Of a DNA stretch of 39,449 bases, positions 1 through 39,449 are shown one piece after another. This stretch comes from Chitinophagales bacterium. GTDB taxonomy: Bacteria > Bacteroidota > Bacteroidia > Chitinophagales > Saprospiraceae. The stretch lies in NCBI GenBank assembly GCA_026928325.1, contig JAIXKS010000070.1, positions 1 to 39,449 on the forward strand, written 5' to 3'. Made by a program: the position numbers and the translations under genes. The notes below the pieces were generated by a model. The model had not been told where the DNA came from and searched no databases. It saw only the letters and a list, made by a program, of their open reading frames with translations. Position 1 is the first letter of the stretch, and the number at the start of each line of letters is the position of its first letter.

Positions 1-55
1 TTTAAAAAAAATAACTTCCATTATAATTTAAGTCTTTTTATAGACAGAGCACTAG
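1..55 (+). repeat. MITE-like repeat, copy 1 (3' part only)
   Basis: The window opens inside a copy of the ~165-bp repeat family. It has the AACTTCCATTATAATTTAAG segment and the terminal GACAGAGCACTAG, which ends at 55. The 5' two thirds lie outside the window. Compared with the other copies it has one extra base in the A/T run, so it is diverged. Confidence 0.9.
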
Positions 56-190
56 GACGGTATTAAGCTAAAGAGGCATGTGATGTCGCTTGACTGAATG
101 AACATAAATTAATTTACAATCAGTTAAGCTTTCATTGCAAATATCCAAAAGGTTCAAATTTATCAACATGATAAAAAATCAACAAAAACT

Positions 191-220
191 TTGTATAACC
201 AAAATATTTATGTAATTTTG
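191..220 (+). promoter_or_regulatory. Bacteroidota-type promoter of the XRE regulator
   Basis: TTG (191-193), 19 bases, then TAATTTTG (213-220). This matches the TTG-N17-23-TAnnTTTG consensus known for Bacteroidota primary sigma factors. The predicted start of transcription is about 224-226, giving a leader of about 27 nt before the ATG at 253. It is one of the two best promoters in the window. Confidence 0.75.
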
Positions 221-234
221 TCATTGATTGACAA
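218..234. promoter_or_regulatory. Putative XRE operator (inverted repeat)
   Basis: TTGTCATTGATTGACAA has 6-bp arms (TTGTCA/TGACAA) around a 5-base centre. It overlaps the end of the -7 element and the predicted transcription start. A repressor bound here would block initiation, so autoregulation by the adjacent XRE protein is likely. This is inferred from position and symmetry only. Confidence 0.55.
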
Positions 235-252
235 GTATAAATTTACAAGCAA

Positions 253-579
253 ATGAAAACAACGTTTGGAGAATATATCAGACAATTACGGACAGACAAA
301 GGTTTTACTTTGACTGAACTTGCCGCATTACTCAAACTTGATTCAGCAAATTTGAGTAAAATCGAAACTGGGAAACGCGAATTTGACGAAAAACGTTTAG
401 AAAGATTGGCAAATGCTTTTAACCTTGACATAGAAGAATTAAAGACTGAATATTTTGCAGACCAATTTGCAAAAAAGATTTATCAATATAATTGCTCAAC
501 AGAAACCTTAATTGTAGCAGAAGAAAAGGTCAATTATCTAAAAAGTCGGAATGTAAAACAAGATGAAATTAAATTCTAA
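253..579 (+). CDS. XRE/Cro-CI family transcriptional regulator
   Basis: A 108-aa protein with an N-terminal helix-turn-helix of the Xre type at about residues 6-60 (Y-I-R-Q-L-R, then SANLSKIETGKREF as the recognition helix region). A short C-terminal segment (about 65-108) may be helical and dimerise. Proteins of this size and shape are common as autoregulators of restriction-modification, toxin-antitoxin and other accessory modules. It is the first gene of a same-strand cluster reaching 3942, with 11 bases to the next gene. A consensus promoter and an overlapping inverted repeat lie just upstream, suggesting it represses its own operon. Its effector or target is not visible from sequence. 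Confidence 0.85.
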   Translation: MKTTFGEYIRQLRTDKGFTLTELAALLKLDSANLSKIETGKREFDEKRLERLANAFNLDIEELKTEYFADQFAKKIYQYNCSTETLIVAEEKVNYLKSRNVKQDEIKF

Positions 580-590
580 GAAAAGAAAGA

Positions 591-764
591 ATGACAAAAA
601 TAGAAACAATGTGGAATGAATTTGCAGACATTCCAATAGACGATAATGATGAAATTGAACAAGACTTTTATCATTGGGAAAAGGGAACATATCGTTTTGA
701 TATTTGGCATTGGTTTGACGAGAAACTTCCGAATGGTTTAGCTATGGAATTTATTCTTGTATAA
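591..764 (+). CDS. Small acidic conserved-looking protein (57 aa), function unknown
   Basis: The ATG at 591 opens a 57-codon frame that starts MTKIETMWNEFADIP and ends EFILV. It is acidic and rich in aromatic residues (WEKGTYRFDIWHWFDE in the middle). The spacing supports it as a gene: 11 bases after the XRE stop and 8 bases before the next ATG. I recall similar short proteins with a GT-R-x-(D/E)-(I/V)-WHWF core in many bacteria, without a known function; this is memory, not a search. No transmembrane segment. It could be an accessory or antitoxin-like partner of the module, but nothing in it proves that. Confidence 0.7.
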   Translation: MTKIETMWNEFADIPIDDNDEIEQDFYHWEKGTYRFDIWHWFDEKLPNGLAMEFILV

Positions 765-772
765 TACACACT

Positions 773-2620
773 ATGACATTACCCATAAACATAGATAAAT
801 TACTGCACGGCAATACTGTTGAATGGGATCGGATTGAACTAAAAAAAGGATGGAATCCTGAGGATATCATTCATACTTTATGTGCATACGCCAATGATAT
901 TAACAATTGGGATGGGGGTTATGTCATTATTGGAGTTGAAGAAGAAAATGGGAAAGCCAAGTTGCCCCCTATTGGTTTACAAGTTCAGGATTTGGATGCC
1001 ATTCAGAAAAGACTGATTGAATTGTCTCATAAGATAAGTCCTGTTTATATCCCTGTTTTTCAACCCTACTTAATGAATGGAAAGCACATACTGATTGTAT
1101 CTGCCCCTGCCGAAGACAACAGACCCTACAAAGCTCCTGTTAGTTTAAGTGAAAAAAGAACAGAAAGAGCAATGTTCATCAAACGAGGTTCAAAAACGGT
1201 AAGGGTTAGAGATGGTTCTGAGGATGAAAGACGACTTATTGAACTCACAGCTCGTATCCCTTTTGATGACAGAATCAACCAATCCGCAAAGTTAGATGAT
1301 TTAAATTTGCGTTTGATTCAAAACCATTTGAAAGAAGTTATGAGTTCTTTATATGAAGAAAGTACGAAAATTCCATTCGCTGAATTGTGTAGGCATTTAA
1401 TGATAGCCAAAGGTTCTGATGAATTTTTACGCCCAACAAATGCAGGATTGCTCTTGTTTAATGAAAACCCGGATAAATTCTTTTCAGGTGCAAAGATTGA
1501 TCTCGTTATTCATAAAAATGAAGTTGGGAAAGACTACATCGAAAAAATATTTACAGGTTCTATTGTTCAGCAGATTAGGGATGTTTTACAGTATTTTAAA
1601 TCAAATATTGTTGAAGAATTGGTCGTTAAATCAGCAAGACAAGCAGAATCTATACGTTTCTTCAATTATCCTTTTCAGGCTATAGAGGAAGCTGTTGTCA
1701 ATGCCGTTTATCATAAGAGCTATGAGCGGGAAAATCCGGTGGAGATTCAAATACATAAAGATAAAATTGAAATATTGAGTTTCCCCGGACCTATGCCACC
1801 TATTAATCAAGCTATGCTGAAAAAGCAAAGGGTTGTAGCACGAGATTATAGAAACCGTAAAATAGGTGGGTTTTTAAAGGAGTTGAAGCTTACAGAAGGT
1901 AGAGGAACAGGATTACCTATCATTCACAGCAGCATGGAAGAAAACGGCTCACCGCCACCAATTTTTGAAACGGATGAAAACAATGCCTATTTTTTGTGTA
2001 TTCTTCCCATTCATCCTTTAACCCTCACTATTCAAAACGAAAGAGCCATTGATAAAGCCAAAGATACTGTCAAGGGATTCAATGACTTGAGTGAGATAAA
2101 CACCTATCTCAGTCTCTCTGTCCCTGAAATTGGAGACAGAGATAGAGAAGCCATTAAAAGCGAAATTAACGATATAACTAAAATGGTTTTGAACTATTGT
2201 ACAAAACCAAAATCAAGAGATGAGCTATTTGAGAAAATAGGGCTCTATAAAAACACAAAAAACTTTCAAAACCATATAAAACCTTTGATTGATTTTGGTT
2301 GGTTAAACTACACGATACCCAATAAAATTACGAGTAGAGATCAAAAGTACTACACAACTGATTTAGGTAAAAAATTGCTCCTAATAGTTTCAGGGGATCA
2401 AAATTCAGGAATTAAAAGAATTCCGGTAGAGTCTTCAAATATAGCCTCTGTTGGATATGACGGAAATGAATGCATTTTGGAAATAAGATTCCACCACGGA
2501 GCTGTTTATCAGTATTTTGACGTGTCAAGAAAAATATTCGAAGAGTTAATGAGTTCACCTTCACCGAGTGCTTATTTTATGAATGAGGTCAAGGATAAAT
2601 TTAAACATAGGAGGAAATAA
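773..2620 (+). CDS. AlbA_2 (Schlafen-type) / HATPase-like ATP-binding protein with C-terminal KTSC domain
   Basis: 615 aa. Residues about 15-150 fit the AlbA_2/AAA_4 (Schlafen-related) nucleic-acid-binding domain: E18, IELKKG, NDINNWDGGYVIIGVEEENG, then FIKRGSKTVRV. About 295-410 resembles the GHKL-type ATPase half found in these proteins: an N-box-like EEAVVNAVYHKSYE with N310, then GRGTGLPII at 376-384. About 460-545 looks like a winged helix. Residues 550-615 are a KTSC domain (SSNIASVGYD, then VYQYFDV). Family members are annotated as transcriptional regulators or helicase-like, and many sit in accessory loci. The KTSC fusion is unusual in my experience. Third gene of the cluster; the next gene encodes a free KTSC domain. 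Confidence 0.8.
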   Translation: MTLPINIDKLLHGNTVEWDRIELKKGWNPEDIIHTLCAYANDINNWDGGYVIIGVEEENGKAKLPPIGLQVQDLDAIQKRLIELSHKISPVYIPVFQPYLMNGKHILIVSAPAEDNRPYKAPVSLSEKRTERAMFIKRGSKTVRVRDGSEDERRLIELTARIPFDDRINQSAKLDDLNLRLIQNHLKEVMSSLYEESTKIPFAELCRHLMIAKGSDEFLRPTNAGLLLFNENPDKFFSGAKIDLVIHKNEVGKDYIEKIFTGSIVQQIRDVLQYFKSNIVEELVVKSARQAESIRFFNYPFQAIEEAVVNAVYHKSYERENPVEIQIHKDKIEILSFPGPMPPINQAMLKKQRVVARDYRNRKIGGFLKELKLTEGRGTGLPIIHSSMEENGSPPPIFETDENNAYFLCILPIHPLTLTIQNERAIDKAKDTVKGFNDLSEINTYLSLSVPEIGDRDREAIKSEINDITKMVLNYCTKPKSRDELFEKIGLYKNTKNFQNHIKPLIDFGWLNYTIPNKITSRDQKYYTTDLGKKLLLIVSGDQNSGIKRIPVESSNIASVGYDGNECILEIRFHHGAVYQYFDVSRKIFEELMSSPSPSAYFMNEVKDKFKHRRK

Positions 2621-2704
2621 AATTGGTTGATAGGAGTTGTAAAAAATTGTCGGCAAGGTGATTAAATAGAGGAAAATAATTTTATAATTTTAAAATAAAT
2701 AATT

Positions 2705-2914
2705 ATGAACAGACAAACAGTAAATTCATCAAACATAGCTTCTGTTGGCTATGATGAAGCAACTTCAACTTTAGAAATTGAATTTTTAAACAATTCAATT
2801 TACCAGTATTTTGACGTGCCACAGCATATCTATCAAGTATTAATGAATGCTGATTCTCACGGTAAGCATTTGGCACAAAACATCAAAGGAGTTTATAGAT
2901 ATTCAAAGGTTTAG
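2705..2914 (+). CDS. Stand-alone KTSC domain protein
   Basis: 69 aa, essentially one KTSC domain: SSNIASVGYDEATSTLEIEF followed by the YxY-like IYQYFDVP motif. It shares the SSNIASVGYD and YQYFDV blocks with the C-terminus of the preceding 615-aa protein, but the DNA is clearly diverged, so this is not a recent duplication. KTSC was named from the C-terminus of some lysyl-tRNA synthetases. It also occurs alone, and RNA binding has been suggested but not shown. It lies 84 bases after the previous gene and its stop is 2 bases before the next ATG, which suggests translational coupling with the nuclease-like gene. Confidence 0.85.
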   Translation: MNRQTVNSSNIASVGYDEATSTLEIEFLNNSIYQYFDVPQHIYQVLMNADSHGKHLAQNIKGVYRYSKV

Positions 2915-2916
2915 AA

Positions 2917-3942
2917 ATGCTTAAAATAAATCAACAACTCAAAAGAATTGAAATCAAAGAATTTGAAATCGAAAATCAAATCGTATTCAACTACTTTGAC
3001 AAACTTCCAGCAAATGAAAGGGATGATAAATTACTTAGGGCAATTTACATTGGTGTATTGGCACTAATGGAAGACCGTATTTCTTCATTCCTTTCAAAAA
3101 CATCAAATGAGTTAGGAACAGAACTCGAAAGTTTGAAGATGATTTTTGAAATGAAGAAAGAGCTTTTCTACAAATCAACCATCAAAGGAACTTTAGCTGA
3201 GGATGAAATTGTAGAATTTTTAAACCAGTATTTTGCAGACAAAAAACTAAAAGACAGAGCATTTTTAACGGGTAATACCGCAGGCAAATTACCTAAAAAT
3301 AAAACAGGTGATATTATTTGCGAAGTTAATGGAATGCCTGATTTAAAAATTGTCATTGAGTGTAAGTTTGATAAAAGCGTTCGTTTAGGTAACATTGAAA
3401 GCAAAGACATTTTTACTCGTAAATCTGATACCGCTTGGAGTCAGTTGATAGAAGCTCAAGCAAACAGAGATAGCAAAGTAAGTTTGATTGTATTTGATAT
3501 TTCCTTAGTCGAAAACTCGATTTTAAAGAATTGTGAAAATGTGGGTTACATTCCTAGTGTTGGTTTTATTGCTATTATCAATTCACAAAAAGGAGATTAT
3601 AGTAATTTAGCCATTGCATATATGTTGGCTCGTGATATTGCTTTAAATGCTAAAGAAATCGAACTCGACAAAGATATTTTAGCAATGATAGTAAACCGTA
3701 TCATTAAAGACATTAATGAAATTCTGTCAATAAAATCTTTAGTTCACAACAATATTGACAACAACAAAGCAATTCTAAAACAACTTGAAAAGTCAATTCT
3801 TCTCATGGAATTTAATCAGGAATATTTAAGACACTTCCTAAGTCAAGGAACATTAACTAAAAAAGATTTACTAGATTTCTATTCTGGAGAGGATGTAAAG
3901 GACAAGTATCGGTTAATAGAAAGGGAAATTCATGAATTGTAA
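2917..3942 (+). CDS. Putative PD-(D/E)XK-fold nuclease, otherwise unknown
   Basis: 341 aa. A mostly helical N-terminus (1-90) is followed by a classic PD-(D/E)XK layout: a helix with E97 (AEDEIVEFL), GD at 131-132, a beta strand ending in E148-C-K150 (IVIECKFD), then a helix with Q176 and Q181 leading into the strand KVSLIVFDISL. The C-terminal ~110 residues are helical and possibly coiled coil. The order and spacing support a metal-dependent nuclease, but I cannot name the family. A RmuC-like or restriction-endonuclease-like fold is the main alternative. Last gene of the accessory cluster, starting 2 bases after the KTSC stop. The K/E/N-rich, AT-rich coding resembles its cluster mates rather than coaX downstream. 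Confidence 0.65.
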   Translation: MLKINQQLKRIEIKEFEIENQIVFNYFDKLPANERDDKLLRAIYIGVLALMEDRISSFLSKTSNELGTELESLKMIFEMKKELFYKSTIKGTLAEDEIVEFLNQYFADKKLKDRAFLTGNTAGKLPKNKTGDIICEVNGMPDLKIVIECKFDKSVRLGNIESKDIFTRKSDTAWSQLIEAQANRDSKVSLIVFDISLVENSILKNCENVGYIPSVGFIAIINSQKGDYSNLAIAYMLARDIALNAKEIELDKDILAMIVNRIIKDINEILSIKSLVHNNIDNNKAILKQLEKSILLMEFNQEYLRHFLSQGTLTKKDLLDFYSGEDVKDKYRLIEREIHEL

Positions 3943-4366
3943 TGTAAAAATTGAAGGTTAAATGTACTTTTGAAGATAAGACAAATCTATAATTGTATCA
4001 AAAACAAAGTAGGCTTTAAAACCATCTTTTCATATAGCATAAAATGTTGGGTAAAATCATGATAAAGACCTTATAGGAGTTTTTCATTGAATTTGATGTT
4101 TGAGTGTAGTTCCTAATCTAAATGAATTGTTAAGTTAATATTATCATGAAAGTGTATGATTCTTTCTTATGTTAGTTTGTTGGATAGAGTTCTCCTTGCA
4201 AATTAGCTTTTGAAACATTGTGATGAACCTATATAGGTTTAATAATCTTTTGAGGTATCAACCTTGTTATTTGCCCAGTCTGCACTTGGTGCATATCGGG
4301 CTATTTAAAAAAAATAACCGTATTTATGCCTAGGGATTAATAAAATTAAGATACATTTGCCTCCTT
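3943..4366. other. Gene-free stretch between the accessory module and coaX
   Basis: 424 AT-rich bases with stops in all frames and no RNA gene that I can recognise. Its only clear element is the -7 box at the right end. A short GCCC...GGGC pairing near 4275-4302 is too weak to call a terminator. Confidence 0.6.
4352..4359 (+). promoter_or_regulatory. -7 element TACATTTG of coaX
   Basis: It matches TAnnTTTG. It ends only 7 bases before the coaX ATG, so transcription should begin at or within a few bases of the start codon, giving a leaderless or near-leaderless mRNA. No good TTG was found at the -33 position. Confidence 0.5.
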
Positions 4367-5170
4367 ATGCAAGCTGATAATCATCCAATACTGGTCATTG
4401 ATATAGGTAATTCCAATATTGTTATTGCCTTATATCAAAATGGGGTATGGTCGAATACCTTTGCCTATGAAACAAAAGCTATTCAGCCGGATTTTTATTA
4501 TGAGCATGCTTTGCGCAATATCCTCTTAGAGTGGAATATGCACCCATTTGATATCCGTCATTGTGTCATCAGTAGTGTAGTGCCGGATATAAACGAGGGT
4601 ATCGTCCATGCGGTGCATCATGTGACCGGTATCTATGCTTTATTGATTAATCCGGAAGTACTTAAAAACTTAAATCTCTATGTTCCACTTCCTTACGAAA
4701 TAGGTAGTGACTTAGTTGCCAATGCGTATGCAGCTATACATCAATATCACGACAAATGTATCGTCGTGGATTTTGGAACGGCCTTGACTTTTACAGCGGT
4801 CGAGAAGTCACAAGGTATCTTAGGTGTTACGATTGCTCCAGGTATTAAGACGGCGTTGTATGCTTTATTTACCAAGACAGCGCAACTACCCATTGTACCC
4901 ATGGAGGTTCCTGGAAACATACTTGGCCACGATACAGTTTCAGCGATTCAAGCGGGTGTTTTATGTGGCTATGTTGGACTAATCAAGGAGATTGTAGCTC
5001 GCATCAAATCCCAATTATCGGATGACTATCAAGTGATTGCTACGGGAGGATTGTCAACGATATTGCAGCCATTAGATGAGATTTTTGATCACAAAAATAG
5101 AATGCTCACGCTTGAAGGTATCCGATTGATTTATTTATATCAGCTTAAACAAAAGAACGATGCTTACTAA
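4367..5170 (+). CDS. coaX: Type III pantothenate kinase
   Basis: 267 aa. It phosphorylates pantothenate, the first committed step of coenzyme A synthesis, in the cytosol. It is an ASKHA-fold enzyme: phosphate-1 motif DIGNSN at 12-17, GSDLVANA at 113-120 (substrate/catalytic region with D115), DFGTA at 135-139 and IAPG at 157-160. It ends with the GG-L and LEG-I motifs seen in the family. The length is normal for CoaX. The start is supported by the motif position and the -7 element immediately upstream. It overlaps the next gene by 11 bases, so the two are probably co-transcribed. Confidence 0.92.
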   Translation: MQADNHPILVIDIGNSNIVIALYQNGVWSNTFAYETKAIQPDFYYEHALRNILLEWNMHPFDIRHCVISSVVPDINEGIVHAVHHVTGIYALLINPEVLKNLNLYVPLPYEIGSDLVANAYAAIHQYHDKCIVVDFGTALTFTAVEKSQGILGVTIAPGIKTALYALFTKTAQLPIVPMEVPGNILGHDTVSAIQAGVLCGYVGLIKEIVARIKSQLSDDYQVIATGGLSTILQPLDEIFDHKNRMLTLEGIRLIYLYQLKQKNDAY

Positions 5171-5384
5171 TAATGACATATTGAAAAAACTCAGGGTTGC
5201 ACTGCAACTCAGGGATGAAGATATCATTGAGATCCTTAAGCTCAAAGATTTTAATATCACGAAAGGTGCTTTAAATGATTTATTCCGCAAGGACGATCAT
5301 CCCAATTATAAGGAAGCGGGAGATCAAATCCTCCGCAACTTCCTCGATGGGTTGATTATCCATAAACGCGGTAAAAGAGAATAA
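5160..5384 (+). CDS. DUF1456-like protein, single repeat
   Basis: 74 aa resembling one unit of the DUF1456/YehS family (TNNDILKKLRVAL, then a second helix pair and FLDGLIIHKRG). E. coli YehS carries two such units, about 155 aa, so this is half-length. The ATG lies inside the end of coaX in another frame (11-bp overlap), implying translational coupling. Function unknown for the whole family. The frame ends cleanly and the downstream 20 bases lead straight to the convergent gene's stop, so this may be a natural short version rather than a broken gene. Confidence 0.7.
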   Translation: MLTNNDILKKLRVALQLRDEDIIEILKLKDFNITKGALNDLFRKDDHPNYKEAGDQILRNFLDGLIIHKRGKRE

Positions 5385-5404
5385 ATACTCCCGTATAAAG
5401 TACC

Positions 5405-6358
5405 TTAAAATGATCTGTATTTTCTTTTAGGCGCGATACCTTCAATATCGAATTTGAGTTTTGAATTCTTGTTGAGTACAATCCCAGATTCATCCTCAAG
5501 GATTCTTCTATATTTCTCATAGAGATTATTAGGCTGCTTTTCTCCGTTAATTTTGAGGTACTTGCCTGTCAACTCTACTTTGTTGATTTTATTAGGGACT
5601 AGGATTCCGTCACTATTCAGAGCATGTCCTAAGATGGCAGACAAGTTGGCATCCTTGGGCATGTCTGTGGAAGATTCTGTCGTATCTAAATCATTCATCC
5701 AAATCCCTCCGTCTCTATGAAAATTGCGATGATTGGGAAATGAAAAATTGAAATTATTGCCGTCATATTCTTTCATATCTAGCCACATACTATCTTGGAA
5801 ACCTCCGAAACCCAATTTTTCAAAATGTTTGTTTAATTCTGCCATCATCTGGTCAAAATCACCCATATCGATGGATTGAAAACCCTTGAAAAAATCCTGA
5901 TTAAACATCGAAGAGATGGAGTCGCTGAAAATGTTTATGCCACCTAAACCCATCCTGCCACTAGGATCGTCTCCAAAGAAAAAGAATGATTTATTGCCTT
6001 GTTGACTGCTCTTGGGACTTGCTTCATCGATGATCTCTTGGTATTGGTCATAATCCTTTTTATCTATTTTTTTACCGTCGATTTCAAGGTTCGTGACGAC
6101 ACCGTTTTCTATAGATAACTTAATGGACTTGTCGTTGGTCTGTTTTTGAATATGGATGACTTCCCCGGTTTGAGGTAAGGTATCTATGGGTTGAGCAAGA
6201 TAGGATGTCTGCGGTTGATCCGTTGCTAGAAGATCGTCCGGGTGATGTAGCTTGTAATCTGCCCAAGCATTTTTGGTTATCAATAAAACTGCGACGATTG
6301 CAACCGTTGAGGCAATCCATTTAATCTTTGAATCATTAAATAAGCGTTTCATTTTCAA
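5405..6358 (-). CDS. Membrane-anchored periplasmic protein, function unknown
   Basis: 317 aa. Basic N-terminus then a hydrophobic segment (about residues 13-32, IKWIASTVAIVAVLLI), so an anchored protein with the rest outside the cytoplasm. The middle is rich in F, G, D and M. Two segments look like copies of one motif: VTNLEIDGKKIDKKDYDQYQ (about 88-107) and VELTGKYLKINGEKQPNNLY (about 263-283), each followed by an I-rich helix. I do not recognise a catalytic signature. It is convergent with the coaX/DUF1456 pair (20-base gap) and divergent from the permease gene at 6518. Confidence 0.75.
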   Translation of the reverse strand: MKMKRLFNDSKIKWIASTVAIVAVLLITKNAWADYKLHHPDDLLATDQPQTSYLAQPIDTLPQTGEVIHIQKQTNDKSIKLSIENGVVTNLEIDGKKIDKKDYDQYQEIIDEASPKSSQQGNKSFFFFGDDPSGRMGLGGINIFSDSISSMFNQDFFKGFQSIDMGDFDQMMAELNKHFEKLGFGGFQDSMWLDMKEYDGNNFNFSFPNHRNFHRDGGIWMNDLDTTESSTDMPKDANLSAILGHALNSDGILVPNKINKVELTGKYLKINGEKQPNNLYEKYRRILEDESGIVLNKNSKLKFDIEGIAPKRKYRSF

Positions 6359-6505
6359 ATAAAATTATTCATTGTTTAAAAACATCATTATGGGTAAAAC
6401 AGAAAAAGGGTTGCATTTTATTATTCAAAATATGACTTTAATATAACTTTAACCAGATTTATGTAATCGTTGTCTCTTTGAATAGCTTCAACAGCTAAAA
6501 ATTTA

Positions 6506-6513
6506 TATTTTTG
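6506..6513 (+). promoter_or_regulatory. -7 element TATTTTTG of the permease gene
   Basis: It matches TAnnTTTG and ends 4 bases before the ATG at 6518, so the mRNA is predicted to be leaderless. A TTG at 6478-6480 is 25 bases upstream, slightly beyond the usual 17-23 spacing. Confidence 0.45.
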
Positions 6514-6517
6514 CATC

Positions 6518-7732
6518 ATGAATTTATATCTCAAGATCGCATTCCGGTATTTATTTGGTAAAAAATCTACCAATGCCATCCATATCATAACATGGATTTC
6601 TATCGTTGGAATGGCTATTGGAACAGCGGCTTTGATTCTGATCTTATCGGTTTTTAATGGATTCGAGAGTATCTTATCCGGGATGCTGAGTAACTTTAAT
6701 CCCGACATCAAAGTGACGCTGACAACGGGTAAATACATGCCTTTAGAGGAAATCGACACTGTCAAATTAGGCCAAATTAAGGGTATCGAAGCCTACGCTT
6801 TTACTATAGAAGAAACATCTTTTTTTGATTATAAAGGTTCGCAAGAAGTCGGTATCATCAAGGGCGTAGATGAAAAATACCTAAAAGTTACGGGATTAGA
6901 TACGGCGATGTTGTACGGTGCAGCACAATTCGGAAAAACCACTGAATATGGCATTGTCGGTGCCGGCATGAATACGAAGTTGTCTATCAATCCATCCGAT
7001 GGATTTACGCCTGTGACAGCATATATGCCTTTGCGAGTGTCTAAAGGCCCACTTTCGAAGGAATTTAATAGTTATTCGTTTTATGCTTCCGGTATTTTTT
7101 CTGTCGGCAGTGATGTGGACATGCAATATATTCTCGTTAATTTTGATGGTGTCAATCATCTTCTAGGATTAGAGGATAACTTTTCTGCTATCGAAATTAA
7201 GAAGAAACCGGGTGTTAACGATCAAAAATTAGCCTTGGAGATTGAACAAGTTTTAGGATCGGGATTTAAGGTGAACAATCGATACCAACAAGATGAAAAC
7301 TTCCTTAAAATCATGAATATTGAAAAATGGGTAAGTTACCTTATTGCCTGTCTTACGCTATTGATCATTGCTTTTAACCTTGTAGGATCGCTTTGGATGA
7401 TTGTTTTAGAAAAGAAAAAGGACATTGCCATCCTTAAATCTATGGGATTTACGACGAAGGGCATACAATGGATATTTTTATCATTGGGATTATTGGTATC
7501 CGCCATAGGTATGGGTTTAGGATATGTCATCGGGTTGATTCTTTATTGGATGCAAAAAAACTACGGCTTGATTAGTATTCCGGAAGGATTTATGATTGAC
7601 GCCTATCCTATCGAAATCCGTGTGGGAGACTTCCTTATCGTGACGCTCACAGTATTGTTGATTGGTTATATTTCAGCTCTATTGCCATCCATTCGGGCAG
7701 GAAAGATTGGCGCTTTTGTAAGACAAGTTTGA
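6518..7732 (+). CDS. LolC/LolE-type ABC transporter permease (FtsX family)
   Basis: 404 aa. Topology is typical of lipoprotein-releasing permeases: one N-terminal membrane helix (about 24-48, WISIVGMAIGTAALILILSVFNGFE), a large periplasmic domain (about 50-265), then three C-terminal helices (about 272-295, 318-345, 372-397). The LKSMGFTTKGIQWIF coupling-helix region at about 308-322 is characteristic of FtsX/LolE. In this phylum such proteins extract lipoproteins from the inner membrane together with an ATPase, which is not encoded next door. The exact substrate is not proven. A plausible terminator follows. Confidence 0.85.
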   Translation: MNLYLKIAFRYLFGKKSTNAIHIITWISIVGMAIGTAALILILSVFNGFESILSGMLSNFNPDIKVTLTTGKYMPLEEIDTVKLGQIKGIEAYAFTIEETSFFDYKGSQEVGIIKGVDEKYLKVTGLDTAMLYGAAQFGKTTEYGIVGAGMNTKLSINPSDGFTPVTAYMPLRVSKGPLSKEFNSYSFYASGIFSVGSDVDMQYILVNFDGVNHLLGLEDNFSAIEIKKKPGVNDQKLALEIEQVLGSGFKVNNRYQQDENFLKIMNIEKWVSYLIACLTLLIIAFNLVGSLWMIVLEKKKDIAILKSMGFTTKGIQWIFLSLGLLVSAIGMGLGYVIGLILYWMQKNYGLISIPEGFMIDAYPIEIRVGDFLIVTLTVLLIGYISALLPSIRAGKIGAFVRQV

Positions 7733-7759
7733 TGCTTAATCGTAGTGATTGGTGTGATA

Positions 7760-7800
7760 AATACGAGATAGGAGTTTTCTTGAATAATCGTATTTTTTTA
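7760..7800 (+). terminator. Probable terminator of the LolC/E-type gene
   Basis: ATACGA (7761-7766) pairs with TCGTAT (7788-7793), followed by a T-rich run (7793-7799). The stem is short (6-7 bp) with a 21-base loop, so support is moderate. Confidence 0.45.
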
Positions 7801-7824
7801 TTTTTAAGTCTATCTCATTAAGCA

Positions 7825-7988
7825 CTATGCTCTGATTACAAAAAAATCTTAATGAAATGTTGTTCTTTTTTCAAATCTCATCGTTAAAAATACTTGTCAT
7901 AGTTACCACTATGCCTGTGTTTTTTGCCTTGATCTTTAAAAAAATAACTTCCATTATTATTGAATTCTTTTTATAGACAGAGCACTAG
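7825..7988 (+). repeat. MITE-like repeat, copy 2
   Basis: A full-length copy (164 bp) with a decayed left end (CTATGCTCTGATTACA instead of CTAGTGCTCTGTCCACA) and an intact right end GACAGAGCACTAG. It lies between the permease gene and asnS, upstream of the asnS promoter. The internal CATAGT-tacc-ACTATG hairpin is intact. Confidence 0.88.
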
Positions 7989-8100
7989 GATTCGTTAGGA
8001 GCTTCAAATGCGTAAGTCCATGGAAGCGGCAGAATTGCGGCTATTTTGGGGTGTTATAGATTTTCTAATGCTTAATTCGGGTTTATAATGGAAGTATGCT

Positions 8101-8108
8101 TATTTTTG
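8101..8108 (+). promoter_or_regulatory. -7 element TATTTTTG of asnS
   Basis: It matches TAnnTTTG. The predicted transcription start is about 8112-8114, leaving a ~28-nt leader before ATG 8141. It lies downstream of the in-frame ATG at 8096, which therefore cannot be the translation start from this promoter. Confidence 0.5.
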
Positions 8109-8140
8109 CGTCCAAATATCATAAAATAGGAAAAATCATC

Positions 8141-9577
8141 ATGTCAAAAAGGATAAAAATTAAAGACATTTTCTCTGCACCAGTCAATCAGGCCTATACC
8201 ATTATGGGTTGGGTGCGAACTTTTAGAAACAATCAGTTTATTTCCGTAAATGACGGTTCTTGTCTTGCGAATATTCAGGTAGTGATAAATAGTGATCAAA
8301 TTGGAGAGGATGTTATCAAAAGAATTACATCTGGTGCTGGTATCAGTATTCAAGGTACGCTCATCGAGTCTCAAGGTAAGGGACAAACGGTCGAAATCGT
8401 GGCTGACCGGGTAGAGATCCTTGGCGATTGTGATGCAGAGACATATCCTATTCAACTTAAAAATAGACCGAGTTTAGAATATCTCAGAGAGATTGCCCAC
8501 TTGCGTTTCCGTACCAATGCATTCAGTGCGATATTTAGAGTACGTCATGCCTTGGCATTTGCGATTCATAAGTTTTTTAATGATAGAGGATTTTTTTATA
8601 TTCATAGTCCGATTATCACGGCAAGTGATGCAGAAGGTGCAGGCGAAATGTTCCAGGTAACTACCTTAGATTTGAATAATCCGCCTAGAAATGAAGATGG
8701 CAGTATCAATTATAAAGAAGATTTTTTCGAGAAACATACGAATCTTACGGTATCAGGGCAGCTAGAAGCCGAATTGGCTGCGTTGGCATTGAGTGAGGTT
8801 TATACTTTTGGCCCGACATTCCGTGCTGAAAATTCCAATACAACTCGACATTTAGCCGAGTTTTGGATGATTGAACCGGAAGTTGCGTTCAATGATTTGG
8901 ATGATAATATGGATTTGGCAGAAGATATGCTCAAGTATCTCATTCAATATGCATTGGATCATTGTGCTGAGGATTTGGCTTTTCTAGAGCAAAGGTTACT
9001 CGATGAAGAGAAGCAAAAACCACAGGCCGATCGTTCTGAAATGACGCTCATCGAGAAGTTGAAATTCTGTTTAGAGCATCCTTTTGAAAGGTTGACTTAT
9101 ACCGAAGCTATCGATATTTTGAAAAATTCAACACCGAATAAGAAGGGTAAATTTCAATACCCAATCAAAGCATGGGGTGCCGATTTACAATCTGAGCATG
9201 AGCGGTATCTAGTAGAGAAACATTTCAAAAAACCAGTAATCCTGACCAATTATCCTAAGGAGATTAAAGCATTCTATATGCGAATGGACGAAGATGGCAA
9301 GACGGTTCGAGCCATGGACGTTTTATTTCCGGGAATCGGAGAAATCATCGGTGGATCTCAAAGAGAAGAACGGCTTGACAAATTGATGCAGCGCATGGAA
9401 GAGATGCATATCCCTAAGGACGAGATGTCTTGGTTTTTAGATACTCGAAAATACGGAAGTGTTCCACACGCCGGGTTTGGATTGGGTTTTGAGCGATTGG
9501 TGCTCTTTGTCACAGGTATGACCAATATCCGTGACGTGATCCCATTCCCAAGATTCCCGGGTAGTGCGGAGTTTTAA
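8141..9577 (+). CDS. asnS: Asparaginyl-tRNA synthetase
   Basis: 478 aa class IIb synthetase; charges tRNA-Asn with asparagine in the cytosol. An OB-fold anticodon-binding domain lies at about 10-105 ([22 protein letters not shown]). The catalytic core shows motif 2 ([21 protein letters not shown], the Asn-type variant) and motif 3 ([13 protein letters not shown]), ending [11 protein letters not shown] as is usual for AsnS. I chose ATG 8141 ([11 protein letters not shown]) over the upstream in-frame ATG 8096 because the conserved N-terminus begins here and the -7 element lies between the two. It is convergent with the efflux operon, 9 bases away. Confidence 0.95.
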
Positions 9578-9586
9578 TTCGATATA

Positions 9587-11011
9587 TTATCTCCAACCAC
9601 CACCGGTTGCAGCATATAATTTGACCATAGCGGCGAGCCTGCTATATTCGGAATTGATGACATTCAATTGTGCATTTAGAGCATTTTGCTGTGCCGTGAG
9701 TACTTCCAGATAATTGGCATAGCCATTGATTAGAAGTTCTTCAGAATCTGTTGTTGCTTTTTGATAAGCTGCATATTCTTGCTGTTTAAGCACTATTTTA
9801 TCGGTATTCATACGGTAGGCATACAAGGCATCGGACACTTCCCGACTAGCGTTGATGATCGATTTTTTATAATTGATCAAGGCAGATTCTTGTTGGGCTT
9901 GTCGGATTTCGTATTGGGTACGGACTTGGCGACCGTTCAATATAGGTTGTGTCAAAGAAGCGACTAAACTGGCAAAAAGGGAATTGGTATTGAATAAATC
10001 GCTAAAATTTAAGCTTTGAACACCGCCATTAGCCGTGAGGCGAATAGCGGGATAAAAGTTGCTTCTAGCCACATTGGTCAGTTCAAAGGCTTGGATTAAT
10101 CCATATTCCGCAGCCATGATATCCGGACGATTACTCAGTAACTGAATTGGTAGGCCAACATTAAAAACGCTATCTATTTGTTGCTCTTCCAACGTATTGC
10201 GTTCGACAGCATGTGGCGTTTCTCCTAGAAGTAAACAAAAGGCATTTTCCACGAGCTTGATTTGATGATCAATATCTAGCAACAAGGCTTGTGCACTTAA
10301 GAGTTGTGCTTCCGCTTGTTGAACAGCTACTTCCGTAACTTGCCCAGCGTCTTTCAACGCTTTCATCGTCGTTGTGCTGGATGCGCGAAGACCTACAGTC
10401 TCGGCTGTTATCTTTTGTTGATTATCCAGCGCGAGCAATTGATAGTAGGTAGAAGCCAAGGATTCAACCAATCTAGATTTAACCGTTTGGTGGGCTGCGA
10501 TACTCTGTAAGTAACTGGCATTATACGAACGGTAATTACTTCGGATCTTGCCCCAAATATCAGCTTCCCACGAAAGGCCGGCAGAGATTTCGTACTGGTT
10601 CAAGGATGTCCGTTCCTCCAAATTTATACCTGAAGAACCATTGAGAGAAGGGTCTAAATACGTATAGGAGGCATTCCCATTGATTGTAGGTAGAAAAGAA
10701 GCTTTGCCTTGTTTGAGGTAAGCCTCAGCGATAGCGATATTTTGGATGGCCATGCGAATATCCATGTTATTGTTAAGCGCTAAGTCGATATATTGGCGCA
10801 ACTTCTGGTCTGCAAAGACAGACTTCCATGAAAGGTTGGCCATGCTAAGGCTATCTTGATCTAGCATATCTGTACGGAAATATGCATCCTGAACATCGTC
10901 TATTGCAGGTCTAACGTAGTTTTTAGCCACAAAGCAAGATTGCAAACTGAGTGCGAGGACGAATAATCCCAAATATTTACTTTTGTTAATCTTCATTTTT
11001 GAATGTTTCAT
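9587..11011 (-). CDS. RND efflux outer-membrane factor (TolC/OprM, NodT family lipoprotein)
   Basis: 474 aa. Signal peptide with a lipobox ending LQSC (Cys about residue 26), so it is lipid-anchored like OprM/CusC. Two repeats of the OEP domain follow (about 60-250 and 270-470) with the long coiled-coil helices of TolC-type channels. Motifs YVRP near the lipid anchor, SWEADIWGKIRSNYRS and LLSNRPDIMAAEY are typical of the family. It forms the outer-membrane duct of the tripartite pump. The start is 1 base after the pump gene's stop. The second Met (MKINKSK) is an alternative start. Confidence 0.93.
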   Translation of the reverse strand: MKHSKMKINKSKYLGLFVLALSLQSCFVAKNYVRPAIDDVQDAYFRTDMLDQDSLSMANLSWKSVFADQKLRQYIDLALNNNMDIRMAIQNIAIAEAYLKQGKASFLPTINGNASYTYLDPSLNGSSGINLEERTSLNQYEISAGLSWEADIWGKIRSNYRSYNASYLQSIAAHQTVKSRLVESLASTYYQLLALDNQQKITAETVGLRASSTTTMKALKDAGQVTEVAVQQAEAQLLSAQALLLDIDHQIKLVENAFCLLLGETPHAVERNTLEEQQIDSVFNVGLPIQLLSNRPDIMAAEYGLIQAFELTNVARSNFYPAIRLTANGGVQSLNFSDLFNTNSLFASLVASLTQPILNGRQVRTQYEIRQAQQESALINYKKSIINASREVSDALYAYRMNTDKIVLKQQEYAAYQKATTDSEELLINGYANYLEVLTAQQNALNAQLNVINSEYSRLAAMVKLYAATGGGWR

Positions 11012-11012
11012 T

Positions 11013-14000
11013 TTAAATACTGTTATCTTTATTCAGAAACTTAACAGGGCTTATCTTTTCTTGTAACCATTGGAACACAGCGTAGAGTACCGGAACATTA
11101 AAAATACCGGTAAGCGTACCGACCAAAAGCCCAAATGCAGCACCTGTTGCTATAGATCGATTACCAACATATCCTACGCCGGATGCAAAAACCAAAGGCA
11201 TCATTCCAAATACAAAGGCGAGAGAGGTCATCAGAATCGGTCTAAGTCGCGCCTTGGCACCATTGAGTGCTGATGTTGCAATAGACTCGCCATGACGTCG
11301 TCTCTGTATGGCAAATTCTACTATTAAGATTGCGTTTTTAGCTAAGAGTCCGACCAGCATGATGAGTGCAATTTGGAAGTAAATGTTGTTTTCAAGGCCT
11401 GCAAGTTTTTGTGCCCAATAAGCGCCCATGATACCACCCGGAAGCGATAAGATGACGGAAAGCGGCAACAAATAACTTTCATACTGCGCAGAAAGGAAGA
11501 AATATACAAAAATCAATGACAAAATAAAGATAATTGCGGTCTGATTTCCGGCTTTAATTTCTTCTCTTGATAAACCGGCAAATTCAATCCCATAATTGGA
11601 AGAAAGACTGGTTTTAGATACTTCTTGCACGGCATGGATGGCGTCACCTGTACTATATCCCGGACTACTTGCACCTGTGATACCGGCATTGGTAAACAAG
11701 TTGAATCTCGTGATGTTTTGAGGACCATATACTCGATTTAAAGACATAAACTGAGTGATGGGAGCCATATCACCTTGCGCCGTTCTTACAAAGATTTTTT
11801 GCAAGTCATTTTCACTAATTCGGTCTTCGGGTAAGGCTTGAATCATAACCCTAAATTGCTTGCCATATCTTGTGAAGTCAGCCGCATAGATACCGCCGAT
11901 ATACCCTTGTAAGGCGCTAAAAATAGAGCTAACGGATACGCCAGATTGTTTGGCGCGTGGTACGTTCAGTTCAATTTCATATTGCGCATAATTGGTGTTG
12001 AATGAAGACTGTGCAAATAAGATTTCGGGTCTTTTCATTAATTCGCCGATGTATTCCTGAACCGTCTGATTAAATTCGTTGAGGTCACCTCCTGATTTAT
12101 CCAATAATTTAAGGTCAAATCCCGAAGAAACACCGAACCCAGGCACGCTTGGTGGCGAGAAAAAGATCATATTCGCTTCCGGCATAGAAGCAGCAATACC
12201 AAATAACCTACCAACAACAGCATCTGTGGACATACTTTTGTCTTTGCGCTTTTCAAATTCATCTAATCCAATCATGGCCATACCAAAATTAGATCCTTGG
12301 CCAGATACAAAGCTAAATCCAGATACGAGTGTGATATTGTTGACACCTGGAATTTTAGATGCTTGTTGATAAAATTCGTCTTGAAGGCTCGCAACTCTGT
12401 CCGAGGATGCTCCCGGAGGTAATTCGAAATTTCCCATGATAAAGGCTCTATCCTCATTAGGTACAAATCCTGCAGGCATGGTGTGATTTGCGTAATAAAT
12501 CCCTACACCGCAAAGCAAGAGGATGATGAAGGTAATCCATTTGTGTCTCAGTAGAAACCCGAAACTCTCGACATATTTGCGCGTCACGGCATTAAAACCG
12601 ACATTGAATGATTTGAAAAACCTTTGGAGAAAACTTGTATTTTCGGCGTCATCTTTGTGCTCTTTGAGGAGCAATGCACATAAGGCAGGACTTAATGTCA
12701 GCGCATTGATTGCCGAAATGAGGATGGCAATAATCAACGTTACTCCAAATTGCTTATAAAATACACCGGTTGGGCCTTGGATGAAGGTGACCGGAACGAA
12801 TACAGCTGCCATGACCAAGGTGATGGAAATGATGGCACCGGCTATTTCCCGCATGGCACTCAAGGAGGCTTCTTTGCCTAATAGATGTGTCTTTTCCATT
12901 TTGGCATGCACGGCCTCGACTACAACGATGGCGTCATCCACTACGATCCCGATTGCCAAAACTAAGGCAAACAACGTCAGTAGGTTCATGGAAAACCCAA
13001 AAAGATTTAGGAAGAAGAAGGTTCCGATGATGGATACAGGTACTGCAATCATCGGTACCAATGTGGAACGAAAATCTTGTAAAAAGATAAATACCACGAT
13101 AAATACCAAGATAAAGGCCTCAATCAAGGTATGCAAAACCTTGGTAATGGAAGCATCCAAGAACTCATTGGTGTCAAACATGATGGTATATTTCATGCCA
13201 TCTGGAAAGCTTGCTGATAATTCTTCAAGTTTACTTCTAAGGTCTAAGACGATTTCTTGAGCGTTCGAGCCCGGTGTTTGATAAATAGCCATAGCTACGG
13301 CTTGTTTACCGTTCATCTTGGAAACTCCAGTATAACTCTGTGCACCCATTTCGATAGTGGCTACATCTTTGAGGTATAAAATTTGACCTTGGCTGAGGGA
13401 TTTGATGACGATGTTTTCGTATTGTTCTTGGGTTCTATATTTTCCGCTATATCGGATGACATATTGGAAAGACTCTCCATTGTTTTCGCCAAATTGTCCT
13501 GCTGCTGCTTCTAGACTTTGTTCGTTGATAGCAGCACTTATATCCGATGGTACGAGGCCGTAATTGGCCATTTTGATGGGATCAAGCCATACCCTCATGG
13601 AGTAATTTCTCATACCAAATACCGTAGCATCTCCTACGCCACTCACCCTTTTTAGCTCGGGAACAACATTGATGTTCATGTAGTTCTGAATAAAAGTACG
13701 GTCTATCTCAGGTTTTTCAGTATAAAAGGAAACGAACATGAGAGAACTGGTCTGCTGCTTTTGAGTTACAACACCTGAACGGTTAACTTCTGACGGTAGA
13801 AGTGGCGCAGCTCGAGCTACACGATTTTGTACGTTTACGGCTGCGATATCCGGATCCACACCCTGTTTGAATACGACTTGAATCGATGCACTACCGTTAT
13901 TGGTGGCTGTGGAAGTGATAAAATCCATGTTTTCCACGCCATTGACTTGCTCTTCAATGGGAATAATGACGCTCTCTAAAACGGTTTGAGCGTTGGCTCC

Positions 14001-14150
14001 CGGGTAATTGGCGGTAATCTGAACGGTTGCTGGTGCAATTTCAGGGTACTGCGTTACGGGTAAAGTTACGAGACCTAAAACACCTAGAATAACGATGATA
14101 ATTGAAATAACCGTCGAAAGTACGGGTCTTTCTATAAATGTTTTTAGCAT
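11013..14150 (-). CDS. RND multidrug efflux pump, inner-membrane subunit (AcrB/HAE1 family)
   Basis: 1045 aa, the normal length for an HAE1-type proton/drug antiporter. It begins MLKTFIERPVLSTVISIIIV as AcrB-like proteins do. Twelve membrane helices surround two large periplasmic porter loops. The proton-relay aspartates are in TM4 (GIVVDDAIVVVEA, about residue 405) and the partner lysine in TM10 (GLLAKNAILIVEFA). The internal duplication is visible. It works as a trimer with the MFP encoded 12 bases upstream and the outer-membrane factor 1 base downstream. The substrate cannot be read from sequence. Confidence 0.95.
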   Translation of the reverse strand: MLKTFIERPVLSTVISIIIVILGVLGLVTLPVTQYPEIAPATVQITANYPGANAQTVLESVIIPIEEQVNGVENMDFITSTATNNGSASIQVVFKQGVDPDIAAVNVQNRVARAAPLLPSEVNRSGVVTQKQQTSSLMFVSFYTEKPEIDRTFIQNYMNINVVPELKRVSGVGDATVFGMRNYSMRVWLDPIKMANYGLVPSDISAAINEQSLEAAAGQFGENNGESFQYVIRYSGKYRTQEQYENIVIKSLSQGQILYLKDVATIEMGAQSYTGVSKMNGKQAVAMAIYQTPGSNAQEIVLDLRSKLEELSASFPDGMKYTIMFDTNEFLDASITKVLHTLIEAFILVFIVVFIFLQDFRSTLVPMIAVPVSIIGTFFFLNLFGFSMNLLTLFALVLAIGIVVDDAIVVVEAVHAKMEKTHLLGKEASLSAMREIAGAIISITLVMAAVFVPVTFIQGPTGVFYKQFGVTLIIAILISAINALTLSPALCALLLKEHKDDAENTSFLQRFFKSFNVGFNAVTRKYVESFGFLLRHKWITFIILLLCGVGIYYANHTMPAGFVPNEDRAFIMGNFELPPGASSDRVASLQDEFYQQASKIPGVNNITLVSGFSFVSGQGSNFGMAMIGLDEFEKRKDKSMSTDAVVGRLFGIAASMPEANMIFFSPPSVPGFGVSSGFDLKLLDKSGGDLNEFNQTVQEYIGELMKRPEILFAQSSFNTNYAQYEIELNVPRAKQSGVSVSSIFSALQGYIGGIYAADFTRYGKQFRVMIQALPEDRISENDLQKIFVRTAQGDMAPITQFMSLNRVYGPQNITRFNLFTNAGITGASSPGYSTGDAIHAVQEVSKTSLSSNYGIEFAGLSREEIKAGNQTAIIFILSLIFVYFFLSAQYESYLLPLSVILSLPGGIMGAYWAQKLAGLENNIYFQIALIMLVGLLAKNAILIVEFAIQRRRHGESIATSALNGAKARLRPILMTSLAFVFGMMPLVFASGVGYVGNRSIATGAAFGLLVGTLTGIFNVPVLYAVFQWLQEKISPVKFLNKDNSI

Positions 14151-14162
14151 ATTTTCTTATTT

Positions 14163-15374
14163 TTACATGATGGGCTTTACAGCATTGACGATGGAATCTA
14201 ATTGGGTAGGAATCGGTTGAATTGGAACGCCATTTCTAAGTTTTCCTATGCCTTTAGCTGCTATAATATCTCCTTTCTTTAATCCCGATTTAATCAATGC
14301 CAAGCGGTTAATACGGTCCTCAACCTCTACGGGCGTATTGAATACAGTATCTGCTTTTACAGTATAGGCGTAAACGATGCCTTGTTGTTCGTAAGTTGCA
14401 CTTTCAGGGATGACCAATGCGTCTTTGTAGGATTTAGGGATAAGCACAAAGCCACTATTTCCACTGCTGAGTAATCCCGCAGGGTTTTTAAAGATAGCTC
14501 TAAATTTAATACTACCGGTTTGCGCATCTATAAGGCCGGTTACAGTTTGGATTTTACCTTTTTCATTAAAAATCTGTCCATTCGCTAGTTTGAGATCGAC
14601 GAGTGGAAGGTTGTTTAATTTGTCTTTTACCGTTTTGCCCGAGGTATTATTCAGGAAGTCGAGATATTCGGCTTCGTTCATCGAAAAATAGGCATATACC
14701 TCGCTAGTTTCCGAAACCATAGTTATTGGCATGGGGTCACTTGGACCTACAAGGCTACCTTCTCTAAAATTGATAGATCCGATAACACCGGTAATAGGGC
14801 TTCTGACGGTCGCAAAATCGATATTGGCACGGATACCGCTGAGATTGGCTTCAGCTTGTACCTTAGAAGCTTTTGCCTGCTCAAGTTGGCCTTCGGCACG
14901 AGCAAGGTTTGCTTTGGCTGTTTCAAGTTGGACAGGGCTTATGATGTTTTTCTCAACCAACGGAATAAGTTTATCCACCTCTACTTGGGCTGATTGTACA
15001 CTAGCTCGGGCAGCGGTAATCGTAGCCTCGGCGGCACGGATACCAGCACTTGCAGCTTGGGCGTTTTGGGATTGTACATCGGTCTCTAATCGAAATAAAG
15101 GTTGCCCTTTTGTCACATGTTGGCCTTCATCTACATATACTTCTTTGATGTAGCCGGAGATTTTGGCTCTAACTTCGTTATTGATTTTTCCTTCTATATT
15201 TACAGGAAAAGATTGATGACCCGTAATATCTTTTGTAACTACTTCAATGACCGATACCGGTATTGCGGAAGCTCCTCTTTGGGGTTGCGCGGGTTGATTC
15301 TTACATGAGATGGCAGAAAGAATCGTTCCAGTCATTAAGATAATGATTAATGGTTTTAATTGGATTATATTCAT
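14163..15374 (-). CDS. RND efflux membrane fusion protein (AcrA/MexA family, lipoprotein)
   Basis: 403 aa. Lipoprotein signal peptide ending LSAISC (Cys about residue 24). Order of domains: lipoyl half (about 65-100, VRAKISGYIKEVYVDEGQHVTKGQPLFRL), a long A/Q/E-rich alpha-hairpin (about 105-185), the second lipoyl half (FATVRSPITGVIGSINFREGSLV), a beta-barrel, and the membrane-proximal domain. It bridges the pump to the outer-membrane channel in the periplasm. It lies 2 bases after the regulator gene, so the operon is translated as one unit. Confidence 0.94.
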   Translation of the reverse strand: MNIIQLKPLIIILMTGTILSAISCKNQPAQPQRGASAIPVSVIEVVTKDITGHQSFPVNIEGKINNEVRAKISGYIKEVYVDEGQHVTKGQPLFRLETDVQSQNAQAASAGIRAAEATITAARASVQSAQVEVDKLIPLVEKNIISPVQLETAKANLARAEGQLEQAKASKVQAEANLSGIRANIDFATVRSPITGVIGSINFREGSLVGPSDPMPITMVSETSEVYAYFSMNEAEYLDFLNNTSGKTVKDKLNNLPLVDLKLANGQIFNEKGKIQTVTGLIDAQTGSIKFRAIFKNPAGLLSSGNSGFVLIPKSYKDALVIPESATYEQQGIVYAYTVKADTVFNTPVEVEDRINRLALIKSGLKKGDIIAAKGIGKLRNGVPIQPIPTQLDSIVNAVKPIM

Positions 15375-15376
15375 GA

Positions 15377-15850
15377 TTAATTATGTACTGCTTTTAATTT
15401 TTGAATGGTAAAGGCTAATTGTTTAACTGTGTTTGATAAGTGATCGATGTAAATATCAGATTTGGTGATTCTATGGTCTTCAGCATTTTTACTTCTATCT
15501 AAGATAAAACTACGGTATCTTTCTGATAGATTTTTTTCTAGCTGTAGCAAATGTTGGATTTTCTCTAAACGAATTAGGGTAGCATTGGGAGCAACTCGAT
15601 ATAATCTTTTTCGATGGTCTATTTTGGTAGAATACTCAATGTATCTCAATTGAGTGAGGACAGTAAGGCTATTGGATACCGAACTTTTACTAGCGTTAAA
15701 TACCTCAACAAGTTCGTCGAAAGTAATCCCTTCTTCTTTGTAATCCAAGAATAGATACGAATATATTTTACTGGTTAAGGGTGCGAAATTATGATGTGCT
15801 TCAAAGTAATTGGCATAACTTTCAATCAAATCTTTAAAAATATCGTCCAT
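15377..15850 (-). CDS. GbsR/MarR-family transcriptional regulator of the efflux operon
   Basis: 157 aa from ATG at 15850 (MDDIFKDLIESY). An in-frame TTG 4 codons earlier is a less likely start. Winged helix-turn-helix at about 38-105: GITFDELVEVFNASKSSVSNSLTVLTQLRYIEY followed by a wing with DHRKRLYR. Flanking helices suit a MarR/GbsR dimer. It is the first gene of the efflux operon, with 2 bases to the MFP gene. Regulators in this position usually repress their own operon and respond to pump substrates. The 18-bp palindrome just upstream is a strong candidate binding site. Confidence 0.85.
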   Translation of the reverse strand: MDDIFKDLIESYANYFEAHHNFAPLTSKIYSYLFLDYKEEGITFDELVEVFNASKSSVSNSLTVLTQLRYIEYSTKIDHRKRLYRVAPNATLIRLEKIQHLLQLEKNLSERYRSFILDRSKNAEDHRITKSDIYIDHLSNTVKQLAFTIQKLKAVHN

Positions 15851-15870
15851 GCAATTTATCAATATTTGCG

Positions 15871-15878
15871 CAAAATTA
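15871..15878 (-). promoter_or_regulatory. -7 element TAATTTTG of the efflux operon
   Basis: On the minus strand it reads TAATTTTG and ends 20 bases before ATG 15850. This is the presumed promoter for the regulator-MFP-pump-OMF operon. The -33 TTG is not obvious. Confidence 0.55.
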
Positions 15879-15884
15879 CGCTTT

Positions 15885-15902
15885 GTTCGGTAATTACAGA
15901 AC
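15885..15902. promoter_or_regulatory. 18-bp palindromic operator of the efflux operon
   Basis: GTTCGGTAATTACAGAAC is symmetrical at 16 of 18 positions; only the fifth base pair from each end breaks the dyad. It sits directly upstream of the -7 element, between where -7 and -33 contacts should fall. That is where a MarR/GbsR-type dimer would block RNA polymerase. Confidence 0.65.
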
Positions 15903-16052
15903 TAACGGTAAGTGTTTTAACGTTTTTTTAATGCTTTGTTTTAGAGCTATTTTTTAATGGAAGGTACTAAGATATGGATAAAAATTGAATTGCTGGATTT
16001 GAAAAACCATTAGAGGGTTTGCAGCATAAAAAGTTTTTAGGAAAGGGATAAT
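15903..16052. other. Intergenic DNA without recognised elements
   Basis: Between the efflux operator and the terminator of the beta-barrel gene. AT-rich, stops in all frames, no hairpin of note. Confidence 0.5.
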
Positions 16053-16098
16053 ATAATAAAAAAAATGCGTAACAAATCTAAAGGATTCGCTACGCACT
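16053..16098 (-). terminator. Rho-independent terminator of the beta-barrel gene
   Basis: Read on the minus strand, TGCGTA (16096-16091) pairs with TACGCA (16071-16066), extended by AATC/GATT pairing inside. It is followed by a run of eight or nine T. It lies about 90 bases after the stop at 16189. Confidence 0.75.
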
Positions 16099-16188
16099 AT
16101 ATATTGTAAGTAAAATTGTGGCTGCTTATTTCAACCTTAAACATCCATTGGTATTAATGAATAGGTTGTGGATGCAATCACTACAATA

Positions 16189-16842
16189 TTAAAATTTGTA
16201 TCCTACTGAAATTTGGAATACACGGTTATTGATTTTACTGCCATTATCTGTATAGTTACTTAGGTTAGCAAGACCTAAATTGTAGGTTGCACCTAAAGAA
16301 ACTTGGTTGTTGATTTCTACACCTGCACCAACTGAAAGACCATAATCCAACCTTTTGATATCGTCATCATCACCAGATCCAAATGAAATGTCTTCTTCTT
16401 CTTTTTCAGTTTGTCCTCCAAAATTATATTCATATTTTGATTTTCCACTAAGGCCAATGCCTACATATGGTCCTGCCAAAGCATAAATATTCAAGCCGCC
16501 TACACCAAATGATGCTTTCAAATGCAATGGAATATCTACATAATTGATAGTTGTTTTATTCTTAATGAAAAAACCACCCTCGGATTCTTCGAATTTATAA
16601 CCTTTTTGAGATAGTAAGGCTCCAGTCTGAAAGGCAAGCATGTCAGTAAATGGGAAATCAACTGTTACACCAGCATGAAAACCTAACAATGATTTGAAAT
16701 CATCACTATAAGTTTCATCATTGTCTTTAGCAAGAATGTTTGCAAAATTGACTCCACCTTTGATTCCAATCTCTTGGGCTTGAAGGGTAGAAGTAGCTGA
16801 AATAGCTAAAATTACAACAAAAAGTTTTAATAAGTTTTTCAT
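16189..16842 (-). CDS. Outer-membrane beta-barrel protein (PorT / OMP_b-brl_2 type)
   Basis: 217 aa from ATG 16842 (MKNLLKLFVVILAISAT), chosen because the signal peptide then starts with a basic n-region. An upstream in-frame ATG at 16851 is possible. After cleavage near LQAQ come alternating beta strands with the family's opening EIGIKGGVNFANI and closing aromatic strand VFQISVGYKF, which ends in the terminal Phe typical of barrel proteins. Such 8-stranded barrels are abundant in Bacteroidota and mostly of unknown role. A -7 element lies ~95 bases upstream and a strong terminator downstream, so it is probably monocistronic. Confidence 0.85.
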   Translation of the reverse strand: MKNLLKLFVVILAISATSTLQAQEIGIKGGVNFANILAKDNDETYSDDFKSLLGFHAGVTVDFPFTDMLAFQTGALLSQKGYKFEESEGGFFIKNKTTINYVDIPLHLKASFGVGGLNIYALAGPYVGIGLSGKSKYEYNFGGQTEKEEEDISFGSGDDDDIKRLDYGLSVGAGVEINNQVSLGATYNLGLANLSNYTDNGSKINNRVFQISVGYKF

Positions 16843-16937
16843 AAAACACATAATTTAGAAACAATAAAATACCTACTCGTCTGGCTTTTCGATTCCGCCC
16901 CGGTTTTTTACATGGAATCCGGACCATCATTTCAGCA

Positions 16938-16945
16938 CAAAGATA
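16938..16945 (-). promoter_or_regulatory. -7 element TATCTTTG of the beta-barrel gene
   Basis: The minus strand reads TATCTTTG. It predicts a ~90-nt leader that contains a GC-rich patch (16885-16920) and a 6-bp GATTCC/GGAATC pairing, unusually structured for this AT-rich window. Confidence 0.5.
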
Positions 16946-17063
16946 AAGTTTTAAAATTTAATTCTTGTTACTTTAGTCACATATAATAGTGATTTGTATC
17001 ATTTTTATAGATATTTGGTTGGTTTTCTTCATTTTGTCAAAAAATTCTTAAATTTTATGACCG

Positions 17064-18902
17064 TTATTGATAACCTGCTGCTTGTAATTTGAATAAATCG
17101 GCATATAATTTTGGATTTTCCATAAGTGCTTCATGGGTACCTAATTCCAAGACTTTTCCATTTTGAAGTACGAGGATGCGGTCTGCCATCCTGACCGTGC
17201 TAAATCTATGACTGATGATGATACTTGTTTTTCCTTGCGTGAGTCCGATGAATCGCTTGAATACTTCATATTCGGCTTGTGCGTCGAGTGCACTTGTTGG
17301 CTCATCTAGTATCATGATATCGGCATCTTTCATATAGGCCCGAGCTAGTGCGATTTTTTGCCATTGACCACCACTAAGTTCTTGACCGTTAGAAAATCTT
17401 CTGCCCAATTGTTGTTCGATGCCTAGGGTCATCGCTTCTATCACTTGATTAGCCAGACTTTTTTCGGCGGCATCATGGATGGTTCGATCGTTTTGTATTT
17501 CGTCGATATTACCTACAGCAATATTTTCGCGCAAGGTAAATTCGTACCTAAAGAAATCTTGAAAAATGACACCAAATCGTTGACGGTATTCGTCTATATC
17601 GAAGCGATTAATATTAATGCCATCTAAGAGTATTTCACCACTTGTTGGTTCGTAAAATCGCAAAAATAGTTTGATAAGGGTTGTTTTTCCGGCGCCGTTT
17701 TGACCGACAAAAGCCATTTTTTCTCCGGCCTTGAGTTCGAAGCTGACACCTTTGAGGACTTCTTCTCGACTTCCCGGATAGGCAAAGTGCAGATCTTTTA
17801 CGACGAAGCCTTTTTGTATTTTTTCCGGTATAGGTATCGGTATAAGGCTGCTTTTTTCTATTTCGAGATCTATAAAATCGAAGTAGTCTTTGAGATAAAG
17901 TGCGCTTTCTGATATACGGGTAAGCCTCGAAAAGAAACCTTGAAGATTGCTTCTAAGTCGATTGAACGAACCAGAAAGGAAGGTGAGTTCTCCTATGGTG
18001 ATGGCTCCAGCTACGACTTTGAGAACGATATAAATATAGGCTCCATAATAGGAGAGTACACCTAAGATATTAAAGATTGACCCCAAAAGGTTTTGTTTAA
18101 TGGCCAATTTTTTAGTTACATGATAATATCTATCTGACAATTCGCGGAAGCGCTCCGCTATAAAATCCGTTAAACCGAAGAGTTTGACTTCACGGGCGGT
18201 TTGATTATTGGCGCCGATGAATCTCAGATAGTCGAGTTCGCGGCGTTCACTGGTCCAGCTTCGGGCTAATGAATATCGGGTAGAACTAAATTTCGCTTCG
18301 TTGATGAAGGACGGGATGATACTCAAGATCAAGATTAATATCAGCACAGGTGCGAAGTATATCAATCCGGCAATCAAAGTAGTCATGGAAATCAAACTTT
18401 CGGCTTGGCTCAATATATTGCTCATCAGATCCACACGACGAACGGTTTGACTACGGGCGCGTTCGAGTTTATCATAAAAATCCGGGTCTTCGAGCTGAGA
18501 GATGCTAAGTTCACTAGATTTACGAATGATTTTTTCAGAAGATCTATTACTATACAAATCGCCTAGTAAGCTGTCTGTTAGGTTGATGACTCTGCTTAAT
18601 AAATCGGAAGCGATGACGATGCCGAGTTCTAAGGCGACGTACTTCCATAATACGGTTAAGTCTTTATTTTCTAGGGAAACCTGATGAATGATTTCGTCGA
18701 TGATTAGCTTGCCTAACCAAAGGATTGCTATCGGAGATATAGAATTGATTAACCTTGCGGTAATATTGATAAAAAATAACTGAGGGCTGGTTTGGTATAT
18801 TTCTTTAAAAAAGCGAGGAACGAATTTTAAAGCTTGAAAAGAATCCTTGATGGAAGTGGTTGACTTGTTTTCTGTGATAGATTTGAAGGGTGGTTTTGCC
18901 AT
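17064..18902 (-). CDS. ABC exporter, fused membrane and ATPase domains (MsbA-like)
   Basis: 612 aa half-transporter. Residues about 40-330 are the six-helix exporter membrane domain. The ATPase follows with Walker A GQNGAGKTT at 400-408, Q-loop Q448, signature LSGGQ at 509-513, Walker B IMILDE at 529-534, D-loop SALD and H-loop H565. It should work as a homodimer, or with a partner not present here, pumping a lipid, peptide or drug out of the cytoplasm. No adjacent biosynthetic or protease gene suggests a substrate. The Q instead of R/S after Walker-A Gly400 is common in exporters of this group. Confidence 0.93.
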   Translation of the reverse strand: MAKPPFKSITENKSTTSIKDSFQALKFVPRFFKEIYQTSPQLFFINITARLINSISPIAILWLGKLIIDEIIHQVSLENKDLTVLWKYVALELGIVIASDLLSRVINLTDSLLGDLYSNRSSEKIIRKSSELSISQLEDPDFYDKLERARSQTVRRVDLMSNILSQAESLISMTTLIAGLIYFAPVLILILILSIIPSFINEAKFSSTRYSLARSWTSERRELDYLRFIGANNQTAREVKLFGLTDFIAERFRELSDRYYHVTKKLAIKQNLLGSIFNILGVLSYYGAYIYIVLKVVAGAITIGELTFLSGSFNRLRSNLQGFFSRLTRISESALYLKDYFDFIDLEIEKSSLIPIPIPEKIQKGFVVKDLHFAYPGSREEVLKGVSFELKAGEKMAFVGQNGAGKTTLIKLFLRFYEPTSGEILLDGININRFDIDEYRQRFGVIFQDFFRYEFTLRENIAVGNIDEIQNDRTIHDAAEKSLANQVIEAMTLGIEQQLGRRFSNGQELSGGQWQKIALARAYMKDADIMILDEPTSALDAQAEYEVFKRFIGLTQGKTSIIISHRFSTVRMADRILVLQNGKVLELGTHEALMENPKLYADLFKLQAAGYQ

Positions 18903-19231
18903 GTAAATGTTTTAGAAAAAGATTTTTTTGGAGGAAAAGCATGGATAAATATGTCCTTTTATGACGAATTAAAATCTAAAAAGTTTCAAATGGTCATGGA
19001 ATTGCCAGGTGAGTAATTCAAAATTTGGATTCAAGATTTTGATGGTATGCAATTATTTTTTATGATAAAATCCGTCTTTTAACGGGAATTATATATATGA
19101 AATTTGATTATTTATAATACTGGCCTCGATGAATGAAGCTTTAATCAAAGGATCTTTAAGTTGTATTGACTATTAGGTGGTTATCTAAAAATAAGGTATG
19201 GTGATTAACTTTTGAGGGTTATCATTGTTAT
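18903..19231. other. Gene-free stretch between the ABC exporter and the ArsR-like gene
   Basis: 329 AT-rich bases. A 21-codon frame near 18951 (MSFYDELKSKK...) is too short to support. No terminator or clear TAnnTTTG box. A TATCATTG at about 19217-19224 is one base off the consensus and could serve the gene at 19232. Confidence 0.45.
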
Positions 19232-19918
19232 ATGTATTTATTCGCAATTGAAATGAAACAAGATAAAGAGTGGGAGACATTGAGGGTACATGATACTATT
19301 GAGCTTTATATTTCGGATGCGCTAAAGGAAGGAAAGGCATTAACGAAAAAACAATTGACGGAAGTCACTCAAGTGTCTGAAGTGATGATTCAATTTCATC
19401 TTCAGGCCATGAAAGAGGCAGGTAGTATTTTGGAGGATGCTAAAAACCAATTTAGGCTTGCGATGTCTGTAGATAAGGAGGCTGGAGCATCGAAGCTCAT
19501 GGCTAATGTTGATAAAAGCAGCAATGCCATTCGAACCAAAGGGACAGATTTTAAATATTGTCGCTCTTGTTATAGTCATCTAGCCGGAAAAGTAGGCGTA
19601 ATGATTACTAATCAGCTTGAATCTCATGGTTATATACGGTTAGTGGGTGATATCTATGAAGTGACACCGGAAGGGCGTCGCTTTTTTAATCAGTTTCATA
19701 TTGACGTCATAGAATTGCAGCACAAGAAGAAAATCTTTGCCAAGGTTTGCTTGGATTGGAGTGAAAAGGAATTTCATTTGTCCGGTTTGCTTGGGACATC
19801 CTTTATGAATCATATGCTATCGGCAGGTTGGATGCAAAAAGAGGCTGGATCAAGAGTCGTATCTGTCACAGAAAAAGGCAAAAAAGAATTAAAACGAATC
19901 CTAGATATCAATCTATAA
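19232..19918 (+). CDS. ArsR-like winged-helix transcriptional regulator
   Basis: 228 aa. The N-terminal third (about 15-75) is a winged helix (ALTKKQLTEVTQVSEVMIQFHLQAMKEAGSI). The C-terminal half matches the layout I know from one ArsR subfamily: a Cys motif CRSCYSHLAGKVGV at about 110-123, then YEVTPEGRRFFNQFHID, then CLDWSEKEFHLSGLLG and a final GSRVVSVTEKGKKEL. The three Cys (C110, C113 and that of CLDW) could bind metal or sense thiols. A start at Met9 (MKQDKEWE) is possible. Its stop directly abuts the stop of the convergent PfkB gene. Confidence 0.7.
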   Translation: MYLFAIEMKQDKEWETLRVHDTIELYISDALKEGKALTKKQLTEVTQVSEVMIQFHLQAMKEAGSILEDAKNQFRLAMSVDKEAGASKLMANVDKSSNAIRTKGTDFKYCRSCYSHLAGKVGVMITNQLESHGYIRLVGDIYEVTPEGRRFFNQFHIDVIELQHKKKIFAKVCLDWSEKEFHLSGLLGTSFMNHMLSAGWMQKEAGSRVVSVTEKGKKELKRILDINL

Positions 19919-20836
19919 TTAGAGCATATCGAAGTACATCAAATGTTTGAACTTGCTGAATCTCTCCTTGATTTCACCCATGGAAAGAGATTTTAATCGG
20001 TTCAAACTAAAATCTTCAACACAAAAAGAGGCCATTGCCGATCCTGCTATAATAGCGCGCTTCATGTTGTTCATGCTGATATCATCGGTGTTAGCGAGGT
20101 ATCCCATCAGTCCTCCAGCAAAAGTGTCTCCAGCACCCGTAGGATCCACAACTTGGGTCAATGGCAGTGCTGGTGCGTAAAACATATCATCGGTTGAAAA
20201 AAGCAATGCACCATGTTCACCTTTTTTAATAACGAGGTATTGCACGCCCATGTCGTGAATGGCTTGTGCAGCTTTGACAAGGGAGTTTTCACCTGAAAGC
20301 TGTTTAGCTTCTTCATCATTGATGGTCAATAGATCTACGCGTCCGATGACTTCAACCAATTCGTCCATAGCGATGTCCATCCAATAATTCATGGTGTCTA
20401 GAGCGATGAGTTTTTGACTGCCGTCCAATTGATCTAAAACTGATTTTTGTACGGCAGGCGTGAGATTGCCGAGCATGACATATTTGGCTGATTTGGCGGA
20501 TTCTGGTAAGATCGGATTAAAGTCTGCTAGGACATTGAGATCGGTGATGATTGTATCCCGATTGTTCATATTGTCATGATAGCGACCAGACCAAAAAAAC
20601 GATTTTCCTCCATGGACTACTTCCAAGCCCTCCATATTGACACTGCGTTGAACCAACATATTGAGCTCTCCGGTTGGAAAATCATCTCCTACGATTGACA
20701 CGAGGTGTATGTTTTCTGTAAAGTAGGACGCAGCCCAACTAATATAGGTACACGCACCCCCGATTACTTTTTCTACTTGGCCATGAGGTGTTTCAATACT
20801 ATCAAAGGCTACAGTTCCGACGGTTAAAAGACTCAT
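19919..20836 (-). CDS. PfkB-family carbohydrate/nucleoside kinase
   Basis: 305 aa ribokinase-fold enzyme. Signature 1 lies in the N-terminal GG region (VIGGACTYISWAA, about 24-36). The catalytic signature 2 is DPTGAGDTFAGG at 231-242 with base D237 and the anion hole GAGD. Near the middle, TINDEEAKQLSG is the usual N-x-x-E segment binding Mg-ATP. It phosphorylates a sugar or nucleoside hydroxyl; which one cannot be told (ribokinase- and adenosine kinase-like proteins share these motifs). A -7 element 27 bases upstream suggests its own promoter. Confidence 0.88.
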   Translation of the reverse strand: MSLLTVGTVAFDSIETPHGQVEKVIGGACTYISWAASYFTENIHLVSIVGDDFPTGELNMLVQRSVNMEGLEVVHGGKSFFWSGRYHDNMNNRDTIITDLNVLADFNPILPESAKSAKYVMLGNLTPAVQKSVLDQLDGSQKLIALDTMNYWMDIAMDELVEVIGRVDLLTINDEEAKQLSGENSLVKAAQAIHDMGVQYLVIKKGEHGALLFSTDDMFYAPALPLTQVVDPTGAGDTFAGGLMGYLANTDDISMNNMKRAIIAGSAMASFCVEDFSLNRLKSLSMGEIKERFSKFKHLMYFDML

Positions 20837-20862
20837 TATTTTTATACATTTTTTTGGTATCG

Positions 20863-20870
20863 CAAAGATA
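20863..20870 (-). promoter_or_regulatory. -7 element TATCTTTG of the PfkB gene
   Basis: The minus strand reads TATCTTTG, 26 bases before the ATG. It is the same octamer as in front of the beta-barrel and transglycosylase genes. Confidence 0.55.
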
Positions 20871-20922
20871 ATATTTTGTAGCGACCTTAAAAATTTAAAT
20901 ATGGATTGTTGCTAGGAATATT

Positions 20923-21576
20923 TTAAATCCCAAAGATATTATTCAGAATCTGATAAGAAAACATCCCTGTTTCTTTATAAATTTTGAATTGGAAAAAAGA
21001 TTCTAAACCTACCAATAGCAATATGGCACTAAAAAACAAAGCCGTCCTTAAGATGATGAAGGGTTCAAAATAATAGGCAAAAAAGGGCTCAATTAATATT
21101 CTTGCGAGCGTGATACCGAGGACAATCATAAAGCATGCTACTGCCATTGCCTTTATAGAAAGCGAGATATCATTGTGTGTTTTACGGAGACAGATGGTAT
21201 ATAATCCCATATAATATGGATTAGATGCATCCATGCTAATCAGTTGCTTTAGAATGTCATTGGCTTTTTTGTACTGTTTTAATTGATAGTAGCAAGCGGC
21301 TTTTCTAAATAGCAATTCTTTGAAGATATCGATTCCTTGTATTTGGTAAATATTTTCCATGATAACCGTCTCGATCATGGTGTCCACCTTGGAGAGATAT
21401 CGATCATATCGACCAATTTCAAAAAGACAAAAGAGATAATCCACTTCTATTTCGAGTTTTTCTTCAAAAAACAAGGTCGAAATTTCAGTCGTATGCTCTT
21501 CGTATAACCTAACTTTGTCCCTATAAGCCGTCTCATCGAGCTTAAAATATTCCCAATAAATCTGGTTATTTTCCAT
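20923..21576 (-). CDS. Two-TM membrane protein with helical (TPR-like) N-terminal domain
   Basis: 217 aa, not recognised. Residues 1-145 are helical and acidic; the stretch ELLFRKAACYYQLKQYKKANDILKQLISMDASNPYYMGLYTICLRK (in pieces, about 105-150) looks like one or two TPR units. Two membrane helices follow at about 158-176 and 188-208, with a short cytoplasmic tail. A TPR-plus-membrane-anchor layout suggests a scaffold, but no partner is visible. It is downstream of its own -7 box and transcribed in the same direction as the PfkB gene, 86 bases away. Confidence 0.7.
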   Translation of the reverse strand: MENNQIYWEYFKLDETAYRDKVRLYEEHTTEISTLFFEEKLEIEVDYLFCLFEIGRYDRYLSKVDTMIETVIMENIYQIQGIDIFKELLFRKAACYYQLKQYKKANDILKQLISMDASNPYYMGLYTICLRKTHNDISLSIKAMAVACFMIVLGITLARILIEPFFAYYFEPFIILRTALFFSAILLLVGLESFFQFKIYKETGMFSYQILNNIFGI

Positions 21577-22091
21577 ATCTAATATCGAAGATATATTATT
21601 AAGAATTTATTTATGCCTTACAAAATTAAGGTATCGTTTAGAATGATTTTGAAATATTTTGAACAAATATAAATAACGTTTATAATATAGCTCGTATTTG
21701 ATTTTGTAAAAATATAAATATCAGATATATAATGGTTTACGATAAAGGTATAGTGGAAATGTAGAACTGTTATTGATTGTTTAATTGTTAAAAAATTTAC
21801 TATGTATATAGTTGATTATTCGTAGAAAACTTCATTTTGTAAATGAATTTTTCAAGATGGGTATAGCGGTTTGTTTTTGTTATAATCCTTTGATTTAAGT
21901 ATCGGTAAAGAAACCATTGGGATTTTGAATTATAATTAAATTTGATAAATCTACTATGATGACTATGCGTGTTTTTATCGTTGTTGTGCTTAATGCAGCA
22001 TAAAACAGATGTGAAAAATGTCATTACAATGACAAAAAGTCAATTAGAAGAGGCCATCAAGGCTTTAAGGCGACTATTAAGATTTTTTTGA
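21577..22091. other. Divergent intergenic region
   Basis: 515 AT-rich bases between the two-TM protein and the T9SS cargo gene, which diverge. It holds the -7 element at 21621 for the left gene; the promoter of the right gene begins at 22092. A 74-codon minus-strand frame at 21800-22024 has no homologous look, poor composition and no promoter, so I do not call it. Confidence 0.5.
21621..21628 (-). promoter_or_regulatory. -7 element TAATTTTG of the two-TM protein gene
   Basis: The minus strand reads TAATTTTG, 44 bases before the ATG at 21576. No -33 TTG at normal spacing. Confidence 0.4.
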
Positions 22092-22121
22092 TTGAGCGAC
22101 AAAATTTTTAGCTTAGATTTG
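22092..22121 (+). promoter_or_regulatory. Bacteroidota-type promoter of the T9SS cargo gene
   Basis: TTG (22092-22094), 19 bases, TAGATTTG (22114-22121), a full consensus match. The predicted start is about 22125, ~26 nt before ATG 22152. It shows that reading frames starting at or before 22092 are too long. Confidence 0.72.
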
Positions 22122-22151
22122 CATAAAAAATCAAACAAAATAAAAAAAGAT

Positions 22152-23798
22152 ATGAAAGTGCCTAAATTATGGATTGTCGTTGTATGGGTGTTTGTATTGA
22201 ACAAATCACTAAATGCTCAATTTTTTTCAAAAACATATCATGCTAATCTAGGTGATCAATCCTATGTTTACCAGGTCTTGCCTTTTGAAGCAGGCATTTT
22301 GGGTAATCTTGAACAGACATGTAGTGATAGTTTATTGTGTGATAATATTCTGGTACTCGATACTAACGGAGATTTAAAATATACCATTGAGCATCGGGAT
22401 TATTATGGATTTTATAATAATATGTTTGTCCGCAATGATACAGTTTTTACGGCCGATTATGAGTTTAATGCTAAGGATAGTTTTTATTATTGGAAGGTAT
22501 TAATGACTGATGTCTCGGGAGCGTTCATTCAGGAATACAAGTATCGTATCCAGCATGCCAAGGAAGTCTTTATAAGTGGTGGTTACGTATATCCCAAACT
22601 CTATGGGTTGTTGGTAAATCAAAGCGAAATATTTTTATGGGGAGAAGGATTAGACAAGGGGGCAAATGGCAATTGGATGTCTGCGATTCGCCCTATGTTT
22701 CTTCGGGTCGGATTAGATGGTATTGCTAATAATCCGTACTTTTATTTTAAAAATATTTATGATAGGCAGTCGATTTCAGATTGTGCTATTGATGCAGACG
22801 GTAATCCTGTGTTTAGTTTAGAATATTATGGAGGAAATCAATCTTACAGTAAGGATATATACAAGATACTGCCTGATGATTCAATAGCTTTGTTGGCGCA
22901 CCATAGACATTCGGCTTCTAATTCAGGAAGGAGTTGTCTGATTACAGATAAAATGGGTAATTACTATTATAATCATAAAGTAGATGAGGGTACATTAGAA
23001 GGTTATGGTATAGCTTCTAGGCTGTTGGTATATGTCAGTAAGGTTAATAAAGATGGAGAAAAATTGTGGGATCGACCTATTTATCCTCCGGCTATCACCA
23101 ATTGGGATAGCACATATACGGTCAATTATGCTTTGACAAGGATGGCATTAGCGTCCAATGGAGATATACTCTGCTCAGGATATTTAGAAGTGTTTGATTA
23201 CTTGTATAATCGTGTATCTGGCAAAATTCAGAAAATGACCGGAGTATGTAGCTTTATAGCCCGGTTGAACTCGGACGGTAATATGTTGTGGAGACATATC
23301 ATTGTTCCTTATCGCAATGATGGAAAAATCAGGGATAATTATATATTAGATATCAAGGAAGATTCAGATGGCAGCATCGTTGTAGGAGGCGAGATCCAGC
23401 GTTTAGAAGGAGATGATAAGAAATGGACTTCTGATGCATGGGTTATGCGGTTAAATGATAGGGGTTGTATGACGGACGATTGTAATCATGTGGGTAAATA
23501 TTGGAATTTTCCATGGGATATTACGGCTGTCGAGGATGACGAAAATCTGGCATTGGATGGGTGGAGTATAAGCCCAAATCCCGGAGCTAATTTTTTAAAA
23601 TTAGAGGTTACAAGTGATGTGTTATTTCCAATAAGTTACGCTATATTTTCTTCTTCGGGCGGTCAATTGGCAGCAGGTAGGATTGAAGATAGTAGAGCAT
23701 TAATGATCAATACAGATTATTTCCATTCCGGAATATATTTTATCCAGTTCAGTGACAAAATGGGAAATACGGTATTTAAGAAATGGGTAAAAAATTGA
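22152..23798 (+). CDS. Secreted protein with T9SS (Por) C-terminal sorting domain
   Basis: 548 aa from ATG 22152 (MKVPKLWIVVVWVFVLNKSLNAQ), which gives a proper signal peptide and sits ~26 nt after a consensus promoter. The central part (about 30-460) shows repeated beta-rich units of the type IDADGNPVFSLEYYGGNQSY and LASNGDILCSGYLE, suggesting a beta-propeller-like or WD-like sandwich without a known enzyme motif. The last ~75 residues are a type A sorting domain (WSISPNPGANFLKLEV, then SGIYFIQFSDKMGNTVFKKWVKN), which directs export through the type IX system. Function of the body unknown. The bidirectional terminator at 23948 ends it. Confidence 0.85.
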   Translation: MKVPKLWIVVVWVFVLNKSLNAQFFSKTYHANLGDQSYVYQVLPFEAGILGNLEQTCSDSLLCDNILVLDTNGDLKYTIEHRDYYGFYNNMFVRNDTVFTADYEFNAKDSFYYWKVLMTDVSGAFIQEYKYRIQHAKEVFISGGYVYPKLYGLLVNQSEIFLWGEGLDKGANGNWMSAIRPMFLRVGLDGIANNPYFYFKNIYDRQSISDCAIDADGNPVFSLEYYGGNQSYSKDIYKILPDDSIALLAHHRHSASNSGRSCLITDKMGNYYYNHKVDEGTLEGYGIASRLLVYVSKVNKDGEKLWDRPIYPPAITNWDSTYTVNYALTRMALASNGDILCSGYLEVFDYLYNRVSGKIQKMTGVCSFIARLNSDGNMLWRHIIVPYRNDGKIRDNYILDIKEDSDGSIVVGGEIQRLEGDDKKWTSDAWVMRLNDRGCMTDDCNHVGKYWNFPWDITAVEDDENLALDGWSISPNPGANFLKLEVTSDVLFPISYAIFSSSGGQLAAGRIEDSRALMINTDYFHSGIYFIQFSDKMGNTVFKKWVKN

Positions 23799-23947
23799 GA
23801 ACTTATTGAATTGGTCGTAACTATCCAGATAGGATGAATCACAGACCTGATTCAAAAACCAGGTTCGTATAGAACCCTAATTGATTGCTCTTTTGACGTT
23901 CCTAATGAATTTGGATGTATAATCCTGATTAAACGGATGGTTATAAT

Positions 23948-23991
23948 AAAAAAAACAGACTGTATGAATCTCATGCAGTCTGTTTTTTTAT
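23948..23991. terminator. Bidirectional terminator
   Basis: ACAGACTG (23955-23962) pairs perfectly with CAGTCTGT (23976-23983), with further ATG/CAT pairing inside. An A run lies on the left and a T run on the right. It can serve both the T9SS cargo gene (+) and the convergent transglycosylase gene (-). Confidence 0.88.
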
Positions 23992-24007
23992 TTTATGAAA
24001 ATCTCTT

Positions 24008-25261
24008 TTATCTATACACTCTAATCAAGCTACCTGGAGCAATCCCTTTTTCAGGATCAATGTTGTTGATAGCGAGTAAATCGTTTAAGGTCATGTTGTG
24101 GTTTTCTGCCAAATCCATTAGCGATTCTTTTCTAGTAAGCCTATGTAAAACTGTTGTTTTAGCAATCTGCGTGATTTCAAGCTTTTGAGCGATATCTTTG
24201 ATATGTTTATTAGACTTGATATTATCTCTAACAGCGATCGACTTTGAGGACAAATGCGTAAGAATATCCTTTTTGTCGGCTTCACATTCTATGGCAAATA
24301 CGCCTTCTCCTTCAACGTAGCGAACTCGACAAAAACCATACGGATTAGGTACAATATCTGAATGTCCGCCGTACTTTCCGATAAATTCCAGCATTTTAGT
24401 GTCTGGCAACGTCAATGTTTGTACAGCAGAACTCGGTATCGTGTTTTTGCTGTAAGTAGGGTTCAGATATTTGATGAGCGATGGATCGATTTCAAATTCC
24501 TTACTAATTCTTTCTATATCCAGAGAATTGTTAACCTTGATGGTTAGCACATATTTCATTTCATCTGAAGGATCTTTTGGCTGTAAATCGTGCAGATAGT
24601 AATAGTTCATCAAATAGGCTGTCGCAATAAACTTAGGAATATAGTTTTGCGTTTCCTTCGGCAAATATTTTCTAATCTTCCAAAAATCAGTTTCTCCGTT
24701 GGCTTTTTTAATAGCTCTATTGATGGTTCCTGATCCGCAGTTGTACGCAGCTATAGCTAGCGTCCAATCATTATATAGATTGTACAATACTTGAAGATGA
24801 TCTAGTGCTTTGTCTGTAGATTTAACGAGGTCTTTGCGCTCATCAACATATTTATTAATGGTCAAACCGTATAATTCTGCGGTACCTTTCATAAATTGCC
24901 AGATACCGGCAGCACCCTGATGTGAAGTACCTGATGGGTTTAAGCTAGATTCTATGACTGCGATATACTTCAGCTCGTCAGGAAGCTCTTTATCTCTAAT
25001 GATGTTTTCGATATATGGAAAATATAGAGAAGTCCTGCCCAAGATAGCTTCAGCATCTTTTCTTCTTTTGACGACATATCTATTGATATAGTCGGTGACT
25101 TCTTCAGTCAATTTGGTATCGATGACTGTGTTTAGATTGTCAATTCTCTTTTGGATTTCCGTGTTACTGGGGGTAGTAGCAGCGAAAATGTCGGAGCCAA
25201 TTGAGCAGACAAAGAAACACATCATCACAATTGTTTTTGTGATCAGTTTCATTGTGTTCAT
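24008..25261 (-). CDS. MltD-like membrane-bound lytic transglycosylase with LysM domain
   Basis: 417 aa; cleaves the MurNAc-GlcNAc bond of peptidoglycan to 1,6-anhydro products in the periplasm. Signal peptide about 1-27 (the start may be Met4, MKLITKT). The SLT/GEWL domain spans about 75-215: catalytic E104 in AVIESSLNP, GAAGIWQFM at 117-125, and ALAAYNCGSG-type motif AIAAYNCGSG. A linker domain follows, then one LysM at about 370-416 (HRLTRKESLMDLAENHNMTLNDLLAINNI). MltD of E. coli has two LysM; one is common in this phylum. Confidence 0.92.
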   Translation of the reverse strand: MNTMKLITKTIVMMCFFVCSIGSDIFAATTPSNTEIQKRIDNLNTVIDTKLTEEVTDYINRYVVKRRKDAEAILGRTSLYFPYIENIIRDKELPDELKYIAVIESSLNPSGTSHQGAAGIWQFMKGTAELYGLTINKYVDERKDLVKSTDKALDHLQVLYNLYNDWTLAIAAYNCGSGTINRAIKKANGETDFWKIRKYLPKETQNYIPKFIATAYLMNYYYLHDLQPKDPSDEMKYVLTIKVNNSLDIERISKEFEIDPSLIKYLNPTYSKNTIPSSAVQTLTLPDTKMLEFIGKYGGHSDIVPNPYGFCRVRYVEGEGVFAIECEADKKDILTHLSSKSIAVRDNIKSNKHIKDIAQKLEITQIAKTTVLHRLTRKESLMDLAENHNMTLNDLLAINNIDPEKGIAPGSLIRVYR

Positions 25262-25586
25262 GGTAAAAACAAATAGGTTTTTGGATGATTTAAAAATTAT
25301 TACAATAGTAAAATCTTATTATAATTGTAATTTTAGATTATTTATAATAACTTTTGGGACTGCAAAGATAAGGTGAAACACCTAACATTGTTAACCTGTT
25401 GCAATAATTAACAATTTTTTATTTGTTGTTAATAGATAGAATCAAAAATCATACCATATTATGCAATTATGTAATATATTAGGTGTTTTTACCCTGTGTT
25501 TTTGTGAAAAATAAGTGTTTTCCCTGATAAGATTCGTGTTTTACCCGGATACGATTTTAAACGACAAAATAGTTATATCTATTGCA
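25262..25586. other. Gene-free stretch upstream of the transglycosylase gene
   Basis: 325 AT-rich bases. It contains the -7 element at 25363 and otherwise no recognised feature. The 70-codon plus-strand frame starting at 25515 runs into the MITE and is not a gene. Confidence 0.5.
25363..25370 (-). promoter_or_regulatory. -7 element TATCTTTG of the transglycosylase gene
   Basis: The minus strand reads TATCTTTG; leader of about 95-100 nt to the ATG at 25261. Same octamer as two other promoters here. Confidence 0.5.
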
Positions 25587-25738
25587 CTAGTGCTCCGTCA
25601 ACAAAAAGATCTTAATGAAATGTTGTTCTTTTTTCAAATCTCATCGTTAAAAATACTCGCCATAGTTACCACTATGCCTGCGTTTTTTGCCTTGATCTTT
25701 AAAAAAATAACTTCCATTATTATTTAAATCTTTTTATA
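25587..25738 (+). repeat. MITE-like repeat, copy 3 (right end lost at the IS)
   Basis: It begins CTAGTGCTCCGTCAACAAAA and runs to CTTTTTATA, where the IS1182 element begins. The terminal GACAGAGCACTAG is missing. It is one of the best-preserved copies internally. Confidence 0.9.
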
Positions 25739-27524
25739 GAGGCTGTCCGAAAAGGGCAGCTTCTTTTTTATGCGGCTAATTTATTAGGGGGCATAGAAAA
25801 GGTTGAGATGTGGCAATTTTGTAATTTCGTGTGAGTAATGTTATAAAATCGAATAAAATCGACACTGTTTTGGCCAAAAACACGCTCTTTTAATACAGAT
25901 TTTCCAAAAATAGAAGCGAATGCCATCATTTTTCTAAAGTTATGCCCAAGAGCCATAAGGAAAAACTCTAATTCTACTTTCTTTAATCCCGTGAATGTAA
26001 ATCTGTTGAATTTATTATTGCTTTTTAATTGTCCAAACACGGCCTCTACTTCTATCGGGCGTTTACTGCGATGTTTTAGTCCTTTTTCACTGGTCAGCAA
26101 CGCTCTCGCTTCTGATTTTAACTCGTTCAGTTGATGGTTTACCTCAATTTTGCGGTTACCTGCTGCCTTATGACACAGGCTTCTCAATGGACAGCCTTCA
26201 CAGCGCTTCGCTTGATAGTAGGTCACTTTTGACTCATACCCATTACTTGAAATACGTTTTCCTGTACCAATATTTTCCATTCTTTGTCCCATCGGGCAAA
26301 CAAAAAAGTCTTTTTCAGCATTATAAAACAGATTCTGAACCAAAAATGGATTATTTTTCATGGTTCGTTTCTGCTCTTTGTGAAAATAATTGTACTTCAC
26401 ATAAGCTGTAACATTTTTTTCTTTGAGCATTTCGTAGTTTTCTTCGCTTCCATAACCTGCATCGGCAACCACTTCTTGACTTTGCTTTTTATATGCGTTT
26501 TCAAAACTGTCTAAATGGGATTCCAAAGTTGTTGTATCGCCCGGAGTTTGATGGACGGAAACGTGGGTAATAAACTGGTTTTCGGTAGAAATCTGCGTAT
26601 TGTAAGCAGGCTTGAGTTGTCCGTTCTGCATATGATCGTCTTTCAATCGCATGAATGTGGCATCTTTATCCGTTTTACTGTATGAGTTCCTTTTACCTAA
26701 TATCCTTAAATCTTTTTCGTACTTTGACAGTTTGGGAAGATGTTCATCCTGAAGCTTTTGTAATTCTTTTAATTGCTTTTTGGTAGGTTCTTTCAGCTTT
26801 TTATTTAACTCGGAAAGCTTCTCCCGAAGTTCTTCAGAGTTGATTTTCTTTGGTAATTCTTCTTTGTTAGCTTCTTGATTATCAGAATGAATACTGTTTT
26901 CAATATCTGAAAGAATTTTATTGATTTTTCCTTCTAATTTTTCCTTGTATTTTTCTACTGAACCTTTCCATACAAAAGTATAACGATTGGATTTTGCTTC
27001 TATTTTTGTGCCGTCGATATACTGCACATCCAGGCTCACGTAACCCATCTCAACTAACATTTTTACAACTTCGGCAAATAATTTTTGAATATGATTTTTT
27101 AAAATTTTACCTCTAAAGTCATTTATTGTCCTGAAATCCGGTGTAGAATTACCGGAAATATACATAAAATGAATGTTTTCGGTAAGGGCTTTGGCGATTT
27201 TTCTGCATGAATAAACGTTTGACAGGTAGCTATAAAATAGAACTTTAATCATCATTCTCGGATGATATGCCGATGTACCTCCGCCCTTATATAGTTTTAA
27301 AATGTCGCTGATATCCAATGAGTTAACAACGGTATCAATCAATCTAACCGGATGATTTTCAGGAATCTTGTCAAAAATATTAATAGGAAAAAGTTCCGGC
27401 GCATTACCTGTTTGGTTTTTAAATACTACCTTTGCCATAGTTGGTTTTTTATTGCGGCTCTAAGATAATATTTTTAGAGTAAAAATACAACAAAAAAAGG
27501 GTGTCCTACTTTTCGGACACCCTC
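25739..27524 (-). mobile_element. IS1182-family insertion sequence
   Basis: 1786 bp bounded by imperfect inverted repeats: GAGGCTGTCCGAAAAG at the left and the complement of GAGGGTGTCCGAAAAG at the right (15 of 16 bases agree). It carries one intact transposase gene on the minus strand. No target duplication is visible. The element sits exactly between two MITE copies, replacing the ~22-bp palindrome that joins such copies elsewhere in the window. Confidence 0.9.
25768..27438 (-). CDS. IS1182-family transposase
   Basis: 556 aa, full length and uninterrupted. N-terminal DUF772-type domain (PINIFDKIPENHPVRLIDTVV ... YHPRMMIKVLFYSYLSNVYSCRKIAKAL, given in parts) precedes an RNase H-like DDE domain. 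Candidate catalytic residues are D142 (YIDGTKIEA), D326 (VVADAGYGSEENYE) and E465 (EVEAVFGQLK). A lysine-rich coiled-coil insertion lies at about 160-245, and a CxxC-type cluster (CEGCPLRSLC) at about 413-422, both usual for IS1182. Being intact and inside intact ends, it could still be active. Confidence 0.95.
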   Translation of the reverse strand: MAKVVFKNQTGNAPELFPINIFDKIPENHPVRLIDTVVNSLDISDILKLYKGGGTSAYHPRMMIKVLFYSYLSNVYSCRKIAKALTENIHFMYISGNSTPDFRTINDFRGKILKNHIQKLFAEVVKMLVEMGYVSLDVQYIDGTKIEAKSNRYTFVWKGSVEKYKEKLEGKINKILSDIENSIHSDNQEANKEELPKKINSEELREKLSELNKKLKEPTKKQLKELQKLQDEHLPKLSKYEKDLRILGKRNSYSKTDKDATFMRLKDDHMQNGQLKPAYNTQISTENQFITHVSVHQTPGDTTTLESHLDSFENAYKKQSQEVVADAGYGSEENYEMLKEKNVTAYVKYNYFHKEQKRTMKNNPFLVQNLFYNAEKDFFVCPMGQRMENIGTGKRISSNGYESKVTYYQAKRCEGCPLRSLCHKAAGNRKIEVNHQLNELKSEARALLTSEKGLKHRSKRPIEVEAVFGQLKSNNKFNRFTFTGLKKVELEFFLMALGHNFRKMMAFASIFGKSVLKERVFGQNSVDFIRFYNITHTKLQNCHISTFSMPPNKLAA

Positions 27525-27673
27525 AACAAAAAGATCTTAATGAAATGTTGTTCTTTTTTCAAATCTCAACGTTAAAAATACTCGTCATAGTTACCACTAT
27601 GCCTGCGTTTTTTGCCTTGATCTATTAAAAAAACTTCTATTATAATTTAAGCTTTTTATAGACAGAGCACTAG
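27525..27673 (+). repeat. MITE-like repeat, copy 4 (left end lost at the IS)
   Basis: It starts AACAAAAAGATCTTAATG directly after the IS and ends with GACAGAGCACTAG. The first ~13 bases (CTAGTGCTCCGTC) are missing. It also carries short deletions and substitutions near CTATTAAAAAAACTTC. Confidence 0.9.
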
Positions 27674-27691
27674 CATTCGTTTTTTCGAATG
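27674..27691. repeat. Small inverted repeat beside MITE copy 4
   Basis: CATTCGTTTTTTCGAATG: 6-bp arms and a six-T loop, immediately after the MITE. Role unknown. Confidence 0.5.
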
Positions 27692-27707
27692 AAGCATTAA
27701 TGATAGT

Positions 27708-27740
27708 CAATAAATACTCTTTGTAATAAAGTATTTATTG
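27708..27740. repeat. 11-bp perfect inverted repeat
   Basis: CAATAAATACT (27708-27718) and AGTATTTATTG (27730-27740) around an 11-base loop. It lies between MITE copy 4 and the 3' end of hisS. AT-rich, without a T run, so not a standard terminator. Confidence 0.6.
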
Positions 27741-27864
27741 ATTGTAATGGCAGAAAATAATAGTTGAACAGTCATTTTAAAACCAGAGATTTCTCGTAGA
27801 GCTAATGCACTAATTAAAAATGAACATCAAGAATTACCTATTTTTATTTTTATCGCTTTTGAGG

Positions 27865-27922
27865 GGCATTCCACTTTTGAACCCGATTCAAAAGTGCTTT
27901 GAATCAAGGCTGGATGAATGCC
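27865..27922 (-). promoter_or_regulatory. Compound hairpin with two exclusive foldings in the hisS 3' UTR
   Basis: It begins 5 bases after the hisS stop. The inner stem is CACTTTTGAA (27872-27881) with TTCAAAAGTG (27887-27896). The competing stem is GATTCAAA (27885-27892) with TTTGAATC (27898-27905). The outer stem is GGCATTC (27865-27871) with GAATGCC (27916-27922). The two inner stems share bases and cannot coexist. No U-run follows, so it may be a Rho-independent relic, an mRNA-stability element or a processed 3' end. Confidence 0.55.
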
Positions 27923-27926
27923 GTGC

Positions 27927-29282
27927 TTATTCAGACATCATTTCAATAACTTCATCTATTGTAGCGTTGCGTTGGCTTCCGCTGATCATGTTTTTTAAGG
28001 ACACAACACCTTGTTCTCGCTCGCTTTCGCCGATGATAGCTACATAAGGTACATTGCGGGCATTGGCAAAAGACATTTGTTTTTTCATTTTTGCCGGTTC
28101 TGGATAGACATCACAAGGTATGCCTGCTTCACGAATCAATGCAGCTTGCCTGAAAGCAAAATGATGACTGGCCTCATCCAAGGCGATAAATAGTATTTGG
28201 ATATCTTTGGTTACATCTTCGGGAAAGAGATTGAGTTCTTCCATGACATCATAGATGCGTTCCGCACCGAATGAAACACCGACTCCGGACACGTTATTCA
28301 AGCCAAATACACCGGTCAAGTCATCGTATCTGCCACCACCACCGATGCTACCCATGCTAAAATCTGGGTATGCGCTGGTATCGACCTTTACTTCAAAGAT
28401 ACATCCTGTGTAGTAATTAAGTCCACGTGCCAAGCTGATATCAAATTCGAGTTCAGGTACTGTTCCGTCAAGATATCCAAAGACATTGCGGATTTCCCGG
28501 ACACCAAGACTTCCCTGTTCCAGTTGCTCAAATGCTTGCTCAATGGTATCTAAGGACGTATCGTCTAAGAGTGAAAGCACTTTTTCTGCCTGTTGCGCTG
28601 TGATGCCTTTCGCTATCATTTCGTTGCGTACGCCGTCCCTGCCGATTTTATCGAGTTTGTCAATAGAAATGGTCATTTCCATAAATTTATCGGTAATCCC
28701 AGCGGCTTCGGCAAGCCCATACAGCACTTTGCGGTTGTTAATGAGGATTTTCGCCTTTATACCCAATTTCCTGAAAACGGTTGCATATATCTGTACCAAT
28801 TCGGCTTCATACATGAGAGAATCCGAGCCGACGACATCCACATCACATTGATAAAATTCTTGGTATCTTCCTCTTTGTGGTCGATCGGCTCGCCACACTT
28901 GTTGTATCTGGTATCGCTTAAAAGGCAATTGTATATCATTTTGATGCATGACCACAAATCGCGCAAATGGAACGGTCAAATCATATCTTAATCCGCGTTT
29001 GGATATCTGATTGATGACTTTGGCTGAGGCTTTTTGAATTAAGTCGTCACTGTTGACATCAGCTAGAAAATCACCATTATTCAATACTTTAAACAGGAGT
29101 CTGTCGCCTTCCTCGCCGTATTTTCCTGTTAGCGTAGCAAGGTTTTCCATGGTGGGCGTTTCTATCGGTAGATAGCCAAAAGTCTTAAAGACGGATTCGA
29201 TGACCGAAAAAATATACTTTCGCCTTGCTACCTGTTCCGGTAAAAAATCTCTTGTGCCCTTAGGTATTGATACTTTTGCCAT
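27927..29282 (-). CDS. hisS: Histidyl-tRNA synthetase
   Basis: 451 aa class IIa synthetase charging tRNA-His. Class II core with motif 2 region (FKRYQIQQVWRADRPQRGRYQEFYQCDVD), His-specific motif GLNYYTGCIFEV at about 293-304 and motif 3 (GGGGRYDDLTGVF and VGVSFGAERIYDVM). A C-terminal anticodon-binding alpha/beta domain lies at about 355-451 (DIQILFIALDEASHHFAFRQAALIREAGIPCDVY, in parts). The start MAKVSIPKGTRDFLPEQ is canonical. It follows aspS by 44 bases on the same strand with no promoter box between, so the two synthetases are probably co-transcribed. Confidence 0.95.
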   Translation of the reverse strand: MAKVSIPKGTRDFLPEQVARRKYIFSVIESVFKTFGYLPIETPTMENLATLTGKYGEEGDRLLFKVLNNGDFLADVNSDDLIQKASAKVINQISKRGLRYDLTVPFARFVVMHQNDIQLPFKRYQIQQVWRADRPQRGRYQEFYQCDVDVVGSDSLMYEAELVQIYATVFRKLGIKAKILINNRKVLYGLAEAAGITDKFMEMTISIDKLDKIGRDGVRNEMIAKGITAQQAEKVLSLLDDTSLDTIEQAFEQLEQGSLGVREIRNVFGYLDGTVPELEFDISLARGLNYYTGCIFEVKVDTSAYPDFSMGSIGGGGRYDDLTGVFGLNNVSGVGVSFGAERIYDVMEELNLFPEDVTKDIQILFIALDEASHHFAFRQAALIREAGIPCDVYPEPAKMKKQMSFANARNVPYVAIIGESEREQGVVSLKNMISGSQRNATIDEVIEMMSE

Positions 29283-29326
29283 ATTTAGTTTTGCGTAAAA
29301 GATGAATCAGATGATCTTTTGAAATT

Positions 29327-31096
29327 TTAATTTCCCTTAGGATTTAATGAAATATACAATTCATTCAATTGGTTATCGTGGATCTCGGCAGGTGCGTCAA
29401 TCATGATGTCTCGACCTTGGTTGTTTTTAGGAAAGGCGATAAAATCTCTAATGGAAGATTGGCCATTCATGACGGCACACAAGCGATCAAATCCGAAAGC
29501 GAGTCCTCCATGAGGCGGTGCGCCATATTCAAAAGCGCCCATCAAAAACCCAAATTGGTTTTCAGCTTCTTCCGGTGTGAATCCGAGTAGTTTGAAGTTT
29601 TTAGCTTGAAGGGCACGATCGTGAATTCGAATAGACCCACCTCCGATTTCGGCACCATTGATGACCATATCGTAAGCATCCGCTTTCAGATTTTTTAGGG
29701 TTTCATGATTACCAGTCATCATATGCGGGATATCTTCTTTTTTAGGTGAGGTAAATGGATGGTGCATGGCATAAAAGCGGGCGGTATCTTCATCCCATTC
29801 CAATAGCGGAAAGTCCATCACCCACAGTGGCTTGAAATCTCCCGGCTTAGCGAGATTCAATCTCTTGCCCATTTCAAGGCGCAATTCGCTGAGTTGTTTC
29901 CTAGTTTTATCCGTTTCGCCACTGAGTATAAAGAGTACATCGCCTTTTTGCGCTCCGAATTTTTCTGCCCAAGATTGTAACACTTCATCACTATAGAACT
30001 TTCCTATGGTGGATTTGATGCTGCCATCTTCTTGATATTTGACATAGACAAGGCCTTTTGCACCAATATTTGGACGTTGAACCCATTCAGTCAGCTCTTT
30101 CATGTCTTTATTGCTATATTGCTCTGCAATGCCTTTGACGCAGATTCCGACTATGAGTTCCGCACTATCAAATACACTGAAATCATGACCTTTTGCAACA
30201 TCATTCATTTCGACAAATTCCATTCCAAAACGCAAATCAGGCTTGTCAGAACCATACAGTCTCATGGCATCATCGTACTTCATCCTCGGAAAATCACCCA
30301 AGTCCATGCCAAGGGTATGTACAAACAGATGTCGAACGAGACCTTCAAAGGTATCCAAGATATCATCAATATGTACGTAGGACATTTCGCAATCTATTTG
30401 AGTAAATTCGGGTTGCCTGTCGGCTCTCAAGTCTTCATCTCTAAAGCACTTGACGATTTGATAATATTTGTCCACACCGGCGACCATGAGCAACTGTTTA
30501 AAGGTCTGTGGCGACTGGGGTAGGGCATAAAATTGCCCAGGATTGAGCCTGGAAGGCACGACGAAATCTCTGGCTCCTTCCGGTGTACTTTTGATTAAAA
30601 ATGGCGTTTCTACCTCGATAAATCCTTGAGTATCTAAATATTTTCGAGTTTCAAGGGAAAGTTTCGACCTAAAAATCATATTGTTTTGAATCGGCGTTCG
30701 GCGTATATCCAAATACCGATATTTCATTCGCAAGTCATCACCACCATCCGACTCGTCCTCTATGGTAAAAGGTGGTACTTTAGACTCGTTGAGGATTTGC
30801 AACGTGGTAACTTCAATTTCTATGTCTCCTGTCGGCCGATTGGGGTTTTTACTCGAACGCTCCTTGACGATACCGATAGTTTGAATGACAAATTCTCTAC
30901 CAAGTTTACGAGCTTGCGTACATAATTCGGCATTTTCATCCATATTGAACACGAGCTGCGTGATCCCATATCTATCGCGTAAATCGACAAAGGTAAGACC
31001 ACCTAAGTCTCTACCTTTTTGCACCCATCCTGAAAGCGTAACTTCTTTACCTAAGTCGGCAATTCTTAACTCACCACAATTGTGACTTCTATACAT
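29327..31096 (-). CDS. aspS: Aspartyl-tRNA synthetase (bacterial type)
   Basis: 589 aa, the normal bacterial length with the GAD insertion. OB-fold anticodon domain at about 1-105 ([39 protein letters not shown]). Motif 2 shows [19 protein letters not shown]; the bacterial GAD domain spans roughly 280-420; motif 3 is [13 protein letters not shown] near 530. It charges tRNA-Asp in the cytosol. Because asnS is also present, it is likely the discriminating type, but gatCAB status is not visible here. Its own TACCTTTG -7 element lies 27 bases upstream. Confidence 0.95.
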
Positions 31097-31123
31097 ATAA
31101 CGTCATTTTTTAATATAATAGCG

Positions 31124-31131
31124 CAAAGGTA
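31124..31131 (-). promoter_or_regulatory. -7 element TACCTTTG of aspS-hisS
   Basis: The minus strand reads TACCTTTG, 27 bases before the aspS ATG, fitting TAnnTTTG. Confidence 0.5.
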
Positions 31132-31278
31132 ATTGAAAGTAACAGATTTTAAAAATACTGATCGTATGTTTATACCTCAATGGGAATCAATAAGTATAAA
31201 ATGCTTCTATTTTTTAGCATCATGTCAAACATTTTGGGTATAAATCTGGTATTAAGTTAAAGGAATAGGCATTGAAAT

Positions 31279-31785
31279 ATGGGTTTAGTAGCTTTGTTTG
31301 AAGAAAGACAGCGATTTACGCAGTGGTGGCTTTGGGTACTGCTAACGGCTGTGAATTTACCGTTTTTATACGGAATATTTCAGCAAATCATCATGGGTGT
31401 TCCTTTTGGAGATAAGCCGATGAGTGACAAGGGATTATTGCTGACTGGTGGTTTGTTATGGTTGGTGGTCATTTTATTTTTTAGCTTAAAATTAGAGACT
31501 CGTATCTATGAAGATCGGATAGAAGTGCGTTTTTTTCCGTTGCAATTAAAAACGAACGTTTATTATTGGGACGATATAGCAAGTGCAGAGCTTCGGACTT
31601 ATGCGCCGTTAAAAGAATACGGAGGCTGGGGTCTTCGATGTAGTTTTTGCGGTTATGGGAAAGCCTTGAATGTTTCAGGAAATCAAGGCCTGCAATTAGT
31701 TTTCAAAGATGGTAAAAAATTGCTTATAGGTACAGGGAAGCAAGAAGTATTGGCTTATGTTTTGGAGCAGATAAAGAAGGGTTAA
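31279..31785 (+). CDS. Two-TM membrane protein with PH-like C-terminal domain
   Basis: 168 aa. Two membrane helices (about 17-38 and 52-72) are followed by a soluble part whose strands (ETRIYEDRIEVRFFPLQLKTNVYYWDDIASAELRTY, in parts about 74-110, then LQLVFKDGKKLLIGTGKQEVLAYVLEQI) look like a bacterial PH domain: beta strands then a closing C-terminal helix. Similar short proteins are common in Bacteroidota and annotated only as hypothetical. No partner gene next to it. No convincing promoter box. Confidence 0.7.
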   Translation: MGLVALFEERQRFTQWWLWVLLTAVNLPFLYGIFQQIIMGVPFGDKPMSDKGLLLTGGLLWLVVILFFSLKLETRIYEDRIEVRFFPLQLKTNVYYWDDIASAELRTYAPLKEYGGWGLRCSFCGYGKALNVSGNQGLQLVFKDGKKLLIGTGKQEVLAYVLEQIKKG

Positions 31786-32034
31786 TGGTTTAAAGGTTTA
31801 AAAAATTTTATTGTTGATTTGTCGATTCGTTAGATTTGTAGAACTGATGAAATTGCTGAATTGATGGATAAATTGTTGGATTTGTATTATAGGTTTAAAG
31901 GTGTAATTTTATTATTGATTCGTGGATCCGTCGAGTTGGTTTAGATCGTTTAATAGGTGGTATCAGTTATGGGAATTCGTTTTCGTTTTGCTCCTATACT
32001 AAAGGTAGCCGAAAATAAATTGGTCAACAGCTGC

Positions 32035-32084
32035 GAAAATCCATTTTGAACCCGTCAGGGTCAGGGCAAACAAAATGGATTTTC
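32035..32084. repeat. 14-bp perfect inverted repeat with 22-base loop
   Basis: GAAAATCCATTTTG (32035-32048) and CAAAATGGATTTTC (32071-32084). The loop AACCCGTCAGGGTCAGGGCA(AA) is far more GC-rich than its surroundings and contains two close CAGGG words. Role unknown. Confidence 0.75.
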
Positions 32085-32206
32085 ATTGTTAGATTTGTTC
32101 CTTTATCATCGATTTGCAGATTCGTTGTGGAATTGTTGAATTGCTGAATCGTTGGATTTGTGGAATTGGAAGATTGGTTTAAAGGTTTAAATTTTACTCT
32201 GATAAG

Positions 32207-32253
32207 CTTAGCGTCTTCGCTAAGTTTGACATTAGCGTTTGTCGTCTCGACAA
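32207..32253. repeat. Two adjacent small hairpins
   Basis: CTTAGCG-tctt-CGCTAAG (32207-32224) and TTGTCG-tct-CGACAA (32239-32253). Both are perfect, with 7- and 6-bp stems. No T run follows either. Confidence 0.55.
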
Positions 32254-32374
32254 CGTGAACTAACTCCGATAATCTCAGTGCTCCTTAGTGGTTAATTTTT
32301 ATTGTTGAATTTTGGAATTGTTGGAATTGTTGAGTTAGAATAATTGGTTTAAAGGTTTAAGGGTTTAATTGGAG

Positions 32375-33725
32375 GGAAGTGTTCAAAAACCTGTGTCATT
32401 TTTTAATTTTAAAGATGTTTTTTATATCGATCTCCATACATATTTATTAATTCCCGTTGTATTGAAGACCATCTTAATGATTTCCTTTTCCAACTTTTAT
32501 CGTTATGGGTTAATGTTAAGTATAGCTGTTTAATAAGTGCTTTTTCTGATGTCCATGCTCCTTTAGACTTTGTTGTTTTGCGCATTAATCTATGAACTGC
32601 TTCTACAGGATTAGTAGTATATATCATCCTTCTGATATGCTGTGAATAATTCATAAAATGCATTAATTCCTCCCAGTTATTATTCCATGATTTTGCTACT
32701 TCTGGATATTTCTCATTCCACTTGGATTCAAATGCATTCATGGCTATTCTTGCACCTGTTTCATTACTTGCTGTATAAACTGCTCGTAAGTCACTATTTA
32801 ATTTTCGAGCGTCTGACCATGCCACAAAACGTGTCGATTGACGTATCATATGTACGATACATCGTTGCACATTGGCTTGTGGATACACTTGGTTAATTAC
32901 TTCTTTAAAGCCTTTTAATCCATCTACACAAAATATAAATACATCTTCTATTCCTCTTCTTTGAAGGTCTTCTAGTATAAGACCCCAATATCTGGCACCT
33001 TCAGCATTATCTACATAAAGTCCCAATATATCTCGCTCTCCATCGCTATCAACACCGTAACAAGTATATATAGCTTTACTTATTATTGTTCCTGATTCTC
33101 TGACTTTAAAATGAATGGCATCTAAGTAAATAATTGGATAACACGATTTAAGAGCTCTATTATGCCAATCATTAATTTCTACCCATACTTTTTCTGTTAT
33201 TGCACTGATAGTGCCTGAACTGACCTCTAAACCATAGATACTAGATAATTGGATACGTATATCTTCTATCGATTGACCCTGTGCGTAAAAACTTAATATA
33301 ATCTTATCTAAACCACTATTGAGTTCTCGTTCCCAATTCTTAACTAATTTAGGTTCGTATTCTCCCTTCCTATCTCTAGGTGTTCTTATTTCTATCTCAC
33401 CTGATTCAGTCCGTATCTTCTTTGATTTTACTCCGTTTTTACGATTTTTAATACCATTTGGTTTTTCGTTTGTTAAATGAGCTTCTATCTCGCCTTCTAG
33501 CGCTTTATTTACAAATCCCTGAAGTAAATCCCTAAATATACTGCCTGCTCCAAAAATACTCCCTCCTTTGTATAACTCGTCTATAAATTTTTGACGAATA
33601 TCTGCATCTGGAATAACCTCCTCTAGTTTATGTCCGAATAATGGATCTTCTTTTTTCTGTTTCATATGTCAAATTTATAATTTATTTTTTAATTATTCTC
33701 TTGACACAGGTTTTTGAACAGTCTC
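32375..33725 (-). mobile_element. IS256-family insertion sequence with 8-bp target duplication
   Basis: 1351 bp. The 24-bp terminal inverted repeats differ only near the tips: GGAAG then TGTTCAAAAACCTGTGTCA on the left, and GAGAC then the same 19 bases on the right (complement). Directly outside, AATTGGAG occurs at both 32367-32374 and 33726-33733, the 8-bp duplication expected of IS256. It carries one intact transposase gene. Everything points to a recent insertion. Confidence 0.93.
32409..33665 (-). CDS. IS256-family (mutator-type) transposase
   Basis: 418 aa, complete. Transposase_mut layout: helical N-terminus with ESGEIEIRTPRDRKGEYEP at about 87-105; DDE residues D182 (IYLDAIHFKVRE), D248 (IFCVDGLKGF) and E355 (TTNPVEAVHRLMRK); and the C-x2-H signature VQRCIVHMIRQSTRFV at about 266-281. 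The start MKQKKEDPLFG lies 60 bases inside the right inverted repeat. No frameshift or stop, so the element may be functional. Confidence 0.96.
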   Translation of the reverse strand: MKQKKEDPLFGHKLEEVIPDADIRQKFIDELYKGGSIFGAGSIFRDLLQGFVNKALEGEIEAHLTNEKPNGIKNRKNGVKSKKIRTESGEIEIRTPRDRKGEYEPKLVKNWERELNSGLDKIILSFYAQGQSIEDIRIQLSSIYGLEVSSGTISAITEKVWVEINDWHNRALKSCYPIIYLDAIHFKVRESGTIISKAIYTCYGVDSDGERDILGLYVDNAEGARYWGLILEDLQRRGIEDVFIFCVDGLKGFKEVINQVYPQANVQRCIVHMIRQSTRFVAWSDARKLNSDLRAVYTASNETGARIAMNAFESKWNEKYPEVAKSWNNNWEELMHFMNYSQHIRRMIYTTNPVEAVHRLMRKTTKSKGAWTSEKALIKQLYLTLTHNDKSWKRKSLRWSSIQRELINMYGDRYKKHL

Positions 33726-33768
33726 AATTGGAGTGATGTTGTGGGTAGTGTTTAAAAATCGGTTCCAA

Positions 33769-33802
33769 CAAAAAAGGCAGCTCTATTGAACTGCCTTTTT
33801 AC
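33769..33802. terminator. Bidirectional terminator after the Omp28-like gene
   Basis: AAAAAGGCAG (33771-33780) pairs perfectly with CTGCCTTTTT (33791-33800) around a 10-base loop, with A/T runs on both sides. It lies 20 bases past the stop of the gene at 33822 (minus strand). Confidence 0.85.
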
Positions 33803-33821
33803 TTTTTAATGCAATTTATAA

Positions 33822-35840
33822 TTATTTGCTAATTACGATTTTACCGTATTTGCTACCTACATTGGTATTGATTTTCATGAGGTAGATACCAGAAGTCAAA
33901 GATTCAACAGGCATTTTCAATAATACATGACCGCTTTGTTGTTCGAAAACTTTAGATTGGCTGATTGAGCCGTCCATATTGTATAATTCTATGGTTACAT
34001 CTGAAGTTTGAGGTAAAACAAATTCTACATTGGCATAGTTATCTGCTGGATTTGGGTAGATGTTTAACGCTGCGTCGAGTTCAACTTCTTTTGTACCTGT
34101 GATATATCCAAAGTTTATAGCTTCGTCGATGGTTGATGTATTGGCATTCATTACGACAGCATTTCTTAGTAATACCGGTATGATATGCATGGTCTTTTGA
34201 TTCCACTTATTGTCTAATTTAATAGAGAAATATACGACATGCTTCGTACCTTCTTCTAAAGAACCAGTCAGAGAATTGGCTGTAGTTCGAGATAAACCAC
34301 TAACGGCTCTAGCTACGTGATTATACACCATTTTCGAAGCCGGAACCGGGTTTGGAAGTAGTTCGTAGCCGCCCATAACACCAGATCCACCACCTGCATA
34401 AGCATTGGCTTGATTGTATGCTGAAGTTGTACCTTTTACACCGTCTTCTGTTAAGACTAGCGAAACATAGTAATTACCTACTCCTTTTTGTAAAAACTCT
34501 ACCTCAACGGAGACGTCAAGCGTATTGGTTTCTGTATCAAGACGAGCACCGGACTCTAACTTTGCTACAGGTGCTTTAACGATGTTTTCTAAGAAAGGCG
34601 CTTCTGTTACGCTCGGGTCGATATCCGAACCTCGATCTACTTTACAGTTTGGATAAGCTGAAAAACCTAAAAACTGTTCGTATTCTGCAAGTCTCATAGG
34701 TTCTGTGCTACTACCTCCGTGCATGGCTATAGGAATAAATAAGTCGTTGTAAATATCGTTATATCTATCCATAAACACAGCACCTCTTGGACACCATGGA
34801 CACCAAGTACCGGTAGCCTCTTCTACTAAAACGCGCTTGTGTGCAGCAGGTACGATAGCATCTAGAACATAAGTGAAAATATTGTTACAATTTTCATCAT
34901 CTCCATCTTGATCATTTACTTTTGTAATAACAACAGTCATCACGTTAGCACCATTTTGAAGTACAACTTCCGGAAGGTAGATTAATGATTTTTCGTTTCT
35001 TTTAAGGTTTAGGTCGTTGAGTTGATATACTTCATCATCTAGTCCTGTAGCTGAAAATACAACTTCTGCACTTTTGATTACCGTAGTACCATTGTTTTGA
35101 ATATAGCAAATAGGGCTATCGCTGCTTCCTGAAAGCTTGGTTGATGCCCATGTAAAACCGGTGATACTAGCATCTAAATCCAAAGTACTCGCTGATGGGT
35201 CATGTGAAAAAAATACATCATCAACATAGAAAGTACAATTGCCATTGGTAGGATAGATGTCTAGGAATGCAACACTATTAAGCGTGTTGGCAAAAGAACC
35301 TCGGCATTCACCATTAATCAATACTCTCCATAAGTTAGCTGATAAGTTAATATTAAATTCTAAATCAAACCATTCGTCTATCGGAAATCGAGTGGCTAGC
35401 AAATTTGTACCACCATTAGTTAAATCCATGATACCGTTTGTTCCAAAATTGGCATCTAAAGCCCATGCATCTCCAATTTTTTCGTTAGCTTGTAGGTTGA
35501 AGTATGCTGTTTTTTTACTTGGAATAAATAAACTCATTTTTAAGACGAAGGTACCTTTTGTAAATTTCTCTCCAAAAGGAAGCACGAGATCCATTGGACC
35601 ACCTGAATTGTTTTGGGCTTGGATGAGAATAGAATTGCTCGGAGATTTGGATTTGTCCGAAACAATTTTTGCGTCTTCATCGGTACCAGGTTTCCCAGAC
35701 CAAGTTGTCCATGCGCTATTATTAAGACCCAAGTACGAGCCTTCAGGATAGCTGTCAAAGTTGTCGCTAAAACTCACTTGTGCTTGGATGCCATAAGTAA
35801 GAAATAGGCTAAATACTAATAGTGTATATAATTTTTGCAT
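33822..35840 (-). CDS. Omp28-related secreted protein with thioredoxin-like CxxC and T9SS sorting domain
   Basis: 672 aa. Signal peptide about 1-20 (ends GIQAQ). Residues about 22-215 are a jelly-roll-like beta sandwich (FSDNFDSYPEGSYLG ... FYVDDVFF). About 225-330 looks like a CARDB/Ig-type unit. About 335-470 is the Omp28/thioredoxin-like part with GTWCPWCPRGAVFMDRY and CPWC at 347-350. The last ~75 residues are a T9SS type A domain (LNIYPNPADNYANVEF ... SGIYLMKINT). Secreted, probably surface-attached. The CPWC motif suggests a thiol-disulfide role, but this is unproven for the family. Flanked by a -7 element and a terminator. Confidence 0.85.
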   Translation of the reverse strand: MQKLYTLLVFSLFLTYGIQAQVSFSDNFDSYPEGSYLGLNNSAWTTWSGKPGTDEDAKIVSDKSKSPSNSILIQAQNNSGGPMDLVLPFGEKFTKGTFVLKMSLFIPSKKTAYFNLQANEKIGDAWALDANFGTNGIMDLTNGGTNLLATRFPIDEWFDLEFNINLSANLWRVLINGECRGSFANTLNSVAFLDIYPTNGNCTFYVDDVFFSHDPSASTLDLDASITGFTWASTKLSGSSDSPICYIQNNGTTVIKSAEVVFSATGLDDEVYQLNDLNLKRNEKSLIYLPEVVLQNGANVMTVVITKVNDQDGDDENCNNIFTYVLDAIVPAAHKRVLVEEATGTWCPWCPRGAVFMDRYNDIYNDLFIPIAMHGGSSTEPMRLAEYEQFLGFSAYPNCKVDRGSDIDPSVTEAPFLENIVKAPVAKLESGARLDTETNTLDVSVEVEFLQKGVGNYYVSLVLTEDGVKGTTSAYNQANAYAGGGSGVMGGYELLPNPVPASKMVYNHVARAVSGLSRTTANSLTGSLEEGTKHVVYFSIKLDNKWNQKTMHIIPVLLRNAVVMNANTSTIDEAINFGYITGTKEVELDAALNIYPNPADNYANVEFVLPQTSDVTIELYNMDGSISQSKVFEQQSGHVLLKMPVESLTSGIYLMKINTNVGSKYGKIVISK

Positions 35841-35883
35841 ACTTGAAAATTTAAAATATTTGATGAATATAAAACTGCAAGTG

Positions 35884-35891
35884 CAAACATA
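35884..35891 (-). promoter_or_regulatory. -7 element TATGTTTG of the Omp28-like gene
   Basis: The minus strand reads TATGTTTG, 43 bases before the ATG at 35840. Confidence 0.45.
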
Positions 35892-36012
35892 ATTATAATT
35901 GCTGTTAATTTGTAGAAATTAATTGTAAAAATATTTCCCATTTTTAAAAAAGATGACAAAACCTGCTAAAATGTAAGAATATGGTGTTCTGCATACCATA
36001 AAGCCTTTGCTG

Positions 36013-36177
36013 CTTGTGCTCTGTGAACAAAAAAATCTTAATAAAATGTTGTTCTTTTTCCAAATCTCATCGTTAAAAATACGCGCCATAGTTACCACTA
36101 TGCCTGCGTTTTTTGCCTTGATCTTTTAAAAAATAACTTCCATTATAATTTAAGTCTTTTTAGAGGCAGAGCACTAG
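36013..36177 (+). repeat. MITE-like repeat, copy 5
   Basis: 165 bp, with left end CTTGTGCTCTGTGAACAAAA (two changes from consensus) and right end GGCAGAGCACTAG. It is the most diverged full-length copy (for example AAAATACGCGCC in the middle). It lies between the two large T9SS cargo genes. Confidence 0.88.
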
Positions 36178-36233
36178 CATTAGTTTAATGCTCGTTAAGG
36201 TGCATCGTCTTCCTAATATAGGATAGCGTGCAT

Positions 36234-39038
36234 TTACATTTTGATGATTTTAAAATGCTTCAATTTGTGGTCTTTGCGCAAGCTTAAAATGTACATACCT
36301 GGTGGAAATGAACGCATATCTATATCCTTTTGCCAGTTCGATAGTCGAATGACAGATTGAGAGGATAGATTGGTCAAAATAAGTTCATCTACCAGACGAT
36401 CAACGGTTATATGCAGCCAATCTGCAACGGGATTGGGCGTGATGTTTATGTCGTTGTCCGTATAGTTTAGAGTCGCAGAGGTTGTATCCACGTAGATGGT
36501 CAATAATTTTAAATCGCTATCGCAAAATAGTAAATTAGAATAAACTTCAAGGTCATAAAAATACAAATAAACCGTAGGGCCAAAAGTGGATGTTTTGATC
36601 TGAATAACATCGTCTATGAGGTATGGATATGCGGTTTTTCCTGATGTTCTAGCCAATCGCGGTGACTTGAATCCTAAGTTGGCCTGATTGACCCTTTCGT
36701 CGGTCGCTATGGTGTATTCTCCGGGAATGAGTTCCGCATCTAAAGTTAAGACAGAAGGCCCAATCGGCAAGGTATAATCTCGTGTAAATACCGTATCTTG
36801 ATCATTTTTCAAAATGTAGATTCTTCGAGTTCCAGGCGTATCGGTATCGACTTTGAGTTGGTGTAGAATACATAAGGATTCGACGTTAAAGGCCATGGCG
36901 CCCGAGGCTGTGTTGGTGTGATATTGGTTGGAAATAGGTATATCATGTTCGCCGGTCGTGGCTGTTTTAAAATCAAGCAGTTCACTAGCGATAGCTCCAA
37001 AGGCCGTCGTTGCAGATAGAGGCTCTGTTATAAACGTGCTTCCAGAGAAAACGGGATTTTCAAAATCTGGGCTTTTGTACCAGTTGGTTGTAGCAGCCGA
37101 AGATTTTAATATGGCTTGTTGTCCGATTGCAACATAATCGCCCACTACTTCAAAGTCAAAAGAAAATGCAGTTGCTACGAGGCTGTCTTGAAGTGTTTGT
37201 CCGCAGTAATCCTCAGCAGTGACGCGAACAAGACCTGACTGATTTACGACGAAGGACGGTGCCAAAATGCTATCTTGCCAGATGAAGGTTGATCCATTGA
37301 CCGCGGGTGATATTTCTAATGTGCTTCCTTCACAAAAGGATATAAAGTCGTCTGTTAGAATATTAGTCGATGGCGAAAAGCAACCTGAAACCACTTTGAT
37401 GGGTTTGCTTATGGTAAGACAGCCGTCAATATCGGTCATGGATACGTGATATATACCCGGACTTACCGAAATTGTTGTGCTTGAAGCACCATTACTCCAT
37501 GCGTAATTGGCAAAGCCTGGTAGGGCGTTCAGTTCGATGGGTTGATTTGTATAAATCAAGGGTTCGTCATATAACTCGACTTGTGGCGTTATGCAGGTAG
37601 ATTCTTGGATGAGGTAGGTCCTGTTAGGTGTGAGATTGGTGAAAACCTCCTTGATGCCAGAAGGCCAACGCACTACGAGACTGTCAATATCCGCATTTTG
37701 TCCCATTCCGAAAATTTGCTGCAAAGAATTGCAGATGCCGTAGCTTTCGCCGCCTTTTATCGTTCTGATTTGGAAGCCGTTGGGCGTGTATAACGTGAGA
37801 TGTGCACCGATTGCCGAATGATTAGAAGTGGATCCAAGGAGATTAAACTTGATATAGTTGTTATCATTGGCGTTGTTGAGCCAAAGTTGATCTTCTGAGA
37901 GTCCTACTTCATTGACAGGAAGACCGAGATGGGCGTGAATATCCGGGAAGCCATCATCATTGTAATCGCCAACCGTAAAAGAATGTACGGTCACTTTTCC
38001 AAAGATATTTTTGATGATGTCAAATCGCATGTTGCCTTGATTATGGAGGAGAATACCGCTTTCTGCACCCGACAAAAGGATGTCAATGAGGCCGTCATTG
38101 TCGATATCAAGCGTGATGGCTTGGAAGCTAAAGGAAGACAATTCCTCTGAAAGTGGTCTTTCTTCAAAGTGGTCATGTTCTATATTTTCCATGAGTTGAT
38201 GTGGCGAATAATGGTTGACAACTAAGGCATCCATATCGCCGTCATTGTCAAAGTCTTCGACAGCTGTTACCCAAGTTTGCGAACCGCTATTGAGGTTGAA
38301 TGTCGCACCGCTTTCTGTAAAAGTTCCATCGCCATTGTTGATATACAACCGGTTGATTCGCCTTTTATCCGTAGGGTCATCAACGCCTGCTTTGCACTTC
38401 GAAAGTACCATATCCGGAAGAAAGTCGCCATTGATATCCGTCCATACGACGCCATAATTTCCCGAACCATCGGTATTGTCATTTTCAAGAAAATCGATGA
38501 TGGCTTTTTCGCGTAGAGAGCCCGTTTTGTCGTTGATATAAAATTTAGGTGGGCCATCTTCGTTGCATAAAAAATAGTCTAGCCAACCATCGTTGTTGAT
38601 ATCCACGATAGATGATCCTTGGGCATATACATTGGTCGTAAATGATTTTTTGGTCAAAGGCCCGGAAGTATTTAAAGTAGTGATTGTGCCTTGGGAGTAT
38701 TCTCCGGTAGTGATGATTTCGATGAGGCCGTCATTATTCAAATCTCCCGCAGCTAACGACCACTCTCTAAGGTTGGATGTTTTGATTTGATGGCCAGGGA
38801 TGAGTTCGAAATGCTTGCCACTACTCAAGATGGTTTTCAAGGTTAGTCCTCGATCGATGACGATGATGTCATCTATCAGATCTCCATTGATATCTAGGGA
38901 AGCACCGGGCATGACACTTCGCGTCGGGATAGCGGACTTAAATTGACGGGTTTTATCGCTTAAAAAAGATTGACTTATGGCCATATTACTTATAAATACA
39001 GCGCATGTGGTGATTAGGCCTATAATATTTTTGTGCAT
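36234..39038 (-). CDS. Large secreted FG-GAP/VCBS-repeat protein with ASPIC/UnbV and T9SS sorting domains
   Basis: 934 aa from ATG 39038 (MHKNIIGLITTCAVFISNMAISQ), which gives a clean signal peptide; in-frame ATGs at 39050 and 39077 are less likely. Residues about 30-385 hold FG-GAP/VCBS-type repeats with Ca-binding-like DxNxDG motifs (DINGDLIDD, DLNNDGLIE, DINNDGWLD, DINGDFLPD, DFDNDGDMD, DIDNDGLID, DYNDDGFPD). About 395-480 is the ASPIC/UnbV domain (SAIGAHLTLYTPNG, SLVVRWPSGIKE). Ig-like segments follow, and the end is a T9SS type A domain (NITPNPVADWLHITVD ... FPPGMYILSLRK). Likely a cell-surface or adhesion-type protein. Confidence 0.87.
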   Translation of the reverse strand: MHKNIIGLITTCAVFISNMAISQSFLSDKTRQFKSAIPTRSVMPGASLDINGDLIDDIIVIDRGLTLKTILSSGKHFELIPGHQIKTSNLREWSLAAGDLNNDGLIEIITTGEYSQGTITTLNTSGPLTKKSFTTNVYAQGSSIVDINNDGWLDYFLCNEDGPPKFYINDKTGSLREKAIIDFLENDNTDGSGNYGVVWTDINGDFLPDMVLSKCKAGVDDPTDKRRINRLYINNGDGTFTESGATFNLNSGSQTWVTAVEDFDNDGDMDALVVNHYSPHQLMENIEHDHFEERPLSEELSSFSFQAITLDIDNDGLIDILLSGAESGILLHNQGNMRFDIIKNIFGKVTVHSFTVGDYNDDGFPDIHAHLGLPVNEVGLSEDQLWLNNANDNNYIKFNLLGSTSNHSAIGAHLTLYTPNGFQIRTIKGGESYGICNSLQQIFGMGQNADIDSLVVRWPSGIKEVFTNLTPNRTYLIQESTCITPQVELYDEPLIYTNQPIELNALPGFANYAWSNGASSTTISVSPGIYHVSMTDIDGCLTISKPIKVVSGCFSPSTNILTDDFISFCEGSTLEISPAVNGSTFIWQDSILAPSFVVNQSGLVRVTAEDYCGQTLQDSLVATAFSFDFEVVGDYVAIGQQAILKSSAATTNWYKSPDFENPVFSGSTFITEPLSATTAFGAIASELLDFKTATTGEHDIPISNQYHTNTASGAMAFNVESLCILHQLKVDTDTPGTRRIYILKNDQDTVFTRDYTLPIGPSVLTLDAELIPGEYTIATDERVNQANLGFKSPRLARTSGKTAYPYLIDDVIQIKTSTFGPTVYLYFYDLEVYSNLLFCDSDLKLLTIYVDTTSATLNYTDNDINITPNPVADWLHITVDRLVDELILTNLSSQSVIRLSNWQKDIDMRSFPPGMYILSLRKDHKLKHFKIIKM

Positions 39039-39131
39039 CGTATTCAGCATAAGGTTTTGAATTGTAAAATTACACATTATTTATTATCATTGCCTTTGAT
39101 GTAGGTATTTATTTTTTTTATGGATTTAGCA

Positions 39132-39296
39132 CTAGTGCTCTGTCCACAAAATAATCTTAATGAAATGTCGTTCTTTTTTCAAACCTCATCGTTAAAAATA
39201 CTCGCCATAGTTACCACTATGTCTGCGTTTTTTGCCTTGATCTTTAAAAAAACAACTTCCATTATTATTTAAATCTTTTTATAGACAGAGCACTAG
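39132..39296 (+). repeat. MITE-like repeat, copy 6
   Basis: Full 165-bp copy with both ends perfect: CTAGTGCTCTGTCCACAAAA at the left, CTTTTTATAGACAGAGCACT(AG) at the right. Adjacent to copy 7, with which it shares the CTAG at 39293-39296. Confidence 0.92.
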
Positions 39297-39449
39297 TGCT
39301 CCGTCCACAAAAATATCTTAATGAAATGTCGTTCTTTTTTCAAACCTCATCGTTAAAAATACTCGCCATAGTTACCACTATGTCTGCGTTTTTTGCCTTG
39401 ATCTTTAAAAAAACAACTTCCATTATTATTTAAATCTTTTTATAGACAG
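39293..39449 (+). repeat. MITE-like repeat, copy 7 (cut by the window end)
   Basis: Directly follows copy 6, sharing CTAG, and is nearly identical to it (same ATGTCG and CAAACCTC variants). So one tandem copy probably arose from the other. The window ends within its right terminal repeat (TATAGACAG). Confidence 0.92.

Follow-up and report, generated by a model that had tools for sequence, protein, structure and literature searches.

SIR2-HerA defence systems (PDB 8wiv series; PADLOC models PDLC04093 for SIR2 and PDLC04105 for HerA) have been named 'Nezha'. According to the authors' unpublished observation mentioned in PMC9503650, HerA systems carry either a sirtuin or an endoDNase, and the KTSC protein beside HerA is termed DNA-binding there and coupled with the endoDNase. 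In work on jumbo phages, KTSC has been termed an RNA-binding domain (PMC7824862). We compared these systems with a five-gene locus near the start of a 39,449-nucleotide stretch of DNA from a Chitinophagales bacterium, hereafter the window. Among the relatives compared, its free KTSC protein and its PD-(D/E)XK-like protein, which we call NUC, were closest to the tails of SIR2-HerA-KTSC-NUC operons. In SIR2-HerA systems KTSC is a frequent, non-universal third gene or the C-terminal domain of HerA: it adjoins 11 of the 16 HerA places found in 395 genomes, and a HerA-KTSC fusion (locus L040) matches 8wiv over nearly its full length (E = 3.3e-219). The window locus differs from these systems in having neither SIR2 nor HerA (DUF87) among the five ORFs before coaX, and NUC is an add-on to them that adjoins 2 of the 16 HerA places. 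We propose, at a probability of roughly 55%, that the locus is an anti-phage operon of mosaic origin and in shortened form, in which an AlbA_2 protein acts as the sensor partner of NUC.

The features of the locus are listed in Table 1. The initial annotation had described five genes on one strand with gaps of 11, 8, 84 and 2 bases, in DNA of low G+C content ahead of coaX, and all of this was borne out: by the ORF coordinates, by base composition (33.1% G+C at 253-3942 vs. 38.1% at 4367-39449) and by Pfam (Pan_kinase, E = 4.5e-52, in the gene next downstream of ORF5). All five reading frames are open, and Pfam found no HsdM, HsdS or HsdR of type I restriction-modification systems among them. 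The DNA with the five genes is probably an insertion that separates a phosphomannomutase gene from coaX. The 'MITE' reported upstream was recovered as the end of a multicopy repeat, but the whole element is not visible since the contig begins at base 1. The further own-genome matches of bases 1-190 were 84-100% identical and lay nearly all on about bases 1-55, and their number is a lower bound because 40 of 322 candidates were scored.

Table 1. Features of the five-gene locus and of its edges in the window
Feature	Position	Strand	Basis
MITE-like multicopy repeat end, cut by contig end	1..55	.	At least 52 further own-genome matches
Bacteroidota-type promoter-like site TTTG-N19-TAATTTTG	190..220	+	Pattern scan; TTTG 190-193, 19-base spacer, TAATTTTG 213-220
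Inverted repeat TTGTCA-N5-TGACAA	218..234	+	Candidate XRE operator, putative role
XRE-family regulator, 108 aa (ORF1)	253..579	+	Pfam HTH_3, 3.5e-12
57-aa acidic protein (ORF2), phrog_24588 family	591..764	+	PHROG, E 2.7e-14
AlbA_2 / HATPase_c_4 / winged-helix-like / KTSC fusion, 615 aa (ORF3)	773..2620	+	Pfam
AlbA_2 downstream segment, probable junction at about 2681-2690	2621..2690	+	Homology limits of L015 vs. L010, L011, L012, L049, L056
Free KTSC protein, 69 aa (ORF4), SIR2-HerA type	2705..2914	+	Pfam KTSC; 85% identical to KTSC of L011
PD-(D/E)XK-like protein NUC, 341 aa (ORF5)	2917..3942	+	D132, E148, K150; weak Pfam, model and fold searches
Right edge of inserted DNA, non-coding	3943..4303	.	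G047 homology resumes at about 4304, just ahead of coaX

Bacteroidota promoters follow the pattern TTTG / TAnnTTTG, and a scan for it with spacings of 17-23 bases gave three occurrences on both strands of the whole window. The scan agreed with the promoter described initially, and the inverted repeat overlaps the end of the promoter-like site. The ORF1 protein matched the capH, RmrA and control-protein models of PADLOC, mainly over its HTH part. The ORF2 protein (7 D and 7 E vs. 3 K and 1 R; pI 4.1) had no Pfam match; its gene also lies 5' of the AlbA_2-KTSC gene in L014, L018 and L019, and homologues occur in 65 records of plasmids and 18 of phages. We considered this protein as a clue to the type of system and set it aside, because its homologues have different surroundings in the three plasmid neighbourhoods inspected and are present in phages, too.

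In ORF3, Pfam placed SLFN_AlbA_2 at residues 17-144 (53 bits, cut-off 25.3), HATPase_c_4 at 322-404 (45.7 bits, cut-off 26) and KTSC at 553-610, and residues 476-527 matched Fic-like_C just under its cut-off. Homologues 70-84% identical were found at near full length in L014, L018, L019 and L053, and L015 has one in two pieces; in these five loci the AlbA_2-KTSC gene occurs with NUC and with one of four middles (SMC-like, SIR2-HerA, OLD or AAA_13). L037 was not counted as a fusion, as the AlbA_2 query flagged only its KTSC gene. The sampling is biased, for all fused genes except that of the window were found via NUC. ORF3 is homologous to AlbA_2 / RecG-C-like ATP-binding proteins over AlbA_2 and HATPase_c_4 and differs from them in its C-terminal KTSC, the matches of the others stopping at query residues 392-546. 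Neighbours of these proteins are HsdM-like in L091 and L096 and HsdS- and HsdR-like in L107. Because KTSC-less relatives adjoined restriction-modification-like genes without NUC in three of the loci examined, the AlbA_2/HATPase protein may not depend on NUC. The fetched flanks of 27 loci of such unfused relatives contained no KTSC, NUC or 57-aa gene, and NUC was present in 0 of 22 genomes carrying an unfused homologue. A strict tie between the KTSC fusion and NUC was nevertheless rejected, since in a second family the unfused protein occurred in 5 and NUC in 4 of 79 genomes, one of which (G718) has both on separate contigs.

The only Pfam match of NUC was PDDEXK_15, under its cut-off (E = 0.0012; 19.3 vs. 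27 bits). D132, E148 and K150, which form a D...(E/D)-x-K motif, were kept in 83 of 83 NUC sequences (a set that includes L010, the same locus as L056), and in the predicted structure they lie on a pair of strands that precedes a helix. NUC thus resembles PD-(D/E)XK nucleases (PDDEXK_15, restriction-endonuclease-like folds) in these invariant residues and differs from them in its long conserved helical regions and in reaching no Pfam cut-off. The predicted fold was weakly supported (pTM 0.48) and had no PDB match at E <= 0.001; the best had E = 0.29, unrelated folds were mixed among the matches, and MspJI and Ecl18kI matched weakly (E 0.3-1.1). Among viral models the best match was an Mrr-domain viral protein, at E = 2.8e-4 but with an rmsd of 27, and no related PDB sequence was found at E <= 10. 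No PADLOC family matched the NUC or KTSC of the window at E <= 1, and any one PADLOC model was matched by at most 3 of 39 NUCs, weakly (best E = 0.0016). A housekeeping gene was ruled out, as NUC is carried by only 3 of the 395 genomes of the phylum and 2 of the 298 of the family, own genome included. NUC was absent from viral contigs, phage records and, by DNA search, E. coli genomes, and present in 1 of 72,556 plasmid records. Searches of open-licence literature gave no paper that, going by its title or the beginning of its abstract, is about such a shared nuclease.

A scan of genome contigs gave 90 relatives, of which 80 were kept; alignment A1 comprises 38 relatives and the window, and L010 was left out of the 81 loci compared and of the NUC tree. 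A defence-type ATPase gene lies 5' of NUC in 75 of the 81 loci. Its kinds, named from cluster representatives rather than locus by locus, are HerA (with SIR2), OLD-type, AAA_13/PDC-S06, PDC-S46 and two SMC/LmuB-like kinds, the commoner of which was named from a weak PADLOC match (E = 7e-6) and had no Pfam match. Six loci have NUC without a recognised ATPase, and NUC may therefore act alone. Some NUC-related loci also contain restriction-modification genes. With these neighbours, gene context supports well the defence setting that the initial annotation had assigned to the locus as a regulated module. The single conserved module did not survive the comparison: the same five-gene set was found in none of the 81 loci, and in none do KTSC and NUC come immediately after an AlbA_2-KTSC gene. 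What recurs instead is two separable units, the AlbA_2-KTSC cassette on one side and the NUC tail on the other; the ATPase usual between them is missing from the window. The HerA/KTSC/endoDNase variant described in PMC9503650, compared by its description only, is similar in that a defence ATPase is accompanied by a KTSC protein and by a nuclease, which may be of the NUC family or of another. In that description the endoDNase replaces the sirtuin; because 32 of the 81 loci combine SIR2, HerA, KTSC and NUC, the either-or remark does not fit the NUC family by gene content.

We then analyzed the junction between the two units. Homology to L015 spans 773-2686, where L015 reaches SIR2, and homology to L010, L011, L012, L049 and L056 begins at 2683. 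The window NUC is 93-94% identical to those of L011 and L012, and the free KTSC shares at most 57% identity with its free counterparts in the five AlbA_2-KTSC loci. The window thus reads as a mosaic of two parts, the upstream AlbA_2-KTSC cassette and, past the junction, the end of an operon of the SIR2-HerA-KTSC-NUC kind with its KTSC and NUC genes. A deletion and the joint import of KTSC and NUC would look the same, because the evidence on the right side of the junction comprises some 16 A+T-rich bases and the identity of KTSC.

A remnant, in which a SIR2-HerA operon lost both effector genes and the remainder does not act in defence by itself, is a less probable alternative to the shortened operon, at perhaps half its weight or slightly less. 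It would account for the lack of any ATPase of the kinds seen in other NUC loci between the AlbA_2 gene and KTSC and of any own-genome HerA match at E <= 1e-60. Also in its favour are L046, where an AAA_13 gene shrunk to 71 aa accompanies the retained KTSC and NUC, and L051, which matches only NUC and the last KTSC codons. However, the five frames are open, five further loci carry the AlbA_2-KTSC gene, and differences from relatives in the three genes tested are mainly synonymous. Synonymous to non-synonymous counts were 67:11 in NUC (neutral expectation 22:56), 9:2 in KTSC (3:8) and 57:17 in AlbA_2 (23:51), and window-side changes, with more comparison loci, were 8:1 (2.6:6.4), 8:1 (2.9:6.1) and 17:2 (6.2:12.8), respectively; the test was restricted to codons on which the comparison loci agree, a choice biased towards conserved codons. 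This excess may stem mostly from the time before the shortening.

It is unlikely that NUC is instead a mobility or exchange nuclease, cutting DNA so that upstream defence cassettes swap by recombination while NUC stays. Among the 88 pairs of NUCs that share at least 90% identity, 61 differ in ATPase type, and on the NUC tree the types are distributed nearly at random: 75 rows required 35 changes (shuffled mean 37.8; 122 of 1000 shuffles at 35 or fewer) in a test that omitted the window and the six loci without an ATPase and labelled L033 and L047, which have two ATPases, as OLD and the remnant L046 as AAA_13. The same 5' flanks (type IIG restriction-modification pair, AlbA_2-KTSC, HsdM-HsdS) are likewise joined to differing middles. 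Yet homologous recombination between conserved flanks yields the same pattern, and the strong conservation of NUC residues 10-95 suggests protein contacts besides catalysis. Equally improbable is the initial proposal of a purpose-built five-gene module in which the KTSC domains would bring ATPase and nuclease to an RNA target. It is favoured by two KTSC domains in one operon and by the RNA-binding label from jumbo phages, and opposed by the absence of the gene set from the 81 loci and by the DNA-binding label given to KTSC beside HerA.

KTSC can reasonably be read as an adaptor because it is fused to AlbA_2/HATPase in ORF3, to HerA in L040 and PDB 8wiv and, in L028, to a PIN-like domain. Small proteins of other loci were examined as well. 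The 95-aa and 82-aa proteins resembled the WYL domain (10 of 15 at E <= 1, best 3.4e-10; 11 of 13 members of the WYL-like cluster and 4 of 4 of the 82-aa cluster aligned). The case for the 72-aa proteins as KTSC relatives was weak: 2 of 13 aligned (of 18 members) matched KTSC, at best E = 0.0019, and profile comparison gave 37%. The KTSC alignment had 16 members, that of the window included.

For the shortened anti-phage operon we propose the following mechanism. SIR2 and HerA would have been lost where the AlbA_2 segment now meets KTSC, leaving the AlbA_2 protein, with its own KTSC domain, as the sole ATPase-like partner of NUC. The XRE protein would repress the operon via the inverted repeat. 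Upon infection, the AlbA_2/HATPase protein would bind nucleic acid of the phage or a replication intermediate. Docking of this sensor to NUC would be the task of KTSC, both as fused domain and as free subunit, and NUC, an effector common to different ATPase sensors, would cut nucleic acid and end the infection. The defence-type ATPase genes 5' of NUC, the invariant D132, E148 and K150, the near-random spread of ATPase types on the NUC tree and the mainly synonymous differences speak for this reading, and the usual lack of NUC beside HerA of this type speaks against it.

More tentatively, and with the odds somewhat against it, KTSC-NUC may be a common nuclease co-effector for at least six types of defence ATPase, reached via small KTSC or WYL-like adaptors, with the AlbA_2/HATPase-KTSC protein alone in the window as a natural minimal version. 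The NUC data bear on the idea, published in PMC9503650, of sirtuin and endoDNase as alternatives in HerA systems. If the co-effector reading is true, several defence ATPases now treated as self-contained would share one nuclease partner missing from PADLOC, signalling from ATPase to nuclease would become one testable question, and the window would offer a small natural version of it without SIR2 or HerA.

The initial annotation had taken the five genes at the left of the window for a regulated defence module in which KTSC domains may deliver the ATPase and nuclease to an RNA target. Its features proved real and the evidence for a defence context of the locus is strong; the five-gene set reads as a shortened mosaic. 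An ORF check recovered the five genes with the gaps described, and the AT-richness was borne out by a G+C content of 33.1% at the five genes versus 38.1% in the DNA that follows. The proposed promoter and overlapping inverted repeat were also found (see the table), the promoter call being made against the Bacteroidota consensus.

Features located in the window
Feature	Position	Basis
Promoter-like site, Bacteroidota kind	190-220	Pattern scan
Inverted repeat	218-234	

Window 1-190 had at least 52 further matches in its own genome, almost all of which fall at about bases 1-55; some are paired on the same strand, approximately 160 bases apart. The contig starts at this repeat end, the window start being the contig end. 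In a relative (G047) whose coaX is 77% identical, a phosphoglucomutase/phosphomannomutase gene, identified by Pfam, lies 174 bases upstream of coaX. Its counterpart in the window's genome sits at the end of another contig (C62:120-1433), and homology of G047 to the window picks up again at about 4304. These data suggest that the locus was probably inserted between the two genes, which are on separate contigs of the assembly, and its left part may be incomplete. Among the fetched coaX neighbourhoods G047 was the only one with this gene order; the other six (L119-L124) had different upstream genes.

Pfam matches showed that ORF3 combines AlbA_2, HATPase_c_4 and KTSC, along with a winged-helix match below threshold, and that ORF4 encodes a free KTSC protein. 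The 57-aa protein of ORF2 belongs to phrog_24588, and because its homologues occurred in 65 plasmid and 18 phage records, it is not a marker of the system. This acidic family is common in phages and on plasmids, those of Acinetobacter among them. The order XRE, 57-aa, AlbA_2-KTSC was entire in L018 and L019, with XRE proteins only 33-35% identical to that of the window; L014 had the 57-aa gene and no XRE gene that we could see, L015 an XRE gene (by eye) and no 57-aa gene, and L053 neither gene in such an arrangement. AlbA_2 matched at E <= 1e-90 in 23 of 395 phylum-sample genomes including the window's own, and NUC, the predicted nuclease of ORF5, was absent from all 22 others. Unfused AlbA_2 relatives had no KTSC, NUC or 57-aa gene in 27 fetched loci (4 of them from a search of a second family); one genome of that second family, G718, holds such a relative and NUC on different contigs.

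Relatives of NUC were collected by scanning genome contigs for short conserved peptides, which gave 90, of which 80 were kept, and a Paracoccus plasmid added one. The gene is rare, being found in 3 of 395 phylum genomes and 2 of 298 family genomes with its own genome counted in both. Residues D132, E148 and K150 were invariant in all 83 sequences compared (the window's, those of the 81 loci and a duplicate), and so were many within 10-95. ORF5 matched PDDEXK_15 beneath the Pfam cut-off. Foldseek found no PDB match at E <= 0.001 for the AlphaFold2 model of NUC (mean pLDDT 76.6, pTM 0.48); the top matches were weak, VC1899 (1xmx) at E 0.29 and MspJI at E 0.31, with unrelated folds among those that follow, and the top hit to viral models was a protein with an Mrr domain (E 2.8e-4, rmsd 27).

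A recognised ATPase gene was present within about 6.5 kb upstream of NUC in 75 of the 81 loci, several of which are truncated at contig ends, the families being named from representatives. HerA was found in 34 (32 of which also hold SIR2 and KTSC; in L028 and L080 the contig edge cuts inside HerA, so these loci start within the gene), an OLD-type ATPase in 17, AAA_13/PDC-S06 in 16 (a remnant only in L046), two SMC/LmuB-like kinds in 5 and 2, and PDC-S46 in 3. L033 and L047 have both HerA and OLD; in these composite operons SIR2-HerA-KTSC is followed by a KTSC-like protein with an OLD-type ATPase and then a single NUC. A small KTSC, KTSC-like, WYL-like or 82-aa protein occurred in 65 of the 81 loci and R-M genes in 13. 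Six loci (L051, L081, L085, L086, L088 and L090) had no such ATPase within about 6.5 kb upstream; except in L051, their NUC is just 48-62% identical to that of the window, and in L090 the start of the contig is 346 bases away from it.

Some neighbourhoods had further genes. L085 and L086, two Bacteroidota MAGs with divergent NUC (59%; 8001-9005) and no recognised ATPase, have two downstream gene clusters in common. In L063 (6240-7985; same cluster in L073) an RVT_1 reverse-transcriptase-domain protein is encoded within a type I R-M operon, with the OLD-type ATPase on one side and NUC on the other. DUF3375 and DUF4194/MksE-type genes, which we take to be Wadjet-like, immediately follow NUC in L033 (9026-11061); L047, L048 and L089 have these clusters too.

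On the NUC tree, poorly resolved with 44 of 79 inner branches open, ATPase type switched 35 times across the 75 rows that carry a label. Shuffling the labels gave a mean of 37.8, with 122 of 1000 shuffles as low or lower, so the distribution of ATPase type over the tree is near random. Among NUC pairs with an identity of 90% or more, 61 of 88 differed in ATPase type. Upstream flanks of the same type were found joined to differing middles: a type IIG R-M pair to SIR2-HerA (L011, L012, L013), AAA_13 (L016) or PDC-S46 (L052), and AlbA_2-KTSC to SMC-like (L014), SIR2-HerA (L015), OLD (L018, L019) or AAA_13 (L053).

DNA homology of L015 spans window 773-2686 and stops where SIR2 starts in L015, and that of L010, L011, L012, L049 and L056 begins at 2683 and spans KTSC and NUC. 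For the window KTSC, identity is 85% with its L011 counterpart and does not exceed 57% with the free KTSCs found in the five AlbA_2-KTSC loci. The simplest reading would be that SIR2 and HerA were lost from an operon with the gene order of L015; the alternative is that recombination brought in the KTSC-NUC tail instead. L015 itself was rejected as the immediate source, since SIR2, HerA and KTSC are of another subfamily there and since its SIR2 and HerA frames and AlbA_2 gene start are broken, whether through mutation or through sequencing error; the affected region (2832-8000) sits in a Lacinutrix neustonica chromosome record. NUC is also retained without an intact ATPase elsewhere, since the ATPase of L046 has shrunk to 71 aa with NUC kept, and L051 has only NUC and the KTSC end.

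Selection was assessed for NUC, KTSC and AlbA_2 by counting only those codons on which the comparison loci are unanimous, which favours conserved codons. Against two loci for each gene, the synonymous to non-synonymous counts, which may contain changes on the comparison side, were 67:11 for NUC (neutral expectation 22:56), 9:2 for KTSC (3:8) and 57:17 for AlbA_2 (23:51); NUC against five loci gave 24:9 (10:23). Window-side changes, identified with more loci, were 8:1 for NUC (2.6:6.4), 8:1 for KTSC (2.9:6.1) and 17:2 for AlbA_2 (6.2:12.8). Part of this synonymous-dominated history may be older than the shortening.

Fusions join KTSC to HerA (L040), to a PIN-like domain (L028) and, in the window, to AlbA_2/HATPase, the pattern expected of an adaptor. 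In L028 (938-1909) the KTSC is C-terminal and the gene lies between the HerA/KTSC genes and NUC. The HerA protein of PDB 8wiv, presumably from a Sir2-HerA system of Paenibacillus, matches KTSC with its C-terminal part and the L040 fusion across nearly its whole length. KTSC is called RNA-binding in PMC7824862. PMC9503650 states that HerA may have as partners a KTSC protein that binds DNA and, replacing the sirtuin, an endoDNase, and takes this exclusivity to mean that such sirtuins may modify DNA. With NUC, 32 of the 81 loci hold sirtuin and nuclease together; the endoDNase discussed there may or may not be of the NUC family.

HerA matched at E <= 1e-60 in 14 of 395 phylum genomes, at 16 places of which several are truncated by contig ends; KTSC adjoins 11 of these, or 12 if the KTSC-domain match in L159 is counted, and NUC adjoins two (L147, L151). 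Among 33 plasmid records with HerA of the SIR2-HerA type, the Paracoccus record has NUC and was the sole match when plasmid records were searched for it; three others that we opened had SIR2, an ATP-binding protein and KTSC, and no NUC. On these counts, KTSC is usually a third component in SIR2-HerA systems of this type, to which NUC is an add-on. Beyond the window, NUC emerges as a mobile, predicted nuclease common to several defence ATPases.
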